Of a stretch of DNA of 64,000 nt, positions 1 to 64,000 are shown piece after piece. The notes under the pieces were generated by a model. It ran no database searches and was not told the origin of the DNA. It worked only from the letters and a program-made list of their open reading frames with translations. Origin of the DNA: G963555815 sp965249615 [NCBI: bacterium] (GTDB taxonomy: Bacteria > UBA8248 > JACPRG01). The translations under genes and the position numbers were made by a program. Numbering within the stretch: the first letter of the stretch is position 1; every line of letters starts with the position of its first letter. Where the stretch lies: assembly GCA_965249615.1 (NCBI GenBank), contig CBDFMI010000005.1:372001-436000 (forward strand). Reading direction: 5' to 3'.

Positions 1-1120
1 GTGCCCCCAGGGGGGCCTTTAAAAAATCCTCTCCTGCCAGGCGAATGCCCTTGCCAAAAGCCTCCACCGCCACGTCCTCCGCATGCCGGTCAAAAAAGAG
101 CCCGTTCAGGGCGGCATCGCCTGCGTAGCGCGAGATCGTGTCCTGACCAGTCCGGATATAGGTGACCCGAAGCGTCTTGAAGAAGGCATCCGACATCACC
201 ACTCCCTCTCCGCCGAGGGTCCGGAAGATAGACTTGGAAATATCAATGGCCATTTTAAGAAGGCCGGACTCTGGGTTGTCCGCCGACAGGGGTTGATGCT
301 TATGTTCATAGTTCGCAGTGAGCTCCGCTTGGCAGATCCTCTTGAGGGCGCAATTGCGGAAGATCTCCGCCAGTGTTCCGATCTCCAGGCCCCAGTCGGA
401 AGGGATGCGGTTGATCCGGGCGAGATCGACATCCATCGCCGTCTCCCCTGCCAGGGCGTACCTGAAACTGTCGAGATAATCGAGGAGAGGGATCGGGCCG
501 AGCATCTGTTTCAAGGAGCGGACCATAGGGGTGAAGAAGAGACGGGTGACCCGGCCGTGGAGTCGGTCAGTCACCCGGGCATAGAAGCCTTTACAGAACT
601 CATAATCAAGGTTGGGGTTGGCGACGGGATAAACAAGCCGGGCCAGGAGCTCTCTGGTGTAGGACAAGATGTCGCAGTCGTGGAGGGCGATGACGTCACA
701 GTCCCCCTCGGCCAGGATATAGCCATGAGCCGTCCAGGCAGAGCGGCCTTTTCCGGCGGATCCCACCGAGAGGTCGCTTTCCTCTAGGCGGGTATAAAGA
801 CTCTTAAGGCTGGGCCCGTCGGTCCAAATAAAGGTCGTCTTTTGAGGCAGGACTGAGAAAAATTTTCTGGCCCTCCTGAATTCCTCTGGCGTCGCCTGAT
901 CCACGCAGACAACGACCCTGTGAAGGTAGCGGACCTGTCTCAGCTCCTCGACGATCTTCTTCAAGGCCGGGCGCCCCAGCTCTGAGTAGAGGGAGGGAAG
1001 GACCAGGGCCACGGGTCGATGATGCCCACATTCCTCTAGCTCACTTTCCATCTGCTTCAGATTTCCGGGGTTGAGCCGGTGAAAGGTGGCGACAACCCCA
1101 GTCTGATATACATCGGCCAC
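1..1120 (-). CDS. gpgS: Glucosyl-3-phosphoglycerate synthase, 3' end beyond the window
   Basis: 373 codons are visible and the gene runs off the left edge; the family is usually near 400 residues, so it is almost complete. It should transfer glucose from an NDP-glucose to 3-phosphoglycerate, the first step to the compatible solute glucosylglycerate. Seen: a GT-A fold with metal-binding ALHDCDILSYTRELL, then YPVANPNLDYEFCKGFYARV and RLHGRVTRLFFTPMVRSL, a block typical of GpgS, and later GLEIGTLAEIFRNC. The start is GTG at 1120 with AGAAGGGG seven bases upstream. The matching phosphatase gpgP lies upstream on the same strand, which supports the assignment. A mannosyl-3-phosphoglycerate synthase is the alternative; donor sugar cannot be read from sequence. 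Confidence 0.88.
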   Translation of the reverse strand, partial: MADVYQTGVVATFHRLNPGNLKQMESELEECGHHRPVALVLPSLYSELGRPALKKIVEELRQVRYLHRVVVCVDQATPEEFRRARKFFSVLPQKTTFIWTDGPSLKSLYTRLEESDLSVGSAGKGRSAWTAHGYILAEGDCDVIALHDCDILSYTRELLARLVYPVANPNLDYEFCKGFYARVTDRLHGRVTRLFFTPMVRSLKQMLGPIPLLDYLDSFRYALAGETAMDVDLARINRIPSDWGLEIGTLAEIFRNCALKRICQAELTANYEHKHQPLSADNPESGLLKMAIDISKSIFRTLGGEGVVMSDAFFKTLRVTYIRTGQDTISRYAGDAALNGLFFDRHAEDVAVEAFGKGIRLAGEDFLKAPLGA

Positions 1121-1344
1121 ATCAAATCCCCTTCTCTCCTCTTGCCCCTGGGGTGATGGAATCTTTGAACCCCAAGGGCAGCCCCCAGAATTCAGGTGCG
1201 GGGCGCCGAACCTGCCTTCCTGGTCTATGAGACTCAGGAACCTGTGATGCTGGAGGAGACAACCCCAGACTATATCAAATTGGGAAAGGATGAAAACGGG
1301 GAACTCAAAACCGGGAGCATCCCGGCGATATCCAGAAATCCAAA
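1121..1344. other. Non-coding gap between gpgS and a glycosyltransferase fragment
   Basis: These 224 bases hold no convincing gene on either strand and no clear terminator. The GpgS ribosome-binding site is at the left end. The length is unusual inside an otherwise compact gene set and fits loss of sequence next to the truncated glycosyltransferase. Confidence 0.5.
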
Positions 1345-1788
1345 TCACATGCTTTTAAGTCGGTACTTTTCCTTATTGAAGGGAGCCCCGTCGAAATCCC
1401 ACCGGGTTAGAAGGTAATCCTTCTCGGCCTCGAAGGCCTCGGCCGGTCTCTCCACCTCGGCCTCTGCCCCCTTGGAATCCATTTTGCGCGTCTGATTGAT
1501 GAAGGAAGCTACTCTTGCATTATAGAGGGGCGACATGACATTGACCAGTTTGAAATGGTGGTCCGGCCAGGAATGAAAGGTGCAGGCGAAGTCATAGAGG
1601 ATGCGGGCCCAGCGTTCATATGGAATGATAAACTTCTTCCCATCGACACTGCGCAGGGTCTCTAGAAAACGAAAGCTTTCTTCACCCAGGGCCTGCCGCC
1701 ACATGTCCCCGAAAAGCTTAGATTCCAGACGGAATTCCTCGATAAGACCGTGCCCAGTTTCATTGTTCAGACACCCTCCCCTCTTTGG
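1345..1788 (-). pseudogene. C-terminal remnant of a GT2-like glycosyltransferase
   Basis: The open frame begins directly after the gpgP stop codon, in the same frame, and gives about 147 residues. It contains LIEEFRLESKLFGDMWRQAL, YERWARILYDFACTFHS and SPLYNARVASFINQT, a pattern I recognise from the C-terminal helical part of glycosyltransferases found beside gpgS and gpgP. The catalytic GT-A domain that should precede it (some 250 residues) is absent. The only ATG is at 1704, inside the conserved block, with no ribosome-binding site. This looks like the tail left by a deletion whose upstream edge falls at the end of gpgP. The intact gene may have been a second, one-step glucosylglycerate synthase; that is inference. 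Confidence 0.6.
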
Positions 1789-2625
1789 TCAAGACCTGTC
1801 AGGCACCGCGCTGTCAAGAATTTCCAATATAGCTTCAGACCAGCCGGCTGGTCCAGCCCTCCGTGTGACCCGCGCCCCTTTGAGACCCCGCAAACACGGA
1901 TTTGCCCCCTCCTTTTGGCGGACAACAACGGGGAGGTCAACACTCAAAAGGAGGGGGAGGTCATTGGGGGCATCGCCAAGACCGACCGTCCAGAGGGGGC
2001 CAAACCGTTTTCGATAAAGGCCCGACAGGAGGCGGGCGGCCTTCCCCTTGTCACTCCCTTTGGCCAAGTGGCGTAATTTCCCCCCCTTCACCCAAGAGAT
2101 ACCGTGAATCCGAAGCCTTCGTCGAAGCGCGCCGGACCCGCCGCGCTCATCCTCAATGACAAAGGGCAGATCGAAGTGTCGCTCCCTGGCCCTTTTTGCT
2201 TCGGATAGGGTGAGTCCCGTGAGCCGGGCAATCTCTGAAGGACGCATGTCGAGGAAGGTTTTAGGCGTCCCCTTCAGCGTCGCCGCGTGTTTCAAGAGGA
2301 GGGAGTGGATTTCTGAGACAGGTGTCCCGAGGGGAATCAAGAGGTCCTCCCCGACATTTTTGGCCCCTTTTATGGGAAAGGGAAACGCGCCTTTCGGCAA
2401 CATTACCCCCCCCCCATTCTCAAAGATAAAAGGGTCCTGAATCCTGAGCTTGCGGCGGAGGACACAAATCTCTGCGGCCGTCTTGCTGGAGCAGAGGACG
2501 AGAGGGATCCCTGCCTCTTTCAATGCTCGAAGGCCCGGAAGCGCCTCCTTAAAAGAATAGTCTTCTTCATCGAGAAGGGTCCCGTCGAGGTCCGAAAAGA
2601 CAATGAGCTTCCGGCCCCGCCTCAT
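1789..2625 (-). CDS. gpgP: Glucosyl/mannosyl-3-phosphoglycerate phosphatase (HAD-IIB)
   Basis: 278 residues. It should dephosphorylate glucosyl-3-phosphoglycerate to glucosylglycerate. All four HAD motifs are visible: DLDGTLLD near residue 12 (nucleophile and acid/base aspartates), LCSSKT near 45, the conserved lysine in GSDKGKAA near 190, and GLGDAPNDLPLL near 215. The cap is the type IIB seen in the MPGP family, with FENGGGV. Start ATG at 2625. It is the first gene of a minus-strand set leading to gpgS. HAD phosphatases of this family often act on both the mannosyl and the glucosyl compounds, so the sugar is not certain. Confidence 0.85.
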   Translation of the reverse strand: MRRGRKLIVFSDLDGTLLDEEDYSFKEALPGLRALKEAGIPLVLCSSKTAAEICVLRRKLRIQDPFIFENGGGVMLPKGAFPFPIKGAKNVGEDLLIPLGTPVSEIHSLLLKHAATLKGTPKTFLDMRPSEIARLTGLTLSEAKRARERHFDLPFVIEDERGGSGALRRRLRIHGISWVKGGKLRHLAKGSDKGKAARLLSGLYRKRFGPLWTVGLGDAPNDLPLLLSVDLPVVVRQKEGANPCLRGLKGARVTRRAGPAGWSEAILEILDSAVPDRS

Positions 2626-2770
2626 CCCCTGTTCTCCTCAGCTGAATGGAAATCCCGGCTCCTGGGCAATCGGCCTTCAGTGATGGGTCTAATTTAGAGT
2701 GGAAGGAAATGGGCAACACTCTTCGGAAAATAATGTGGACCAAAAAGGAAGAAGGGGATGAGGAGACCCC

Positions 2771-3625
2771 TCAACTGGCTGGAGGCGTTACCTCCTGGGG
2801 AATTCGATCAATCTCACGGATGACTCCGTCCACGATCCTGATCATGACCCTCCTCACCGTTTTTCCCTCCTCGATGTACCCGAAGGGCATGAGGGTGAGG
2901 GTCCCTGTGGGGGTCTCGAAGGATTGAAATTCCGTGCCCCAGAGGAACCCGTCGGCAAAGTACACGTTGCCGTGAGGAAATCGATGGAAATATCCGCTCA
3001 GGTGATGGCGGAGTTCTCCGCCTGTCATCCCCACCCGAACGTTCTTGAGTCGCTCGTTCCCCCGGTCGAAGGCCTCTCGAGTGTGATGGACCTCCGCCAT
3101 GTAGTCCCGGATGAGACGATTTTCCTCGTCTCGTGTGATGTCATCAGAGAAAAGGGCCGAAGGAAGACGGGGGAGAGGGAGAACCCCCTCCCGGGGGATC
3201 TCTGTCCTTTGAAATTCAAGGACAGCCTCAACCTTCCCGTCCTTCAGGACGACCAGAGCTCGTTCTTCCACCCGGCTGCCCTCGTGGTAACCAAAGGAAT
3301 ACTCCTCAATGAGCTCCCCTCCCCCCACCCGGTTGATGCGGCTGAGGTCCTGGAGCCAGCCATCTCCACCCGAGAAAGCTTCATACCACTCCTCGCTGGG
3401 AAGGCGGCGAAGTTGCATGGTCTGAATAAACTGATCACGGCTCATCCCAGGCTGGACCCGATTGATGCGCTCCTGAGCCAGAAGGAGGGCTCCAAACTCA
3501 GGGTTCGATCCAAGGCTCGGGACGCTGGCGTCTACCCCTGCGTCGAGTCCAATCCCCGCCCTGTAGGCGCAGCCCATCAGGAAAAGGCCAAGGAGCAAGA
3601 AAGAAAGGCTTTTCGACATCTTCAC
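2771..3625 (-). CDS. Predicted lipoprotein of unknown function
   Basis: About 284 residues. I do not recognise the family. The N-terminus is a lipoprotein signal: a basic n-region, a leucine-rich core and LMGC as lipobox, so it is probably anchored to a membrane. The remainder is hydrophilic, with no membrane segment. Two similar-looking stretches (RVQPGMSRDQF near residue 55 and NVRVGMTGGELRHHL near 210) recall the VxxGMT turn of SmpA/BamE-like folds, so two BamE-like modules are possible. Start: GTG at 3625 has GGGAG seven bases upstream; ATG at 3619 is the alternative. It follows the DUF192 fusion gene by 14 bases and is probably co-transcribed. Confidence 0.65.
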   Translation of the reverse strand: MKMSKSLSFLLLGLFLMGCAYRAGIGLDAGVDASVPSLGSNPEFGALLLAQERINRVQPGMSRDQFIQTMQLRRLPSEEWYEAFSGGDGWLQDLSRINRVGGGELIEEYSFGYHEGSRVEERALVVLKDGKVEAVLEFQRTEIPREGVLPLPRLPSALFSDDITRDEENRLIRDYMAEVHHTREAFDRGNERLKNVRVGMTGGELRHHLSGYFHRFPHGNVYFADGFLWGTEFQSFETPTGTLTLMPFGYIEEGKTVRRVMIRIVDGVIREIDRIPQEVTPPAS

Positions 3626-3639
3626 GTCAGGACTCCCAC

Positions 3640-4596
3640 TTATAGGACCAGGGGAAGAAATCTCGATGGCACCTGGTCTCGATAGGCCACATATCGCGAA
3701 TCGGAGCCAAGAAGCCTTTCCTCGGCCAAAGCTCGAAGGGGAAGCCCGAAGAACAGTCCTCCCACCACAACGAGGTTCCAGGCGGAGGGATTCACCAGCC
3801 CAAAGCCGAGGAAGAAGAGGAGCTCTCCTGCGTACATGGGGTGTCTTATCCAACGATAAGGACCGCGATGGACCACCCACGGTGAGCGGGGGTCCGCCCA
3901 AAACTTCTCCCCCAAATAGAAGAGAGAGGCCAGGACGAAAAGAAGGCCCAGCCCTTGAAAGATATGGCCAATGAGAAAGGGGAGCCCCACCGAGGGCGCC
4001 CCTGCCCAAAGGCTCCACGGAATGACCAGGGTGGCAAGGGTCAGGGCCCAATCCGTCCCGAGCTTTGTCACCCGATGGGCCTCTTTTCGAAGGAGAAAAA
4101 GGAGGGAAGCGAGGGCGTTCACCAGAAAAACGCCCGCCCCGCCTAACGTCGGAGAGGAGAAGAAATTAAGCAGATTCGTCGAGGCGAGGGCCGCAAAGAG
4201 GAAGAAAAGAGAAAGGTCGAGGGCCCAGCGTCTTCCTTGGGGACGCCTTCCTGTGCCAGATTCCGTCTGCAAGTGGACCTGATGACCCACACTGGTTCCC
4301 GTGGCCGCAATCCGCCCCGCCGGCAACTCCAGGGCCCGCTTGGCCCGCCAGGCCGCCTCCATCAAACGGTTTGGATGTATTCGCTCCGCCGTCCGCACCA
4401 CCCGGTCTCCACCGTCGAGAAAAAGGACGTCAATGGGAAACCTCATGCCCACGGTATGGATGGCCCGGCAAGGCTCGAGGAGGATGGCCTCACCCTCCGG
4501 AAGCGAGGATCTTCCAAGGAGTCCCCTGAGGCGCTCCAGAATAGTTTCCGCCTGAAGGACCCGCTCGGCGAGCCTCTGGTCCGTTGAGACGTTCAC
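3640..4596 (-). CDS. DUF192 domain fused to an isoprenylcysteine methyltransferase-like membrane protein
   Basis: 318 residues in two parts. Residues 1-110 are a DUF192 domain, shown by EPCRAIHTVGMRFPIDVLFLD followed by ELPAGRI. Residues 125-318 hold four or five membrane segments ending in VVHRGPYRWIRHPMYAGELL, the cofactor-binding signature of the ICMT/PEMT methyltransferase group. Each part is known as a separate family; DUF192 proteins are often lipoproteins or pilus-associated and have no firm function. The gene lies just downstream of tadC, and DUF192 genes are frequent neighbours of tad loci. Start GTG at 4596 behind a G-rich ribosome-binding site. The fused arrangement is unusual; no stop or frame change separates the halves. 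Confidence 0.8.
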   Translation of the reverse strand: MNVSTDQRLAERVLQAETILERLRGLLGRSSLPEGEAILLEPCRAIHTVGMRFPIDVLFLDGGDRVVRTAERIHPNRLMEAAWRAKRALELPAGRIAATGTSVGHQVHLQTESGTGRRPQGRRWALDLSLFFLFAALASTNLLNFFSSPTLGGAGVFLVNALASLLFLLRKEAHRVTKLGTDWALTLATLVIPWSLWAGAPSVGLPFLIGHIFQGLGLLFVLASLFYLGEKFWADPRSPWVVHRGPYRWIRHPMYAGELLFFLGFGLVNPSAWNLVVVGGLFFGLPLRALAEERLLGSDSRYVAYRDQVPSRFLPLVL

Positions 4597-4616
4597 CGCC
4601 CCCCCTCCCAGGATTC

Positions 4617-5543
4617 TCAGAAGAGCCCCCCCATGACCTGAATGATCGCGGGTGACAGGATGATGAGGAGCAGGGCGGGGAAAATCAAGAGGACCAGAGG
4701 AAAGGCGATCTTCAGGGTGGTCTTGGCGGCCGCTTCCTCGGCCGCCAGCTTACGTTTTGTCCTCAGGGTTTTGGAGAAGACCCGCAGCGAATCGGCCACG
4801 CTGACCCCGTAGCGGTCCGCCTGGATGAGCATGGCGGCGAAGGATTTCGGGTCTTCGACCCCGGAGCGGGCATAGAGATTCCGCAGGGCATCCGCCCGGG
4901 ATTTCCCCGTTCGAAGCTCTATGTTCATGATGTGGAGTTCCCGGCTGAAGACCGGATCCGAGTACTCCATCTCCTGTCCCACACGCATCATGGCCTGGTC
5001 CAGACCCTGGCCCGCCTCCACGCAGATGATGAGAAGGTCCATGCTGTCGGGCAAAGACTGGTTGATGGCCACCTGGCGCTTCCGGATCCTTCGGTTCAGC
5101 CAGATGGTCGGCATCATAAACCCCAGGAGACCCAGGACGATGGCAAACGTCATTCCCTGGCCCTTGGCGCCCGGACCGGCCAAGGCGAGGAAGCTGTAGA
5201 GGAAGAAAAACGCCCCCCCCATGAAAAAGCGCGCGCCCATAAAGACCGGAGCACCCTCCGGCCCGTGGAACCCTGCCCAGGCCAATCGTTGGAGGAGCTT
5301 GGGGTCTTTCGGCCGAATCGGAAGAAATTTGATGAGCTCAAAGATGATAATTCGAAAGATTCGGAACATCGAGGCCTTGACCTTCAGTGTCGATCGAGGT
5401 CCCTTTTGCTGAGACTTGAGCTGTCCTGAGGCCTCAGCCAACCGGGCTTGAATTTGGCCCGGAGACTTCGAGAGGACGCCAATAATCCCGAAGGTCGTGA
5501 GGAAGGCAAAACAAAAGAGAACTAAAAAAATCCAGCCAGGCAT
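4617..5543 (-). CDS. tadC: Tad pilus inner-membrane platform protein TadC
   Basis: 308 residues, normal for the family. TadC and TadB form the inner-membrane platform that couples the CpaF ATPase to pilin export. Seen: an N-terminal membrane segment, a pair near residues 105-145, the T2SSF domain with PDSMDLLIICVEAGQGLDQA near 165, SRELHIMNIELRTG, and a long C-terminal membrane segment. It lies seven bases downstream of tadB and is the last recognisable tad gene. Its frame is intact. Confidence 0.92.
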   Translation of the reverse strand: MPGWIFLVLFCFAFLTTFGIIGVLSKSPGQIQARLAEASGQLKSQQKGPRSTLKVKASMFRIFRIIIFELIKFLPIRPKDPKLLQRLAWAGFHGPEGAPVFMGARFFMGGAFFFLYSFLALAGPGAKGQGMTFAIVLGLLGFMMPTIWLNRRIRKRQVAINQSLPDSMDLLIICVEAGQGLDQAMMRVGQEMEYSDPVFSRELHIMNIELRTGKSRADALRNLYARSGVEDPKSFAAMLIQADRYGVSVADSLRVFSKTLRTKRKLAAEEAAAKTTLKIAFPLVLLIFPALLLIILSPAIIQVMGGLF

Positions 5544-5550
5544 TTTTCCC

Positions 5551-6531
5551 TCAGTAGCGCACGTCCACGATCCGGCGGATCACCAAGTAACCCATGAGCT
5601 GAAGAACAAAACCCCCGATTGCAAGCGTACGCCCCAGGGACGTGTTCCACAGGGGCGCCATGTAAACTGGGTTCAGGAAGGCGATCAAAGATCCCACCCC
5701 TAACGGCATGACGGCCAGGATCATCCCGGTCATGCGCCCAGGGGCCGTCAACGCCTTCACCTGGCCCCGGATCTTGAAGCGCTCACGGATGAGAGCGTCC
5801 AGTTGCTGGAGGATGGTAGCCAGGTTCCCCCCGGTTTTTCGCTGGATCATGACCGAGGTGACAAAGAAGCGGAGGTCGGGATTGTTCATCCGCCTTAACA
5901 TACCCTTTAGAGCCTCCTCCATACTGAGGCCGAGACCGCTTTCCTGGGCCACCTTCTCGAACTCCGTCCCCACCGGCGGCGGAAGCTCCTCACCGAGCAT
6001 CTGGATACCGGTCGGAAGGGCGTGTCCTGCCTTGAGGGAGGTCGCCAGCATCCGGAGGGCCTCCGGAAACTGTTTTTCAAAGCCCTTCTGCCGGAAACGT
6101 GTCTTGAACCTCAAGAAGAGGAAGGGCAGCATCGCGCCGATAAGGATTCCCACAAAGAGGCCCAGCACCCTTCCGGAAAACATTAAGCCGAGGATTCCCC
6201 CGAAAACGGTAACCATGGCCGCGATCTGAGTAAATCGGCGCGGGCTCATCGCCATCCCGGCTTGCTCCAGCCAAAGCCCAAGGTCTTTGAGGCGAGGGAA
6301 GCCGCGGAGGAGGAGGGTTAAATAGGGACTTCCCTGGACAAACTCTTCCCGCAGAAGGGAGGCAGCTCCGGGTTTGTCGAGGGGATGTGGAGCCTCTCCC
6401 ATAATGCTGTCGAGCCGCATTTGAACCTGGGCGGCGTCCTTCCCTCCCCCAGGGCCGTAGGCAAGAACAATGATCCCCACGAGCAGGACGGTGACGCTGA
6501 AGAATATGGCAAAAAGGAGAACCGGTGACAT
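5551..6531 (-). CDS. tadB: Tad pilus inner-membrane platform protein TadB
   Basis: 326 residues with an intact frame. It has an N-terminal membrane segment, two more near residues 95-140, the T2SSF domain containing FPEALRMLATSLKAGHALP and RMNNPDLRFFVTSVMIQ followed by KTGGNLA, then two C-terminal segments. This is the standard TadB layout. It follows cpaF by 11 bases and precedes tadC by seven, which fits co-translation of a platform pair. Confidence 0.92.
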   Translation of the reverse strand: MSPVLLFAIFFSVTVLLVGIIVLAYGPGGGKDAAQVQMRLDSIMGEAPHPLDKPGAASLLREEFVQGSPYLTLLLRGFPRLKDLGLWLEQAGMAMSPRRFTQIAAMVTVFGGILGLMFSGRVLGLFVGILIGAMLPFLFLRFKTRFRQKGFEKQFPEALRMLATSLKAGHALPTGIQMLGEELPPPVGTEFEKVAQESGLGLSMEEALKGMLRRMNNPDLRFFVTSVMIQRKTGGNLATILQQLDALIRERFKIRGQVKALTAPGRMTGMILAVMPLGVGSLIAFLNPVYMAPLWNTSLGRTLAIGGFVLQLMGYLVIRRIVDVRY

Positions 6532-6542
6532 ACTCAGGACCC

Positions 6543-7896
6543 CTAGGTCTCTATCGGTGCTTCAAAGAAGGTCTCGCGGATCTCAATCCCGTGTGCCCGG
6601 AAGCGTTCCAGGAACTTCGGGCGGATGCCCGTCGGGAGGTGCCGGCCCCTGACCGCACCCTCTGGCGTCAACCCCTCCTGCTGGAAGAGGAAGATGTCCT
6701 GCATGGTGACCATTTCCCCCTCCATCCCGGTGAGCTCGCTGATGGCGGTAATCTTGCGGCTCCCGTCGTTCAGACGCGCGATTTGAATCACCACGTCGAT
6801 GGCCGATGTGATCTGCTGGCGAAGGGCTTTGAGGGGCACGTCAAGGCCCGCCATGGCGATCATGACCTCGAGGCGGCTCAGGGCGTCCCGGGGCGTGTTG
6901 GCGTGGACTGTCGAAATGGAGCCGTCGTGGCCCGTGTTCATAGCCTGGAGCATGTCGAGGGTCTCCCCCCCTCTCACCTCTCCCACCACAATCCGGTCCG
7001 GTCGCATACGGAGGCAGTTTCGGACGAGGTCCCGGGTCGTGACGGCCCCCTGCCCCTCCACGTCGGGGGGACGGCTTTCGAGGGTGATCACATGCTCCTG
7101 CTGGAGCTGAAGTTCGGCGGAATCTTCGATGGTGACAATACGTTCTTCGGCCGGGATGAAGCGCGAGAGGACATTGAGGAGAGTCGTCTTCCCGGAGCCT
7201 GTCCCGCCAGAAACGAGAAGATTCAAGCGGGCATTCACGCACCCCCTCAAAAGTTCCACCATGGGTTCCGATAAAGTTCGAAGGGACAGCAAATCCTCCA
7301 CCTCGAGCCTCTTCTTCGGCAAGAGCCGGATGGTCAGAGAAGGACCCTTCAACGCGAGAGGGGGGAATGACCGCATTCACTCGGGAGCCGTCCAACAGGC
7401 GGGCATCCACCATGGGAGAGGATTCGTCGACCCGCCTCCCCACCCGCGAGACGATCCTTTCGATGATCTTCAACAGATGGTCGTTGTCCTTGAAGATCGT
7501 GTCCGTGAGGACGATCTTTCCATGACGGGCGACAAAGACCTGCTTGGCGCCGTTGACCATGATCTCCTCTACGGCCGGATCATTCAGGAGGGGCTCGATG
7601 GGTCCAAGGCCAAAGATCTCATCCAGGATCTCGTCTACAATCTTCCCCTCTTCGCCCCCATTCGCCCCAGGCCTGAGCTCCCGGAGGATCTTCGCCACCT
7701 CCTGGCGGAATTCCCCCTCCAGCTTCTCCCGCTCAACGGAGATAAGCTTCGAGAGGTCCAGGCGTTCGATGAGGATGCGGTGAACCTGCACCTTAAGCTC
7801 AAAGGAGTCCCGCCTCTTTACCTCTGGCGTGGCCTCGGTGGGGACGGACGCAGTCCCTTCACTGCCCGGTTGTTTTAGCCTGTCCCCCAAACGCAT
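6543..7896 (-). CDS. cpaF: Tad pilus ATPase CpaF/TadA, interrupted by a one-base frameshift
   Basis: Secretion ATPase that powers Flp pilus assembly. The N-terminal part reads to [10 protein letters not shown] and then leaves frame; the rest continues from [20 protein letters not shown] one frame over. The change sits at a run of six C (7360-7365 on the plus strand is six G); five would restore one open frame of about 450 residues. The downstream part has Walker [13 protein letters not shown], the Asp box IEDSAEL, Walker [13 protein letters not shown] and the His box [16 protein letters not shown]. The start is ATG at 7896, seven bases after AGGAGG. As written the product is truncated before the ATPase core. 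A homopolymer sequencing error is quite possible. Confidence 0.88.
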
Positions 7897-7926
7897 GGTC
7901 ATTCCTCCTACTTCTTAAACGGAGGT

Positions 7927-9114
7927 CTAGAAGAGGCCGAACTTCCGCTTCCCCTGCCGCTTCGGCGTTTCCCCGTCCGTCAACGTCAGCATTTTTCCAA
8001 GGTCGAGGATCCCTTGGGTTATCTCCGCACGCGGTGCGTACTCCCACAAAGAGAGCCCCCGGTTTGACGCTTTTATGACTTCCCGATAGTCCTCCGGAAG
8101 ACTCATAAACACCGGAAGGTCTAAGGCCTTCTTGATGTCCTCTGTGCCCACATCGTCGTCACGGCCTTTGCGGTTGACGACAACCAGAAGTCTCTTCTCA
8201 TAGCCGAGGCTCCGGAAGACCTCTACGGTGCGCTTGGTGTCCATAATGGCTGAGAGGTAAGGCAGGGTCACCAGCAGGATCGCATCCGCTGAATCGAGGG
8301 CCCGCAGAGTGATGGGGGTGAAATTGTGGGGAACGTCGATGAGGACAAAATCAAAAAGAGTCCGCGCTTTGATCACCCCGTCGATTCCCTCCTCGGACAC
8401 CTTTTCCGCTTGGGCGATCTACTGGGGCCGCGCCAGCACCTGGACCCCTGAGACGTGAGTGAGAAGTGCCTGCTTGATCTCGTCCGGCCCCGCGGGATGT
8501 GCCCCATCGGTCAGGTCAGCGATGGTCAAAGAGGGCGAGAAATTCATGAGAAAGGAGGCGTCATCTCCCATCTCCAGGTCCAGATCAATGAGACCGACCT
8601 TCTTCTCGCGCTCTTTGGCCAGGATGATGCCGAGGTTCACGGCGAGGGTGGTCAACCCGCACCCCCCTTTTGCGCTAAAAAATGTGACCACGCGGCCGGA
8701 GGAACGCTTCACCCCTCCTCGCCCTTGCTCCACTCGAAAGAGGGCCTCCCTCAACTCGCCTTCGTCAAGGGGGAGCTTGACAAAATCTCGGACGCCGCAG
8801 CGTACGGCTCGCAGGAGCCAGTCCCCCCCCGCCTCCTTGGACTTCTCACTGACGCCGAGGAGGGCAGTCCCAGGAGAGAAACGAGTGATCTCCGTTGCGG
8901 CCTCGAGGGCCTTCTCCCAATTTGCGTCCAGATCCAGGAGAGCGGCGGCAGGGCTTTGTTGGGCAACCCAGGTGGAGCACCCCTCCCAGCGTGAAAAGTT
9001 TCCAAGAAAACTCCACTCAGAAAGGGCCTTCAGATGCTTCTCCACCCCTTCGGAGAGCTTTCCCTCCGGATCGATGGCCACAATCGTTAAGGCCGTTTGC
9101 CCCTCTTCCGCCAT
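7927..9114 (-). CDS. cpaE: Tad pilus localisation ATPase CpaE/TadZ, interrupted by an in-frame TAG
   Basis: ParA/MinD-like protein that positions the Tad machine. Residues 1-120 form a receiver-like domain; then FFSAKGGCGLTTLAVNLG is the deviant Walker A and VGLIDLDLEMGDDASFLMNF follows. The frame stops with TAG at 8419-8421 after GVQVLARPQ, and the same frame resumes as IAQAEKVSEEG, then FDFVLIDVPHNFTP (Walker B) and VVVNRKGRDDD. Homologues read through this point, so one sense codon became amber; a single base change would do this. The downstream piece could start at GTG 8400. No length change is involved, so this is not a homopolymer error. Confidence 0.85.
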
Positions 9115-9131
9115 CTTCCCCTTCCCGGGCG

Positions 9132-10113
9132 CTACTGGGTCAGCTGGACCGCCGCCACCGAGTCAACGCCATACCCCCCGCCGTCAGTGCGAAATTCGGT
9201 GAAATCGGTCACAAACCGAATAATCTCAAAGGTGGTGGTGTCTGTGTTGCCCTGGCTTTGGAAATTGGTGATGCGAATCCTGATAAAATCGTATACCTCC
9301 ATGTCGAGACCGTTACCGGTGGGTCTGACGCCTATCACGGTCATCTCATTGCGTCCTTCCGCGAGGCGGTTATCCATGCCGTTCTGCCAACCGTTTCGGT
9401 TTCCCGGAAGGGCACCAACCACATCGCCGATACCAATGGCAAACTCATCAAAACCGTTGTAGACCTGATTCCGAAAGGCCGCGTTGCTGTTCGACGACTG
9501 CGTGAAGGTCACGGCCTGAAAGAAGACTTCGTCGTCATCGATATCGTTCCCGCAGCCATTGCCATCGGCGCCATCCTGAAAGTAATTCCCACAGTAGCGT
9601 CGAATCGTATAAGTGTCACCGACCTCTAAATCATCTCCTTCACATCCATCATCGTCATCATCGTCACCACAGACGATAGCCAGCGGGACCAGCGAATCCG
9701 GCAGAACCGTGATGGGTTGAAGGGTGGCGGAGGCGACTGCGCTCACGACGGCGCTGGATATTCCGACGACCCCCCCGAAGAAAAGGTTCACGGTCGGGTC
9801 GCTCACGGTCACTTGAATCGACGTAGCCGTCGGGAAGGTCACGGTGGTGGCAGCGCTGGCGAGGTTCCCCGTGAGGTTCTGGCCGGCGAAGGTGTTGGCG
9901 CGGGTATGGGCCTCCGTGGTGTCCACTTTGAACCCCGAGGCCCCCGCCAAGACGGCCGCATCTGCGGCCCGCTGGAGGGAGGTCCGGATCGAGTAGAGGT
10001 ATCCCACGTCGATGGCCAGGGCGGACATCCCCATGAGGACCACCATAAACAGGGCATAGAGGACGAGGGTCTGTCCTTCCTTCTTTCGCCCAAAATCTTT
10101 TCATTCTTCTCAT
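9132..10113 (-). CDS. tadG: Tad pilus-associated protein TadG-like, frame broken near the N-terminus
   Basis: Starting at ATG 10113, the first residues read MRRMKRFWAKEG. The continuation QTLVLYALFMVVLMGMSALA (the TadE/TadG N-terminal membrane segment) lies in another frame. The break is at a tandem AAGGAAGG; removing one four-base unit restores a single frame of about 325 residues. Then come a CHASE of TadG features: RTSLQRAADAAVLAGASG, as in Flp-associated TadG proteins, and a long exported region. That region has a very acidic stretch with six Asp in a row near residue 145 and a second acidic loop, plus several cysteines. An internal start at 10046 would lose half the membrane segment. Confidence 0.75.
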
Positions 10114-10119
10114 GCCTCT

Positions 10120-11481
10120 CTACATCCCCCGGCCGAGACCGGCACCCCTCCCAAGGGGCAGGGGCTCATCCGGCGGGGCCTCCTCTACCAGCTCTGGCGT
10201 GACAAGGACCAGAAGCTCGGACTCCTCGTTCGTAAATCGCTCGCTCGTGAAGAGCTGACCCAGAATGGGAATATCCGACACAAAGGGGAGCTTTCCGAGG
10301 TTTTTCACCGAGCGGTTGCGGATCAGTCCCGCCATTGCAAAGGTCTCCCCGCTCGTGAGCTCGAGCATGGTCTCAGCGCAGCGCTTGCTCAGGGAGGGGA
10401 CGCTGAATCCTCCCACTGAGACGGCGTTCGCGAAATCAAGCTCGCTCACTTCTGGCGCTAATTTGATCAAAATCCGGCCGTTTTCGAGGACCGTGGGCGT
10501 GAAGTCAAGGCGGACCCCGAAGGGCTTGAAATCGATGGTCACGGCTCCCCCCTCCTGAGGGACGGGGACAGGGAATTCACCTCCCGCGAGGAAACTCGCC
10601 TCTTCGCCGCTCACGGCGACGAGACGGGGCTCGGCCAGGGTCCTGAGGTCACCTCTCGTTTCGAGGGCGCGAATGAGCACGGCGAGGTCCCTCGCCGAAT
10701 TCGCCACGAAGAGATTCACCAGGCTTGAAATGCCGAAATCAGGTCCGAGGGGGGTGTCGTTAGGAGGAACCCGGACGTTCCCAAAAGGAGTCGTGAAGGC
10801 GGACCCGGGGGCGAGGCCGATCTCGGGTAACGACCCCCGGTTGCTGAAGCCGAGGAAGCTAAAGCCCAGTTCTCGAAGCCCGGTCCGCGACACCTCGGCG
10901 AACTGGACCTTGAGGGAAACCTGTTTCGGGGGGGCCTCGACCTTGAGAAGGTTGACGACCTTTTTCGGGGCGAAGGATTCCGCGATCTCACCCACCGTGT
11001 CCCGCACCGTGGCGCGTTTCGTCACCCCGGAGATGACCAGGGTGTCTTTAATCGCCTGGATGGAGATCGTCTCCTCCGGGTAGAGGTCCTTTATCCCCTG
11101 GTCCAGGGTCTCCGCATCGGCCTGAACCACGACGTTGAAGAGGAAGTTCCTTCCGGCTTCGTTCCAGAGGATGAGGTTCGTGACGCCGGAGGCCTTTCCG
11201 CTGAGGAGAAACTGGTCGTTGGAAATCGTAACGACATCGGCCACACCAGGTTCTGCCACGGAGATCCGCTGGATCACGTAGGGGACGCTAATGATGATGG
11301 ATTTGCCGAGCGTCACCCGAAGTCCGGTGACACCACTGCTTACCTCAAAGGGAGAAGCGGGAGAACCTGGCGGGCTGGGGGCCTCTTCCTGCGAGAAGAC
11401 CTGTCCGCTGAGCCCAAAAAACAGGAGAAGGGGCACAAACATAGATATCTTCGCTGCCGCCCGATTCCATCGCCTCATCAT
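10120..11481 (-). CDS. cpaC: Tad pilus outer-membrane secretin CpaC/RcpA
   Basis: 453 residues with a signal peptide ending near SGQVFSQ. The N-domain (about 45-125) includes GKSIIISVPYVIQRISVAEP. A BON-like domain (125-180) ends at FAPKKVVNLLKVE. The secretin core follows, with LAEPRLVAVSGEEASFLAGG, the gate-region motif VRLDFTPTV, and the closing GKLPFVSDIPILGQLF before ELLVLVTPELVE. It forms the outer-membrane channel for the Flp pilus. It overlaps the chimeric gene upstream by four bases. Frame intact. Confidence 0.93.
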   Translation of the reverse strand: MMRRWNRAAAKISMFVPLLLFFGLSGQVFSQEEAPSPPGSPASPFEVSSGVTGLRVTLGKSIIISVPYVIQRISVAEPGVADVVTISNDQFLLSGKASGVTNLILWNEAGRNFLFNVVVQADAETLDQGIKDLYPEETISIQAIKDTLVISGVTKRATVRDTVGEIAESFAPKKVVNLLKVEAPPKQVSLKVQFAEVSRTGLRELGFSFLGFSNRGSLPEIGLAPGSAFTTPFGNVRVPPNDTPLGPDFGISSLVNLFVANSARDLAVLIRALETRGDLRTLAEPRLVAVSGEEASFLAGGEFPVPVPQEGGAVTIDFKPFGVRLDFTPTVLENGRILIKLAPEVSELDFANAVSVGGFSVPSLSKRCAETMLELTSGETFAMAGLIRNRSVKNLGKLPFVSDIPILGQLFTSERFTNEESELLVLVTPELVEEAPPDEPLPLGRGAGLGRGM

Positions 11482-12542
11482 TCCCCTCCCCCTACGGTCT
11501 TCCTGAGTGACTCGAGCACTGTTTCGATAGTCCGCTCTGATCCCCGAATGACTTCGACCTCCAGAGGCGGCGGCTTTGGAGCCGCCTTAGCCCGCGGCGC
11601 GGCCGGCTGAGTCCTCCCCCGGACCAGCCGAGAGGCAGTGATCCCGCGGGTTCTGGTGTTTGTCTCGTCCTGGTCATTGCGAAGCGCGAGACGGATGGTC
11701 CCTTTGGTCGACGCAAGCGTCAAGCCTTCGGCCTCTTCCGGGCTGACCAGCAGCGTTACAATGGAGACCTTTTTCTCTCCGCTGTCGCTCTTTCCCGTTC
11801 TCTCTCCAACGGTCAGGACCGTGACGTTTTGGAGGATCGTCTTGCTCACGATCCTGGACGGGCCGTCGCGTTGAGGGACCTCCATAGTGGTGAGGACATC
11901 CACACGGCTCCCATGAGAGAGAAACCCAGCCACCCCGATGACCTCATCCATCTGGACCGTGACCGCCCGCATCCCCTCCGGGATGCGAGGGGCTAGACCT
12001 GGGGCCGAGACAAGGTTGACCACCTTTTTCGGAGCGAAGGATTCGGCGATGCGTCCCACGGTCTCCCGGACGTCAGCTCTGTCCGTCACCCCGGAGATCA
12101 CCAGGTTGTCCCTGATGGCTTGAACGGAGAGTTTCTCCTCGGGGTAAAGCTCCTTCAGACCCTGGGCCAGGGCGGCTGCGTCGGCCTGAACCAAGATGTT
12201 GTAGACAAATCTCTGGTCCCCCTCATCCCAGAGGATCAGGTTCGTGGCCCCCGGTGCTTTCCCGCTCAGGAGAAATTGCTGACGAGAGATCGTGGCGACG
12301 TCAGCCACGCCCGGATCCGCCACAGACATCCGTCCAATGATATAGGGGACAGAAAGGAGGAGGGATTTCCCGACCGTAATGGTGAAGTCCGTGGAGACGG
12401 AACTCGCCTCGAAGGGAGCGGTTGGGCGCAGTGGCCGCTCAGCTTCCTCTTGCGCTGACGCTTCCCAACCCAATCCAAACAGGAAAATGAGTCCAAAAAT
12501 CCAACAAAGAATTCGTCTTTCCGGTCCCCTTAGCTTTGCCAT
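11478..12542 (-). CDS. Chimeric protein: CpaC N-terminal domains fused to CpaB C-terminal domain
   Basis: 354 residues. Residues 1-30 are a signal peptide. Residues 48-177 match CpaC (next gene) almost position for position: GKSLLLSVPYIIGRMSVADP, ISRQQFLLSGKAPGATNLIL, FAPKKVVNL. From about residue 181 (PGLAPRI) it instead matches CpaB (previous gene): GVAGFLSHGSRVDVLTT, KKVSIVTLLVSPEEAE, ITASRLVRG. There is no secretin channel domain and no SAF/membrane anchor, so it is probably a soluble periplasmic protein combining a secretin periplasmic ring domain with the CpaB C-terminal domain. It could act as an adaptor between CpaB and the secretin. The frame is intact in a locus where five others are broken. 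Confidence 0.85.
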   Translation of the reverse strand: MAKLRGPERRILCWIFGLIFLFGLGWEASAQEEAERPLRPTAPFEASSVSTDFTITVGKSLLLSVPYIIGRMSVADPGVADVATISRQQFLLSGKAPGATNLILWDEGDQRFVYNILVQADAAALAQGLKELYPEEKLSVQAIRDNLVISGVTDRADVRETVGRIAESFAPKKVVNLVSAPGLAPRIPEGMRAVTVQMDEVIGVAGFLSHGSRVDVLTTMEVPQRDGPSRIVSKTILQNVTVLTVGERTGKSDSGEKKVSIVTLLVSPEEAEGLTLASTKGTIRLALRNDQDETNTRTRGITASRLVRGRTQPAAPRAKAAPKPPPLEVEVIRGSERTIETVLESLRKTVGGGE

Positions 12543-12568
12543 TATTCCGCCTTCCTCCCCTCATCCGG

Positions 12569-13351
12569 TCACTTCGGCGTCGCCTCACGGGACCTCTCTA
12601 CCCCACGGATGACCTCTATCCCCTCGCCCGGGGCTGTGCCGGGGGCCCCTCCGTAGATCAGTTGAGGAGCCGTGATGCCGGGCGTGTTGGAAGACGTTTC
12701 ATCGCGGTTATTTCGGAGCGTCAGGAAGGTGGTCCCTTTCGTCGCGGCCAGGGAGAGACGCTCGGCCTGGGAGGGGGTTACAAGGAGGGTCACGACCGAA
12801 ACCTTTTTCGCCTTTGAGTCTCTGCTCTCCAACCTCTGACCCACGGCGAGGACCTCGACGTTTTGAAGGACCAGCTTGCTGATGGTCCCCCTCCCCCCCC
12901 GGTCGTCTATATCTGACGTCGCCAGGACATCGACCCGGCTCATGGGCAGGAGAAACCCCGCGACACCAATGACTTCGTTTACCCGGATCGTCATCGCCCG
13001 CATCCCTGGGTCAATGCGGGAGGCCAACCCGGGGGAAGACCCCTCGGGCGCCAATTTACCGAGGAGGACGGGTTCCCCCTTTATCAAGTCTGACATGGCC
13101 CCCCGACCCTCCACCTCCTGGACCTTGCCGGCCGCCGCCGCCGGCCTCAAAGGGGCGGGCCAGGAGGCGAGCTCCACGTCCTCTTTTTTAAGAATTTCGC
13201 CCTGGGCCACATTTGTTTTCATCAGAACGACGGGTTCCAGCTTGGGTTCGGCTGGGCCGCCGCCCGCAGAGAAAAGGCGGGCTGCCACCAGGGTCACTAT
13301 CAGGCCGATCACACCCGAAAGGAGGATGAGCATCGCTCGCTTTCGATTCAT
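12569..13351 (-). CDS. cpaB: Flp pilus assembly protein CpaB/RcpC
   Basis: 260 residues. An N-terminal membrane anchor (about 5-28) is followed by a SAF domain (about 40-100: VVLMKTNVAQGEILKKEDVE, then LIKGEPVLLGKL) and the RcpC/CpaB C-terminal domain with NEVIGVAGFLLPMSRVDVLA and KKVSVVTLLVTPSQAERLSL. CpaB is a periplasmic partner of the secretin in Tad systems. The last residues (EVIRGVER) resemble the end of the chimeric protein (EVIRGSER). It precedes the chimera by 26 bases. Frame intact. Confidence 0.9.
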   Translation of the reverse strand: MNRKRAMLILLSGVIGLIVTLVAARLFSAGGGPAEPKLEPVVLMKTNVAQGEILKKEDVELASWPAPLRPAAAAGKVQEVEGRGAMSDLIKGEPVLLGKLAPEGSSPGLASRIDPGMRAMTIRVNEVIGVAGFLLPMSRVDVLATSDIDDRGGRGTISKLVLQNVEVLAVGQRLESRDSKAKKVSVVTLLVTPSQAERLSLAATKGTTFLTLRNNRDETSSNTPGITAPQLIYGGAPGTAPGEGIEVIRGVERSREATPK

Positions 13352-13383
13352 CTCGGTTCCCTCGAGAGTCTAGACATGCCTTC

Positions 13384-13861
13384 TCACTCGTGACGCATCA
13401 CGGTCGTCTGGCTCAAGGTGATCACGCCCCCCCAGCCGGGGATGAAGGAACCCGTCAGGGATTGGAAAGGATAGGAGACGACCACCGAGGTCGAGTCCCC
13501 TGAAACGGCACCGTCAACACCAGTCGTCGTGATCGTGGCCAGCTGGTCCATCCCCGCAGTCTGCAAGTAGTTGTTCACGACCGTGGTCACCTGTCCAGAA
13601 CTCACTCCCGCGAGGACGCCTATCCTGCGCCCCTTCGCGCGAGGAATTGGTCACGACCTGAAGCGTCCAGAAGGCCCTGCCAAAATCTGTGACGGCCAAG
13701 AGGAGAATAAGCAAGACAGGCAGAACAAGGGCAAATTCGACGAGCGCCTGTCCGCCCCGCCCCTTAGGCCACCAAAACCGCCCACGCCGTGCCGATGGCG
13801 ATGGCGACTCCGTAGGGTATTGTCCCCCATCTGCCCCAACGTTGTGGCCGTTGAGCCCCAT
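13384..13861 (-). CDS. tadE: Pseudopilin TadE, interrupted by a one-base frameshift
   Basis: The N-terminal part carries the TadE signature: GRGGQALVEFALVLPVLLIL, then FGRAFWTLQVVTNSSREGA. It then leaves frame. The other frame continues as RIGVLAGVSSGQVTTVVNNY and runs to a stop at 13384. Dropping one base in GGGGCGCAGG (about 13627-13633) joins the two into a normal TadE of 130-160 residues. The start is uncertain: ATG at 13861 lies inside the 3' end of cpaA, an overlap of about 98 bases. TadE is a prepilin-peptidase-processed minor pseudopilin needed for Flp pilus formation. Confidence 0.75.
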
Positions 13862-14263
13862 CTCCCTTTTCAGGCCCCCTTGAGTGGGGTTTCCCATCGG
13901 CTGTCCTCGCACCCCTTCTTAGGAGAAGGAACAATATGGCCATGAGCCCGCCTGTAATGGCTGAGGCGAGGGCCACTTGGACCCCTTCCCAGGGCCCCAG
14001 GAGGGCGCCAAGGGCGACGACCAGCTTCAGATCGCCGGCCCCCAGGCCTCCTAAGAGATAGGGGATCAGAAAGAAAACCGCCGTAAGGACGGCCCCTCCC
14101 AGCGCAAAGAGGAGACCGGTCCACCCAGACCAGGCGAAATGCCATCCAAAGCCGAGGAGCAAGCCCGGGAGGGTCAACCAGTTTGGAATAATCCCCTTGC
14201 GGAGGTCCCAAACCCGGCTATCCCAACCATCAGGAGGGCTGGAATCCACTCCCCCCCTGACAT
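13764..14263 (-). CDS. cpaA: Prepilin peptidase CpaA/TadV, frameshifted in the first membrane segment
   Basis: Type IV prepilin peptidase, A24 family, which trims Flp, TadE and TadG. From ATG 14263 the frame reads MSGGEWIPALLMVGIAGF, a good first membrane segment. The conserved continuation WDLRKGIIPNWLTLPGLLLG lies in the neighbouring frame. One missing T in TTT (AAA at 14210-14212 on the plus strand) explains the shift. The second catalytic motif GGLGAGDLKL is present, and the protein ends with IPYGVAIAIGTAWAVLVA. A GTG at 14249 opens the downstream frame but lacks the first membrane helix. About 165 residues when repaired. Confidence 0.82.
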
Positions 14264-14283
14264 CAAAGGATGCCCCCTTTTCG

Positions 14284-14320
14284 GCCTTTAGGCGGCGCGC
14301 AGGAGCCCGCGCCTAAAGGC
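14284..14320 (-). promoter_or_regulatory. Hairpin overlapping the flp stop codon
   Basis: Perfect 11-bp inverted repeat GCCTTTAGGCG / CGCCTAAAGGC with a 15-base loop, covering the last codons of flp. There is no T-tract after it, so it is not a standard terminator. It could stabilise the 3' end of an abundant flp mRNA or limit transcription into the rest of the tad operon. Function is inferred only from structure and position. Confidence 0.5.
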
Positions 14321-14474
14321 TTCCAACGATGTTGTTCAAAGTGGTGGTGACGCCCCCGCCCAGCAAGGTCAACGCGGCGATGACGGCGATCGCCACCAGG
14401 GCGATAATGAGGGCGTACTCTGTCAGCCCCTGGCCCTCATCCTTTTTCAACCATCTCATAAACCCTTTGCGCAT
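14313..14474 (-). CDS. flp: Flp-type major pilin
   Basis: 53 residues, typical of Flp prepilins. A short basic leader (MRKGFMRWLKKDEG) ends at the cleavage glycine. The mature pilin would begin QGLTEYALIIALVAIAVIAA, with the conserved Glu at +5 and Tyr at +6 heading a hydrophobic helix. It ends in LNNIVGSL. GGAGG lies nine bases upstream of the ATG. It is the first structural gene of the tad locus, with the peptidase cpaA immediately downstream. Frame intact. Confidence 0.93.
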   Translation of the reverse strand: MRKGFMRWLKKDEGQGLTEYALIIALVAIAVIAALTLLGGGVTTTLNNIVGSL

Positions 14475-14554
14475 CTTCTTTTCCTCCCTCTAGGCCGCCC
14501 CATCGGCCGGCACAGCGGAATCGCCCGGACTCTCTTCGACCGGGCACTTTTGCA

Positions 14555-14674
14555 TTACTTTTTGCCTTCGATCATGTTCTTAAGTGCTTTGTGCCTTCGC
14601 ATGTCCCGCATCAAGTGAACAAGGAACGCCAGGGTCAGTGCAATCAGCCAGAAAGAAACGGTCCCAATGCCCAT
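14555..14674 (-). CDS. Small 39-residue membrane protein ahead of flp
   Basis: Starts at ATG 14674 with AAGGGGGAGAAC directly before it. Residues 3-21 are one hydrophobic segment; the rest is basic and ends in NMIEGKK. There is no prepilin cleavage motif, so it is not a second pilin. I do not recognise it. It sits 80 bases upstream of flp and would be the first gene of the transcript. Good ribosome-binding site, coding-like composition and position support a real gene, but this is a short frame. Confidence 0.5.
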   Translation of the reverse strand: MGIGTVSFWLIALTLAFLVHLMRDMRRHKALKNMIEGKK

Positions 14675-14729
14675 GTTCTCCCCCTTCGAAAATAGGACCC
14701 ATCACCTTGGAGCACCTTAAAAGCGTTGA

Positions 14730-14770
14730 ATAATATCCTCCTTTTTTTTCAAAACGTCAATAGATGTCAA
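14730..14770 (-). promoter_or_regulatory. Candidate promoter of the tad locus
   Basis: On the minus strand TTGACA (14765-14770) and TTGACG (14755-14760) form a direct repeat with exact 10-bp spacing. TATTAT (14730-14735) lies 19 bases beyond the second copy. The 19-base spacer is long. A run of eight A lies between the boxes. It may be a promoter or a one-turn repeat read by a regulator. Confidence 0.4.
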
Positions 14771-14777
14771 TACTTTA

Positions 14778-15611
14778 TTAGGAAACAACCAGCAAAAGCT
14801 CCCGCACTGCTTTTGCCGCCACGGTGGCCGAAACCCCTGAAGGGTCAAGACCAGGGGCCAACTCAACAACATCTGCCCCAATCACCTGACACCCTCTCAG
14901 AGCGTGAAGGCTCTCCTCCAACGCCCCAAAGCTCCATCCCCCCGGCTCAGGCGTCCCGGTTCCCGGGAGAACCCCCGGGTCCAAAACATCCAGGTCCAGG
15001 GTCAAATAGAGAGGATGATTTTGAAAGATATTGTTGCAAATGCCGTGCCGTTGCAGAACCTGGATCTGGCTGGAGCGGCGGGCCAGGTCCATTTCCTCCC
15101 GGGTCCCGGAGCGGACCCCGCACTGATAAACCATTAAATCCTTAGAGAGCCCCAGGACGCGCTTGATCACCGTCGCGTGTGACAAGCGCTGGCCCTGGTA
15201 CTCCTCCCGAAGGTCCGCGTGGGCGTCCAGTTGGAGGAGGCGCAGATGGGGGTGGACTGAGATGGCTGCCTCCAGGAGCGGCAGCGTGATTAGGTGCTCT
15301 CCCCCAAGCGCCAGGACTCGCCGACCCGAGGAGAAGAGCTGGTGCGCCCTTTGCCGGATGACAGAGAGCGAGCTGTCCAGGTCTCCGCGACGAAAGGTCA
15401 GATCGCCAAGGTCCCCGAAGGAGACTTCCTCCAGATCCCGATTTAGGGCCGGGCTGAAGCTTTCAAGGCCCTCTGAGGCCTCCCGGATGGCCGGAGGACC
15501 CAGTCGAGCCCCTTGGCGAAAGGTGACCGTTTCCTCCAGGGGACACCCAAGGAGAAGGGTCTTCGTCTCCCCTGTTCGCTTTGAGGCCAGGAAGCGAATT
15601 TCCTCTTCCAA
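14778..15611 (-). CDS. speB: Agmatinase / aminopropylagmatine ureohydrolase
   Basis: 277 residues, ureohydrolase (arginase) family. The two-manganese ligand motifs are all visible: GGEHLIT near residue 100, QLDAHADLR near 125, RLSHATV near 140, and LDLDVLDPGVLPGTGTPEPG near 200; VELAPGLD follows. It hydrolyses a guanidino group to urea. It is last in the order speD-pdaD-speE-speB. The substrate may be agmatine (giving putrescine) or, as in Thermus, N1-aminopropylagmatine (giving spermidine directly). Sequence alone does not decide which. Confidence 0.87.
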   Translation of the reverse strand: MEEEIRFLASKRTGETKTLLLGCPLEETVTFRQGARLGPPAIREASEGLESFSPALNRDLEEVSFGDLGDLTFRRGDLDSSLSVIRQRAHQLFSSGRRVLALGGEHLITLPLLEAAISVHPHLRLLQLDAHADLREEYQGQRLSHATVIKRVLGLSKDLMVYQCGVRSGTREEMDLARRSSQIQVLQRHGICNNIFQNHPLYLTLDLDVLDPGVLPGTGTPEPGGWSFGALEESLHALRGCQVIGADVVELAPGLDPSGVSATVAAKAVRELLLVVS

Positions 15612-15637
15612 AGGGAAACTCCTTCGGGGAAAACCTC

Positions 15638-16573
15638 TTAGGCCCCCAGCCCCTCCCGCACAAAATTAGGGAGCACGAAGGCACTTTGATGAATCTCGGG
15701 GTTGTAGTAGCGAGTTTGAATCCCGGAGCCCCTCGCCCGCTCTTGCGAAAAGTCCCGAAGGGGGTCCCAGCGTTTAGAGGCCAGGGTGAAGCTCCAAAGG
15801 GCGAGCGGATAGGTGGGGACAGTGGCCAAGTAGACATGGGCGATAGGGAAGATGGCCCCCAATTTCTGATAGATGGACTTCACCAGGTCCAGCTGGGCCA
15901 TCGCCGACTCGCTCTGGACCACCAGGATCCCGTCATCGCGGAGCAGATTGAAAACGTCCTGGTAGAAGGAGGTCGCAAAGAGGCCGACTCCGGGTCCGTA
16001 GGGATCGCTCGAATCGATGAGGATAACGTCATAGGACGCCCCTTTGCCATTCACGAATTCAATCCCGTCTTGAATGGTGATCTCGACAGTGGAAGCGTCA
16101 AGGTCCCGGCTTAACGTCGGGAGGTGCTCTCGAGAGGCCTGAAGGACCATCTCGTCAATCTCGACCAGGTGGATGTGCTTCAAGGAGCTGTGCTTTCTGG
16201 CCTCCCGGACGCTTCCCCCATCCCCGCCGCCGATAATCAGGATGTCTTGAGGTTGGGGGTGAGTGAAAAGAGGGACGTGGACCAGCATTTCGTGATAGAT
16301 GAACTCGTCCATCTCCGTGGCCATCACGACCCCGTCCAGCGTGAGCATCCTGCCGAAAGGGACCGTCTCAAAGACATCGACCCGCTGATAGGGGCTTTCC
16401 CCGCTGAACAAGGTCTTTTCGATTCGAACCGTGATCCCGTGGTGCTCGCCGTGAATCTCGTTAAACCAAAGTTCCAGTCGGTAAGATCGCTTCAGCTGTT
16501 CTCTTCTCTTGGGATTCAATTCAGAGAGATCCTTCTGAAAACTAGCAGAGATGGCGGCGTTTTGGTTCTGCAA
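15638..16573 (-). CDS. speE: Spermidine (aminopropyl) synthase
   Basis: 311 residues. It transfers the aminopropyl group from decarboxylated S-adenosylmethionine to an amine. Seen: the N-terminal beta region with GESPYQRVDVFE and GRMLTLDGVVMATEMDEFIY, then the Rossmann glycine loop IIGGGDGGSVREA near residue 115, VEIDEMVL, and DVILIDSSDPYGPGVGLF, which holds the catalytic Asp region. Gene order places it between pdaD and speB. The acceptor may be putrescine or agmatine. Confidence 0.9.
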   Translation of the reverse strand: MQNQNAAISASFQKDLSELNPKRREQLKRSYRLELWFNEIHGEHHGITVRIEKTLFSGESPYQRVDVFETVPFGRMLTLDGVVMATEMDEFIYHEMLVHVPLFTHPQPQDILIIGGGDGGSVREARKHSSLKHIHLVEIDEMVLQASREHLPTLSRDLDASTVEITIQDGIEFVNGKGASYDVILIDSSDPYGPGVGLFATSFYQDVFNLLRDDGILVVQSESAMAQLDLVKSIYQKLGAIFPIAHVYLATVPTYPLALWSFTLASKRWDPLRDFSQERARGSGIQTRYYNPEIHQSAFVLPNFVREGLGA

Positions 16574-16585
16574 CGAGAGGGGCTT

Positions 16586-17053
16586 TCAGCTCCAGAGCAC
16601 CACCGTCGCGACCGCCACCCCGAGACTGGCCACCCGGTGTTCAATGGCTCGGCTAACGATCCTTTGGACAGGTTCTCCCCGCATCTCCATCCCCTCCTTG
16701 GCCATCTGGATCACCTTTTCCTCGGTCGCCTTCCGGCCAGACTGGTCGGCGTGCTCCATAATGAGACCCGGCTTGGTCTCGTCCTTCGGGAACGCGATGG
16801 CGATTCCTGCCGATATGATCCCGCCCGGCTGATCTCCCGCAATCCAAGCATAGGCCACAGGGACAAAAGCTCCAAAGGGAAGTGAGACCGGGGCGATCTC
16901 TCGACAGGCCGGGGGGATGATGCTGCTTGCCTTGATCAAGTTGGTATTGCCGATGCCGGCCTGAAGGAGAGCGCCGTCGAAGGCGTTCAACTCCGTCGAT
17001 CCTTCTGAGGCGCCGCAAGCCAGGAAGTAGGTCTTCGGGGTAGGAAAGATCAT
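16586..17053 (-). CDS. pdaD: Pyruvoyl-dependent arginine decarboxylase
   Basis: 155 residues. It makes agmatine from arginine using a pyruvoyl group produced by self-cleavage. Seen: GNTNLIKASSIIPP near residue 40, where cleavage falls at the Ser-Ser pair; VPVAYAWIAGDQPGGIISAG; and the conserved acid segment IMEHADQSGRKATEEKVIQM. This matches the archaeal/bacterial PvlArgDC family, unrelated to PLP enzymes. It lies 12 bases upstream of speE and 85 downstream of speD. No strong ribosome-binding site is seen before its ATG. Confidence 0.9.
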   Translation of the reverse strand: MIFPTPKTYFLACGASEGSTELNAFDGALLQAGIGNTNLIKASSIIPPACREIAPVSLPFGAFVPVAYAWIAGDQPGGIISAGIAIAFPKDETKPGLIMEHADQSGRKATEEKVIQMAKEGMEMRGEPVQRIVSRAIEHRVASLGVAVATVVLWS

Positions 17054-17138
17054 GAAGAACTGGAACGGGGAAAGCCGATGTCGCGAACCGTCAGGACCGC
17101 TCGGCGTCGCTTTTGGGCGGCCTGCAGGGAGGCCTGCA

Positions 17139-17537
17139 TCAGCGTGCGCTCAAGGCGTCGGGTTTGTAACTCAGGGTTTTTCCCTCGGCCTCGAGCGTCC
17201 CGCGGGGGATCTCCTGTACCTTCTGGGAACGGGCCCGAAAGCTTTCGCCGAGATAAGTGACCGCCTGTTCAGGGTCCAGCCCCTCGCCGCAAGAAAAAAG
17301 GTCGACGGCGGCGAAGGCGTACTCCGGCCAAGTGTGGATCGCCATGTGGGATTCGGCGATCACGACGACACCGCTAATGCCATGAGGATTGAAAAGATGG
17401 AAAATGCTGTCGACGATGGTAGCGCCTGTTCGGTGGGCTGCCTCCGTCATGGCCTCCTCGATTCGGGCCACGTCGTTGAGGATTCCAACATCACACTCGT
17501 AGTACTCGATCAGAAGGTGACGGCCCAGCGCCTTCAA
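17139..17537 (-). CDS. speD: S-adenosylmethionine decarboxylase proenzyme
   Basis: 132 residues from TTG at 17537, which has GGGGAGGA seven bases upstream; a frame open to 17648 exists, but its extra residues look non-coding. It makes the aminopropyl donor for SpeE. It is the short prokaryotic (SpeH-type) form. [20 protein letters not shown] holds the cleavage site Glu-Ser and the downstream His; [12 protein letters not shown] holds the conserved Cys. It is the first gene of the polyamine operon. Confidence 0.92.
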
Positions 17538-17724
17538 CGGTCCATCCTCCCCCCGTGGGCCGCGGCGGCCCCGATGCCCTAGATATCCGCCTGTCTCACC
17601 CCCCCGCCCCCTCTGGAAATACCGGGGACAGGCAACCCATAAAAACATAGCCGGGAACTTCCCAGCTTCTTGATGTTGCGGGCCCGGTTCGCCCGATAAA
17701 GCCCTCGCAACTGTCTGAAGGCTT

Positions 17725-17755
17725 ACTATATCAAATTAAAACGCCGATTAAGCAA
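17725..17755 (-). promoter_or_regulatory. Possible promoter of the polyamine operon
   Basis: On the minus strand TTGCTT (17750-17755) and TATAGT (17725-17730) are separated by 19 bases in an AT-rich stretch about 190 bases before speD. The spacing is long, so this is tentative. The rest of 17538-17816 shows no gene. Confidence 0.3.
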
Positions 17756-17816
17756 ACAAAGAAGACAGCGTAAATTATTTTGAAAGAGACCCCCTGTCAA
17801 GGAATTTCTGGGGTTC

Positions 17817-18687
17817 TCAACCTTCGTCGCGCCCCGACACCCCCGCCGCCTCCATCGCCTCGCGAAAACGGTCCGGGAGCCGGACCCATCCACTCAGGGG
17901 CTCCTGGAGCCCTGAGAAAACAGGCTGAAGCTCGATCAGACGCTGCTCCGCGCTCGGATGGGTCCGAAAAAGGGACCGCCCCTCATCTGGGCCCCGGCCC
18001 GCCCGGAGTGTCTCCAATATGGAGAGAAACCCTTCCGGGTCATAACCCACGTGCGCGGCGAGCTCCATCCCCTTTCGGTCAGCGTCAAACTCCTTCTGCC
18101 TGTCGAGGCCCTCGTCGAAGAGTTTTTTCATGGCGGTGTTAATGATCGCGTCAAAACGGTCCGGGTCGCCGCCGAGGGTGGCCAGAGTTACCTGGGAGAG
18201 ACCCGAGAGGGCCTTGCTCCTCTGGATCACCTGGAGGATGTGCTTCTCTGTGATGTGTGCGATCTCATGGGCCAGAACCCCGGCCAGTTCCGCTTCGCTC
18301 GTGACCTTTCGGGGGAGCCCGCGCGTCGAAGGCGTTCACCGCCTCGCTCTTCAGGACCGCGAAGTTGTACTCCAGCCCGGGGCGTTCAGACCGGTTCGAA
18401 AGGGCCCTCCCGAGAAGTCCCAGATAGCGCATGAGCACAGGGTCTTCGTCTATCCCCCCAAATTGAACCACCACCTGTGTGGCGATGGTCCCCCCGATGG
18501 CCCGTTCCTCCTCGATCCCAATCGGAAGAAGCCCCCCCACCACGGACCCCGCCCCCCGCACGACCGCCTCTCTTCGCTCCGGGTCGTCCAGGGTCTCCCG
18601 GGCGACCTGCTTCAGCTCGGCGCAGCCGGCGAGGAAAAGGACAAGAAGCCCGACAGTGCGAAGGACCGTCCTTTTTCTCCTCATCAT
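17817..18687 (-). pseudogene. M48-family zinc metallopeptidase lipoprotein, frameshifted by an internal deletion
   Basis: The N-terminal part has a lipobox (LFLAGC) and the BepA/M48 region up to LKSEAVNAFDA. It then leaves frame. The other frame resumes as LPRKVTSEAELAG, followed by VLAHEIAHITEKHILQVIQ with the HExxH zinc motif, and the third ligand region EFDADRKGMELAAHVGYDPE. Between NAFDA and EAELAG only about 10 residues remain where this family usually has about 18 (PGGY and a strand). The lesion near 18316-18326 therefore looks like a deletion of about 23-25 bases rather than a single-base error. Last gene of the cyclase-SH3-peptidase set. Confidence 0.72.
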
Positions 18688-18750
18688 GTCCTCTCCTGAA
18701 TTTCCGTCCTATCCGTTCTCAAAGCCAGGCCAGCTCCAGCTCGGGGTTGC

Positions 18751-19242
18751 TCACTGATTGAACTCCCTCACACCTCCCTCAAGGAGGAACCGGTCTACTT
18801 CCTCATCGCTCAGCAGGAACTTCTCCACCCGGTTGATGGCGGCCACATGTTCTGAGCTGACACCGGTTCGGTCGGCGTAATCCTCGGCCGTTTTGTCGAG
18901 GCCTCTCGCCCCGGCCGATGCTGCCACCTCAGACGCCTCTCCCCGGAACCCCCGCCCTAGGCGGGACAGTAGGGAATCTCCCCCGCCGGGTCTTTCGTCA
19001 GAGACGTTCGTGCCGAAGATCCAGCCCGCTTCGCCCTCCTCTGTCTCAACGAGGAGCCACCCCCCTTCGCGGTCTAGAATTTCGAGTGCCTCCCCGAGGC
19101 CCACTCGAGTCACAACCCGATCAAGAGAGCTCCTGCCTTCTCTTAAGCTCGCAGAACGGGCGCGGACGTAGACCGTCTCGGCGTAGGCGATCGTCCCCAG
19201 CAAAAGGACCAGAAGCCCTCCCAGGACCAGCCCTTTTTTCAT
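18751..19242 (-). CDS. Exported SH3-domain protein
   Basis: 163 residues. A signal peptide ends near TIAYAE. Residues 23-82 form a bacterial SH3 domain: VYVRARSASLREGRSSLDRV, GLGEALEILDREGGWLLVET, and AGWIFGTNVSDE. The C-terminal 80 residues are alanine- and glutamate-rich with no known motif. Such proteins act in the periplasm on cell-wall or protein partners. It lies between the cyclase (18 bases upstream) and the M48 peptidase (63 bases downstream), so the three may form one operon. Confidence 0.75.
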   Translation of the reverse strand: MKKGLVLGGLLVLLLGTIAYAETVYVRARSASLREGRSSLDRVVTRVGLGEALEILDREGGWLLVETEEGEAGWIFGTNVSDERPGGGDSLLSRLGRGFRGEASEVAASAGARGLDKTAEDYADRTGVSSEHVAAINRVEKFLLSDEEVDRFLLEGGVREFNQ

Positions 19243-19260
19243 CGGCCTCTCCTCATGGAG

Positions 19261-21470
19261 TTACTTTGTTTTCAACTCAAAGACGCCATCCCAATCCTGG
19301 GGAGGCGGGTCCTCCAGAAAGTGCGAACAGCGGTCGAGGTAGACCCGTGAGGGCCCATCCTCGGGGTCAAGGGCCAGGGTCCGCTCAAAGGCGTCCCGGG
19401 CGAGGTGCCAATCGTGGTCCTGATAGGCCGAGAGCCCCTGCAGATAGGTCTCGACCACCTCCGCTTTTTTTGAGGAGAGCTCCCCCTTCCTGGCCAGAAG
19501 CTCATAGACCACGGCGGGCTCCCGTCTTCCCTTCACCCGTATTCGGTCGATCTCCCGGGCCTCGATATCCTCCCGGGCGAGGCGATAGGTATTTTCACCG
19601 ATGAGGATATGACTATCGTACTGCTTGTTGGCCCCCTCAAGGCGGGAGGCCAGATTCACATGGTCACCCATCACGGTGTAATCCATCCGGTTTTGTGAAC
19701 CCATGTTTCCAACGATCATGGGGCCCGAGTTAACGCCGATCCGAACCTTGATCTCCGGGTAACCCTCGGCGCGGAACTCCTCTCTGAGTTTAGCCGCCTT
19801 CTCCTGATTTGCCAAGGCGGCCTGACAGGCGAGGGTGGCGTGGCGGGGCTGGTCGAGGGGGGTCCCGAAGACGGCCATAATGGCGTCCCCTTCATACTTG
19901 TCGAGGAAACCCTCGTGCTTGAGGATGATGTCCGTCATGGCGGTCAGGTAGCGATTCAACAGGGCAACCAGCTTTTCCGGTTCGAGAGACTCTGAGATCG
20001 TGGTGAAACCCGCCACGTCCGAGAAGAAGACGCTGAGCTCTTTCTTCTCTCCCCCCAGCTTCACGTCTTCTGGGTGTTCCAGGATCTTGTTGACCACCGA
20101 GGGGGTCATGTAGTGCCCGAAGATGTTTTTAACCTGGCGTTTTCGCTTCCCCTCGGTGAAGTACTCCACCAAAGCGGAAGAGAGGAAGGTGACGAAGATC
20201 CCGGCCTCGGGGGTGACGATGTCCATCCAGAGGTTTCCCCTCTGAAAGATCAGGATGGCCAGGCCGTAGTAAGCGACCGCGTAAACGAGGATGAGGGAGA
20301 TTTTGGCTTTAAAAGAGCTGAAGGCGACCAGGGTGGCGGCCGTCAGGAGGCAGAGGAGCAGGAGGCTGATTAGAAGGACCACCGCCGGTGCCTGACGAAG
20401 GAAATCCCCCGCCAGGATGTTGTTCAAAGCGGTCGCGTGGATGAAGACCCCTGGTTCCGCGAAGGAAAAGGGAGTGACCCTCAGATCATAAGTCCCGGCC
20501 GCGGTGCCCGCGATAAAGACCACCTTGTCCTGAAAGACTTCGGGATCGATGAGGGGGGAGACCCCCTCCCGCATTTGAAGGAACGACTCAAGGACCCCGG
20601 CGATAGGGTAGACCCGGTAAGTTTCCTGGGCGGGCCCATACCACTTCAGCATCATCTCCCCCCGCTTGTTCAGAGGGATAGAGCGGCCGTCGAGTTGAAG
20701 GGTCCCGTCGGAGGTCAGCCGCATTTTATCTGCCCCTAAAACCCGCCGGGCGATGGAAAGAGGAAAAGAGGGATAATACTTCCCGTCGTGTTCGTAGATG
20801 GGCCGAAATCTTCGACTCGGGCCGTCGAAGTCGGACTGGAGGTTGATATAGCCTAAGTCCCAGGCCCCCGCGATGAGCGTCAGGATGGGGAGGTTGGGAT
20901 GGGCGAATTCCTCGATGGGGAGGTCGGAGACGTTCTCCAGAGAGAGGGCGCTCTTGGTCGACCACACGCGGACCTCCCGTTCCACATCATCTGTTCCCCC
21001 CTCATCCCCCGGCGCCTTGAGGCGACCCGATTCTCTTTTCTTTTCCTCAAAGAGCATGGCCATAATGACGTTCCCGGCCTCATGGACAGAGGTCGCGAAT
21101 TTTTCGTCAAAACCCTCCCCCCCCCCTTATCCGGTTCAAAAAACTCGATATCGAAGGCGATGGCCTTGGCCCCCGCCGCCTTGAGGAAGTCCACGATGTA
21201 GCCATGGACGTCCCGAGGCCAGGGCCAGCGGCCAAGCTGCTCTTGGTAGGCTTCCAGGCTCGCCTCATCGATCACTACAACGACGATGTCCTGGCTCGCT
21301 TGGGAGGGATCGGCGTAGCGGTTGAAACGATGGTCCAGGGATTTCAGCTCGGCCAGCTCAAAGAGGCCAAACGCGTGGAGGGCGAAAAGGCTGACAAAGA
21401 CGATGAGGCCGACTATCACTCCGATGAAGAGGCGCTTTTTCTCCTTGCGCAGGTGCTCAAAGGCCGGCAC
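19261..21470 (-). CDS. CHASE2-domain membrane adenylate cyclase, frameshifted in a 10-base homopolymer
   Basis: About 736 residues when repaired. Order: N-terminal membrane helix, periplasmic CHASE2 sensor (LKSLDHRFNRYADP, VVVVIDEASLEAY), three membrane helices near residues 365-430, then a class III cyclase. In the cyclase, FFSDVAGFTTISE and DKYEGDAIMAVFG carry the metal aspartates and substrate lysine, and MDYTVMGDHVNLASRLEG the second base-specifying residue and transition-state region; Lys and Asp suggest ATP. A TPR-like tail follows. The break is a run of ten C on the plus strand (21117-21126); eight or eleven would join the frames within CHASE2. It could be a phase-variable tract or sequence error. 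Confidence 0.82.
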
Positions 21471-21502
21471 CGATAGCGCCTCCCAAATCCATCAGAATGG
21501 AT

Positions 21503-21539
21503 CCTCGGCAAAAATTTTCGGGTGAAAATTTGTCCGAGG
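21503..21539. promoter_or_regulatory. 37-base inverted repeat upstream of the cyclase gene
   Basis: CCTCGG ... CCGAGG arms continue inward with CAAA..TTTTC / GAAAATTTG, giving a long imperfect palindrome whose edge is 33 bases from the cyclase start. No T-run follows. It could be an operator or an mRNA leader hairpin. It also lies between the cyclase and the divergent ferritin-like gene. Confidence 0.4.
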
Positions 21540-21647
21540 CCTTTCAACGCGAATCATACCCACCCCTTCACCTGCACTCGAAGGTAGCACACCCTCGGGC
21601 CCCGCAAGGGACTTGGGCCACGAGGGACGGTTCTTGCCCCCGCAAGA

Positions 21648-21676
21648 TTGTGAGGGGCCAATGATTGGCTTATAAT
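21648..21676 (+). promoter_or_regulatory. Promoter with palindromic operator in its spacer
   Basis: TTGTGA (21648-21653), a 17-base spacer and a perfect TATAAT (21671-21676). The spacer contains GCCAA-TGA-TTGGC (21657-21669), a palindrome placed where a bound repressor would block RNA polymerase. It serves the ferritin-like gene starting at 21700. Confidence 0.55.
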
Positions 21677-21699
21677 CCATCCCTGGGAGGCACCGGGGT

Positions 21700-22338
21700 T
21701 TGGACAGCAAGCTTTTCGCCAAGCAGATTCTCGCGAAGACCGAAAAGGTCGCAGGGGCCATCGGCCGAGAGCTGGGAGACCGGCCAAGGCTTGACCCGCC
21801 CGCCCTCATCAAAACGCTGCAGGCCCACATGTGGCGGGAGTTCGCCCTGGGCGTCCTCCCCGCCTCGAAACAGATCACCCTCCTTCCGCCCGACGATCTG
21901 GAGATGAAGATTCGCCTGGCCCAACAATCGGCCGAAGAACTCTTCCACTACCAGGTCGTCGCCGACTTGATCGCGGAGCTCGGAGGGGACCCCGACATCA
22001 ATCACTACAAGCCGACCGAGGAGGACATTGACCTTTTTAACCAGACCTACGGGCCGGACACCCTTCTCGGGATCACGGGGGCCTATCAGGTTTCTGGAGA
22101 GGTTGTCCTCATTCAGGTGCTAAAGAGCTTGATTCGAGTCTTGGACAAAAGGATCGGGGAGGTGGTCCGGGATCAAGTGCTGGTCCATGAGGGGAGCCAT
22201 GTCCGAAACGGGAGGCTCATCCTAGAGCGCTATGCCACGACCCCCGAGGCCCAGGCCGAAGTGGAGGCCTCCGTAGATGCGATGATCCAGCTTCGGAAAA
22301 AATCCCGCCGCGAAAAGGTTTCTTCTTCGCCGCAGTAG
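21700..22338 (+). CDS. Ferritin-like diiron-type protein of unknown role
   Basis: 212 residues, mostly helical. Possible metal ligands occur in the four-helix pattern: Glu in MWREFALG (about 47), the Glu/His pair in AEELFHYQVVADL (about 80), Glu in SGEVVLIQ (about 130), and the Glu/His pair in VHEGSHVRNG (about 163). That suggests a carboxylate-bridged diiron site. I do not recognise a named family. The start is TTG at 21700 with GGGAGG nine bases upstream. A strong promoter with a palindromic spacer precedes it, so expression is probably regulated, perhaps by iron or oxidative stress (inference). Confidence 0.65.
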   Translation: MDSKLFAKQILAKTEKVAGAIGRELGDRPRLDPPALIKTLQAHMWREFALGVLPASKQITLLPPDDLEMKIRLAQQSAEELFHYQVVADLIAELGGDPDINHYKPTEEDIDLFNQTYGPDTLLGITGAYQVSGEVVLIQVLKSLIRVLDKRIGEVVRDQVLVHEGSHVRNGRLILERYATTPEAQAEVEASVDAMIQLRKKSRREKVSSSPQ

Positions 22339-22350
22339 GAACGAAGGACG

Positions 22351-22779
22351 TCATCGAATCCCGAGAATCCAATCCACTGAAATGGGGCCCGGCCCCATTA
22401 GCAGCAGCGTCAAGGTGCCCGCCAGAAGGACAACGTCAAACTCGTAACCCGCCCCATCCGCCCGGGTGAACCCCTTCTTGTAGGTCAGCTTGAGGATGGC
22501 CACGATCAGGCTGACGGTTAAAATGAGGGCGGTCCAGCGGGTGGCGATCCCGATGAGAAGCGCGACACCCCCAAAGAACTCCTCCACGCCTATCAAGAGG
22601 GCGAAGAGGAAGGGGAACCGGACGTTGTGGTCTCTGAGAACTCCAGAAAACCCCAGGACACCGGGCTTGGTGGTGAAGAGCTTGGCGTAGCCGTGGGCGA
22701 TGAAGACCCAGGCAAGGGCCAGGCGGATGAAGAGCGGAGCCAGGACGGCAAACGGCTCAAAGACAATGTCGAGATACAT
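22351..22779 (-). CDS. DoxX-family membrane protein
   Basis: 142 residues with four hydrophobic segments and the DoxX signatures LALAWVFIAHGYAKLF near residue 20, GVEEFFGGVALLIGIATRWT near 65, and a final GPGPISVDWIL. DoxX proteins are small membrane proteins linked to thiosulfate or redox chemistry in some organisms, with no fixed function in most. It converges on the ferritin-like gene with 12 bases between. It probably forms a unit with the DUF309 and SDR genes upstream on the same strand. Confidence 0.85.
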   Translation of the reverse strand: MYLDIVFEPFAVLAPLFIRLALAWVFIAHGYAKLFTTKPGVLGFSGVLRDHNVRFPFLFALLIGVEEFFGGVALLIGIATRWTALILTVSLIVAILKLTYKKGFTRADGAGYEFDVVLLAGTLTLLLMGPGPISVDWILGIR

Positions 22780-22830
22780 CGGGCAACCCCTTTTTCTCAG
22801 TCCCCCGAAAACCCACTTTTAACCGGGCCT

Positions 22831-23223
22831 TCACTCTCCTTCTCGAAGGCGAATCTGCGGCCACCAGTTCCACCGCCCTTGCCGCAGGGCAGCCTCGCCC
22901 TCCCCCTGGAGCTTTCGGAGGACGGAGCGCACCTCTTCCACAAAAGCCCCGAGCTCGATCGGGGCCTCGCCTTCCTCTACCTTCTCCAGCTTGGTCAAGC
23001 CTTTCGTTAGATTGCTGACGGCGGGGGCATGCCAAACCTTCTGGACCTTGACGAAACCTGCCGCCACCTGGATGAGGCCCTGGTAGAAGAGCCGCTCGGT
23101 CTCGTTCCCCTCCCGCCAAACGTCCTCCCAGGCCTCATGGGATTCCCAGTATTCTCTGTCGTTGAAGAGCTCAACCCCTTGTTGGGCCCGTCGGTCAAAA
23201 GCGATTGGGGAAGACTTCGTCAC
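22831..23223 (-). CDS. DUF309 protein
   Basis: About 130 residues. The DUF309 signature is clear: GVELFNDREYWESHEAWEDV, then FYQGLIQVAAGFVKVQK. Members are small helical proteins of unknown function, related in fold to ferritin-like or TPR helices. The start is GTG at 23223 with GAGG five bases upstream; an earlier start at 23259 would overlap the SDR gene by 29 bases. It follows the SDR gene by seven bases. Confidence 0.85.
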   Translation of the reverse strand: MTKSSPIAFDRRAQQGVELFNDREYWESHEAWEDVWREGNETERLFYQGLIQVAAGFVKVQKVWHAPAVSNLTKGLTKLEKVEEGEAPIELGAFVEEVRSVLRKLQGEGEAALRQGRWNWWPQIRLREGE

Positions 23224-23230
23224 AAAATCC

Positions 23231-24037
23231 TCAGCCCACAATGTCTTCGCCGCCGTCAACCCCGATGATGTTCCCCGTCACCCACGCGGTCTCTTCGCGG
23301 CAGAGGACGGCGATGGCCTTGCCCACATCTTCTGTGGTGGTGAGGCGGCCCCCGGGGTTTCTCCCCTTGGCCGTCGACGTTATCAGCTCGTGGCCCGGGA
23401 TCTTGCGGAGGGCAGGAGTGTCGGTGACTCCGGCGCGGATGGCGTTCGCGGTGACCCCCCGGGAGGCGAGCTCCATGGCGAGTTGCCGGATGTGGGACTC
23501 GAGGGCCGCCTTGGCCGCCGAGACAGCCCCGTAATAAGGAAGCACCCGGTGGCCCCCCGTGCTCGTCATGGCAAAGATCCGCCCGCCCTGCCCCATGAGG
23601 CCCGAACACACGAGATCCTGGGCCCAGTAGACAAGGCTGTGGGCCATGACGTCGAGCGTCATGTCCATCTGCCGTGGTGAGATGCCGTCCTCTGGCTTCT
23701 CGCCGATGTAAGACTTGAGGGTTCCGAAGGCGAGGGAGTGGAGGAGGACCCGAACGGTTCCCTGGCTGCGCTCCAGGGTCTCAGCCACCGTCTTCAATGT
23801 CTCAGCCCGCCGCTCGGCGTCAGCGGCGTTGACGTTGAAGAAAACGGCCTCCCGCCCCAACTGGAGGATGTCCTCTTTCACCTTCTCAGCGCTGGGCAAT
23901 GTGGCTTTTCGGTCGAGGTGAACCCCGAATACGTTCATCCCGTCCCGCGCCAGGGCGATGGCGGTAGCGGCCCCGAATCCGCTGGAGGCGCCTAGAACAA
24001 GCGCCCAGGGTTGAAGCTTGGACGAATCAGCTGACAT
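23231..24037 (-). CDS. Short-chain dehydrogenase, FabL-like enoyl-ACP reductase
   Basis: 268 residues from ATG 24037 (AGAGGA upstream; a GTG one codon earlier also fits). It has the Rossmann loop VLGASSGFGAATAIAL, and the catalytic pair is in PYYGAVSAAKAALESHI, with Tyr and Lys separated by six residues. That spacing marks enoyl-ACP reductases of the FabI/FabL group rather than common SDRs (Tyr-x3-Lys). NIIGVDGGEDI closes the domain. It likely catalyses the last reduction in fatty acid elongation, but no other fab gene is nearby, so a different enoyl or keto substrate is possible. Confidence 0.72.
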   Translation of the reverse strand: MSADSSKLQPWALVLGASSGFGAATAIALARDGMNVFGVHLDRKATLPSAEKVKEDILQLGREAVFFNVNAADAERRAETLKTVAETLERSQGTVRVLLHSLAFGTLKSYIGEKPEDGISPRQMDMTLDVMAHSLVYWAQDLVCSGLMGQGGRIFAMTSTGGHRVLPYYGAVSAAKAALESHIRQLAMELASRGVTANAIRAGVTDTPALRKIPGHELITSTAKGRNPGGRLTTTEDVGKAIAVLCREETAWVTGNIIGVDGGEDIVG

Positions 24038-24224
24038 CACGATCAGATTTCCTCTGCAAAGGAGAAGGAAGGACGGGACCCAATGGCAAAAGCTCAGGTG
24101 ATTCTCCACCAGTGACGTCAGACCTGTCAATCTTTAGCGTTTCCTGCGTTGCCTAATCAGAGAAGAGGAGATATTCTAAAAAGAGGCTCACATTGAGTCT
24201 TTCCTCAAACAGAGGCTCCACAGG

Positions 24225-24809
24225 ATGGAACAAGAGAACATCCACGCGCTCAAGGAATGGGCCTCGGTCGTCCGGGCCCTGACCGATGGTCGTCAAATCT
24301 TGCTCCTGCGAAAAGGGGGCATTGTCGAGAAGCGGGACCGCTTTGAGGTGGAGCACCGGGAGTTTTTTCTCTACCCCACATACGAACATCAGCGCTCAGA
24401 GCTCATCCGGTCCGATTTCCAAAAATATTTCAGGGCGGCGTGTGACGAGCAGCCCCCTGAGACAGAGGCCCGGCTGGGCGCCTACGCCGTCGTCGAGGAG
24501 GTACTTGAGACCCAGGACCTCCAAAAACTTCAGGCGCTTTCCAGCGAGCACATCTGGACGACGGAATCGGTAGTCCAGAGGATGACGGCCTTTAAGCCGG
24601 AGGTCCCGATGAGTGTCCTTCTGATTCGGGTTCACACCCTTCCTTCGCCCCACCCCCTAAAAGTCTCGAGGGCGTACCGTGGCTGCAAGTCCTGGGTCAG
24701 TCTCGAGCACCCCCTGTCCACCATGGGGGCCTCTGCGGTGCTCCCTGAAGCGGAATTTCAGGCAAGGGCGCAACAGGTGAAAGATTTTCTGGAAGTGCGG
24801 GCCGCTTGA
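24225..24809 (+). CDS. DUF1802 family protein
   Basis: 194 residues. DUF1802 features: ALKEWASVVRALTDGRQILL followed by LRKGGI near residue 30, FFLYPTYEHQRSELI, and ending in RGCKSWVSLEHPL. No catalytic site is known. No membrane segments. It lies divergently from the SDR gene and 69 bases upstream of the rhodanese gene. Confidence 0.85.
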   Translation: MEQENIHALKEWASVVRALTDGRQILLLRKGGIVEKRDRFEVEHREFFLYPTYEHQRSELIRSDFQKYFRAACDEQPPETEARLGAYAVVEEVLETQDLQKLQALSSEHIWTTESVVQRMTAFKPEVPMSVLLIRVHTLPSPHPLKVSRAYRGCKSWVSLEHPLSTMGASAVLPEAEFQARAQQVKDFLEVRAA

Positions 24810-24878
24810 CGGCAAATCTTCTCGAGTCAGCCGAGCGAGAACGCCTCCCGCCCCATAAAAAGAGTGAAGGGAGAACCG

Positions 24879-25712
24879 GTGTCAGATAGGGGCTATGCAA
24901 ATCCCCATCTCCTATGGTCTCCAGAAGAGCTCAACGCCCGTCTCGGGGACCCCAAGCTTTCTGTTCTTGACGTCCGCCTGACAGCCGACTACGTCCGAGG
25001 CCATGTGCCTGACGCCGGACATCTGGACCTATACGGGATTAGCCTCTGTGACACCCGCCCGGAGCCCCTACAGGCTTTCTGCTGGATGGTGGCCTACATG
25101 ATGGGAAACCGCGGGGTGGACTCGGAAAAGACGGTGGTCTTCTACCAGGAGAACTCGGGCTGGCGAGCGGCGCGCGGCTTCTGGTTCCTCGAATATTTCG
25201 GGCACGAAGACGTGCACATCCTGGACGGGGGCTTTGACGCGTGGCGCGCCGCAGGATTTCCGGTCAGCCAGGAGCCCGTCGATGTACCCCGGGCGAGCTT
25301 TAAGACGAGAGCCGTTCCATCCAGGCTGGCCACGGCAAAAGACATCCTCGACCGTTTGGACAATGAAAACGTAAAGATCCTGGATACCCGAAGCGACGAC
25401 GAGTACACAGGAAAACTCGTTCGCGCGGCTCGGGGAGGGGCCATCCCCCACGCCGTTCACCTCGAGTGGACGAACAATCTCGATTCCAACGGACGCTACA
25501 AGCCCGCATCCGAACTAAGGGCCATGTATGAGGAACAGGGCATCACCCCCGACAAGGAAATTATCCCCTACTGTCAGGGGGGATACCGATCCGCACATAC
25601 CTATCTCGCCTTGAGACTTCTTGGCTACCCCCGCCTTCGAAACTATGTGGGGTCCTGGAAAGAATGGGGTGACAGGGTAGACTTGCCTATTGAAACCACT
25701 GCCAAGTCTTAA
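24879..25712 (+). CDS. Thiosulfate/3-mercaptopyruvate sulfurtransferase (two rhodanese domains)
   Basis: 277 residues. Residues 10-125 are an inactive rhodanese domain (LSVLDVRLTADYVRGHVPDA; the active-site loop position reads YQENSGW, with no Cys). Residues 145-270 are the active domain: KILDTRSDDEYTGK and then CQGGYRSAHTYLALRLLG, with Cys as persulfide carrier. It moves sulfane sulfur from a donor to a thiol acceptor. GTG at 24879 has GGGAG five bases upstream and is preferred to GTG 24864. No signal peptide, so it is cytoplasmic. Confidence 0.88.
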   Translation: MSDRGYANPHLLWSPEELNARLGDPKLSVLDVRLTADYVRGHVPDAGHLDLYGISLCDTRPEPLQAFCWMVAYMMGNRGVDSEKTVVFYQENSGWRAARGFWFLEYFGHEDVHILDGGFDAWRAAGFPVSQEPVDVPRASFKTRAVPSRLATAKDILDRLDNENVKILDTRSDDEYTGKLVRAARGGAIPHAVHLEWTNNLDSNGRYKPASELRAMYEEQGITPDKEIIPYCQGGYRSAHTYLALRLLGYPRLRNYVGSWKEWGDRVDLPIETTAKS

Positions 25713-25789
25713 ATAAACAATATATTACATGTTTTTATTGAATGTAGAGCTTCGTAAATTGTTGCGCGGAAGGCTGGCCTGATTTTGAG

Positions 25790-25815
25790 CGGACCTTTTT
25801 GGTCAAAAAGGTTCG
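25790..25815. terminator. Bidirectional hairpin between convergent genes
   Basis: CGGACCTTTTTG / CAAAAAGGTTCG around a two-base centre, at the junction of the rhodanese gene (plus) and the TPR gene (minus). The T/A runs inside the stem would give a U-rich 3' side in both directions. It begins eight bases beyond the TPR stop. Confidence 0.5.
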
Positions 25816-25822
25816 AAACCCG

Positions 25823-26293
25823 CTAATTCGACATGGCCCTGAGCTTGGCGATCTGAATGAGTGCAGGCTTGTAGTCGGGTTCAATCTCGAGGGCCTTCTC
25901 GAATTCTGTCATGGCCTCGGTGTATTTTTTTTGGCGAAGATAGAGCCGACCCAAGTTTAAGTGGGGATAGTGATAGCACTCGTAACGCCTGGCCTTCATG
26001 GCCTTCTGAAGCCAGGGGATGGCCTCCTCATACATCTCCTTCTGGATAAAGTAGGCCCCGATGTCATTGTAAGGGTTCCCGAAATCGGGGTCCGTCTCAA
26101 TGGCCTTAAGACACTCCTCGATGGCCTGCTCCAAATCCCCCTGGTGGCTGTAGGCCCAGCCCAGGAAGGTGTAGGCCTCGGCGGTGGGCTGGACCTCGAT
26201 AGACCGCTGGTATATCTCAATGGCCTTCTCTAGGTCCCCTTTGCGGTGAAACTCCCAAGCCCGCTGAAAGAGTTCCTCAGCACCCTCACCCAT
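25823..26293 (-). CDS. TPR-repeat protein
   Basis: 156 residues from ATG 26293, which has AGGAGG 11 bases upstream. Three to four TPRs are visible, for example AWEFHRKGDLEKAIEIYQRS, AYTFLGWAYSHQGDLEQAIE and GRLYLRQKKYTEAMTEFEKA. No signal peptide. It is probably a cytoplasmic scaffold; partner unknown. A promoter is visible 62 bases upstream. Confidence 0.8.
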   Translation of the reverse strand: MGEGAEELFQRAWEFHRKGDLEKAIEIYQRSIEVQPTAEAYTFLGWAYSHQGDLEQAIEECLKAIETDPDFGNPYNDIGAYFIQKEMYEEAIPWLQKAMKARRYECYHYPHLNLGRLYLRQKKYTEAMTEFEKALEIEPDYKPALIQIAKLRAMSN

Positions 26294-26354
26294 AACCGAT
26301 TCGGCCTCCTGTCTCCCCTGCCCTGCCAAGATTCCGAGCGCCGCCCTTAAATTT

Positions 26355-26382
26355 ATTATGCCTTAGATCCGCCATGAAACAA
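26355..26382 (-). promoter_or_regulatory. Promoter of the TPR gene
   Basis: On the minus strand TTGTTT (26377-26382), a 16-base spacer, and CATAAT (26355-26360), followed 62 bases later by the TPR start. Confidence 0.45.
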
Positions 26383-26408
26383 CCCCTATCAAATGAGGAA
26401 ACCCATCT

Positions 26409-27422
26409 CTAGTCGTGGTAGGGAATGGGGGTTAGCAGGTTCTCGTTGTGGCGCATGTCCTCTTCAAGGCGCTCTCCCAGGGCCCGGGTCACGGGGCCCG
26501 GGCGCCCCTCCCCAATGGGCTGGCCATCGTACATGACGATGGGCACCACCCTGAGGCTCGTGCCGAGAAACATCATCTCAGCCGCTCGATAGGCCTCCTC
26601 CCGCGACACCTCCGACTGCTCCACCCCCGCCAGAACACCCTCCCTTTGGAGCTTTCGGGCGAGATCCAGGACTCGAAGGAGCGTGGTCCCCCTGAGGGCC
26701 CGCCGAAAAGGAGGCGCCTTGAACACTCGGTCCCGGGTCACAATGGCGACGTTCTTGTTTGAGCCTTCAGCCAGATGTCCCTCTTCGTCCACCCAGAGGG
26801 CGCTGTCAGCCCCGGCCTGACTCGCTTCAAGCTCAAGCAGGGCGTTGGGCTGATAGTTGCACCCCTTCATCTCGGCGAAAGCGGGATCCCGCAGAGGGAC
26901 GCGGCTCGTGATGACCTTCATCCCGTGGAGATGGAAGGAGGTGGGAATGGGGTCGGGCGCGGTGACGATAATGTAGATGTGGCGCTGGGGGCATTCTCCC
27001 GGACTGACCGAGAATCCCCCGGTGCCCCGCGACAGAAAGATGCGAAGCACCGCCTCCCGGGCCTGGGCCACCGCCGACGTCTCGAGGAGGAGAAGGCGGA
27101 TCTCGGCCTCCGTCGCCGGAAATGGAAGTCCCGCCAATTCCGCCGATCGTTTCAGGCGGGCCAGATGAGCGTCGAGTTGATACACCTTCCCCCCCACGAT
27201 GACGAAGGTCTCAAACACCCCGTCCCCTCGATGCACCAGGTGGTCGTCCAGGGGGATAGTCATCAGGCGGGGGTCAGTCACCACCCCCCCCAGGACGCTG
27301 GAGTACATGGCGAAATATCGGTCCCGGCGGGGGTCCTCCAGGGGAAGGGTCCCGCCGAGAACGTCGCTCGCTTTAAGATGGGGGACCTTTGGGGGAGGGG
27401 GCACGTTAGGTTCAGTCTCCAC
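26409..27422 (-). CDS. Class IV PLP aminotransferase
   Basis: 337 residues, fold-type IV (branched-chain/D-amino acid aminotransferase and aminodeoxychorismate lyase group). Seen: DHLVHRGDGVFETFVIVGGK near residue 62, RIFLSRGTGGFSVSPG near 148, EMKGCNYQPNALLELEASQA near 205 (the Lys is the likely PLP lysine), EGSNKNVAIV near 245, and EMMFLGTSLRVVPI near 290. The substrate cannot be assigned: BCAA aminotransferase, D-amino acid aminotransferase and PabC all share these motifs. About 38 residues precede the usual start, and no good ribosome-binding site is seen at GTG 27422. Confidence 0.8.
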   Translation of the reverse strand: METEPNVPPPPKVPHLKASDVLGGTLPLEDPRRDRYFAMYSSVLGGVVTDPRLMTIPLDDHLVHRGDGVFETFVIVGGKVYQLDAHLARLKRSAELAGLPFPATEAEIRLLLLETSAVAQAREAVLRIFLSRGTGGFSVSPGECPQRHIYIIVTAPDPIPTSFHLHGMKVITSRVPLRDPAFAEMKGCNYQPNALLELEASQAGADSALWVDEEGHLAEGSNKNVAIVTRDRVFKAPPFRRALRGTTLLRVLDLARKLQREGVLAGVEQSEVSREEAYRAAEMMFLGTSLRVVPIVMYDGQPIGEGRPGPVTRALGERLEEDMRHNENLLTPIPYHD

Positions 27423-27482
27423 TTAATAGAGAGGGCTCCACGCGCTCTTTCTGGCCAGGGAGAAGTCCGGCGGGGTTTTCTC

Positions 27483-28874
27483 TCAGGCGCGCCAGAGGAA
27501 GAAGATGACGGCGGCGAAGACAAGACTAAAAAGGGCAAGCTCAACCCTCCTCCCGCTGAAGGCGGACAAAAGCCTTGTCTGAAGATAAGCCAGCGTCCCG
27601 GTGTGGGCCCGCTCCAGGCTGGCCCGCTCACGCTCTGCCCTTTGGGTGTACAGCCTCACCTGGGCGGGGTCGAGGTTGGGGGGGGGATTTTCGAAGAGCT
27701 CGATGGCCAATCCGTAATGGCGCACACCCTCCTGCCAGGCCCCTTCCAGAGAGCGATAGACATTCGCCAGCTCGTAGTGAATCAGGGGGTCTTCCGGAGT
27801 CCAATGGATGGCCCTGGCATACGCCTCCGCTGCCTCCTGCGGTCGTCCCTCCTGGATAGCCCGCTCGGCAGCGCTCACCTGCCTTACGGCCGCCCGCCTT
27901 CGGTAGGCAGGATGTTTAGCGTCCACCTGGACAAAGCCCGCTTCGATGGCCTCAGCCCACTCCCTCATCTGTGCGACCGAACCCTCCGAGGTGTGGGCGA
28001 CCAGCAGCTCCCTCGCTCGCTGATAGGCCTGCAGGGCCTGGGACTCTCGCCCTCTCATCCTCTCGTAGGTCTTCCCCACCCGAATATACAGGGCAACGCT
28101 CTCGGGCAACCATCGCAGGGCTGTCAAGTACCCCTCTAAGGCCACACTGTATTTCTCGCCCCCAAAATCGAAATCCGCGCCGTCCCGATAGAGGTAGACC
28201 AGGGCCCGCCTCGGTCCTTCGAAGTTGGGATCCAGGGAGACGGCACGCTGCCAGGACTCCTCGGCCTCTTGATTTTTTTCCTCGCTGAGGAGACGGCGAC
28301 CACGGTGGAGCAGATAGGTGGCCCACTTCCGACGGGCCTCTGGGTCTTCGGGAGAACGTTCCAGGACTCGTCGCGCCTCCCTCCCCTCAAAAAAGGCCTG
28401 AAGGGAGTCTCTTTCCTTCCCTGCTCCGGAGAAGCTGAGGGGCCGAAACGCAGCCCAGGCCTCCAGGACCTCCATCGCACGAGGTTCCTCAGGGTCTAAC
28501 TCCAGGACGGCTTGGTAGAGGCGAATCGCTCGCTGATAATCCCCCTCGGCGATGGCCACATCGGTAAATGTCAGGAGGACGACGGGGAGCTCAGGGGAAC
28601 GGCTGAGGAGGCTTTCCAGGATACCTCGCGCCTCAGAAAATCTCTTCGCCTCAAGAAGGGAGAGGGCCAACTGTCGGCCGATCTCGGTCTCTTCGGGGCA
28701 AAGAGAAAACGCCCTCTCCAAGAGGGACGTCCTCAAGGAGGCCTCTGTCGTATTCTCAGCCTGAGCGAGATGCTCCGCCGCGGTCCCGCAATCCGCCCCG
28801 CTTGCCACTGACGAAAGCAAAAGGGTGAGCAGGAAAGAAATGAGCGTATAGGACATCCAGCGGGAGCGTTTCAT
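27483..28874 (-). CDS. Exported TPR protein with C-terminal membrane anchor
   Basis: 463 residues. A signal peptide (LISFLLTLLLSSVASGADC) suggests export, and a cysteine follows the cleavage region. At least seven TPR-like repeats occupy residues 30-400, including ALSLLEAKRFSEARGILESL, EGDYQRAIRLYQAVLELDPE and ALYIRVGKTYERMRGRESQA. A final hydrophobic helix (LALFSLVFAAVIFFLW) ends the protein. It may be a periplasmic scaffold. It follows the GT2 gene by one base, so the two are likely translated together. Confidence 0.75.
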   Translation of the reverse strand: MKRSRWMSYTLISFLLTLLLSSVASGADCGTAAEHLAQAENTTEASLRTSLLERAFSLCPEETEIGRQLALSLLEAKRFSEARGILESLLSRSPELPVVLLTFTDVAIAEGDYQRAIRLYQAVLELDPEEPRAMEVLEAWAAFRPLSFSGAGKERDSLQAFFEGREARRVLERSPEDPEARRKWATYLLHRGRRLLSEEKNQEAEESWQRAVSLDPNFEGPRRALVYLYRDGADFDFGGEKYSVALEGYLTALRWLPESVALYIRVGKTYERMRGRESQALQAYQRARELLVAHTSEGSVAQMREWAEAIEAGFVQVDAKHPAYRRRAAVRQVSAAERAIQEGRPQEAAEAYARAIHWTPEDPLIHYELANVYRSLEGAWQEGVRHYGLAIELFENPPPNLDPAQVRLYTQRAERERASLERAHTGTLAYLQTRLLSAFSGRRVELALFSLVFAAVIFFLWRA

Positions 28875-28875
28875 C

Positions 28876-29595
28876 TCAATCGTAAAGGCCTCTCAAAACG
28901 TTGAATCGGACCTTCAAGAGACCCAGGAAAGAGCGCAGGGAATCTCGAAGGAGGTGAACCCGGCTTCCCCCGGCGTTGGACCATCGTACCGGAATCTCTT
29001 TGACTTTGATGCCGCGACGGCCCGCGATGCAGAGAATCTCGGCGTCGAAACTCCAATCGTCAAGGGTCTGGCGAGAGAAGATCTCTTTGGCCGCCTCTCG
29101 TCTAAATGTCTTGAACCCGCACGTGAAATCGCTCACGGAGGTCCCGGTGGAACCCCGGGAGAGAGAGGTGAACACCCGGCCCATCCATTCGCGCAAGAAG
29201 GACTGATGTTGTTCAATCTGGGCGCCCGCTGTGCGGCGAGTCCCGATGACTACCGGAAAACCCTTCTCGAACCACTCCTGCATCCGATCCCACTCCTCAA
29301 CGGGAGTCGAGAGGTCTGCGTCCATAAAGAGGACAACATCTCCCCGAGCGGCCAGCACCCCCTGCTTGACGGCATAACCCTTTCCCCGGTTGCAACCGTT
29401 GGACAGAAGTTGCAGGTCCCCTCGGTCTCCCATAGAAGCTCGGACAAGCTCCGCGGTTCCATCCGTGCTCCCGTCATTCACGACGAGGATCTCGTATTCC
29501 AGCCCTCTGGCGGAGACGAAGTCCCTCACCCGGGTCAAACACCGGGCAAGCGATCTTTCTTCGTTGTAGGCGGGAATCACAATGGAAAGGTCCAT
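28876..29595 (-). CDS. GT2 polyprenyl-phosphate sugar transferase (DPM1-like)
   Basis: 239 residues. A soluble GT-A enzyme: LSIVIPAYNEERSLARCL at the N-terminus, EILVVNDGSTDGTAELV near 38, VLFMDADLSTPVEEW near 90 (the DxD-like metal site), and later SVSDFTCGFKTFRREAAKE and LDDWSFDAEILCIA. This pattern is typical of dolichyl/undecaprenyl-phosphate mannose or glucose synthases without the C-terminal membrane segments. It should charge a lipid carrier with one sugar for transfer outside the cytoplasm. The acceptor system is not visible here. Confidence 0.82.
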   Translation of the reverse strand: MDLSIVIPAYNEERSLARCLTRVRDFVSARGLEYEILVVNDGSTDGTAELVRASMGDRGDLQLLSNGCNRGKGYAVKQGVLAARGDVVLFMDADLSTPVEEWDRMQEWFEKGFPVVIGTRRTAGAQIEQHQSFLREWMGRVFTSLSRGSTGTSVSDFTCGFKTFRREAAKEIFSRQTLDDWSFDAEILCIAGRRGIKVKEIPVRWSNAGGSRVHLLRDSLRSFLGLLKVRFNVLRGLYD

Positions 29596-29699
29596 CCTTC
29601 CCCTCTTCTAGCCAAAGAAAACACCTGTGGAGAATTCTCCACATCATGAAGGGGAAATTCAACTATCCCATTACCCAGGACATTGGCGGCAATCAGAGA

Positions 29700-30515
29700 T
29701 CAAGTGCCCTTCAGGTCCCCCTGAAGACGTTCCTGATACCACCCCACCTGACGGAAAAGCCCCCGAAGCACTCGAACGTCGCGGGAATTTAAATTCGCTC
29801 GGCCCAGAAGCCGCCTGAGGTAATTCATCATCCGCTCTGGGTTCCGGGGGTCGAGGAACCCCACTTCAAGGAGCACGCTCTGGATGTGGCCGTAGAGCCC
29901 CTCCAGCTCCTGAGCTCTGGCCAAGGGGGGTGGGGAGGGAAGCGGCTGGGTTTGGAGGGCCTGAAAAACCTCGTAGCAGAGGATGAGGACTGCCATGGCC
30001 AAATTGAGGGAGGGGAAGGCCGAGTGAGCGGGGATGAGGACCAGCTCGTGGCAGGACTGAAGATGTTCATTGGAGAGCCCTACGTTCTCGGACCCAAAGA
30101 CCAGGGCCACGGGATAGCGCTGGGCCACCTCCAGGATGCGGGGAGCCGCGTCGCGGGGCGTGAAGGTCGGCTGGCGCATCTTCCCCCTTCGCCGGGTCGC
30201 CCCCATGACAAGGGCACAGTCCGAGACCGCTTCAGACAGGCTGTCATGCCGCCGAGCCCCGTAGAGGACATCCTTGGCGTACATGGCCATCTTTCTGGCG
30301 TCAGCATTGACGGGATCCGCCCCAAGGACAAGACGAAGGTCTTCGAGACCCATGTTCTTCATCCCCCGGGCCGATGCCCCGATGTTGCCGGAGATCCGGG
30401 GCTCCACGAGGACAACTCGAACCTGGCGGAGGATCTCGGCGCCGGGCACCACGGGAAGTCCCTCGTTGTCTTCAGGGTCGTATTCCATCTCTTCCGACCT
30501 CTCCTCTTTCGGCAT
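29700..30515 (-). CDS. trmJ: tRNA 2'-O-methyltransferase, TrmJ/TrmH family
   Basis: 271 residues, SPOUT (SpoU) fold with a C-terminal extension as in TrmJ. Motif 1: VVLVEPRISGNIGASARGMK near residue 33. Motif 2: VALVFGSENVGLSNEHLQ near 138. Motif 3: IPAHSAFPSLNLAMAVLILC near 162, which together form the knotted SAM site. TrmJ methylates position 32 of several tRNAs. The helical C-terminal part (QSVLLEVGFLDPRNPERMMN then YLRRLLGRANL) is typical of TrmJ. It is divergent from the aminotransferase at 30591. Confidence 0.85.
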   Translation of the reverse strand: MPKEERSEEMEYDPEDNEGLPVVPGAEILRQVRVVLVEPRISGNIGASARGMKNMGLEDLRLVLGADPVNADARKMAMYAKDVLYGARRHDSLSEAVSDCALVMGATRRRGKMRQPTFTPRDAAPRILEVAQRYPVALVFGSENVGLSNEHLQSCHELVLIPAHSAFPSLNLAMAVLILCYEVFQALQTQPLPSPPPLARAQELEGLYGHIQSVLLEVGFLDPRNPERMMNYLRRLLGRANLNSRDVRVLRGLFRQVGWYQERLQGDLKGT

Positions 30516-30590
30516 TATAGGAACCCTGGAGACCTCTCACAAGAAAGCCAAGGGCGTCGTGTAGAATGGACCCACGGGAGGAGAGTCCAG

Positions 30591-31762
30591 ATGCCCCTAT
30601 CCAGACGGGTTCAGGGTTTCACCGAGTCTGTCATCCGCGGCATGACGCGGGAGTGCGTGAAATATGGAGGGATCAACCTCGCCCAAGGCTACCCCGACTT
30701 TGACGCCCCGAAGAGATAAAGATCGCCGCTCTTCGGGCCATCCAAGACGGCCATAACCAATACGCCATCACCTGGGGAACCCCCTCCATTCGGAAGGCCA
30801 TTAGCCACAAGGTCAAAATCTATCAGGGACTCGAGATAGACCCCGAGGAGGAGATCACGGTCGTCTGTGGGGCAACGGAGGGGATGATGGCCACGCTGAT
30901 GGCCCTTTTGAATCCCGGTGAGGAGGTGATCATCTTCGAGCCCTTCTATGAAAACTATGGCCCCGACTCCATCCTCTCGGGCTCGGTCCCCCGCTATGTC
31001 CCCCTGAGGCCCCCCGCTTTCACCTTTTCCCCCGAGGAACTTCGGGCGGCGTTTACGCCGAAGACCCGGGCCATTATCGTCAATACTCCCCACAACCCCA
31101 CTGGCCATGTTTTTAGCCAGAAAGAGCTCGAGACCATCGCAAGCCTCTGCTTGGAGTTTGACGTAACGGCCGTGACGGACGAGGTCTACGAACACATCCT
31201 CTTCGACGGCCGCCGCCACTTAAGTCTCGCCACGCTCCCTGAGATGCGGGAGCGGACGGTCACCATCACAAGCCTCTCGAAGACTTACAGCGTGACGGGC
31301 TGGCGGGTAGGCTACGTCCTGGCGCCTCCTGCCATCACCTCAGGGATCCGAAAAACTCACGACTTCCTCACCGTGGGAGCCCCCGCCCCCCTTCAGGAGG
31401 CCGCCGCAGCCGCCCTCTCCTTCCCTGACAGCTACTACCAAGAGCTTCAGGTGATGTATGAACGTAAAAGAGGTCTTCTCGCGGGCTATCTAGAGGAAGC
31501 GGGCATCCACTTTTACATGCCCCAGGGGGCCTACTACATCCTGGCCGACATCTCAGGCTTTGGTTTCCCCGACGATACGGCCTTCGCGATGCACCTCATC
31601 CAGGAGCATGGCGTCGCCACGGTCCCGGGGAGCAGCTTCTACCACGCCCCCCCGCTCGGTCGGGAGTTTGTTCGCTTCACCTTTTCCAAGAAGGACGAGA
31701 CGTTAGGAGCGGCGGGCAAGAATCTTCAAAACCTGAAATCTGCGACTCAAAACCCTTCTTAA
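30591..31762 (+). CDS. Class I/II PLP aminotransferase, one-base frameshift near the start
   Basis: About 390 residues if repaired. From ATG 30591 (GGGAGGAGAG five bases upstream) it reads to GGINLAQGYPDFDAP and stops at 30719. The next frame continues EEIKIAALRAIQDGHNQYAI and then TWGTPSIRKAI, ATEGMMATLMALLNPGEEVI, NTPHNPTGHVFS and the PLP lysine in SLSKTYSVTGWRVGY. One C missing from CCCC (30706-30709) explains the break. The family includes aspartate, kynurenine and methionine aminotransferases; the substrate is not assigned. The only ATG of the downstream frame (30884) would lack the N-terminal 95 residues. A homopolymer error is likely. Confidence 0.82.
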
Positions 31763-32415
31763 ATTCCATACCTAAAAAGATACAAAACAATTTTGATGTA
31801 TTCGTTCACCACGAAGACGAGCTCTCGTTCCCGCGTCCACCAGCGGTCCAGAACATAATCCTCTTCTTCCAGGGGGACAGAGGCAATGGAGATCTGAACG
31901 GGGGAGCCGCGGAACACCCGCTTAAAGGTAAAAGCCGCGCGCCGAGAGTGGAAGGCGCTGGTCAGGATGACGGCAGAACGAAATTCGTGTTTCTCGAGCA
32001 CCTCCCGGGAGACCAGAGCATCCTCTTGGGTGCTGGTCACGCCATCCTGAAGGATGAGGTCCTCGGGGCGGATGCCGAGAGAGAGCGCGTTCGCCCTGAC
32101 CGCCTCCGGAATGCTCATACCCAGGAAACCCAGGCGATCCTGCAGATCAAAGGGCAAAAAGAGTTTTTTCGCCCTACCCTCCCGATAGAGCTCAATGCCG
32201 CGTCCCACCCGAAGACTCCCGCCGCTCAAAGCGACTACCACGTCGGCCTGGCCGATGGGTTCGTCAACGATGAGAAATCTCGCCGCCGCCCCCAGCCACA
32301 GGGGGTGGGTCAGGACCAGCGCCAGGAAAAAACCGAGGATGGAAAAAACCCACCACCGACCCCGTCTCGAAGAAACCCTTTTGGTCCCGGCTTCGGAAGG
32401 GGCGCTCTTTTCCAC
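31759..32415 (-). CDS. YdcF/ElyC-like DUF218 membrane protein
   Basis: 218 residues. One N-terminal membrane segment (about 22-45) is followed by a DUF218 domain: ADVVVALSGGSLRVGRGIEL, then GVTSTQEDALVSREVLEKHE and SAVILTSAFHSRRAAFTFKR. DUF218 proteins such as ElyC and SanA act at the envelope, some in undecaprenyl-linked wall synthesis; the exact role here is unknown. The 3' end overlaps the aminotransferase stop by four bases (convergent). Confidence 0.82.
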   Translation of the reverse strand: MEKSAPSEAGTKRVSSRRGRWWVFSILGFFLALVLTHPLWLGAAARFLIVDEPIGQADVVVALSGGSLRVGRGIELYREGRAKKLFLPFDLQDRLGFLGMSIPEAVRANALSLGIRPEDLILQDGVTSTQEDALVSREVLEKHEFRSAVILTSAFHSRRAAFTFKRVFRGSPVQISIASVPLEEEDYVLDRWWTRERELVFVVNEYIKIVLYLFRYGI

Positions 32416-32418
32416 GGC

Positions 32419-32823
32419 CTATGAGGGTTCCCTACTCGGCCCGGCCATCGGGAGGTTGTCCAGAAATTCCTGCAGGTTTGAAGGAGAGGAGGCCTCAAAG
32501 GGGATAAGGAGACGTTCGACCACCTCTCCCCCCACAATGTGGCGCTCTACAATCTCCTTTACATCTTGCGGGCTTCCCACCCAGTACCACACGGCATCGG
32601 GATAGACAACGACCGTGGGGCCATATTCGCAGGCGTCAAGACACCCTGCGCGGTTTGCCCGGACCTCTCCGACAAGACCATGGCGCTTGATCTCGGCCTT
32701 AAAGAGCTCCCGCAAAGGGCCGGCCCCGCGCTCCATACAGCATCCCTTGGGATTCCCCGGCTCCCTCTCGTTTTCACAGATGAAGATGTGACGTTTGAAT
32801 GGAGGCAAGGCCCCTCCCCTCAT
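32419..32823 (-). CDS. Thioredoxin-like [2Fe-2S] ferredoxin
   Basis: 134 residues. Four cysteines are placed as in the thioredoxin-like ferredoxins: the first in FICENEREPG, the second in KGCCMERG, and the last pair in RAGCLDACEYGPTVVVYPD. This is a NuoE-like single-domain electron carrier. A C-terminal tail of about 35 residues follows the core. It heads a minus-strand pair with the DUF218 gene (three bases apart). Confidence 0.87.
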   Translation of the reverse strand: MRGGALPPFKRHIFICENEREPGNPKGCCMERGAGPLRELFKAEIKRHGLVGEVRANRAGCLDACEYGPTVVVYPDAVWYWVGSPQDVKEIVERHIVGGEVVERLLIPFEASSPSNLQEFLDNLPMAGPSREPS

Positions 32824-32981
32824 GCCCTAACCGGGCGACCCCGGCTGGCGCCGGAAACACAGAAATTATAACACAGGGGATAACGACCAGACGGTCTAAA
32901 GGTAATTGATCTATAGCGGTTTAATCAAAAAACAGCGCTTCTCTCAAGCGCCCGGCGGTTGGAAAGACCCCGCCCTCTTCT

Positions 32982-33155
32982 TTACTCCTCTTCCTCGACA
33001 AGAGGCTCAAAGTCTTCTTTATTGGCCCCGCACACAGGGCAGTTCCAGTCGTCCGGGATATCCTCAAAGGACGTCCCTGGAGCGATACCGCTGTCCGGAT
33101 CCCCCTCCTCAGGATTATAGGTGAAGCCACATACATTGCACTGCCATTTCGCCAT
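32982..33155 (-). CDS. Rubredoxin
   Basis: 57 residues, typical rubredoxin size. The two iron-binding loops are [20 protein letters not shown] and [16 protein letters not shown], giving four cysteine ligands for one iron; FEDIPDDW lies between. It ends in an acidic tail. GGAGAGCGGG precedes the ATG. It carries single electrons in the cytoplasm, for example to oxygen- or peroxide-reducing enzymes. The 2Fe-2S ferredoxin lies 160 bases further along the same strand. Confidence 0.95.
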
Positions 33156-33276
33156 CCCGCTCTCCTTTTACTGAAAACAACGTAGCCACCTGGATCCATT
33201 CAGATCCAGGAACTCGCCCAGATGGGCTTGCCACTCTCTCCGGGCAGCGAATTTCTAACACCGCTTTCCGGCCTTG

Positions 33277-33774
33277 TCAATCCTTGCGACGCCCTGCGAC
33301 GGCCTTTCGGAGGGACCGGGACTTGGAGGAGGCCCGTTGGGGGAAGTGGTCGACGAAGGCCCGAAGGACATCGGTCTCAGTGATGAGTCCCGCCAACTCA
33401 CCGTTCTTCTTCACCACGGGCAAACACCCAATCTTCTTCTTCAGCATCATCCGGGCCGCCGCTTGCACAGAGGTCTTCGTAGTTGCTGTCTGAACCTTTT
33501 GGGTCATGACCTCGGAGACATGGATAGATTCGAGGAAAAGGTTCTGGTCGGTCGTCGAGTGTTTGAGCAAAGTGGTGAGAGAAGCCCGAAGGAGGTCCCG
33601 CTGGCTCACCACGCCAATCAGTTTGCCCCCCCTCACCACGGGGAGGTGGCGGATATTGCCAAGTCCCATGATGTCCTGGGCGAGTTTCAGGGTCTCATCA
33701 AGGCTGATAGAGACAACCCGCTTCGTCATGTAGTCCCCGACCAAGATCTCTGCTTTCGCTTTTAGTGTCCCCAT
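33277..33774 (-). CDS. Protein with a pair of CBS domains
   Basis: 165 residues. Two CBS domains: residues 10-70 (VGDYMTKRVVSISLDETLKL, VVRGGKLIGVVSQRDLLRA) and residues 85-148 (VSEVMTQKVQTATTKTSVQA, GCLPVVKKNGELAGLITETD). CBS pairs bind adenosine nucleotides and act as energy or redox sensors. No other domain is attached. Its start overlaps the stop of the monooxygenase gene by one base, so they are co-translated. Confidence 0.9.
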   Translation of the reverse strand: MGTLKAKAEILVGDYMTKRVVSISLDETLKLAQDIMGLGNIRHLPVVRGGKLIGVVSQRDLLRASLTTLLKHSTTDQNLFLESIHVSEVMTQKVQTATTKTSVQAAARMMLKKKIGCLPVVKKNGELAGLITETDVLRAFVDHFPQRASSKSRSLRKAVAGRRKD

Positions 33775-34079
33775 TAGCCTGTCTCCGTCGTCTCGAAGAC
33801 CTCGTGGATCTCAAGGACATTCGGTCCCGCGAACATCTCGGCTGGAGGGGGATCGGCATGGGCCTTATGGAAAGATTCGCTCTTCGTCCACGCCTCGAAG
33901 GACTGCATGTCTTTCCAATAGGTCTTAACGATGTAGGGCTGACCCCGGATGGGGCGAAGGACCTCGTTTCGGATGAAGCCTGGGCTTTGGTCGACAAGTC
34001 CCGCCCGGCCCCGGAAGCGCTCCTCAAAGGACGCTTCATGGCCTTTGGCGATTGAGATACGGTTGGCGACTACAATCAT
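33774..34079 (-). CDS. Antibiotic-biosynthesis-monooxygenase/heme-oxygenase-like protein
   Basis: 101 residues, ABM (dimeric alpha-beta barrel) fold: MIVVANRISIAKGHEASFEE, QSPGFIRNEVLRP, and YIVKTYWKDMQSFEAW followed by ESFHKAH. Asn in VANRI, Trp in FEAW and His in FHKAH match the positions of the IsdG-type heme-degradation triad, so heme breakdown is a reasonable guess. Other ABM proteins have different roles. It forms an overlapping pair with the CBS gene. Confidence 0.72.
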   Translation of the reverse strand: MIVVANRISIAKGHEASFEERFRGRAGLVDQSPGFIRNEVLRPIRGQPYIVKTYWKDMQSFEAWTKSESFHKAHADPPPAEMFAGPNVLEIHEVFETTETG

Positions 34080-34208
34080 CTCATCCCCCTCTGGGCCCTC
34101 TTATCGACTGTCACAGGAACGGATCCTCCGTTCACCGCTTAACTCGAATCGCGAAATTCTCTCGAATGAGCACCTCTTTATCTTTATCCTTTATTTGAAC
34201 CGGCGACG

Positions 34209-34991
34209 TCAGGGGAATGGCTTACGAAGACGAGATTCGGACTTGGAGGCAAAGCGGCTTTCCGGATAATCGGTCAAGAGTCGCTGGTAGGCCTCGGTGG
34301 CTTTCTCGTAGTTCTCTTCTTTGAGGTAGGATTCCGCCAAAAGAAAGAGGGCCGCGTCCGAGACGGAGGTCTCCGGAAATTCATCCAAAAGTCCTTCCAA
34401 CCGCGGAATGGCGGAGTGGTAGAGCTTCCTACCGAAATAGAAGTCGCTGATGTAGTACTGGTTCTGGGCAATATTCTCCTCACAAATATGAATCTTCGGA
34501 AGGGCTTCCTGGACCTGGGGCGCCCCTGGAAACTGGGCCGCCAGCTTGCGGAAGTTCGTCAGGGCTTCCCGCGTCAGCGTCTGATCCCGGTCGATGCTGT
34601 TGAGGCGCTCAAAATCACTCATCGCGAGAAAGTAGTAGGCCCGAGCTGTCTGAGGGTTCACCGGGTAGAGTTGCACAAATTTCTCGAATTGGAACTTGGC
34701 TTCCTGATACTGCTCGGCGTTATAGAAAGAGTCTGCGAGGCTCATGAGGGCCTCACTTCGAAGGTTGCTCTCGGGAAACTCCTGAAGAATTCTGTTGAAG
34801 GCCTCACGAGCGCGCTCAAACTTGCGGGCCTTCAGATCGTCCTGCCCAAGGACGAAGAGCTCGCCCGCCGAGCGCTCCTGCTCTGTCGCCTTGCGGCCCG
34901 CACACCCCTCAATCACCACCCCGGTCAAAAGGAGGGTGGCCAGGAGGAAACCGACTTTCTTGCAGATGGCGCCCCAACGTCTCCCAAACAT
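34209..34991 (-). CDS. bamD: Outer-membrane assembly lipoprotein BamD
   Basis: 260 residues. A signal with lipobox (VIEGC) anchors it to the outer membrane. Five TPR units follow, as in BamD/YfiO: LGQDDLKARKFERAREAFNR, ADSFYNAEQYQEAKFQFEKF, ARAYYFLAMSDFERLNSIDR, ISDFYFGRKLYHSAIPRLEG and AESYLKEENYEKATEAYQRL. SIDRDQTLTREAL is the BamD-specific segment in the third repeat. It works with BamA to insert outer-membrane proteins such as LptD. Confidence 0.9.
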   Translation of the reverse strand: MFGRRWGAICKKVGFLLATLLLTGVVIEGCAGRKATEQERSAGELFVLGQDDLKARKFERAREAFNRILQEFPESNLRSEALMSLADSFYNAEQYQEAKFQFEKFVQLYPVNPQTARAYYFLAMSDFERLNSIDRDQTLTREALTNFRKLAAQFPGAPQVQEALPKIHICEENIAQNQYYISDFYFGRKLYHSAIPRLEGLLDEFPETSVSDAALFLLAESYLKEENYEKATEAYQRLLTDYPESRFASKSESRLRKPFP

Positions 34992-35121
34992 TTTTGTCCT
35001 TCCCCTCTCCCATCCATGTTAATGCCCCTTCGCACACCCGTCAACGCCAAACGCCCCGCCGACCCTTGACCCCTCCAGGGGGATTATGCGAACGTGGAGG
35101 GGTTTATATTTGGAGGTTTAC

Positions 35122-35412
35122 ATGGACCTTGAGAAGCTCAGGCAAGAGATCGACGCCATCGACCAGGAGATCCTCGATCTCCTGAACCGACGGGCTTCCT
35201 TCGCGCTTTCCATCGGCGCCATCAAGCGCGACCGGGGGAAGCCGGTCCGGTCCCCCGATCGCGAGCGGGCCATCCTGGACCGCCTTCGCCAGCGATCCAA
35301 AGGCCCTTTGTCCGAGCGGGCGGTGGTGGACCTCTTCTCTCTCATTATCGCCGAGACCCGATCTCTCGAAGGGGCGATGGGAGAGGCAACCCCCAAAGAA
35401 AAAGGCCCTTGA
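35122..35412 (+). CDS. Chorismate mutase, AroQ class
   Basis: 96 residues from ATG 35122, with GGAGG five bases upstream; an open frame from 35086 is not needed. One all-helical AroQ domain: DLEKLRQEIDAIDQEILDLL, followed by RRASFALSIGAIKRDRGKP, SPDRERAILDRLRQR and FSLIIAETRSLEG. It converts chorismate to prephenate for phenylalanine and tyrosine. It stands alone, without prephenate dehydratase or DAHP synthase attached, although such genes often follow. Confidence 0.9.
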   Translation: MDLEKLRQEIDAIDQEILDLLNRRASFALSIGAIKRDRGKPVRSPDRERAILDRLRQRSKGPLSERAVVDLFSLIIAETRSLEGAMGEATPKEKGP

Positions 35413-35486
35413 CAAGGCAAGGTAACCCACGCCAAATTGTCTCTTTGTGAGAATTTGAACAGCCTCTCCGGCTTTCAGAGGCCTTC

Positions 35487-35741
35487 TTGAGCGCAGATCC
35501 CCAGGACGAGCGGAGACGAACATACCGTGAACTGGGTCGTCTCATCTCCCTCGGCTGGGAGTTTGCCGCGGCCATCCTGGTGGGGCTGGGTCTCGGGCTT
35601 CTCATAGACCGCTGGCTGCCCACCCGTCCCTGGGGAACGCTGATCTTCATTCTCTTTGGGATTGCGGCGGGTTTCGTCAACTTCTTTCGGGTAACGCTTG
35701 GAGATGGTCGCTGGGGAAAGGGGGGTGTTTCAGGCGATTGA
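35487..35741 (+). CDS. atpZ: AtpZ-like F0F1-ATPase assembly protein
   Basis: 84 residues with two membrane helices separated by LIDRWLPTRPWGT, the typical AtpZ/AtpQ pattern (GLGLGLLIDRW). Start TTG at 35487 with AGAGG five bases upstream. Its 3' end overlaps atpI by 38 bases. AtpZ and AtpI act together in c-ring assembly and perhaps magnesium uptake. First gene of atpZ-atpI-atpB-atpE. Confidence 0.85.
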   Translation: MSADPQDERRRTYRELGRLISLGWEFAAAILVGLGLGLLIDRWLPTRPWGTLIFILFGIAAGFVNFFRVTLGDGRWGKGGVSGD

Positions 35742-36090
35742 GCGCCGGGGCTGGGGATTGGTCCTGGGGTGTACCGTCTTGAGTGTCTTCCTTTTTTCCC
35801 CCCGGGTCACCTTGGGGCTCCTCTTTGGAGGGTCCCTTGGCCTGCTCAACTTCCACCTCCTAAAAGTTTACTTCACTCGGGTTCTGAAAGGGGGCCGCCC
35901 CCGCGCCTGGCTTCTTCACGTGGCCTACGCGGCAAAGTTCGTGGCCATCGCGGGGCTCCTCGTCCTGGCTTTGGCTCAGGGGGGGCTTCATCCATTGGGA
36001 ATCTCGGCCGGGATCTTCCTCACCATCGTCGCAATTGTGTGGGGGGCGTTGATGCCGGCCAAAGGGCGCTTGGGAGTCGGGCAGACTTAG
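35704..36090 (+). CDS. atpI: ATP synthase subunit I
   Basis: 128 residues from ATG 35704 (TTG 35698 also possible) with four membrane helices. VTLGLLFGGSLGLLNFHLL, then YAAKFVAIAGLLVLAL, matches the AtpI family. AtpI helps assemble the c-ring. It overlaps atpZ and precedes atpB by 19 bases. Confidence 0.82.
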   Translation: MVAGERGVFQAIERRGWGLVLGCTVLSVFLFSPRVTLGLLFGGSLGLLNFHLLKVYFTRVLKGGRPRAWLLHVAYAAKFVAIAGLLVLALAQGGLHPLGISAGIFLTIVAIVWGALMPAKGRLGVGQT

Positions 36091-36109
36091 CCAAGTCGCA
36101 CGCAGAGAG

Positions 36110-36796
36110 ATGCAGGAATCCTATCTTTATTTTTCTATCCCGGGCTGGGTCAACCAGCCCCACGTTTCCTACACCTGGCTTCTCATGGCCGGCCTTCTGG
36201 TGATCTCACTTGTCGTAACCCGAGGACTTCAGCTTGTCCCCTACCGGGGGCAAAACCTCTTTGAAGCGGTCTTCGACGGGGTGTTTGGGTTGATCGAAAC
36301 CATCATGGGCCCTCAGGGCCGGCGCTACTTTCCCCTCATCGCGACCCTTGCCCTTTTCATCCTTATCTCGAATCTGATGGGGCTGATCCCGGGCACCATG
36401 TCGCCCACGGCCAATCTCAACACCACGGCGGGGTGCGCCATCACCGTCTTTTTCGCCACCCACTATGTGGGGATCCGGACCCATGGTTGGAGGTATGTTC
36501 GCCAGTTCACGGGCCCTATCTGGTGGCTTGCACCCATCATGTTCCCCATTGAGATCATTTCCCACTTCACCCGTCCTCTTTCTCTTTCGGTCCGCCTCTT
36601 CGTCAACATCTTCGCCGACGAGACGGTCCTGCTGATCCTGTTCTTCCTTGGGGTGCTCTTCAAGTGGCTCTACGTCCCCATGGTGATCCCCTCCCTGATG
36701 ATCTTCTTCGCCATCTTCATAGCCTTCGTCCAGACCTTTGTCTTCGTCTTGCTCTCCATGATCTATCTTTCTGGTGCCCTTGAGGAAGACCATTGA
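36110..36796 (+). CDS. atpB: ATP synthase subunit a
   Basis: 228 residues with five or six membrane helices. HVSYTWLLMAGLLVISLVVT near the N-terminus; the essential channel arginine is in RPLSLSVRLFVNIFADETVL. The motif differs slightly from the usual RLFGNMFAGE. It forms the proton/ion channel with the c-ring. Upstream atpZ/atpI and downstream atpE confirm it. No atpF or F1 genes follow, so the F1 operon must be elsewhere. Confidence 0.95.
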   Translation: MQESYLYFSIPGWVNQPHVSYTWLLMAGLLVISLVVTRGLQLVPYRGQNLFEAVFDGVFGLIETIMGPQGRRYFPLIATLALFILISNLMGLIPGTMSPTANLNTTAGCAITVFFATHYVGIRTHGWRYVRQFTGPIWWLAPIMFPIEIISHFTRPLSLSVRLFVNIFADETVLLILFFLGVLFKWLYVPMVIPSLMIFFAIFIAFVQTFVFVLLSMIYLSGALEEDH

Positions 36797-36819
36797 GCCA
36801 TCGAGGAAAGGAGCGGTTC

Positions 36820-37173
36820 ATGCATCGAAAAGTCTGGCAGGTGGGGATCCTGACGGCGTGGATCCTGTTCGCGGGGACGTCTGTCGCCTTGGCCCAGGAG
36901 CATGGGGAGGCAGGGCAACAGACGACCTATTTCATGGTGGCGGCCTTCAGCGCCATCTTCGGATTGGCCATTGCCGCCATCGGGGGGGCCACGGCCCAGG
37001 GGAAGAGCATCGTGAAAGCCGTTGAGGGTATTGCCCGAAACCCTGGGGCCGCTGCAGACATCCGGACCTCTCTGATTATCGGCCTGGCCCTCATCGAGTC
37101 CCTGGTCATCTACACCCTTCTGGTAAGCCTGGTCCTTCTCTTCGTGGACCCCTTCGGCCTCGTAGGAGGCTGA
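36820..37173 (+). CDS. atpE: ATP synthase subunit c
   Basis: 117 residues from ATG 36820 (GGAAAGGAG upstream). An unusual N-terminal hydrophobic leader (about 25 residues, ending SVALAQ) precedes the two c-subunit helices. Helix 1 has TAQGKSIVKAVEGIARNP and helix 2 LIIGLALIESLVIYTLLVSL. The ion-binding Glu is in LIESLVIY. A Gln in helix 1, plus the Ser and Tyr at +1 and +5 from the Glu, sit where the Na+ ligands lie in Ilyobacter-type c-subunits; the usual Thr at +2 is Leu. Na+ coupling is possible but not shown. Confidence 0.93.
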   Translation: MHRKVWQVGILTAWILFAGTSVALAQEHGEAGQQTTYFMVAAFSAIFGLAIAAIGGATAQGKSIVKAVEGIARNPGAAADIRTSLIIGLALIESLVIYTLLVSLVLLFVDPFGLVGG

Positions 37174-37283
37174 GGGAGTGGGGGCGCCCGGGCAGGTTGG
37201 TGGCAGGTCCGGGCATCCCCGGGACGTGAACGAGGAAAAGGTGAGCTCGCCTCATCCTCCTCTTGCTTTTGGCCGGGGGGCCC

Positions 37284-37976
37284 ATGCCCGCTCGAAGGCG
37301 TTCCACCCCTCTCAAGGCTGACATCGCGCGCCAGCGGATCCCGAAGGCCGCTGTTTACCGCCTTTCGGTCTACGGCCGGATCCTTCAGGAGCTAGATGAG
37401 GAGCGGGTCCGAGTGGTCTCCTCGGCAGGCCTAGCGGATCGGAGCGGGTTTAACCCAACCCAGATCCGCAAAGATCTTGCCTACTTTGGAGAGTTCGGGA
37501 TCCGCGGCGTCGGCTACCTGGTCGGAGAACTCCGCCAGGTTCTTCGAAGCATCCTCGGGGTCACGCAAAAATGGAAGGTGGCCCTGGTGGGTGCGGGAAA
37601 CCTCGGCTCAGCCCTTTTGGCCTACCAGGGATTCCCCGCTCATGGGTTCTGTTTCGAGGCGGTCTTCGACAAAGACCCCAAGGGCCGGACGAAACGCATT
37701 CGGGATCTGAAGGTCTACGGAATGGACGCGCTTCGGCGCATCGTCCGCTCTCGAGGAATCCAGATGGCCGTTGTGGCCGTACCCGCCAAGGGGGCCCAGG
37801 AGGTAGTGGATCAACTGGCAGAAGCGGGGGTGACCGCCATCTTAAACTTCGCCCCCACTCCCCTCTCGGCCCCCCCCCACGTGAAACTGCGAAACGTGGA
37901 TTTAAGTCTGGAACTGGAGGGGCTTTCTTATTACCTCTCCTGGGAGAAAAGAAGTCGTGGCCAGAAAGGCCGTTGA
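37284..37976 (+). CDS. rex: Redox-sensing transcriptional repressor Rex
   Basis: 230 residues. N-terminal winged helix: LSVYGRILQELDEERVRVVS and FNPTQIRKDLAYFGEFGIRG. C-terminal Rossmann domain binds NAD(H): VALVGAGNLGSALLAYQGF, then VPAKGAQEVVDQLAEAGVTA and ILNFAPTPL. Rex releases DNA when NADH rises, controlling fermentation and respiratory genes. Start ATG at 37284. Its 3' end overlaps tsaB by 20 bases. I saw no clear Rex operator in the window. Confidence 0.93.
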   Translation: MPARRRSTPLKADIARQRIPKAAVYRLSVYGRILQELDEERVRVVSSAGLADRSGFNPTQIRKDLAYFGEFGIRGVGYLVGELRQVLRSILGVTQKWKVALVGAGNLGSALLAYQGFPAHGFCFEAVFDKDPKGRTKRIRDLKVYGMDALRRIVRSRGIQMAVVAVPAKGAQEVVDQLAEAGVTAILNFAPTPLSAPPHVKLRNVDLSLELEGLSYYLSWEKRSRGQKGR

Positions 37977-38703
37977 CGTGCTGAAGGGACCAGTCCTGGG
38001 TATAGACACGGCCACCTCTTCGGCCAGCGTGGCCCTGGTGAAGGGGGGAGAGGTTCAGGCCCAGTTTCTCGTCTCGTCTGGACGCACCCACGCCCACGCC
38101 CTGGCCTGGCTCATCAGAAAGGCCTTGGAGGCCCTGGACATGACGGCCCAGGACCTCGGCGGGGTGGCGGTTTCCGTCGGGCCAGGTTCCTTCACAGGCC
38201 TTCGGATCGGGATCGGAACAGCCCTGGGTCTCACTGCTGCCCTGAGCATCCCCTTGGTCGGGATAGAAACCCTGTGGGCTTATGCCCAAGGAGTGGGTCC
38301 TCACCCTCTCCGGCTTTGTCCGACCCTCGATGCGAGGAAGGGTGAGGTCTTCGCGGCCCTCTTCCGCTATGGAGAGGAAGGGCTCCAGCGCGAAAGCGAG
38401 GATTGGGTCCTCCCCCCGGAGCTCTTGTGCGGGCGAATCCAAGGGCCCACCCTCTTCTTCGGGGAAGGGTCGGAACGCTACCGGGAGATCCTCTCGGCCC
38501 GGGTGGGAGGAAGGGCGCATTTCCTTCCGCCCTCCCAATGGCCGCCGGGGGCGGCACAGGTGGCCCTCGCGGGATGGAATCGAATATCCCGTGGGGAGTC
38601 GGAATCCGCCGCTGGGTTCCGGCCGAAGTATGTTCGGGATTCGGAGGCGGAGGTGATGTGGCGCCGTCGGTATGGGGCAAAAAAGGGAACAACCGTGGTA
38701 TAA
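37957..38703 (+). CDS. tsaB: tRNA threonylcarbamoyladenosine modification protein TsaB
   Basis: 248 residues, inactive Kae1/TsaD-like fold: LGIDTATSSASVALVKGG at the N-terminus, SSGRTHAHALAWLIRKALEA, and VAVSVGPGSFTGLRIGIGTA near 75. TsaB supports TsaD in t6A synthesis at position 37 of ANN-reading tRNAs. Start GTG at 37957 inside the rex 3' end. The C-terminus FRPKYVRDSEAE is typical. Confidence 0.92.
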   Translation: MARKAVDVLKGPVLGIDTATSSASVALVKGGEVQAQFLVSSGRTHAHALAWLIRKALEALDMTAQDLGGVAVSVGPGSFTGLRIGIGTALGLTAALSIPLVGIETLWAYAQGVGPHPLRLCPTLDARKGEVFAALFRYGEEGLQRESEDWVLPPELLCGRIQGPTLFFGEGSERYREILSARVGGRAHFLPPSQWPPGAAQVALAGWNRISRGESESAAGFRPKYVRDSEAEVMWRRRYGAKKGTTVV

Positions 38704-38704
38704 T
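38696..38704 (+). promoter_or_regulatory. Extended -10 promoter for the DUF465-ilv operon
   Basis: TGGTATAAT is a perfect extended -10 element and overlaps the tsaB stop codon. No good -35 is seen, which is usual for this promoter type. The DUF465 gene starts 45 bases downstream. Confidence 0.45.
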
Positions 38705-38748
38705 GCCCGGTTTTCGGGGATTTTCCGCTTGCTCATCGTGGAGGGATC

Positions 38749-38982
38749 ATGGAGGATGCGGCCCTGATTGAACGGCTTCGGCGGGAGAGTCCGGAATTTG
38801 CCCGCCTCTATGAGGAGCATGAACGCCTGGCCCACGAGGTCGATGAGCTTGAGCGGGCTCCTCATCTAACAGCTGAACAGAAACTTGAGCTAAAGCATCT
38901 TAAAAAATTGAAACTCAAAGGGAAAGATGCTATGGAACAACTCGTGGAGCAAGAAAAGAAACGGACCACTTCAAAGAGCTGA
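38749..38982 (+). CDS. DUF465 (YdcH-like) protein
   Basis: 77 residues, all helix, highly charged: SPEFARLYEEHERLAHEVDE and ELKHLKKLKLKGKDAME. This is the DUF465/YdcH pattern of small helical hairpins of unknown role. GGAGG precedes the ATG by five bases. It lies 12 bases upstream of ilvB; the association with acetolactate synthase is probably only operonic. Confidence 0.88.
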   Translation: MEDAALIERLRRESPEFARLYEEHERLAHEVDELERAPHLTAEQKLELKHLKKLKLKGKDAMEQLVEQEKKRTTSKS

Positions 38983-38994
38983 AAGGTTTATGAG

Positions 38995-40743
38995 GTGAAA
39001 GTGGTTTCTCAAAAAAAGGTGGCGATGGGGACAGAAAGCCTGACCGGTGCCGAGATCCTAGTGCGGTGTCTGTCGGCTGAGGGCGTCAAGCACGTCTTCG
39101 GTTACCCAGGGGGGCCCCTTCTCCCTATCTACGACCTCGTCGCGGACTCCACGATCCAGCACATCCTCACCCGCCACGAGCAGGGGGCCATCTACGCGGC
39201 CGAGGGGTACGCCCGGGCGACAGGGCGGGTGGGAGTGTGTATGACGACCTCAGGCCCTGGGGCCACCAACCTCGTGACGGGGATCACCGATGCTTTTATG
39301 GATTCGGTCCCGCTGATGGCCTTCACTGGTCAGGTCCCCACCTCCATGATTGGCAACGACGCCTTCCAGGAGGCCGACATCGTGGGGATTACCCGAACGG
39401 TCACCAAAAATAACTACCTGGTCCGAGATGTCTCGGAGTTGGCCCGCACCGTGAAGGAGGCCTTCTACATCGCTTCCACAGGCCGACCCGGGCCGGTCCT
39501 GGTCGACATGCCAAAGGATATCCTCCCCTCTCGGACTCAGTTCGAGTACCCCAAGGAGGTGCGCCTCAAAGGCTATCAGCCCACCCTCAAGGGCCATCCT
39601 CGCCAGATCAAGCGGGTGGCCGATGCCATCCAAGAGGCCAAGCGACCCGTCCTCTATGTCGGGGGAGGGGCCATTATCTCGGGGGCGGCTGAGGAGCTGA
39701 AGAAGCTTGCCAAGAAGACACAGATCCCGGTCACGGCAACCCTCATGGGCCTGGGCGCCTTCCCGGGGGACGACCCCCTCTTCCTGGGCATGCTGGGGAT
39801 GCATGGGACCGCCTATGCCAATTACGCGGTTTCCGAATCCGACCTTCTCATCGCCGTTGGGGCTAGGTTTGACGACCGGGTGACCGGACGAGTAGACGGG
39901 TTCGCCCCTCAGGCCAAGGTCGTCCACATTGACATCGACCCAACTTCCATCCAGAAGAATGTGCCCGTCGATATCCCCGTGGTGGGCGACGCCAAGGGAA
40001 TTCTGAGGGAGCTGAACAAGCTCGTCTCGCCGGGCAAACGAAAAAGCTGGCTTCAGCAGATCGAGCGCTGGAAAAAGGAATATCCTCTGCGCTACCGGCA
40101 GCGGCCCGGTGAGATTATGCCCCAGGAGATGATCAAGGTCCTTCGGGAGCTCTGTCCCGATGACGCCATCATCACAACCGACGTGGGGCAGCATCAGATG
40201 TGGGCCGCTCAGTATTTTCGAGTCAAAAAGCCCAGGACCTTCATCACTTCCGGAGGGCTCGGCACGATGGGTTTTGGATTTCCAGCAGCCCTGGGGGCCC
40301 AGCTGGCCCAGCCCAAGACCCGCGTGATCTCCCTTGTCGGAGACGGGGGCTTTCAAATGGTGGCCCACGAGCTGGCGACGGCCGTCCAGTACAAGCTCCC
40401 TATCAAAGTCCTCATTATGAACAACCGATTCCTGGGGATGGTGCGCCAGTGGCAGCACCTCTTTCGGGACCGGCGCTACCATTTCACCGACCTGAGCGTG
40501 AACCCTGACTTTGTCAAGCTGGCCGAATGCTACGGAGCGACGGGGGTGGCCATCACCGATCCAGACCGCCTGCGCCCGGACCTCAAGCGCGCTCTCTCGC
40601 TTCCGGGCCCCGTCGTCATCGACTGCCACGTGAGCCGCGAGGAAAATGTCTATCCGATGGTCCCGCCCGGCGGCGCCATCCGGGACATGATCTTCGAAGA
40701 CGACCAAAAGGGCCGAAAGGGGCGGCCTCGAGCGAGCCGCTGA
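38995..40743 (+). CDS. ilvB: Acetolactate synthase large subunit, copy 1
   Basis: 582 residues, full length for AHAS. It condenses pyruvate with pyruvate or 2-oxobutyrate for valine, leucine and isoleucine. [35 protein letters not shown] (the TPP-activating Glu is in RHEQG), and [20 protein letters not shown]. The TPP/Mg motif runs from [18 protein letters not shown] to [13 protein letters not shown]. The FAD region is present. A second, diverged copy follows after 33 bases, and two small subunits after that. Confidence 0.93.
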
Positions 40744-40776
40744 TGACCGCCCAGTAACCCTGAAGGAGATTGGACC

Positions 40777-42453
40777 ATGGAGAAGACCGGGTCCGAGATC
40801 ATCATTGAGGAACTGAAACGCCAGGGGGTGGACCTCATCTTCGGCATGCCGGGGGGGGCCATCATGCCCCTCTACGACACCCTCTATGAAAGCGGTATCC
40901 GACACATCCTCATCCGCCACGAACAGGCGGCAGCCATGGCCGCCGACGGATACGCCCGCTCCACAGGGCGAGTTGGGGTGTGTTTCACCACCTCTGGCCC
41001 CGGGGCCACGAACCTGGTGACGGGGCTCGCCAACGCCCAGATGGACTCGGTCCCTATGGTGGTCGTCACGGGACAGGTGGCCACCTACATGATCGGGAGC
41101 GACGCCTTCCAGGAGGCCGACATCTACGGGATTAGCCTCCCGTGTACGAAATACAACTATCTGGTGAAGGACGTGCAAAACCTTCCCCAGATCGTTCGGG
41201 AGGCTTTCCACATCGCCCGTACAGGCCGCCCCGGCCCGGTCCTCATCGACCTGCCCAAGGACATCCAGATCGCCACGATGGACTACGACCCCGGGATGGA
41301 AACCGACTTGACCACGGTCACCCGCGAGCCCTCGCCCGAGGTGGACCTAGAAGTCATCGCCCGCATGGCCGACGCCATTCACGGGGCGAGCCGGCCCGTC
41401 ATCTACGCGGGAGGGGGGGTCGTCCACTCGGGCTGCTACGATCTCCTCAAGCAGTTCGTGGAGCTCACCAAAATCCCCATCACGACGACCGTCATGGGTC
41501 TCGGTATCTTCCCGATGCGCCATCCCCTCTGCCTTGGGATGCCCGGCATGCACGGGAGCCACGCCGTGAACTATGCCATCTCAGAGAGCGATTGCTTGAT
41601 CGCCCTCGGGGTCCGCTTCGATGACCGGGTGACGGGGGATCTCAACAAATTTGCGCCCAAGGCCACGGTCCTCCACGTGGATATCGATGCGGCGGAGATC
41701 GGAAAGCGGGTCCGCCCCCACCTCTCCATCCACGCCAACGTGGCTGACGCCCTGAAGGAGCTCGTGAAGACGGTCGAGCCCGGGGACTGTGCCGCCTGGC
41801 GTGAGGAGATCGCTGAAAGCAACCGGAAGTTTCCCATGGGCTATCATTCGGACGGCAGTCTCAAACCCCAATACCTCCTCGAGCAACTCGCAGAGGTGAC
41901 CGGCGGGAACGCCATCATGACCACGGGGGTCGGCCAGCACCAGATGTGGGCGGCTCAGTTCTATCCCTTTGAGAAGCCCCGTCATTGGCTCACCTCCGGG
42001 GGGCTTGGCGCAATGGGCTATGGCCTTCCGGCCGCCATCGGGGCCCAGCTCGCCCACCCCGACAAGCTGGTCATCAACCTGGACGGAGACGGGAGCTTTC
42101 AGATCAACCTCCAAGAGCTGGCCACCATCGACCAATACGGGATCCCCGTCAAGACCATCATCCTCAACAACCAGTACCTCGGGATGGTCCGCCAGTGGCA
42201 GGAGTACTTCTTCGAGCGCCGCTACTCGGAGACCCATTACACCCGAAACCCCGACTTTGCGAAGGTGGCCGAGGGGTTCGGGGTGAGAGGAATGCAGCTG
42301 AAGAAGGTGGAGGACGTCCGCCCGGTTCTAGAAGAGGCGCTGTCTTATGACGGCCCTGTGGTGCTTGACGTCTTCATTGCCCAGGAGGAGAACGTCCTCC
42401 CCTTGGTCCCCGCGGGCAAGAGCCTGGCGGAGATGATCGACTTCATTGAATAG
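40777..42453 (+). CDS. ilvB: Acetolactate synthase large subunit, copy 2
   Basis: 558 residues with all AHAS motifs: [60 protein letters not shown], and a TPP motif from LDGDGSFQINLQELATID to [20 protein letters not shown]. It is clearly paralogous to copy 1 but diverged throughout, so the duplication is old. Having two catalytic and two regulatory genes in tandem suggests isozymes with different feedback or substrate preference (inference). GAAGGAG lies before the ATG. Confidence 0.93.
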   Translation: MEKTGSEIIIEELKRQGVDLIFGMPGGAIMPLYDTLYESGIRHILIRHEQAAAMAADGYARSTGRVGVCFTTSGPGATNLVTGLANAQMDSVPMVVVTGQVATYMIGSDAFQEADIYGISLPCTKYNYLVKDVQNLPQIVREAFHIARTGRPGPVLIDLPKDIQIATMDYDPGMETDLTTVTREPSPEVDLEVIARMADAIHGASRPVIYAGGGVVHSGCYDLLKQFVELTKIPITTTVMGLGIFPMRHPLCLGMPGMHGSHAVNYAISESDCLIALGVRFDDRVTGDLNKFAPKATVLHVDIDAAEIGKRVRPHLSIHANVADALKELVKTVEPGDCAAWREEIAESNRKFPMGYHSDGSLKPQYLLEQLAEVTGGNAIMTTGVGQHQMWAAQFYPFEKPRHWLTSGGLGAMGYGLPAAIGAQLAHPDKLVINLDGDGSFQINLQELATIDQYGIPVKTIILNNQYLGMVRQWQEYFFERRYSETHYTRNPDFAKVAEGFGVRGMQLKKVEDVRPVLEEALSYDGPVVLDVFIAQEENVLPLVPAGKSLAEMIDFIE

Positions 42454-42464
42454 GTGACCGAAGC

Positions 42465-42971
42465 GTGAGGCGCATACTTTCCATCATGGTTCGAAACCAC
42501 CCGGGGGTCCTCTCCCATGTGGCAGGACTGTTTACGCGCCGGGCCTTCAACATCGAGAGCGTCGCCGCCGGGCCGACAGAAAATCCCAACGTCACCCGTA
42601 TCCACATCGTGGCCTTGGGAGATGATCGGCAGATCGACCAGGTCATCAAGCAGATCCAAAAGCTCATCGATGTCCTGGAAGTCTCCGTCCTCACATACGC
42701 CGGCTCGGTCACACGGGAGCTCGTCCTGGTGACGATATCTTCCTCTCAAGACAACCGCCAGGAGATCCTCCAGCTGGCCGAGGTCCTCGGGGCTAAGGTG
42801 GTAGATCTCACGGCCCGGGCCATTACCTTGGAGTTCAGCGGCAATGAGCGCCAGGTTAACAGCGCCCTTCGCATGGTCGAGCGATTTGGCGTCAAACGAA
42901 TGGCTCGCACAGGGATGGTCGCCCTCCCCTTCGAAAGCATCTTAGAAGAAGCCCGGGAGCCCATGAGCTGA
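42465..42971 (+). CDS. ilvN: Acetolactate synthase small (regulatory) subunit, copy 1
   Basis: 168 residues. N-terminal ACT domain (RILSIMVRNHPGVLSHVAGL, then FNIESVAAGPTENPNVTRIH) for valine sensing, followed by the ALS small-subunit C-terminal domain (EILQLAEVLGAKVVDLTARA). It activates and confers feedback control on IlvB. Start GTG at 42465, 11 bases after ilvB copy 2. Confidence 0.92.
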   Translation: MRRILSIMVRNHPGVLSHVAGLFTRRAFNIESVAAGPTENPNVTRIHIVALGDDRQIDQVIKQIQKLIDVLEVSVLTYAGSVTRELVLVTISSSQDNRQEILQLAEVLGAKVVDLTARAITLEFSGNERQVNSALRMVERFGVKRMARTGMVALPFESILEEAREPMS

Positions 42972-42976
42972 GGCCT

Positions 42977-43483
42977 ATGGGCGACGAGGCGAGACGTCAT
43001 ACCATCGCAGTTCTAGTGGAAAATAAATTCGGTGTCCTGGCCCGGGTCGCTGGGCTTTTCAGCAGCCGGGGCTTCAACATCGAGAGCCTCTCGGTCGGCG
43101 AGACCCAGGATCCCCAGCTCTCGCGGATGACGATTGTCACCACGGGCGATGAGGCCATCATTGAGCAGATCATCAAGCAGCTCCATCGCCTCATCGATGT
43201 GATCAAGGTGATCGATCTCGCGGAGACCTCCTTTGTGGAACGCGAGATGCTCCTCATCAAGGTCAACGCTGAACCGTCCGTTCGGGCAGAAGTCCTGCGC
43301 CTCTCGGACATTTTCCGTGCTAAGGTGGTGGACGTCTCCCCCAAGACATACACCTTGGAGGTGACCGGGGATCAAGGGAAGATCCGGGCCATGCTCGACC
43401 TCCTGCATCCTCACGGCATCAAGGAGATCGCCCGCTCGGGCAAGGTCGCCCTCGCTCGGGGGACTCAGGCCATGAAAGCATAA
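42977..43483 (+). CDS. ilvN: Acetolactate synthase small (regulatory) subunit, copy 2
   Basis: 168 residues, same two-domain layout as copy 1: ACT domain HTIAVLVENKFGVLARVAGL and FNIESLSVGETQDPQLSRMT, then EVLRLSDIFRAKVVDVSPKT. It is diverged from copy 1, so it may regulate the other large subunit or respond to a different amino acid. It follows copy 1 by five bases. The usual next gene, ilvC, is not here; psd follows after two bases. Confidence 0.92.
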   Translation: MGDEARRHTIAVLVENKFGVLARVAGLFSSRGFNIESLSVGETQDPQLSRMTIVTTGDEAIIEQIIKQLHRLIDVIKVIDLAETSFVEREMLLIKVNAEPSVRAEVLRLSDIFRAKVVDVSPKTYTLEVTGDQGKIRAMLDLLHPHGIKEIARSGKVALARGTQAMKA

Positions 43484-43485
43484 AG

Positions 43486-44136
43486 ATGACTGTAAGCAGT
43501 CGAAGGCGCCTTCCCATCGTGAGAGAGGGGTATCTCTACTTCGGGGTAGGGGTTCTTGCGGCCCTTCTCGCCGGCTTCCTGGGGTGGCCCATCCTGGCAG
43601 CGGGGCTCGGCGCCCTCGCCCTCTTTGTGGCCTACTTCTTCAGGGACCCGGAACGTCCTATCCCCAGTGACCCCCTGGCCATCCTCTCCCCTGCCGACGG
43701 CCGTGTGGTTCTCATCCAAAGGCCTCAACGGGAAGTTGCCCCAGGTGAGGGATCTATCCAGGTCAGCATCTTCCTCTCCCTTTTCAATGTCCACGTGAAC
43801 CGGGCGCCTCTCGGAGGACGGGTCCTTTCCACCGATTACCGACCGGGGCGTTTTCTGGCGGCCTTCAAGTCGGAGGCCTCATCTCTGAACGAGCAAAACG
43901 CAATCCAAATTGACGGTGGTGATTTGAAGGTGACGGTCAGACAGATCGCGGGGCTTTTGGCCCGACGCATCGTCTGCTGGGCCAAGCCCGGCGATGAGCT
44001 GGCGCCGGGCGAGCGCCTCGGACTGATCCGATTCGGCTCTCGCGTAGACCTGATTCTCCCCGAAGGGGTACGTCTCGAGGTGGCCGAAGGGGATCGGGTG
44101 AAGGCGGGCAAGGACATCGTGGCCTGGGTCCACTAG
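43486..44136 (+). CDS. psd: Phosphatidylserine decarboxylase proenzyme (short form)
   Basis: 216 residues. One or two N-terminal membrane helices, then the decarboxylase core: ILSPADGRVV near residue 65, SIFLSLFNVHVNRAPLGG near 90, and the self-cleavage site Gly-Ser in LIRFGSRVDLILPEGV near 183, which gives the pyruvoyl group. It makes phosphatidylethanolamine at the membrane. Adjacent pssA supplies its substrate. Confidence 0.93.
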   Translation: MTVSSRRRLPIVREGYLYFGVGVLAALLAGFLGWPILAAGLGALALFVAYFFRDPERPIPSDPLAILSPADGRVVLIQRPQREVAPGEGSIQVSIFLSLFNVHVNRAPLGGRVLSTDYRPGRFLAAFKSEASSLNEQNAIQIDGGDLKVTVRQIAGLLARRIVCWAKPGDELAPGERLGLIRFGSRVDLILPEGVRLEVAEGDRVKAGKDIVAWVH

Positions 44137-44152
44137 AGGAGGACCACTTTTA

Positions 44153-44896
44153 ATGCGTCCGCGGGTAAAGCAGGGGATCCTCCTGGTCCCCAGCCTTCTC
44201 ACAACGGTCAACGCCTTAGCGGGGTTCTACGCCCTGATTGCCGCTTTGAATGGGCTTGTCTATCAGGCGGGGGCGGCCATCCTTCTGGCCATACTTTTTG
44301 ACATCCTAGACGGCCAAGTGGCCCGCTACACCCGTTCAGCCAGCCGCTTTGGCCTGGAGTATGACGCCCTGGTCGACCTCCTCTCCTTCGGGGTGGCCCC
44401 GGGGATTCTTCTCTACACCTGGGCACTTCAGCCCCACGCTCGGATGGGGTGGCTGGCAGTCTTCCTCTATGTTGTCTGCGGGGCGCTTCGCCTGGCCCGG
44501 TTCAATGTCCAGAGCCGGCCCGAGAAGGCCGGAGACTTTGTGGGCCTTCCCATCCCCGGTGCCGCGGGCGTTGTGGCCTCAGCGGTCATGTTCTTTGAGG
44601 AATTCGCCCCGCTTCCAGCGCCCCCCGCCCTCGGGGTGGCCCTCATGGCTTACTCCCTGGCCTTCCTCATGGTGAGCAATCTTGGCTATCGCAGCTTTAA
44701 GAAACTGCAACTCCGAGAGAGAAAGCCTTTCCACCTACTGGTCGGCTCAGTCCTCCTCTTGATCATAGTGGCTGCCGTTCCCCATCTTTCCCTCTTCCTG
44801 GGCCTGTTCGCCTACGCCTTATCAGGACCCGCAGAAAGGCTGTGGTCTCTCGCGCGAGTCAGGGTGAGACGGCTTGCTAAAGAGACCGAGAACTGA
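44153..44896 (+). CDS. pssA: CDP-diacylglycerol-serine O-phosphatidyltransferase
   Basis: 247 residues with about six membrane helices. The CDP-alcohol phosphotransferase signature is complete: DGQVARYTRSASRFGLEYD, then ALVD. It makes phosphatidylserine for Psd, encoded 16 bases upstream. LPIPGAAGVVASAVMF in the middle is typical of the type II enzyme. GGAGG lies before the ATG. Confidence 0.93.
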   Translation: MRPRVKQGILLVPSLLTTVNALAGFYALIAALNGLVYQAGAAILLAILFDILDGQVARYTRSASRFGLEYDALVDLLSFGVAPGILLYTWALQPHARMGWLAVFLYVVCGALRLARFNVQSRPEKAGDFVGLPIPGAAGVVASAVMFFEEFAPLPAPPALGVALMAYSLAFLMVSNLGYRSFKKLQLRERKPFHLLVGSVLLLIIVAAVPHLSLFLGLFAYALSGPAERLWSLARVRVRRLAKETEN

Positions 44897-44914
44897 GGGG
44901 CACCTTTGTTCTTG

Positions 44915-44942
44915 TTGACATGACCAGGACCATCCATAGTAT
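44915..44942 (+). promoter_or_regulatory. Promoter of lptD
   Basis: Perfect TTGACA (44915-44920), a 16-base spacer and TAGTAT (44937-44942). It lies just after the pssA stop and about 90-110 bases before the lptD start. Confidence 0.6.
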
Positions 44943-44968
44943 CCTCCAACGGACTTGAATTCATTAAC

Positions 44969-44993
44969 CTGGACCGGTGTGGGGCCGGTCCAG
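44969..44993 (+). promoter_or_regulatory. Perfect hairpin in the lptD leader
   Basis: CTGGACCGG / CCGGTCCAG, nine base pairs with a seven-base loop. The second arm ends on the first base of the GTG at 44993. If that GTG were the start it would be partly buried; if the TTG at 45029 is used, the hairpin is a leader element. No T-tract follows, so it is not a typical terminator. Confidence 0.5.
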
Positions 44994-45028
44994 TGAGGAT
45001 TCCCCTACAACCCTTTCAGAGGGCCTCT

Positions 45029-47221
45029 TTGCGATTCGGGCGTCGGTTCATCCCCGTCTGGGCATGTCTTTGGCTCCTGGGAGGGATTTTAGGGGCACCG
45101 GCAGTCGTGCTGGCTCAGACCCCTCCTCCCCCTGACGAAAGAACGCCCCTGAGGGTGGCTCCCCCGGGAATCCCTCCCGAAGCCCTTCTCCCAGAACAAG
45201 AGGCCGAAGTTCGGGCCGACTCTCTGATCGATGACGCTGAACGCGGTCTTATCGTCGGAGAGGGTTTTGTCGAGGTCCGCTACCTTCACAATGTCCTTCA
45301 AGCAGACCGGGTGGAGATCGATACCGAGACAGGAGATGGGGTGGCCATCGGCAATGTGATCTTTGAAGACAGAGAAAGCCGTTTGGTCTGCGATCGGCTG
45401 GAGTTCAACCTGCGCTCCCAACAGGGTCTCCTCTATGGGGTCCACGGTCAGCTGGGGGGCGTTTACAACATCACGGCGCCAAGAATGGATCGGCTGGATC
45501 AAGAGCGCTACCGAATACATCAAGGGGGCTTCACGACCTGTTCGGGGCCGGTTCCCTTCTGGACATTCGGATCCCAGAGCGCTTTCGTCCAGCTAGAGGG
45601 GCACGCCTTCATCAATCAGCCCACGTTTTGGGTGCTGGGTGTCCCGGTCGCCTATATCCCCTATCTCGTGGTCCCCATCCGGACCGAGCGGGCGTCGGGC
45701 CTTCTTGTCCCCACCGTCGGCTTCGGAGGCCGCGACGGGTATCGTTATGACCAGGATTTCTTCTGGGCGTTTTCGGATCATGCGGATGCCACCCTTGGCG
45801 TGGACTACCGCAGCCGCAGGGGTTTTGCCCCCAAGGCGGAATTCCGCTATCGCCTGGGCGCCGAGACTGCGGGCTCTTTCGATGCCAAATTCCTGCGCGA
45901 TGATCTAACGGACGAGGATTTTTATCGCTTTCGGGGAAACCATGAACAAGAATTCAGCGAGGATTTCCGTGCTTTCTACCGCGCCGAATGGGTAAACCGT
46001 GGTGATTTTGATCAGGAGCTGGAGCAGGACCTCGGCCTGAGGACCCGAAACCGGGTTGAGTCCATAGTGAATATCGAAAGGAACTGGGACACCGCCTCAG
46101 CCCGCTTCACGGGGCTTTTCCAGGACAGCACGGAAGCAATCCAGGATGACTTCTTCCGTCGATTTCCGCAGCTTGAATTTAACCTCTCCCCATCTTCCTG
46201 GGACCTGGGCCCCATCGGGGTCGCCACCTCCCTCGCCACCTCGGCTATCCATTTCTCACGCCGGCAGGATCAAATCGAAGACCGCATCTGGCGGGTCGAC
46301 CTAAAGCCCCGCGTGTCACTCCCCTTTTCAGAGCTGGGCTGGTTTTCCATTACCCCCTTTGCCCAGGCCCGTGGCACGTTCTACTCGAGAGGTCGAAACT
46401 CGACTGGAGACGAGGTTGCCTCGTTCAACCGAGAGCTTTGGGAGACGGGGGCCTCTGCCGAGGGCCCTCGGCTCCTTCGAACCTTCAACACAGGGGTCGA
46501 AAGGGTGCCGGCCATCCGCCACCTGACGAGCACCCGGTTCACATACACCTTCCGCCCTGATATCGATCCGGAGGACAGGCGGCAGATCGTTCCGTTCGAC
46601 GGTGTGGACGATATTTCGCCGACGAACACCCTTGAGTATGCCTGGGAACACAGATTTCTCGCCAGGGTCGAAAAAGAGGAGGACGTTTTTGAGACCCGGG
46701 ATGTGTTGGACATCACGCTCTCTCAGAGCCTAAACGTCGACGAGTTCACCGAGTCCACAGGGAGTCGCCAGCGCCGCCCCCTAAGTGACTTGACCTTTTC
46801 AACTCAATTCCGACCCTTTTCACTCTGGCGCCTCGGTTTCAGCGCCACCTATGACATTTACGATGAGATTGTGGAGACCTACCGGATCAGTGTGGACGTG
46901 CGCCAGGGAAGGACATGGTTCCTGCGGTTTGAGGACAGCTTCAACAACCGAACGGATGAGCTGTTCATCAGCGCCGGGGGGGGTATTCGGCTCTTCGACG
47001 TGTGGCATGCGGAGACCAACCTGATCTGGGATGGAGACCAGAGAGAACTCCTTCAGCAGGACTACCGCCTGCGCTTCCAATCCTGCTGCTGGGGATTCGA
47101 TCTCGGGATCCAGGACCGACCACAGGAGACGGTTTTCTTCTTCACATTCAACCTGGTGGGGGTCTTTGGCGCGGAGGATGCCCCGATATTCAAGTTCGGG
47201 GGATCTGGAGACACTCCCTAG
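45029..47221 (+). CDS. lptD: LPS-assembly protein LptD
   Basis: 730 residues from TTG 45029, which has AGAGGG five bases upstream; GTG 44993 gives 742. A signal peptide ends near VVLAQ. An OstA-like periplasmic jellyroll follows (VRADSLIDDAERGLIVGEGF, VEIDTETGDGVAIGNVIFED), then the LptD barrel with FTTCSGPVPFWTFGSQSAFV and VPVAYIPYLVVPIRTERASG followed by LLVP. It ends in beta strands. LptD places LPS on the outer leaflet with LptE. CC in RFQSCCWGFDLGIQD near the C-terminus and the Cys in TTCSGP are candidates for the inter-domain disulfides known in LptD. Confidence 0.92.
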   Translation: MRFGRRFIPVWACLWLLGGILGAPAVVLAQTPPPPDERTPLRVAPPGIPPEALLPEQEAEVRADSLIDDAERGLIVGEGFVEVRYLHNVLQADRVEIDTETGDGVAIGNVIFEDRESRLVCDRLEFNLRSQQGLLYGVHGQLGGVYNITAPRMDRLDQERYRIHQGGFTTCSGPVPFWTFGSQSAFVQLEGHAFINQPTFWVLGVPVAYIPYLVVPIRTERASGLLVPTVGFGGRDGYRYDQDFFWAFSDHADATLGVDYRSRRGFAPKAEFRYRLGAETAGSFDAKFLRDDLTDEDFYRFRGNHEQEFSEDFRAFYRAEWVNRGDFDQELEQDLGLRTRNRVESIVNIERNWDTASARFTGLFQDSTEAIQDDFFRRFPQLEFNLSPSSWDLGPIGVATSLATSAIHFSRRQDQIEDRIWRVDLKPRVSLPFSELGWFSITPFAQARGTFYSRGRNSTGDEVASFNRELWETGASAEGPRLLRTFNTGVERVPAIRHLTSTRFTYTFRPDIDPEDRRQIVPFDGVDDISPTNTLEYAWEHRFLARVEKEEDVFETRDVLDITLSQSLNVDEFTESTGSRQRRPLSDLTFSTQFRPFSLWRLGFSATYDIYDEIVETYRISVDVRQGRTWFLRFEDSFNNRTDELFISAGGGIRLFDVWHAETNLIWDGDQRELLQQDYRLRFQSCCWGFDLGIQDRPQETVFFFTFNLVGVFGAEDAPIFKFGGSGDTP

Positions 47222-47252
47222 GTTCTGCTGAATCATGGGCCCGCATAATCTG

Positions 47253-47281
47253 TTGATTCCAAACCAGAGGTATGGTAGCGT
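47253..47281 (+). promoter_or_regulatory. Candidate promoter of the sigma factor gene
   Basis: TTGATT (47253-47258), a 17-base spacer and TAGCGT (47276-47281), 62 bases before the ATG. The same TAGCGT -10 occurs at 56998. Confidence 0.45.
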
Positions 47282-47343
47282 ACTCCTAGGAGAAGTTGTG
47301 TTTTTCTTCCAAGCTCGATGACCTCTCTGGGTCCGGGGAAAGA

Positions 47344-48210
47344 ATGGGCCAAACGTCGGAACCCGAAGAGAGGGCCTATCGGCAAATCACCGTAGACTCT
47401 CTTTCCTCCTACCTCAAGGAGATCCGGGACATCCCAGTCCTGAGCCGTGCCGAGGAGCAGGTCCTGGCAAGGCGAGTCCGCTCGGGCGATAAAGAGGCGA
47501 CGGATCAGCTCATTCGCAGCAACCTGAAATATGTAGTGAGCGTTGCTAACAAGTACAAAGGTTGTGGCCTCTCGCTCCTCGACCTCATCAACGAGGGCAA
47601 CATCGGTCTCATCCAGGCGACCAGACGCTTTGACCCTGACAGGGGGGTGAAGTTCATCACTTATGCCGTGTGGTGGATCCGGCAGTCCATCATGCACGCC
47701 CTCGCTGAACAAGCGGGGACGGTCCGCCTGCCCATCAAGCAAGCCGGCAAGCTGTACCGGATTGGCGAAAAATACCAGGAGCTGAAGCAGACCCAAGGCC
47801 GCGAACCAACCACAGAGGAACTGGCTTCAGAGCTGGATCAGACCGCCGCGGAAATCGATTCCATCTTGCGAGTCTACCGGAACTATCTGTCCTTGAATGC
47901 CCCCATCACAGACGGCGATGAGACGACCTACATCGATCTCCTGGAATCCAAGGATATGCCGTCCGTGGAAGACCACTTGGTCCGGAGCTCCCTCACCCAG
48001 GAGATCGACCATCTCCTCAAAGAGCTTCCAGCCCGGGAGGAACAGATCCTGCGCATGCGGTTCGGCTTTCAAGGAGAGCCTATGACACTCGAGCAGATTG
48101 GCAAGAAGGTCGGACTCTCCCGCGAACGCGTCCGCCAGATTGAGAAAAAGGCCAAACACCGCCTGATGGCGCGAGCGCGCGTGAAAGCGCTGCGAGATTA
48201 TCTGAACTAG
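47344..48210 (+). CDS. RNA polymerase sigma-70 family factor (group 2-like)
   Basis: 288 residues from ATG 47344. Region 1.2: DSLSSYLKEIRDIPVLSRAE. Region 2: LIRSNLKYVVSVANKYKGCG, LLDLINEGNIGLIQATRRFD and FITYAVWWIRQSIMHALAEQ (core binding and -10 recognition). Region 3: GREPTTEELASELDQT. Region 4: MTLEQIGKKVGLSRERVRQI, the -35 reading helix-turn-helix. It lacks the long region 1.1 and spacer of RpoD, so it is more like RpoS/SigA-type secondary factors. A TTG at 47296 is an alternative start. Confidence 0.9.
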   Translation: MGQTSEPEERAYRQITVDSLSSYLKEIRDIPVLSRAEEQVLARRVRSGDKEATDQLIRSNLKYVVSVANKYKGCGLSLLDLINEGNIGLIQATRRFDPDRGVKFITYAVWWIRQSIMHALAEQAGTVRLPIKQAGKLYRIGEKYQELKQTQGREPTTEELASELDQTAAEIDSILRVYRNYLSLNAPITDGDETTYIDLLESKDMPSVEDHLVRSSLTQEIDHLLKELPAREEQILRMRFGFQGEPMTLEQIGKKVGLSRERVRQIEKKAKHRLMARARVKALRDYLN

Positions 48211-48287
48211 CCCCGGGCGCGATGCCCGCTGTGGCTGGGAGTCCTATTCGGAGAACACCCGATCTCGAGAGGTTGAAAACTCGGCCG

Positions 48288-48881
48288 ATGACTCAATTCG
48301 CGCAAAAGATTAAGATCCGTCGGATCGTTCCCCCGACGAAACTTTCTACACCCAACAAGATCACCCTCCTTCGGATCTTCCTTGCTCCGGCCCTCGTCCT
48401 GATCTTCCTCTCCCCCACCTTGTGGAGCGCCCATCTGGCGGCCTTGCTCATCGCGATCGGCTCGCTTTCGGACTGGCTCGACGGCCATCTGGCCAGGCGA
48501 TGGTCGGCTGAGACCGACCTCGGACGCCTCCTGGACCCCCTCGCAGACAAGCTCCTCCTCATTGCCGCCCTGGTCCCACTGGTGGCCTTGGACCGAGTGC
48601 CGGTCTGGATGGCGGCCATCCTCATCGGTCGGGACATGGCCGTCACGGGCATGAGGGCAGTGAGCGTAAAGCGGGGGCTTGTCATCAGTTCAAGCCGCAT
48701 GGGAAAACACAAGACCGGCCTGCAGGTGGTCGCCCTCATCCTGCTCATCTTGGACTACCATTGGGTGGGCCCGAGCTTCTGGGTCCTCGGAATGATTCTC
48801 CTGTCGGTGTCGCTGGTCCTAAGCCTCCTCTCTGGGTTTGATTATTCCCGTCAAGTCTGGCGCCAGGCAGACCCACGTTGA
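48288..48881 (+). CDS. pgsA: CDP-diacylglycerol-glycerol-3-phosphate phosphatidyltransferase
   Basis: 197 residues from ATG 48288 (ATG 48222 has no ribosome-binding site). Four or five membrane helices. LSTPNKITLLRIFLAPALVL starts the core; the catalytic signature is DGHLARRWSAETDLG followed by RLLDPLADK. It makes phosphatidylglycerol phosphate. The next gene, plsY, also works in phospholipid synthesis. Confidence 0.93.
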   Translation: MTQFAQKIKIRRIVPPTKLSTPNKITLLRIFLAPALVLIFLSPTLWSAHLAALLIAIGSLSDWLDGHLARRWSAETDLGRLLDPLADKLLLIAALVPLVALDRVPVWMAAILIGRDMAVTGMRAVSVKRGLVISSSRMGKHKTGLQVVALILLILDYHWVGPSFWVLGMILLSVSLVLSLLSGFDYSRQVWRQADPR

Positions 48882-49483
48882 GCCTGCTGAATCCCACGTC
48901 CACGGTCTGGCTCCTCGCCCTGGGAAGCTATCTGCTGGGGTCGATCCCCTTCGGCCTCCTCCTTGCCAAGGCTCAGGGGGTGGAGATCCGAAGCAGGGGC
49001 AGCGGCAACATCGGGGCCAGCAATGTGGCCCGATCCATCGGACTCGCCAAGGGGGTTCTTGTCCTGCTGGGTGACACGGGCAAAGGGTTCCTGCCAGTCT
49101 TTGTGGCAACGGTCTTGGGGCTCTCGGCGGGATGGACGGGAACGATCGCCTTGTTGGCAATCCTAGGGCATGCCTATCCGCCCTGGCTTCGCTTTCGTGG
49201 CGGGAAGGGGGTGGCCACTGCCTGGGGGGCCTTCCTGGCGGTGACTCCCTTGTCGGCTCTCGTGGTGGTCGGGTTTTTCGGCCTGGTCTTCGCCCTCACC
49301 CAAAAGATTTCCCCGGCCTCAATGCTCGCAGCCGTCTCACTCCCCATCCTGATATTGGCCTTCGGGGGGCCTGCCCCCCTTGTGTGGGCGGGAGGCTTCG
49401 CCGCTCTTCTCATCGTCGTGCGCCACAGTGAAAACCTCAGGCGCCTTCGGGCGGGTCAAGAGCCGAGCTTTTTCTCAAGGTGA
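48878..49483 (+). CDS. plsY: Glycerol-3-phosphate acyltransferase PlsY
   Basis: 201 residues with five membrane helices. The three PlsY motifs are visible: LGSIPFGLLLAKAQGVEIRS with GSGNIGASNVARSIG, HAYPPWLRFRGGKGVATAWG, and VVRHSENLRRLRAGQEPSFF. It acylates glycerol-3-phosphate with acyl-phosphate. Start TTG at 48878 overlaps the pgsA stop (TTGA). Confidence 0.94.
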   Translation: MSLLNPTSTVWLLALGSYLLGSIPFGLLLAKAQGVEIRSRGSGNIGASNVARSIGLAKGVLVLLGDTGKGFLPVFVATVLGLSAGWTGTIALLAILGHAYPPWLRFRGGKGVATAWGAFLAVTPLSALVVVGFFGLVFALTQKISPASMLAAVSLPILILAFGGPAPLVWAGGFAALLIVVRHSENLRRLRAGQEPSFFSR

Positions 49484-49649
49484 ATCAGAAGTCCGGGAGA
49501 AGTCGATAAAGAACCAAGGGCCTGTGGAGCGGGCCCTGAAGACATCGTTTCATGATCATCCCCCCGAATTCGAACCCAGATTTCAAGCGGCCTTTGTCAA
49601 TACGCACACACACCCGGAACCGTTTGAGAAACAAGGCGAAAAGGTAATC

Positions 49650-49678
49650 TTGACATGCTTTTTGGGACCAGATAGGGT
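49650..49678 (+). promoter_or_regulatory. Promoter of the tRNA-Gly/tRNA-Cys unit
   Basis: TTGACA (49650-49655), a 17-base spacer and TAGGGT (49673-49678), 33 bases before tRNA-Gly. The rest of 49484-49710 shows nothing else. Confidence 0.65.
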
Positions 49679-49710
49679 AAGGTAAATAGCAGACGAAATG
49701 TAAAAAGCGT

Positions 49711-49785
49711 GCGGGAGTAGCTCAGTGGTAGAGCACTGCCTTGCCAAGGCAGGGGTCGCGGGTTCAAATCCCGTTTCCCGCTCCA
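49711..49785 (+). tRNA. tRNA-Gly (anticodon GCC)
   Basis: 75 bases with a full cloverleaf: acceptor GCGGGAG, D-arm GCTCAGTGGTAGAGC, anticodon stem CTGCC/GGCAG around TTGCCAA, T-arm GCGGGTTCAAATCCCGT. The CCA end is encoded in DNA. Confidence 0.97.
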
Positions 49786-49843
49786 AGACTAAATGCTTGG
49801 GGGATTGGCGACCATTCCCCAAGCTAAAAGAAGGGGTCTTCCC

Positions 49844-49917
49844 GGCGGCATAGCCAAGTGGTAAGGCAGAGGCCTGCAAAGCCTTCATCCCCGGTTCGAA
49901 TCCGGGTGCCGCCTCCA
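49844..49917 (+). tRNA. tRNA-Cys (anticodon GCA)
   Basis: 74 bases: acceptor GGCGGCA, D-arm GCCAAGTGGTAAGGC, anticodon loop CTGCAAA with GCA, T-arm CCGGTTCGAATCCGG. CCA is encoded. A hairpin (49795-49824) lies between the two tRNAs and probably marks a processing site. Confidence 0.97.
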
Positions 49918-49924
49918 ACCTCAG

Positions 49925-49965
49925 AAAAGACCCGGCTGGTGATTGAAGTTGGCCGGGTCTTTTTC
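49925..49965 (+). terminator. Rho-independent terminator after the tRNAs
   Basis: AAAAGACCCGGC / GCCGGGTCTTTT, a 12-bp stem with a 15-base loop, followed by further T residues. It starts eight bases after tRNA-Cys. Confidence 0.85.
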
Positions 49966-50123
49966 TTTCGAAAGCCCGGGGTAGTGAATCAAGGAAGAGA
50001 AAGAAGCCCGCGACCAGATGGCCCTCTTCCAATAGTCTCCCGTCGTTCAACGAGACTCAGCGAGACATCGTGATGCTTCGAAGAAGCGGACCTCTGGCGA
50101 TTAACAAAGCAAATCGATCTTGA

Positions 50124-50815
50124 ATGCCCATTATTCTCTTCGACATTGACGGGACGCTCCTCCACTCGGGGAAAGCCGGCCGAAAAGCCTTCGAGGGGGG
50201 TTTTGAGGAGCTCTACGGCTGGCGGAGGGCCTCTCCGGGGTCCCTGTTGAAGGCCACACGGACCCGGCCACCGCCAAAACGGCCTTCCAAAAACATCGAG
50301 GAGAGCCCCCCACCGAGGCGGAGCTCTCCCAGGTCTTTGAACTCTACGTCGAAAGAGTTTTTAGAGAAGTCCAAAATTCCACAGGCTTCAGAGTCCTCCC
50401 CGGTGTTGAGTCGCTCCTTGAACGCCTCTTCCAAAAGACCGGCGTGGCGGTTGGTATTGCCACAGGAAACATCGAGGCGGGCGCCCGGATCAAATTGGAG
50501 AGGGCCGGACTCAACCGCTATCTCCCCTTCGGCGGGTTTGGCTCTGATTCGCCCGATAGGACAGCCCTCACACAGATCGCCATCGAACGGGGCCGGAAAG
50601 AACTCCCGGGGGCCGGGGGGCTGAACGAAATTCTGGTGGTGGGAGATACCCCTCTCGATGTGAAGAGCGGGCGGGAGGCTGGAGCGCGCACGGTGGGCGT
50701 GGCCACAGGCTCTTGGACCGCAGACGACCTCTCCCGGGCCGGTGCAGACGTCGTCCTCAGCGATTTAACCGACACGGAGGCTTTCCTGTCGCTTCTGGAT
50801 GGGGTCTCACCCTGA
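50124..50815 (+). CDS. HAD-family phosphatase (phosphoglycolate phosphatase-like), one-base frameshift
   Basis: About 230 residues if repaired. From ATG 50124: ILFDIDGTLLHSGKAG (motif I with both Asp), then YGWRRA, after which the frame is lost. The next frame runs GVPVEGHTDPATAKTAFQKH, GFRVLPGVESLLERL, VGIATGN (motif II), the Lys of motif III in ARIKLERAGL, and VVGDTPLDVKSGREAG (motif IV). One C missing at GCC (about 50230) explains it. The frame ends at 50815. As written only the first 35 residues are correct. Sequence error is likely. Substrate unknown. Confidence 0.78.
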
Positions 50816-50833
50816 CCTGGTAAGGAGAAAAGC

Positions 50834-52126
50834 TTGGCGGCGAAGATCGCCCTCATCATCCTGGACGGAATTGCCGACCGGCCCTATCGCGAGCTCGATG
50901 GGAAAACCCCCCTCGAGGCCGCCTCGACACCGGCCCTCGACATTTTTGCGACCCGTGGGGCAAACGGCCTCTATCACTCCGTCTCTCCCGGCGTCGCCTG
51001 CCCCAGCGAGCTTGCCCACTGGCGGATCTTCGGCTACCAGCCTGAGGAGTTCCCCGGACGGGGGTCCATCGAGGCCATGGGTTTTGGTGTTCCCTTTGAG
51101 CCGCAGGAGGTTTGCCTCCTTGCCAACTTAGCGGCCGCACGAGAGAAAAATGGCGCCCTTTGGGTCATAGAACCCAGGATTCCCCTGCCCGAAGCGGTGT
51201 GGGTAGAGGCTTTTGATAGAATCTCTTCCTTTGAGGCCAAAAAACTTCGCCTAAAACTTCATCGGACCCGGGGGCCTGATGCCATCCTTGTCCTGGAGGC
51301 GCCCGCAAGCCCTCTGGTGACCGACGCCGACACCTGCCGCCCCAACCAACCCGTCGCCACCATCAAGCCCCACTCGGAGGCGGAGGGAGACAAAAATGCC
51401 ATCCAGACCGCCGACTTCCTGAACGACTATTTGAGGTGGGCCTATCGAACCCTAGAGGATCTTCGGGCAAGAGAGCCGGACGAGAGGCTCGCCCTGATCT
51501 GCCAGCGGCCGGGCCAGCGGCGAAATCTCCCCTCCTTCGCCCACCGGGTCGGCATGCGCGGGGTCACGATCTCGTCGGGGGCCATCTACAAGGGCATCGC
51601 GGAGACCCTTGGCTGGACAGCGGCCCCGGCTCCCTCCCTGGAAGATCCCGGGCAAGAGCTTCAAGAACGGCTCAAGCTGGCAGAGCGGCTTTTTGAGGAT
51701 CACGATTTCATTCACATCCACACCAAGGCCGCTGATGAGGCGGCCCACACGGGTGAGCCCAGTCATAAGGTGAAAACCATTGAATCCCTCGACCGAGGGT
51801 GCAAAGAGACCCTGGCCAGATGGGCTGCATTAGAAGACCGGGTGACGATCGTGACGGCCGACCACGCCACCCCCAGCCAGGGCCCCCTCATCCACTCCGG
51901 GGAGGAGGTCCCCCTGGCCATCACCGGCCTTCGGGTCCCCCAGGACCCTGTCCGCTTCTTCGGCGAGGGTCCAGCCGCCTCGGGCCGCCTGGGTCACCTT
52001 CGGGGGGGAGACCTCATGTCACTTCTTCTGAACTTTGCGGACCGATGTGAAGTCCTGGGCCTCCGTTCAACCCCGGACCCCCTCCCCTATTTTCCCGGAC
52101 CCATCGAGCCCCTTCGGCTGGAATAA
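50834..52126 (+). CDS. apgM: 2,3-bisphosphoglycerate-independent phosphoglycerate mutase, archaeal type
   Basis: 430 residues, alkaline-phosphatase superfamily. IALIILDGIADRPYRELDGK holds the first metal Asp, GVACPSELAHWRIFGYQPEE the phosphoserine, and TADHATPSQGPLIHSGEEVP the C-terminal metal ligands. The family interconverts 2- and 3-phosphoglycerate. TTG at 50834 has AAGGAG five bases upstream. Some relatives act as cofactor-independent phosphomutases on other substrates, so the role is probable rather than certain. Confidence 0.87.
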   Translation: MAAKIALIILDGIADRPYRELDGKTPLEAASTPALDIFATRGANGLYHSVSPGVACPSELAHWRIFGYQPEEFPGRGSIEAMGFGVPFEPQEVCLLANLAAAREKNGALWVIEPRIPLPEAVWVEAFDRISSFEAKKLRLKLHRTRGPDAILVLEAPASPLVTDADTCRPNQPVATIKPHSEAEGDKNAIQTADFLNDYLRWAYRTLEDLRAREPDERLALICQRPGQRRNLPSFAHRVGMRGVTISSGAIYKGIAETLGWTAAPAPSLEDPGQELQERLKLAERLFEDHDFIHIHTKAADEAAHTGEPSHKVKTIESLDRGCKETLARWAALEDRVTIVTADHATPSQGPLIHSGEEVPLAITGLRVPQDPVRFFGEGPAASGRLGHLRGGDLMSLLLNFADRCEVLGLRSTPDPLPYFPGPIEPLRLE

Positions 52127-52249
52127 TTTTCGGGTGGGCACCAGACACCCTGGTGGTAGAAAGCAAATATTGCAAAGAGAATGGAAAATATCTACCCTAG
52201 TGAAAAGACTCTGGGACAGAGAAAAAGTTTTCGCCTCTGGGAGCGCAAA

Positions 52250-53650
52250 ATGTTTTTCGTTCGGCCTTTTTTGTTTTTTTGGGTAATGGCGGCAGGCCTT
52301 GTTCTCAGCGGAGGTCAGGGCCTCGCCTCAAGCTCAGGTATCCCCTGGGACGTTGAAGAGCACGTCTTGTCCAATGGGCTCAAGATCCTCTTCTTCGTCG
52401 AGGACCGGGCCCCCGTGCTGACTTCGATGATCTGGTACCGCGTGGGCTCTCGGAACGAGCTCCCAGGGTTCACCGGAATGGCCCACATGGTGGAGCACAT
52501 GATGTTCAAGGGGACCAACCGGTTTGGGCCAAAAATCTTCTCCAATCGGATTCAGCGAAACGGCGGCCGCCACAACGCCTTCACCAGCCATGATTACACT
52601 GCCTATTTCGAGCGCATGGCCTCCGACCGGGTGGGTGTCGCCTTTGAGCTTGAGGCGGATCGGATGCGCCACATCCTCCTCGACCCCAGGGAATTCCTGC
52701 TGGAGCGAGACGTGGTCCGGGAGGAACGAAGGCGCTCCATCGAGGACAACCCCATTCGGCTCCTTTGGGAAAATCTCAGAGCCGCCGCTTTCAAGGCTCA
52801 CCCTTATGGTTGGCCGATTATCGGATGGGCCTCGGACATTGAGCAGTTGGATGTCGAGACGGCCCGACAGTTTTATCAATCTTATTATTCCCCAAACAAC
52901 GCCGTTCTCGTCGTGGTCGGCTCCTTTGATCCCCCCTCGCTCCTTAAGCAGATCCGAAGGGAATTTGATTACATCCCGAGGGGGTCCGAGTCTCCGAGTC
53001 TCCAGGCGAAGGAGCCCTCCCAGCGTGGCGAGCGCCGCATTTTCGTCAAAAAGGAAGCCCAACTCCCCTATGTAGGGGTTGCCTATCACGTCCCGAACGT
53101 CGGGTCTCCCGACGCCTACGCCCTTGAGGTCCTGGCGGAGGTCCTGGGCGGGGGGAGAAGCGGACGCCTCAGGCAGGAGCTGGTGGAGAAGCGCCAACTC
53201 GCCCTCTCAGCCGATGCGGGCTATTCCCTCATCTCCGCCGATCCGGAGCTCTTTACGCTCTCGGCCCAACCGACCCAGGGGGTCAGCGCCGAGGTGTCCG
53301 AAAAAGCCCTTTACGAGGTCCTGGAGCGGATCAAAACGGAGGGAATTGGCGAGGAGGAGCTGAAGCGGGTCAAGCGGCGAATCTCCGCTCAGCACGTCAT
53401 GCAGCTTGACTCCCAGTTCTTCCGGGCCCTCCTCCTTGGCCGGGCGGAGACAATCGGCTCCTGGCGGCTCGTCACGGAATTTTTACCCAACATCCGAAAG
53501 GTCACGTCCGAGGATATTCAGCGAGTCGCCCAAACATATCTGACAGAGGAAAACCGGACCGTGGGATTCCTGGTCCCGCTTCCCATCACGACGTCGCGTC
53601 AAGAGAGCCCGCCCTCCCCTTCACCCCATGGACGGGGGGAAACGCGATGA
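52250..53650 (+). CDS. M16 zinc peptidase, catalytic subunit
   Basis: 466 residues from ATG 52250 (GGGAG six bases upstream). A signal peptide ends near SGGQGLASSS, so it is periplasmic. The inverted zinc motif HMVEHMMFKG (HxxEH) lies near residue 80, with the third ligand Glu in LEADRMRHILL near 145. The C-terminal M16 domain follows. It overlaps the next M16 gene by four bases. Together they should form a heterodimer, as known for bacterial M16B peptidases. Confidence 0.9.
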   Translation: MFFVRPFLFFWVMAAGLVLSGGQGLASSSGIPWDVEEHVLSNGLKILFFVEDRAPVLTSMIWYRVGSRNELPGFTGMAHMVEHMMFKGTNRFGPKIFSNRIQRNGGRHNAFTSHDYTAYFERMASDRVGVAFELEADRMRHILLDPREFLLERDVVREERRRSIEDNPIRLLWENLRAAAFKAHPYGWPIIGWASDIEQLDVETARQFYQSYYSPNNAVLVVVGSFDPPSLLKQIRREFDYIPRGSESPSLQAKEPSQRGERRIFVKKEAQLPYVGVAYHVPNVGSPDAYALEVLAEVLGGGRSGRLRQELVEKRQLALSADAGYSLISADPELFTLSAQPTQGVSAEVSEKALYEVLERIKTEGIGEEELKRVKRRISAQHVMQLDSQFFRALLLGRAETIGSWRLVTEFLPNIRKVTSEDIQRVAQTYLTEENRTVGFLVPLPITTSRQESPPSPSPHGRGETR

Positions 53651-54963
53651 GGCGAGCCCTTGGCGTCCTGCTCCTCTTTCTTCTGCCCGGACTCGCCGTC
53701 TCCGCCCCCCTTGGGACCCGGACCGTCCTTGAAAACGGCCTCATCCTGCTTCACTCCGAGCAGCGCTCCCTTCCCCTCGTAACGCTTCGCCTCATCCTCT
53801 GGGCGGGGACCGCGGTCGAACCCCCCGAGAAATCAGGCCTGGCGAACCTGACGGCACAGCTTCTCAGCCAGGGGACAGCGGATCGATCGGCCCAAGAGGT
53901 GGCGGAGGCGATAGACACCCTCGGCGGGCGGCTGGGATTTCTGGCCGAAAAGGATTTCGTGTCGGTCGGGCTGACTGTGCTTCGGGAGGACCTCGAAGCG
54001 GGCCTGACACTCCTCTCAGAGCTTATTCAAATACCCTCCTTTCCTGAGGAGGAGTTCAAACAGAAAATTAGTCAGAACCTGGCGCGAATTCACCAGGAGG
54101 AGCAGGATCCTCACACCGTTACAGCGCTTGCCTTCCAGGGGGCCCTCTACGGGAGCCATCCCTACGGGCGAAGGACCATCGGAACACCCGAGGAGCTCAA
54201 AAACCTCACACGAGAGGATGTCGTCAACTTTCACCGGGAACGGTACCTTCCGGAAGGGGCCATTGTCGCCGTGGTGGGCGACATCTCCCAGAAGGAGGCC
54301 CGGGAGGCGTTGGCCGGGGCTTTTGGAGGCTGGCTCGGCGGACCCGCTCGTGTCCCAACTCTTTCTCTCCCCGAGGGGCCAAAGACCCTCAATGTGGTCA
54401 AGATAGACCGCCCGGTCTCTCAGGCCCAGGTCCTCTTCGGCCATCCCGGACTCGAGCGCGACGATCCCGACTTCTATGCAGTGCTCGTGATGAACTACAT
54501 CCTTGGAGGCGGGGGGTTTGAGTCGAGACTGCTCGACAACATCCGAGACAATCTCGGCCTCGCATACAGTGTCTCCAGCCGTTTCTCCACCGGCCTCCAC
54601 GGGGGCACCTTCCGGGCGGGCCTTCAGACCAGCAACGAGACTGCCAACCAGGCCCTCGAAGAACTTTTTAAGGAGGTTCGCCGGATCCAAGAGGTCCCGG
54701 TGACAAAACGCGAGCTCTCGGACGCCAAGGATTTCTTGACCGGGAGCTTTCCCCTCCGCCTCTCCTCCAACCGGGGCATCGCCTCGATGCTGACACAAGT
54801 CGAGCTTCACCACCTCGGCCTCGACTATTCCGATCGATACCCCGAATTCATCCGAGCGGTCAGCCAGGAAGATGTCCTTCGGGTGGCCCAAAAATACCTC
54901 CGCCCGGGCCAGGCCGTCCTCGTCATCCTGTCCGATGAGGAAAAGGCGGCCCTCCAGTATTGA
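53647..54963 (+). CDS. M16 peptidase-like subunit without the zinc motif
   Basis: 438 residues with signal peptide (GVLLLFLLPGLAVSAP). The fold matches M16 (LENGLILLHSEQRSLPLVTL, GSHPYGRRTIGTPEELKNLT), but the HxxEH position reads LANLTAQLLSQGT, so it cannot bind zinc. It probably provides the Arg/Tyr-containing half of the active chamber for the upstream catalytic subunit, as in other M16B heterodimers. LVMNYILGGGGFESRLLDNI is the typical substrate-binding region. Confidence 0.9.
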   Translation: MRRALGVLLLFLLPGLAVSAPLGTRTVLENGLILLHSEQRSLPLVTLRLILWAGTAVEPPEKSGLANLTAQLLSQGTADRSAQEVAEAIDTLGGRLGFLAEKDFVSVGLTVLREDLEAGLTLLSELIQIPSFPEEEFKQKISQNLARIHQEEQDPHTVTALAFQGALYGSHPYGRRTIGTPEELKNLTREDVVNFHRERYLPEGAIVAVVGDISQKEAREALAGAFGGWLGGPARVPTLSLPEGPKTLNVVKIDRPVSQAQVLFGHPGLERDDPDFYAVLVMNYILGGGGFESRLLDNIRDNLGLAYSVSSRFSTGLHGGTFRAGLQTSNETANQALEELFKEVRRIQEVPVTKRELSDAKDFLTGSFPLRLSSNRGIASMLTQVELHHLGLDYSDRYPEFIRAVSQEDVLRVAQKYLRPGQAVLVILSDEEKAALQY

Positions 54964-55027
54964 GCCCCTTTAAAATTCATAGGCGGGTCTTCTTCGGAGG
55001 TGTTAACGTTGTTTCTCGTCTACACCC

Positions 55028-55771
55028 ATGAAATCCGTTGAATTCAATAACGAGCGAGGCCAACGCATTTCCGGCATCCTCCACTGGCCTCAGGGCAAAA
55101 AGGACCCTCCCGCCATCCTCATCTGTCACGGCATGCTCTCCAACAAGGACAGCCGAAAACACAGCCACTTCGCCCAGATTCTCTGTGAAAAAGGCTATCT
55201 GGTCCTGCGTTTTGACTTTTCATTCGTGGGGGAATCAGGAGGAACACTTTCGGAGCTGACCTATTCGGGCGAAGTGGAGGATCTGGGGGGCGCCGTCGCC
55301 TTCGTCAGACAAAAAACCCAGGGTCCTATCGGCCTGGTGGGCTCCAGCATGGGCGGCGCGGTCGCCCTGCTCTACGCAGCCGAAGATCTAAAAGTCCGGG
55401 CCGTCGCGGTCATGGCCTGCGTCGCCAGGCCAGATGCCTTCCCGAAAGAGGATGTCGCTCGGTGGGAGGCCCAGGGCCATATTGATTCCCCTTTTGGGCC
55501 TATCTCCCTCGCCTTTCTGAAAGACGCCCGGGAAAAGGATGTCCTCGGGGCCGTCGCCCGCCTAAAAACCCCGCTCCTCCTCATTCACGGAGAGGCCGAC
55601 GAGCTCATCCCCGCCACTGAGGCCGTGGACATCTTTCGGGCCGCCAGGCCGCCAAAACGCCTTGACCTCATCGGGGGCGCTGACCACCGCTTTTCCGAGG
55701 ATGCTCACGTGGAGGAAATTGGAGAACTCATCGCCGGCTGGTTTGAGCGCCACCTGCCCCCTGAGGCCTAG
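55028..55771 (+). CDS. Alpha/beta hydrolase
   Basis: 247 residues. The nucleophile elbow is GLVGSSMGGAVALLYAAE (Ser near 103), the acid is in IHGEADELIPATEAVD (Asp near 197), and the His in GGADHRFSEDAHVEE (near 223). HGMLSNKDS after the first strand forms the oxyanion region. No signal peptide, so cytoplasmic. Similar proteins are annotated as esterases or acyl-peptidases; substrate unknown. Confidence 0.85.
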   Translation: MKSVEFNNERGQRISGILHWPQGKKDPPAILICHGMLSNKDSRKHSHFAQILCEKGYLVLRFDFSFVGESGGTLSELTYSGEVEDLGGAVAFVRQKTQGPIGLVGSSMGGAVALLYAAEDLKVRAVAVMACVARPDAFPKEDVARWEAQGHIDSPFGPISLAFLKDAREKDVLGAVARLKTPLLLIHGEADELIPATEAVDIFRAARPPKRLDLIGGADHRFSEDAHVEEIGELIAGWFERHLPPEA

Positions 55772-55864
55772 AACCTCAGCATAAAGCAACACAAATATAT
55801 ATAATCCATTAAATTATGTGTAGCTATTTAACTAATTGAAGTATTTGATGATATGTGATCACGT
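55772..55864. other. AT-rich gap between convergent genes
   Basis: The hydrolase (plus) and ABC binding protein (minus) converge here. The stretch is much more AT-rich than the genes around it and contains TATATATA and GTGATCAC at the right end. No gene or classical terminator is visible. Confidence 0.4.
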
Positions 55865-56869
55865 TTACTCTGGCTTGATGATCTGCCATATCCCCTTCAG
55901 GCCACGGCTCCTGATAACCTCGCTCTTCAGGGCAAGGTTCAGGAAGGCCTCCTCCTCCTCGATGAAGGTCTCGTCGAGATAAGGAGTCTGATAGGTGGGC
56001 TGTTGTTCCTTGAACCACTGGGCGAAGAAGCGGGCTTCCTCCTCTCCGGCCCCCGGCAGGGTCAACTCGAGATATTTCTGGGCCCACTCCTCGGTCTTTG
56101 TGTGGGCGTAGGTCATCCCTTCCGCCCAGGCGCCCAGGAGGGCTCGGGCCGCATCCGGATGGCCCTCCACCCAATCTCCCCAGGAGGCCCAAACGCTCAT
56201 GGCGAGGTGGTGATCAGTTCCCCGGCGCTTGGCCCATTCGCTGGAATAAGAGACAAGCAAAGGGCGGATCTCGTTATCCCGCCATAGGTTGAGCGTGTAG
56301 GGCATCAGGCTGAGCCCGCCCGTCGCCGTCCCCTCAGCGACCATTTCTGGCACGACCGCCCACGGGGCGTTGATCAACTGAAAATCTTTTCCCAGCTCAA
56401 GGCCCCACCATTCTTGGAAGAGGATCTCGGCCAACCGGGTGCTTCCCGTGGCGAACCCGGGATGTGCGAGGGTCGATCCGGCGAGCTCTTCGATGGAGCG
56501 AATCTTGGAATCACTGTGCACATAGAGGCCGTGGGAAGCGGTCCCGTCTCGCCCCCACATCACCACCTCCCAGCCTTGATCCCCCTTCAGTCGGGCCACC
56601 TCTAAGGGGCTCAACTGAACCACATCCACTTTCCTCTCCGAAAACTGAGAAAAGTCATCCCTGGCATAAACCGGCTCGAAAACAACGCCGGCTTCTTCCC
56701 CCCACTTCTCCCAAAGACCCGCATCCGTGAGGTATTGGGCGATCATGACTGTGGGGCCGGAGGGAAAGATGGCGACCCGGACGAGGGGGGGCGGGAGTGG
56801 ATCCGCCTTACCCACCAGCAGAAGGGCACAAACGGCGAGAGAAAAAACGCACCGGAGGATCCACCGCAT
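55865..56869 (-). CDS. ABC transporter substrate-binding protein (NitT/TauT-like), orphan
   Basis: 334 residues from ATG 56869, with GGAGGGG seven bases upstream. A signal peptide ends near LLLVGKADP. It belongs to the NMT1/SsuA-like periplasmic group: VRVAIFPSGPTVMIAQYLTD, KVDVVQLSPLEVARLKG, SIEELAGSTLAHPGFATGST and AEGTATGGLSLMPYTLN. The ligand is unknown. No permease or ATPase gene lies nearby. Confidence 0.82.
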   Translation of the reverse strand: MRWILRCVFSLAVCALLLVGKADPLPPPLVRVAIFPSGPTVMIAQYLTDAGLWEKWGEEAGVVFEPVYARDDFSQFSERKVDVVQLSPLEVARLKGDQGWEVVMWGRDGTASHGLYVHSDSKIRSIEELAGSTLAHPGFATGSTRLAEILFQEWWGLELGKDFQLINAPWAVVPEMVAEGTATGGLSLMPYTLNLWRDNEIRPLLVSYSSEWAKRRGTDHHLAMSVWASWGDWVEGHPDAARALLGAWAEGMTYAHTKTEEWAQKYLELTLPGAGEEEARFFAQWFKEQQPTYQTPYLDETFIEEEEAFLNLALKSEVIRSRGLKGIWQIIKPE

Positions 56870-56934
56870 TGACCGACCCCTCCTCATTGGGCTTCACTCA
56901 AAGGACAAGAAGCGTACATCACTCTTCCACTCAA

Positions 56935-57003
56935 AAGCTATCAAGGCCGATTTTCACTGTCAAGGAAACCCGCCTTGACAAGGGCTCCCCTTCGAACTAG
57001 CGT
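56935..57003. promoter_or_regulatory. Back-to-back divergent promoters
   Basis: Minus: TTGACA (56958-56963), 17-base spacer, TAGCTT (56935-56940), for the binding-protein gene. Plus: TTGACA (56975-56980), 17-base spacer, TAGCGT (56998-57003), for the metallo-hydrolase. The two -35 boxes form an inverted repeat TGTCAAGG-N7-CCTTGACA. One factor bound there could control both genes. Confidence 0.6.
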
Positions 57004-57084
57004 TTCCCTTCAAAAGCCTTTGACCCGCTTCAGTGGAATCCTTCACGGAATACCCGTAAACTGCTCTTTTTTCGGAGAAAGGCC

Positions 57085-57852
57085 ATCAAACTCACAGTCC
57101 TGGGCACCTATGGAGGTCGCCTTCGCCCTTATCGGCTGACCTCCTTTCTCCTCAACGACTCTATCCTTCTGGACGCAGGGTCAGCGGCCTGGGCCCTTCC
57201 CCTTGCGGCCCAAACCCGGATAGAGACTCTCCTCCTCACCCACGCCCACCTCGATCACATCTCCGACCTCTGCTTCCTTCTGGACAACACCTTCGGGGAG
57301 CGGACCTCCCCCTTTCGGGTGTGGAGTCTTCCAACCGTCCTTGAGGCCCTCAGACAAAACATCTTCAACAACCAAATCTGGCCCGACCTCACCTCTATCC
57401 AGGTCAACTCCACTCCAATCCTGGAGACTTGCCCCCTGACCCCTGGAAAGAAAGTGTCGATCGGGGGGGTTGAAGTCACGGCCCATCCTGTGGACCACGC
57501 AGTCCCCGCCACGGGCTTCCTAATAGAGGGCGAAGGGGGGGCTATTCTCTATACAGGCGATACGGGCCCGACCGACGCCATCTGGAAAGCCGCCCGAGAG
57601 GCGAAAAACCTGAGGGCCATCATTACCGAGATCTCCTTCCCCGACCGGATGGAGGAAGTCGCCCTCAAATCCAAACACTACACTCCGGGGCTTCTTGGGC
57701 GGGAGATCTCCAAGATGCCCCCCGATCTTCCTGTCTATCTCTTCCACACAAAGCCTCGATTTCTAGAGGAGGTCCACCGGGAGGTGGAGACCTTGGGTCT
57801 ATCACGTCTCTTCTGGCTGGAGCAGGATCAGACCTATGAGTTTGGGCCGTAA
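57085..57852 (+). CDS. Metallo-beta-lactamase-fold hydrolase, cAMP-phosphodiesterase-like, apparent ATC start
   Basis: 255 residues. LLLTHAHLDHISDLCF has the HxHxDH zinc motif, VEVTAHPVDHAVP the next His, LYTGDTGPTDAIW the bridging Asp, and VYLFHTKPRF the last His; this layout resembles class II cyclic-nucleotide phosphodiesterases. The frame has no ATG, GTG or TTG before the zinc motif. The expected N-terminus (IKLTVLGTYGG) begins with ATC at 57085, and GGAG sits seven bases upstream. So either AUC is used, as AUU is in infC, or one base is wrong. GTG 57319 would remove the active site. Confidence 0.75.
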   Translation: MKLTVLGTYGGRLRPYRLTSFLLNDSILLDAGSAAWALPLAAQTRIETLLLTHAHLDHISDLCFLLDNTFGERTSPFRVWSLPTVLEALRQNIFNNQIWPDLTSIQVNSTPILETCPLTPGKKVSIGGVEVTAHPVDHAVPATGFLIEGEGGAILYTGDTGPTDAIWKAAREAKNLRAIITEISFPDRMEEVALKSKHYTPGLLGREISKMPPDLPVYLFHTKPRFLEEVHREVETLGLSRLFWLEQDQTYEFGP

Positions 57853-57864
57853 GGAGGCCCTACG

Positions 57865-58485
57865 TTGAGCACGGACAACCGCTTTCAGGAAGATGAGTGC
57901 GCGCTCATCTCCGACCGGGCCTTTTTCGAACGGAAACTCGCCATCACCGAGAAAATCCGGGGCGTCTACTCCGACCTTCGAGAGCAGATGAAAGAGGCCT
58001 TTCGCCCGGAGGCGTATCTGGTCCCGGCTGGGGTGGACTACAGCAAGGGAAAATTGAGCGGAGGCGATCATCACTTCGATCTCCCCTACGTCTATCTCGA
58101 TTTCCCCCGCCTGTTCTCCCGCGAGGCCACCTTCGCGTACCGGTCCATCTTCTGGTGGGGGCACCACTTCCTCTTCACATTGCTCCTGACCGGCGATCTA
58201 TTGGAAGGCTATCGCGAGAGGTTCCTCGGGGGGATGGACTCACTCTTGGCCCGGGGAGATTTCATCGCCACCTCCCTCGACCTCTGGGAATGGCGACAGG
58301 GGGAGGAAAACGTCCAGCCCATCACCGCGATGAACCGAACGAAAATTGTGGACGTGGCGGGACAGCACCCCTTCCTGAAGCTCATCCGGTTCATCCCCTT
58401 TGATCACCCGACCCTCAGCCGCGGGACCCTCGCCAAGGAAGGCCTGAAAACTTTTCAGGCCTGGGAGTTTATCTTTCGCCGATGA
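57865..58485 (+). CDS. Conserved-looking protein of unknown function
   Basis: 206 residues from TTG 57865, with AAGGAGG before it, 12 bases after the hydrolase. I do not recognise it. It is soluble in appearance, rich in aromatic residues (YVYLDFPRLFSREATFAYRS, then IFWWGHHFLF). Several acidic/His residues (GGDHHFDLPYVYLD) could bind metal, but no known motif appears. Tight spacing to the metallo-hydrolase suggests a joint function. Confidence 0.6.
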   Translation: MSTDNRFQEDECALISDRAFFERKLAITEKIRGVYSDLREQMKEAFRPEAYLVPAGVDYSKGKLSGGDHHFDLPYVYLDFPRLFSREATFAYRSIFWWGHHFLFTLLLTGDLLEGYRERFLGGMDSLLARGDFIATSLDLWEWRQGEENVQPITAMNRTKIVDVAGQHPFLKLIRFIPFDHPTLSRGTLAKEGLKTFQAWEFIFRR

Positions 58486-58539
58486 AGGGGACCTTGGACG
58501 CGATCTTCAAAGCGAGGGTTGCGTCCCCCGTGCCTAAGC

Positions 58540-59529
58540 CTACGGGGCAGCCTTGGGGGTGGGGGGCTGGGCCTTTTGGAAATGCTCGATCACGGAGCGC
58601 AGGGTAGATTCGAGGTCCATCTGGGGCTCATAGCCCACCAGGGCCCCGATCTTTGCGAGGTCAGGGACCCGCCGTTTCATGTCCTCAAACCCCTCCCCAT
58701 ACGCCTCCCCATAAGGAACGGACACGATGGGCGAAGCGCTCCCCGTCATGGCCTTCACCTTCTTGGCCAGATCCTCAATCGCAATCTCGGCCGGGTTGCC
58801 GAGATTGAAGACGTCACCCACAGCGTTCGGGTGGTCCATCAGCGCCATCATCCCTCGAACGGTGTCTGACACATGGCAAAAGCATCGAGTTTGACGACCA
58901 TCTCCAAACACCCGGATGGGCTCGCCCGCCAGCGCCTGCTGGACGAAGCGGGGGATGACCATCCCGTACTCCCCGCTCTGCCGGGGCCCCACGGTGTTGA
59001 AGAACCGGAGGATGACGACCTGAAGCCCCCTGTCTCGATAGTAGGCCAGGGCCAGGAACTCATCCAGGGTCTTTGTGTTGGCGTAGGCCCACCTCTGCTT
59101 TTTCACTGAGCCCATCACACGGTCGTGATCCTCGCCGAGAGGGCCCGAGCTGTTCTTTCCGTATATCTCCGAAGTTGAGGCGATCGCAACCTTGCAGTTG
59201 AAGCGACTGGCCACCTGGAGGATGATCTCCGTCCCGCGAATGTTCGTCTCAATGGTCTCAAGGGGTCGTTCCATAATGAGACGCACCCCAACGGCGGCCG
59301 CCAGGTGGTAGATCTGGTCGCACGGCTCCGCCAACCTCTCCATCAGATAGAGGTCCGTGACAGACCCTTTCGTTAGCTCAAGACTGGGGTGGGAAAGAAG
59401 GTGGGAGATGTTCTCGGGCGTCCCCGTGGAGAGATTGTCGACGATGGAGACCTCGTCCCCCCTCTGCAGCAAGGCTTCGGTCAGATGGGAGCCGATGAAC
59501 CCAGCGCCCCCTGTGATGAGGATTCTCAA
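58540..59529 (-). CDS. NAD-dependent nucleotide-sugar epimerase/dehydratase
   Basis: 329 residues from TTG 59529 (GGGGGAG eight bases upstream; a TTG at 59550 is the outer option). Extended SDR: ILITGGAGFIGSHLTEALLQ, STSEIYGKN, and the Tyr-x3-Lys in RWAYANTKTLDEF. FNTVGPRQSGEYGMVIPRFV is typical of the UDP-glucose 4-epimerase/UDP-glucuronate decarboxylase group. It should supply a sugar nucleotide for the nearby GT4 enzyme. Substrate not assigned. Confidence 0.85.
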   Translation of the reverse strand: MRILITGGAGFIGSHLTEALLQRGDEVSIVDNLSTGTPENISHLLSHPSLELTKGSVTDLYLMERLAEPCDQIYHLAAAVGVRLIMERPLETIETNIRGTEIILQVASRFNCKVAIASTSEIYGKNSSGPLGEDHDRVMGSVKKQRWAYANTKTLDEFLALAYYRDRGLQVVILRFFNTVGPRQSGEYGMVIPRFVQQALAGEPIRVFGDGRQTRCFCHVSDTVRGMMALMDHPNAVGDVFNLGNPAEIAIEDLAKKVKAMTGSASPIVSVPYGEAYGEGFEDMKRRVPDLAKIGALVGYEPQMDLESTLRSVIEHFQKAQPPTPKAAP

Positions 59530-59620
59530 ATGGGGTTCTCCCCCTCTCAAGGGCCGAGGCCCGTGAGAGCGTGCGGCGTAAAACAGCGATAAACCCAGAA
59601 AAAAGCTTATCCCGAGAAAA

Positions 59621-60853
59621 CTAAGAACTCAAGTAGAGTCTCTTCAGATCATGCACCAAGCGATCCACGTGATAACGATCCCTCACAAAGGATCGGCCCG
59701 CCTCTGCCTTTCGGGAAACCCCCTCGGGATCCTCTCTCACCCGCCGAATGGCCTCCGCCAGAGCGAGAGGGTCCCCAGGGGGAACGAGAAGACCCCGCTC
59801 GCCCTCCTCCACACCCCCCGAAGACTCCGAAGACGTTTTGGGGCCGCCTTCGAGCCTCCCCAGAATTTCAGGGACACCTCCGACGGCCGCGGCCACGACG
59901 GGCCTTCGGGCTGCCAGGGCCTCGATGAGGGAGACGGGCGTCCCTTCATTCTTCGAGGTGAGGGCGACGGCGTCCATGTCAGCGTAAAGAATGGGAAGGG
60001 CCTCGCGCCAACCTGTGAAGTGGACCCGGCTCTCCAGGCCAAGGCTAACCACCTCCGCCTCAAGTTCTCCCTTTAGCTCTCCGTCTCCCACAACGGCGAA
60101 GTGGGCGTCCACGCCGCTCCCGAGAAGGTTTCGGGCCGCCCGAAAGAAGGTCCTGTGGTCTTTGATGGGGACGAGGCGCCCCACGATCCCCACCAGAAAG
60201 GCCGAGGCTGGTATCCCCAGCTCAGAGCGAAACCCTCCGTCTTGCCCCTCGACTTCGAGAAACGAGTCGAGCTCCAGCCCCAGGGGGACGACGGCGATCC
60301 GCTCCCGCTTTGCAATGCCCAGGGTCACCAGCTCCTCCCTCAAGGCCGCGCTGAGGGTGATGACCCGCGTCGTAGAGGCCGCCAAAAAACCCTCTACCAC
60401 CCGAAAGAGGAGGCTCTTGCACTTCCCGAAGTAACCCCGAAGGACATGGCCGTGAAAAGTGTGATAGACGAGAAGTCTTGGGCGCTTCGCTGTCAGGGAC
60501 GAAATTCTGTAGAGGAGGGCGGCCAGCCGCCCAAGGGTCCCGGCCTTGGCCGTGTGTGTGTGAAGGATATGAGGTTGTTCCCTCAGCAGAAGACGGTAGA
60601 GCTTAAAGAAGGCAATCAGATCATCGAAGGGGCTGATCTCTCGGCCGAGCTCCCGGATTAAATGGGGCTCAACACCCCGGCTTCGGGCAAGCGGCTCCAT
60701 GGAGCCCTCGGCCTCTGCCTCTGACCCTTTGACGAGGAGGGTCTGGAAGCTCGCGTCATTCATCCGCTCCGAGAGATAGATCACGTGGCGGGCCGGTCCC
60801 CCCACGTTGAGCCGGGCAATGACCCTGAGGATTTTGAGAGGTTCGCCCTTCAC
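59621..60853 (-). CDS. GT4-family glycosyltransferase
   Basis: 410 residues, GT-B fold. N-terminal part: ILRVIARLNVGGPARHVIYL, HTHTAKAGTLGRLAALLY. C-terminal part: LVGIVGRLVPIKDHRTFF and VALTSKNEGTPVSLIEALAA, the donor-binding region with the conserved Glu, then VVAAAVGGVPEIL. It probably builds a cell-surface polysaccharide or exopolysaccharide. It overlaps the TPR gene by four bases and precedes the epimerase. Confidence 0.9.
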   Translation of the reverse strand: MKGEPLKILRVIARLNVGGPARHVIYLSERMNDASFQTLLVKGSEAEAEGSMEPLARSRGVEPHLIRELGREISPFDDLIAFFKLYRLLLREQPHILHTHTAKAGTLGRLAALLYRISSLTAKRPRLLVYHTFHGHVLRGYFGKCKSLLFRVVEGFLAASTTRVITLSAALREELVTLGIAKRERIAVVPLGLELDSFLEVEGQDGGFRSELGIPASAFLVGIVGRLVPIKDHRTFFRAARNLLGSGVDAHFAVVGDGELKGELEAEVVSLGLESRVHFTGWREALPILYADMDAVALTSKNEGTPVSLIEALAARRPVVAAAVGGVPEILGRLEGGPKTSSESSGGVEEGERGLLVPPGDPLALAEAIRRVREDPEGVSRKAEAGRSFVRDRYHVDRLVHDLKRLYLSS

Positions 60854-61833
60854 TGCCGGCCGGTTAGCCTTTTCTGCATCGCGTTCGCCCGGGCCGAGAA
60901 CGAAGTGGCTTCCTCGGGTCTCCCGAACTCTTGATAGAACACCGCCAAGTTGTCCAGAATGATAACGATGTTCGGATGATCCGGCCCCAAGCTCTGCTCA
61001 AAGATGGCGAGCGCGCGTTGGTAAAGGGGTTCGGCCTCCTTGTAGCGGCCCTGCTCCCTGTATAGCTCGGCCAGGTTGTTGAGGTCTATGGCTAGCCCTG
61101 GATGCTCCGGCCCAAGGGCTTTCTCATCAATCGCGATGGCGCGCTGGTAGAGAGGTTCGGCCTCCCCTTCGCGGCCCTGAGAATCGTAGAGTAAGGCCAG
61201 GTTGTTGAGGTTCGTGGCCACGGCGGGATGCTCGGGGCCAAGGGCTTTCTCAGTGATGGTCAGAGAGCGCTGGAAGAGGGGTTCGGCCTCCTCGTAGCGG
61301 CCCTGCTCCCTGTATAGCTCGGCCAGGTTGTTGAGGTCTGTGGGCAGATCTGGATGCTCGGGCCCAAGGGCTTTCTCATCAATCGCGATGGCGCGCTGGT
61401 AGAGGGGTTCGACCTCCTCGTAGCGGCCCTGCTCCCTGTATAGCTCGGCCAGGTTGTTGAGGTCTGTGGGCAGATCTGGATGCTCGGGCCCAAGGGCTTT
61501 CTCATCAATCGCGATGGCGCGCTGGTAGAGGGGTTCGACCTCCTCGTAGCGACCTAGCTCCTCGTAGAGCAAGGCGAGGTTGTTGAGGCTCGTGGCCCTC
61601 TGGGGATGCTCAGGCCCAAAAGCTTCCTCAGCGATGGTCAGGGAGCGTTGCGCCAGAGGGACTGCCTCCGCATACTGACCAGCCTCATAGAGACGATTGA
61701 TCTCGGCATTCCGACGTCCCGCTTCCTCAAGCGGATCCTGGGCATGAACTGTTATCAGCGTTGCCCATGACGAAAGGATGAGCAGGCCTGCGGCGAGACA
61801 AGGAAATGCGAGGCTCTTTGCAATACGGCCCAT
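60850..61833 (-). CDS. Exported kinesin-light-chain-type TPR protein
   Basis: 327 residues with a signal peptide ending near ITVHAQ. Six 42-residue TPRs of the kinesin-light-chain type, each like LNNLAELYREQGRYEEVEPL followed by YQRAIAIDEKALGPEHP. Two adjacent repeats are identical in protein and DNA. It precedes the GT4 gene with a four-base overlap, so it may scaffold a surface-sugar assembly step. The repeat number may vary between strains. Confidence 0.85.
   Translation of the reverse strand: MGRIAKSLAFPCLAAGLLILSSWATLITVHAQDPLEEAGRRNAEINRLYEAGQYAEAVPLAQRSLTIAEEAFGPEHPQRATSLNNLALLYEELGRYEEVEPLYQRAIAIDEKALGPEHPDLPTDLNNLAELYREQGRYEEVEPLYQRAIAIDEKALGPEHPDLPTDLNNLAELYREQGRYEEAEPLFQRSLTITEKALGPEHPAVATNLNNLALLYDSQGREGEAEPLYQRAIAIDEKALGPEHPGLAIDLNNLAELYREQGRYKEAEPLYQRALAIFEQSLGPDHPNIVIILDNLAVFYQEFGRPEEATSFSARANAMQKRLTGRQ
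61287..61551. repeat. 126-bp tandem repeat inside the TPR gene
   Basis: Bases 61287-61425 are identical to 61413-61551 (139 bases, offset 126, i.e. 42 codons). The other repeats in the gene are diverged. This is a recent duplication or a conversion event and keeps the frame. Confidence 0.9.
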
Positions 61834-61931
61834 GGCGTCACTCTCCCTGGGAAGGGTCAGGGTGCGACCCGGCTATGAAGGTAAGTTTACCTTAAAAATC
61901 TGGTTGAAATCTTCAAGAGACGATTTGTCCT

Positions 61932-62663
61932 TTAACGAAATTCCAGATCCCGCACACGCCCCGGATCAACAGCCTCCAGATGCCTCTTCTCTTCCGATGT
62001 GAGGGGGGGTGTGATGGGCACAGGAGACGCTATCTTGACCTTAAAACCCGTCCTTTCCTGAACTTCCTCGAGGGAAACCTCCGGGTGGAGGGATTCCAGC
62101 TGAAGTCTTTGGCCCTTCCTCCAGAAGATACACAGAGGGGTGACCACTCTATCTACCAGCCCGGCGGCCGTTATCGTATCGCATCTTTTGACGAAGACCC
62201 TCGTGTCATGCTTTGTCCTCCATAGAATGGTCCGCCGGGCCGTCGGAAGAAGGAGGGCGCTCCCCGCCCCTCCCGGCAGCTTGACCCGCGGGCGCGACAC
62301 CTCGCCAATGGCGGAGAGGTTGATGTGGCCCCGGAGGTCAATCTGAACACCACTCAAAAAGGCCACGTCGAGCCCCCCTCTGGCCGACAGGTCAAAGATG
62401 TCGGAGAGTGCGAATTCGGCCCTCGCCCCGTTGAGCAGGGCTGGGTCCACTGTCGAGCGTGGAAGTTTTTGGGGACAGGCATCCACTCCCCCTGGGATAT
62501 TGAGGTAGATGAGATCTGGGGCGTGAAACCGCTTGGCTAGGAGGATGGAGACCATGGGGAGAGGTGAGGCGACGCCGTGAAAGACGGTCTCCCCATTTCG
62601 AAGAAGGCGGGCCATGGCGGCCGCCATGAGGTCGGAGGTGTCGGCAACGCTGAGAGAAGACAT
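61932..62663 (-). CDS. CoA-transferase family protein, beta-type subunit
   Basis: 243 residues, glutaconate-CoA-transferase-like beta subunit: AMARLLRNGETVFHGVASPL, LSDIFDLSARGGLDVAFLSG, and VQIDLRGHINLSAIG, which resembles the IpdB group. It pairs with the alpha subunit encoded three bases upstream. IpdAB proteins hydrolyse a ring-derived CoA thioester rather than transfer CoA; whether this pair transfers or hydrolyses is unknown. I did not find the usual catalytic Glu motif clearly. Confidence 0.8.
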   Translation of the reverse strand: MSSLSVADTSDLMAAAMARLLRNGETVFHGVASPLPMVSILLAKRFHAPDLIYLNIPGGVDACPQKLPRSTVDPALLNGARAEFALSDIFDLSARGGLDVAFLSGVQIDLRGHINLSAIGEVSRPRVKLPGGAGSALLLPTARRTILWRTKHDTRVFVKRCDTITAAGLVDRVVTPLCIFWRKGQRLQLESLHPEVSLEEVQERTGFKVKIASPVPITPPLTSEEKRHLEAVDPGRVRDLEFR

Positions 62664-62666
62664 TTC

Positions 62667-63482
62667 TTAGGGGGCGGATTTCGCTGGGGTCTTGTCCTGC
62701 TCTTCAAGATAGGCGGTGAGATCCTTTTGACCTCGAGCCAAGTAGTCTGAAAGGGCCCGCGAGTCCATGTCGTAGTGGTCAAAACAGCTCCCTGGACGCG
62801 CCCCCCCTGGGACATGGACAACCGCTGACACCAGAAACCCGGGGATGAGATTCTGCTCGGGCGTCCCCTGAAACGCTTCGGGAGAAACGATGGTCTCTGT
62901 CGAGAGAACGACCCCCTTGGCAGCCCGGGTCATCAGTAAATCTTCAAAAAGGGTCCCTGCGATGCGGGCGTTCCCCTCCGAGTCGGCCGCCTGGACGTGG
63001 ATCAGGGCCCAGTCGGGCCGCATGGCCGGAATGACGTAGACCTCCTCCTTCCCGTAGGGGCTTTTCATCTTCTCAAAACCCCTCTGGGCTGGAAGATCGC
63101 TCCCCCAAAGGCCTCCTACGGGCTGAAACGGGACACCGTAGGCCGCGGCTCGAAGGCCGGCGATGACCGTCGCGCAGGCGTTCTCAAAAGTTTTTAGTTT
63201 TCCTTCTTCGGCGGCCCTTCTGTAATTCGGCGCCAGCCCGAACTCGGCCTCAAAGCCGACGTAGCCCGCGTGGACCCCCCGAAGGCAGCCGGCCGCCGCC
63301 AGAAGGTCAATGTCATACGCCCCGGCCGTTTTTACGACCTCGAGAGATCTTCGCCGCTGACGGGCCAGCTCGCGGACCAAGGCGGCGGGGATCCGGTGCA
63401 TAAGATTGCCCCCCAGGGCCAAAAACTCCCCGTCCTGGACCAGGGCCGCCGCCTCAGCAAGGTCCTTTAGCTTGTGAGCCAT
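62667..63482 (-). CDS. CoA-transferase family protein, alpha-type subunit
   Basis: 271 residues: LVQDGEFLALGGNLMHRIPA, RRRSLEVVKTAGAYDIDLLA, and IPAMRPDWALIHVQAADSEG, a typical CoA-transferase alpha region. With the beta subunit it should form an alpha-beta enzyme acting on an acyl-CoA. Sequence resembles IpdA-type subunits from sterol or aromatic ring degradation, but no such pathway genes are in this window. First gene of the pair, downstream of an AT-rich region with an inverted repeat. Confidence 0.82.
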   Translation of the reverse strand: MAHKLKDLAEAAALVQDGEFLALGGNLMHRIPAALVRELARQRRRSLEVVKTAGAYDIDLLAAAGCLRGVHAGYVGFEAEFGLAPNYRRAAEEGKLKTFENACATVIAGLRAAAYGVPFQPVGGLWGSDLPAQRGFEKMKSPYGKEEVYVIPAMRPDWALIHVQAADSEGNARIAGTLFEDLLMTRAAKGVVLSTETIVSPEAFQGTPEQNLIPGFLVSAVVHVPGGARPGSCFDHYDMDSRALSDYLARGQKDLTAYLEEQDKTPAKSAP

Positions 63483-63508
63483 TTCCCAGGAGCCTCTTTA
63501 GATAAGTG

Positions 63509-63533
63509 ATTATTTAACAATCTATTAAATAAT
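63509..63533. promoter_or_regulatory. 25-base inverted repeat upstream of the CoA-transferase pair
   Basis: ATTATTTAA-CAATCTA-TTAAATAAT, perfect nine-base arms, 27 bases from the alpha-subunit start in an AT-rich region. It is a candidate operator, for example for a TetR- or GntR-type repressor. No regulator gene is adjacent in the window. Confidence 0.45.
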
Positions 63534-63573
63534 ATTAACAAATCTAAAACATCAAACTATTTATATCCCCTTC

Positions 63574-64000
63574 TCATTTCAACTTCTTCATGATGTCCTC
63601 AAGGCCTTTCTGCAACGCATCCCCATTGACCGGGTCCTTCAGATCGGTTTTCTGGCTGAAATCGGCAGGGGGCTCAAAAAGATCGTCCGGCAGAGGGTCT
63701 TGGAGGAGTTTTTCCACCAGGCTCTCGACGGTCACTTCCCCCGCCGGCGTTTGGAAGCGGGCCGTAAACTGGATCACCGTCCCGCCAATCCTTTCCAACT
63801 CCGCTACGACGTCCTGGCCCAACCTGGGGAGCATATCCTTCGTGAACTCGGCCATCTCCTTTTGGATGGGGTAGAACTCGCGGCCCGCATCCGTGGCCTG
63901 GGTGATCCAGAAGTCGCCCGAGAAATCGTCCCCTTCAACCCGATGGAGCTCGCAGAGGAACCCGCTGATGGTCTGCTCCTGGCCGGTGGGAACCACGTGA
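63574..64000 (-). CDS. DUF4412-like protein, N-terminus beyond the window
   Basis: 142 codons visible; the frame is open to the right edge, so the start lies outside. QEQTISGFLCELHRVEGDDF, then SGDFWITQATDAGREF, fits the C-terminal half of DUF4412 proteins, which are exported beta-rich proteins of unknown function. A GTG at 63996 is probably internal. The C-terminus is acidic, then lysine-rich (GLEDIMKKLK). Confidence 0.55.
   Translation of the reverse strand, partial: HVVPTGQEQTISGFLCELHRVEGDDFSGDFWITQATDAGREFYPIQKEMAEFTKDMLPRLGQDVVAELERIGGTVIQFTARFQTPAGEVTVESLVEKLLQDPLPDDLFEPPADFSQKTDLKDPVNGDALQKGLEDIMKKLK

What the first reader, a model, noticed from the sequence alone, without database searches (positions are those of the whole stretch)
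11478..12542. CpaC::CpaB chimeric gene sitting between cpaB and cpaC, as a tandem duplication would leave it
Residues 48-177 are a CpaC paralogue (N-domain plus BON, ending FAPKKVVNL) and residues 181 onward a CpaB paralogue (PGLAPRI in the chimera, PGLASRI in CpaB). If the block [CpaB C-half + CpaC N-half] is duplicated in tandem, the result is intact cpaB, then a CpaC-N::CpaB-C chimera, then intact cpaC: the order seen. The junction near 12005 is in frame, a signal peptide is kept, and both halves have diverged from their parents while staying open. The product would be a soluble periplasmic protein joining a secretin ring domain to the CpaB C-terminal domain, a possible adaptor. I do not know of a described protein with this layout.
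Basis: partly seen in the sequence, partly recalled or inferred. Interest (0 to 1): 0.8.

Follow-up and report, generated by a model that had tools for sequence, protein, structure and literature searches.

The report
Pilus bridge protein from fused neighbours
Between two neighbouring pilus-machine genes of an unidentified bacterium lies a third gene stitched together from halves of both, probably encoding a coupling piece that joins the inner and outer parts of the machine; some Nitrospirota bacteria have, apparently independently, made a smaller gene of the same design.

Summary
The chimera is real. Window 12542..11478 (-) encodes 354 aa: leader, CpaC-type N-domain (PF13629), BON-like segment, then CpaB's RcpC domain and C-terminal tail, without CpaB's SAF domain or CpaC's secretin barrel. 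It lies between intact cpaB and cpaC. In trees each half is sister to its own neighbour (100/99; 96/85) and Ka/Ks is about 0.25 and 0.22. A CpaC::CpaB chimera of local origin is supported; tandem duplication fits but is not proven.

It is not alone. Of 39 Nitrospirota tad loci read (partly chosen for it, so not a frequency), 20 have a shorter gene beside cpaC, 19 of them demonstrably between cpaB and cpaC: CpaC-N + BON-like + only CpaB's tail motif. One shared origin with the window chimera is rejected (p-AU 2e-7).

Published work offers a mechanism: in P. aeruginosa the RcpC/CpaB C-terminal hairpin is modelled as completing the sheet of the RcpA/CpaC N-domain, and Caulobacter CpaI is modelled as a bridge using both contacts. 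The chimera carries both interface halves plus a D2 ring domain, so I read it as a CpaI-like bridge, possibly an extra storey. The mechanism is inferred; structure prediction and a tail-specificity test gave no support.

The parts
12569..13351 (-). cpaB (rcpC), intact, 260 aa: N-terminal hydrophobic stretch (by eye), SAF and RcpC domains, C-terminal tail with IEVIRG
   Evidence: Pfam; NCBIfam TIGR03177 208.3 bits
11478..12542 (-). the chimeric gene, 354 aa, CpaC-N::CpaB-C
12453..12542 (-). signal peptide of the chimera, residues 1-30 (..WEASA|QEE), judged by eye; no lipobox seen at its end
   Evidence: sequence itself; no signal-peptide program was run
12189..12389 (-). N-domain (PF13629, residues 52-118), the predicted acceptor of a CpaB tail
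12009..12173 (-). BON-like segment (residues 124-178), below the Pfam cut-off
11997..12011 (-). junction between CpaC-derived and CpaB-derived parts (residues 178-182)
11679..11999 (-). RcpC domain (PF16976, residues 182-288), equivalent to D2 of P. aeruginosa RcpC
11511..11558 (-). CpaB-type C-terminal tail (residues 329-344, starting VEVIRG), which aligns to the C-terminal end of the RcpC chain 9gzr; predicted donor hairpin
   Evidence: motif by eye in the window protein
10120..11481 (-). cpaC (rcpA), intact secretin, 453 aa
4617..10046 (-). downstream tad genes: Tad/TadG-like, tadZ-like (in-frame stop), tadA (frameshift), two T2SSF genes (tadB, tadC)
   Evidence: gene names by order and Pfam match
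13370..14249 (-). upstream tad genes: TadE-like (frameshift) and prepilin peptidase (Peptidase_A24)

Best explanation
The gene is a paralogue-derived chimera of the adjacent cpaC (5' part: N-domain, BON-like segment and probably the leader) and cpaB (3' part: RcpC/D2 domain, linker, C-terminal tail), most simply born by a tandem duplication spanning the cpaB-cpaC boundary, and kept under purifying selection. Its product is a soluble periplasmic protein that probably works as a bridge between the inner-membrane CpaB ring and the outer-membrane CpaC secretin: its N-domain receives the C-terminal hairpin of CpaB, its own CpaB-type tail is given to the N-domain of CpaC, and its D2 domain could add a second ring to the periplasmic conduit. 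Shown here: architecture, ancestry of both halves, presence of both halves of the modelled interface, low Ka/Ks, and an independent smaller counterpart in Nitrospirota. Inferred: export, both contacts, the extra ring and the tandem-duplication route.
For: Ancestry: trees. Constraint: Ka 0.263/Ks 1.04 for the N-half and Ka 0.355/Ks 1.61 for the RcpC half. Interface: the RcpC C-terminal hairpin is modelled by AlphaFold-Multimer as completing the RcpA N-domain sheet, and its truncation abolishes Tad-dependent biofilm and aggregation (PMC12307814); the chimera carries that N-domain and a tail that aligns to the end of the RcpC chain 9gzr (GVTVYRGSAMTHEAPLE) and scores 19.4 bits with an HMM of CpaB tails, against at most 8.7 for shuffled decoys. 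Precedent: Caulobacter CpaI is modelled with the CpaB hairpin on its N-terminal sandwich and its own C-terminal sheet on the CpaC N-domain, and loss of cpaI is reported, in a preprint cited there, to leave secretins without the alignment subcomplex (PMC13170226 passages); a CpaI-like S. meliloti protein is PF13629. Convergence: 20 of 20 Nitrospirota middle genes beside cpaC have the CpaB-type tail motif after the CpaC-type N-half (13, 7 more); 3 of 3 similar proteins away from tad loci lack it.
Against: No structure supports the docking: AlphaFold2 with a 3-row alignment gave pLDDT 42.7 and is uninformative. A prediction of the bridge model, that middle-protein tails resemble the tails of CpaB in loci without a middle gene more than the co-resident CpaB tails do, failed (8 of 18 loci). 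In the P. aeruginosa pull-down, RcpC without its hairpin still bound the RcpA N-domain, so the tail alone does not make the contact. The tail HMM finds neither the S. meliloti CpaI-like nor its CpaB tail above shuffles, so CpaI is an analogue, not a shown relative of the tail, and the tail profile is not universal; 15 of 73 CpaB-type ORFs lack the motif. Only one gene with this full layout was found. Three other tad genes in the window carry broken frames, so the machine may not be made as read.
Confidence: 0.5

Rival explanations
1. Mixed-ring subunit: the chimera does not form a separate storey but enters the CpaB D2 ring (through its RcpC domain) or the CpaC N-domain layer (through its N-domain) as a minor subunit, for instance to help with the 12:13 symmetry mismatch between ring and secretin.
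For: D2 domains form a C12 ring in RcpC and a 13:12 RcpA:RcpC ratio is proposed (PMC12307814); the chimera RcpC domain is still 57% identical to that of window CpaB.
Against: It lacks D1, which makes interfaces 1 and 2 of the RcpC dodecamer, and by eye the membrane anchor. The five Nitrospirota counterparts scanned have no RcpC match at all, so a D2 role is not what the two have in common.
Confidence: 0.2
2. Regulator or plug: carrying both donor and acceptor, the protein folds its own tail onto its N-domain or caps one partner, and so keeps CpaB and CpaC apart until assembly.
For: Donor and acceptor lie on one chain; an RcpC hairpin 'lid' before secretin docking has been speculated (PMC12307814 Discussion).
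Against: CpaI, the closest described design, is reported as needed for the connection rather than blocking it.
Confidence: 0.12
3. Neutral by-product of a duplication, not yet lost.
For: Three other tad genes here carry frameshifts or a stop, so the locus may be decaying.
Against: Both halves have diverged far (Ks about 1 or more) while staying open with Ka/Ks about 0.25 and 0.22. The divergence is shared with the parents' own branches, so the ratio does not measure the chimera alone.
Confidence: 0.12
4. Assembly join of two separate copies.
For: The window has broken frames in at least four genes, so the sequence may not be error-free; no reads were available.
Against: The junction is in frame, spacing to both neighbours is operon-like (26-base gap, 4-base overlap), and the alignable stretches of both halves differ from the flanking cpaB and cpaC at about a quarter or more of their DNA positions, so they are not mis-joined flanks.
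Confidence: 0.06

Closest known systems
CpaI of Caulobacter crescentus (and CpaI-like proteins of Sinorhizobium)
   Same: Small periplasmic protein with the CpaC/RcpA N-domain fold, encoded with tad genes, modelled to link CpaB to CpaC through a donor-strand-like tail. The S. meliloti protein that I take as CpaI-like by its family and place (L200 5407-5823) is PF13629.
   Different: That S. meliloti protein has 138 aa, no BON or RcpC match, lies upstream of the pilin gene and not between cpaB and cpaC, and its tail is not recognised as CpaB-type. CpaI is described in print as CpaC-related (PMC10934763 passage); I saw no description as a CpaC::CpaB chimera. Caulobacter CpaI itself was not examined.
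Nitrospirota middle genes, 203-246 aa in complete copies as longest ORFs (found here, e.g. L102 8776-9447)
   Same: Beside cpaC and, where both neighbours are on the contig, between cpaB and cpaC; CpaC-type N-half followed by a CpaB-type tail; PF13629 in 5 of 5 scanned.
   Different: No RcpC/D2 match in the 5 scanned; N-domains mostly form their own clade; one origin together with the window chimera rejected, p-AU 2.35e-7.
CpaB / RcpC (TIGR03177; PDB 9gzr)
   Same: RcpC domain and C-terminal tail; NCBIfam would name the chimera CpaB (144.7 bits, cut-off 71).
   Different: No SAF/D1, by eye no membrane helix other than the leader; CpaC-type N-domain instead.
CpaC / RcpA secretin (PDB 8odn, 8jvb)
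   Same: N-domain and BON-like segment, probably leader.
   Different: No secretin barrel.

Membership tests
CpaB/RcpC alignment protein | RcpC (D2) domain PF16976 | tested here: met
   1.1e-29, residues 182-288
CpaB/RcpC alignment protein | SAF/D1 domain | tested here: not met
   No SAF match in the chimera; present in window CpaB
CpaB/RcpC alignment protein | N-terminal inner-membrane helix as anchor | tested here: inconclusive
   By eye the N-terminus is a cleavable leader like that of CpaC; no topology program run
CpaC/RcpA secretin | Secretin barrel PF00263 | tested here: not met
   Absent in the chimera, 9.4e-41 in window CpaC
CpaC/RcpA secretin | N-domain PF13629 | tested here: met
   2.8e-17; sister to window CpaC
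CpaI-type bridge | Exported protein with CpaC-like N-domain and no barrel | tested here: met
   leader judged by eye
CpaI-type bridge | Tail that pairs with the CpaC N-domain | tested here: inconclusive
   A CpaB-type tail is present; docking not shown
CpaI-type bridge | N-domain receives the CpaB hairpin | not testable with these tools
   No multimer prediction available
CpaI-type bridge | Descent from CpaI | tested here: inconclusive
   The chimera N-half is sister to window CpaC at 100/99, which speaks against it; CpaI itself was not in that tree
Nitrospirota middle gene | Shared origin of the N-domain | tested here: not met
   p-AU 2.35e-7 against one clade, a group named after the tree was seen; gene conversion could mimic this

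The most novel reading that the evidence does not exclude
Tad machines without CpaI gain a trans-envelope bridge again and again by the same accident: a tandem duplication across the cpaB-cpaC boundary, which leaves a CpaC-N::CpaB-C protein between intact parents, and that protein carries by construction the acceptor and the donor of the CpaB-CpaC contact. Where the cut falls decides the product: cut late in cpaB and it is a small linker (Nitrospirota), cut before D2 and it is a linker with its own ring, an extra storey of the pilus conduit (this window).
Probability: 0.3. Interest if true: 0.78.

Novelty: new variant of a known kind. Interest (0 to 1): 0.62.

Why it matters
How Tad machines that lack CpaI connect their inner- and outer-membrane parts is open; the Caulobacter tomography paper says that many species lack a clear CpaI orthologue and that linking mechanisms are diverse, with direct RcpA-RcpC contact as one (PMC13170226). 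The window chimera and the Nitrospirota middle genes are ready candidates, found by sequence alone, and they carry both halves of the modelled CpaB-CpaC interface on one chain. They also suggest a simple route by which a nanomachine gains a new part: duplicating the boundary of two interacting neighbours makes a two-faced linker in one step. NCBIfam would label the window protein plain CpaB, so other cases may be hidden under that name.

Tried and rejected
Plasmids: 112 records match, none with one place over 80% of the query. Viral contigs with an RcpC profile: 58 pattern stretches, no relative.

Other full-length chimeras: I looked for rows that start in the N-domain and end in the RcpC part. 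None of the listed rows proved to be one in Nitrospirota (198 genomes; class of G153, 146; order of G153, 196, E<=1e-17; these three overlap), Myxococcota (188, list cut off), Pseudomonadota (398, E<=1e-18), Omnitrophota (145, E<=1e-14), the phylum of a Bdellovibrionales genome (45, E<=1e-14), Elusimicrobiota (198, E<=1e-14), Planctomycetota (246, E<=1e-16). Phylum names are taken from record titles of the centre genomes. Many rows do reach back to residues 96-153, over the BON-like part. I checked eight such loci (L068, L078, L081, L082, L130, L131, L185, L197): their RcpC-bearing ORFs match the chimera N-half only weakly (E 0.013 or worse), and the four ORFs scanned, from the genomes of L078, L081, L082 and L130, have SAF and no PF13629, so these are ordinary CpaB. 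Further such rows, among others, were not opened. The E-value limits are safe only on the assumption that a true chimera scores on both halves. These are samples, and the window's own phylum may not be among them.

Structure: AlphaFold2 on the chimera with two window rows, pLDDT 42.7, not used; no fold search was made on it. Tail-swap prediction of the bridge model: not met, 8 of 18. Tail HMM on the S. meliloti CpaI-like protein and CpaB: nothing above shuffles. The rival that the Nitrospirota tail is just the CpaC sequence after BON: z -0.1 to 2.4 in 11 loci, against 2.9 to 6.6 for the co-resident CpaB tail. An ancestral middle gene shared with Nitrospirota: rejected unless gene conversion occurred. 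A control (unrelated stretch of cpaC) aligned only 12 codons and says nothing.

Papers: PMC12307814 read in Results and Discussion; PMC13170226, PMC10934763 and PMC10499894 seen as passages; the preprint by Maggi et al. only as cited in PMC13170226. No paper describing a PF13629+RcpC fusion showed itself in the titles and abstract openings listed; four of these lists were cut (15 of 28, 12 of 21, 12 of 15, 15 of 24), and only open-licence PMC papers are searched.
Full report
The observation. On the minus strand the window holds a tad locus in the order prepilin peptidase, TadE-like gene, cpaB, the finding, cpaC, a Tad/TadG-like gene, a tadZ-like gene, tadA and two T2SSF genes. The ORF 12542..11478 encodes 354 aa. 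Residues 18-181 match window CpaC at 63% (E 1e-65) and residues 179-340 match window CpaB at 55% (E 4e-47). Pfam finds T2SS-T3SS_pil_N at 52-118 and RcpC at 182-288; BON is only sub-threshold, in the chimera and in CpaC alike; SAF and Secretin are absent. The gap to cpaB is 26 bases and the stop overlaps the cpaC start by 4 bases.

Ancestry. I aligned 78 N-domains (window, Nitrospirota, Myxococcota, Pseudomonadota, Omnitrophota, plasmids) and 74 RcpC domains (these groups and four from the Bdellovibrionales phylum). The chimera N-half is sister to window CpaC with support 100/99 and 65% identity; the RcpC half is sister to window CpaB with 96/85 and 57% identity. Both trees have few columns (137 and 132), and the program warns of long branches elsewhere in them. 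Ka/Ks by Nei-Gojobori is 0.263/1.04 for the N-half and 0.355/1.61 for the RcpC half; the proportions of synonymous differences (0.56 and 0.66, about 103-105 sites each) are, by my estimate of sampling error, not clearly different. So both halves come from the neighbours in the same lineage, could be of one age, and show fewer amino-acid than silent changes per site. The ratio includes the parents' own branches. A tandem duplication spanning the cpaB-cpaC boundary leaves just this order; two-step routes are not excluded.

Not alone. Searching Nitrospirota with the chimera showed a third short gene next to cpaC in some genomes. I read 39 Nitrospirota tad loci: 20 have the middle gene and 19 do not. 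This is no frequency, since seven were fetched because the search rows already showed the middle gene. In 19 of the 20 it lies between cpaB (one of them cut by the contig end, L104) and cpaC; in the other (L162) the contig ends before cpaB. The complete copies have 203-246 aa as longest ORFs: a hydrophobic start, a CpaC-type N-half and a short tail such as TVEVIKGTSVNAVKF. Of five scanned, all have PF13629, none RcpC, and the BON-like segment passes the Pfam cut-off in one. The tail is CpaB-like, not CpaC-like. The pattern [VIL]x[VIL][IFYVL][RKQA]G occurs in the last 75 residues of 58 of 73 CpaB-type ORFs from several phyla, in the last 40 residues of 13 of 13 middle proteins beside cpaC, and in the last 40 residues of 0 of 70 CpaC-type ORFs, some of which are fragments or cut by locus ends. 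The 7 middle genes fetched afterwards also have it, 20 of 20 in all. Three proteins with the same N-domain and BON-like segment encoded away from tad loci lack it, 3 of 3 (L167, L169; L219 by eye). An HMM of 28 CpaB tails scores the window chimera at 19.4 bits, window CpaB at 13.4 and the 11 middle proteins tested at 11.4-19.2; the best shuffled decoy reached 5.0 in one set and 8.7 in another. In 11 loci the middle tail matches the co-resident CpaB tail with z 2.9-6.6 and the CpaC sequence after BON with z -0.1 to 2.4. So the Nitrospirota middle gene is itself best read as a CpaC-N::CpaB-tail chimera, cut much later in cpaB.

Two births. In the N-domain tree 12 of the 13 Nitrospirota middle proteins form a clade (100/99) next to Nitrospirota CpaC. 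Forcing all 13 together with the window chimera costs 85.6 log-likelihood units (p-AU 2.35e-7; I chose the group after seeing the tree), while the 13 alone can be one clade (p 0.64). The two tail-less proteins L167 and L169 fall next to the window pair, with weak support (84/78) and a long-branch warning. Unless gene conversion has homogenised the window pair, the middle gene arose at least twice. That position and polarity (downstream N-part, upstream C-part, intact parents on both sides) are what a tandem duplication across the boundary of two adjacent genes gives, so the recurrence needs no special targeting; what needs explaining is that it was kept.

Mechanism. P. aeruginosa RcpC (CpaB) is a membrane-anchored protein with D1, D2, a linker and a C-terminal hairpin. 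It forms a dodecamer with a pore of about 5 nm; AlphaFold-Multimer places the hairpin so that it completes the beta-sheet of the RcpA (CpaC) N-domain, and truncation of the hairpin abolishes Tad-dependent biofilm and aggregation, although in pull-downs the linker mattered more than the hairpin (PMC12307814). The chimera aligns to that RcpC chain (9gzr, 5.6e-11) through D2 and on to the C-terminal segment GVTVYRGSAMTHEAPLE against its own EVEVIRGSERTIETVLE; that this segment is the paper's hairpin I infer from its place near the chain end. In Caulobacter a separate small protein, CpaI, with the RcpA N-domain fold, is modelled with the CpaB hairpin on its N-terminal sandwich and its own C-terminal sheet on the CpaC N-domain; tomography shows density there, and a cited preprint reports secretins without the alignment complex when cpaI is deleted (PMC13170226 passages). 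The window chimera and the Nitrospirota middle proteins carry the same two faces, but built from the genes' own interface: CpaC's acceptor and CpaB's donor. The simplest reading is a head-to-tail bridge, CpaB tail to middle N-domain and middle tail to CpaC N-domain, with D2 in the window protein offering a second ring. Steps shown: domains, tails, ancestry, low Ka/Ks, recurrence. Steps inferred: export, both contacts, ring formation.

Against it. The AlphaFold2 model from three window rows has pLDDT 42.7 and says nothing. If middle tails had taken over binding of the CpaC N-domain, they should resemble the tails of CpaB in loci without a middle gene more than the co-resident CpaB tails do; they do so in 8 of 18 loci only (L157, L162 left out as near-copy and contig end; 11 of the 19 loci without a middle gene used as reference), and mean scores are about equal (10.75 and 10.62). 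In the same call middle and co-resident CpaB tails are less like each other after the motif (5.56) than either is like those outside tails; this could mean divided specificity, but the loci are related and I give it little weight. The tail HMM finds neither the S. meliloti CpaI-like protein nor its CpaB above shuffles, so CpaI is an analogue with the same N-domain family, not a shown relative of the tail, and the profile does not cover all CpaB. Only one full CpaC-N::D2::tail protein was found, and tadA, the TadE-like and tadZ-like genes and an M48-type peptidase gene in this window carry frameshifts or a stop, which may be sequence errors or decay.

What it is called. NCBIfam would name the chimera CpaB, since it passes the TIGR03177 cut-off, although SAF is absent. 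It fails membership in CpaB (no SAF) and in the secretins (no barrel). It works, if the reading is right, like CpaI, but its closeness to window CpaC argues against descent from CpaI, which was not itself in the tree. I therefore rate it a new variant of a known kind, with the repeated birth of such bridges as the more novel reading.

Noticed in passing
window 6543-7902, 7927-9114, 13370-13912, 17817-18687: Broken frames: frameshift in tadA, in-frame stop in the tadZ-like gene, frameshift in the TadE-like gene, frameshift in an M48-type peptidase gene outside the tad locus (named by eye). Either sequence errors or decay.
   Followed up: partly
window 38995-43483: Two adjacent ORFs resembling acetolactate synthase large subunits (52% identical to each other) followed by two resembling small subunits (41%), i.e. 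a doubled ilvB-ilvN set in one run (names by eye).
   Followed up: partly
L167 6066-6641, L169 5979-6554, L219 1944-2522: In three Nitrospirota genomes a 191-192 aa CpaC-N + BON-like protein is encoded away from the tad locus and ends right after the BON-like segment, without the CpaB-type tail; function unknown.
   Followed up: partly
window 14778-17648: Genes that look like agmatinase, spermidine synthase (Pfam), pyruvoyl-type arginine decarboxylase and AdoMet decarboxylase lie in one run next to the tad locus; the best long match of the spermidine synthase in genome contigs is 49% identical. Names other than spermidine synthase are by eye.
   Followed up: no
L199 8875-10152: On a Leisingera plasmid a protein of about 425 aa annotated with the pilus assembly N-terminal domain sits close to a gene annotated FlhA, with no gene annotated as tad in the 18 kb shown.
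   Followed up: no
Myxococcota genomes, e.g. G329:C50:58069-60271: Search rows suggest two cpaB-like genes in a row before cpaC, so whole-gene duplication of cpaB at this spot may also occur.
   Followed up: no
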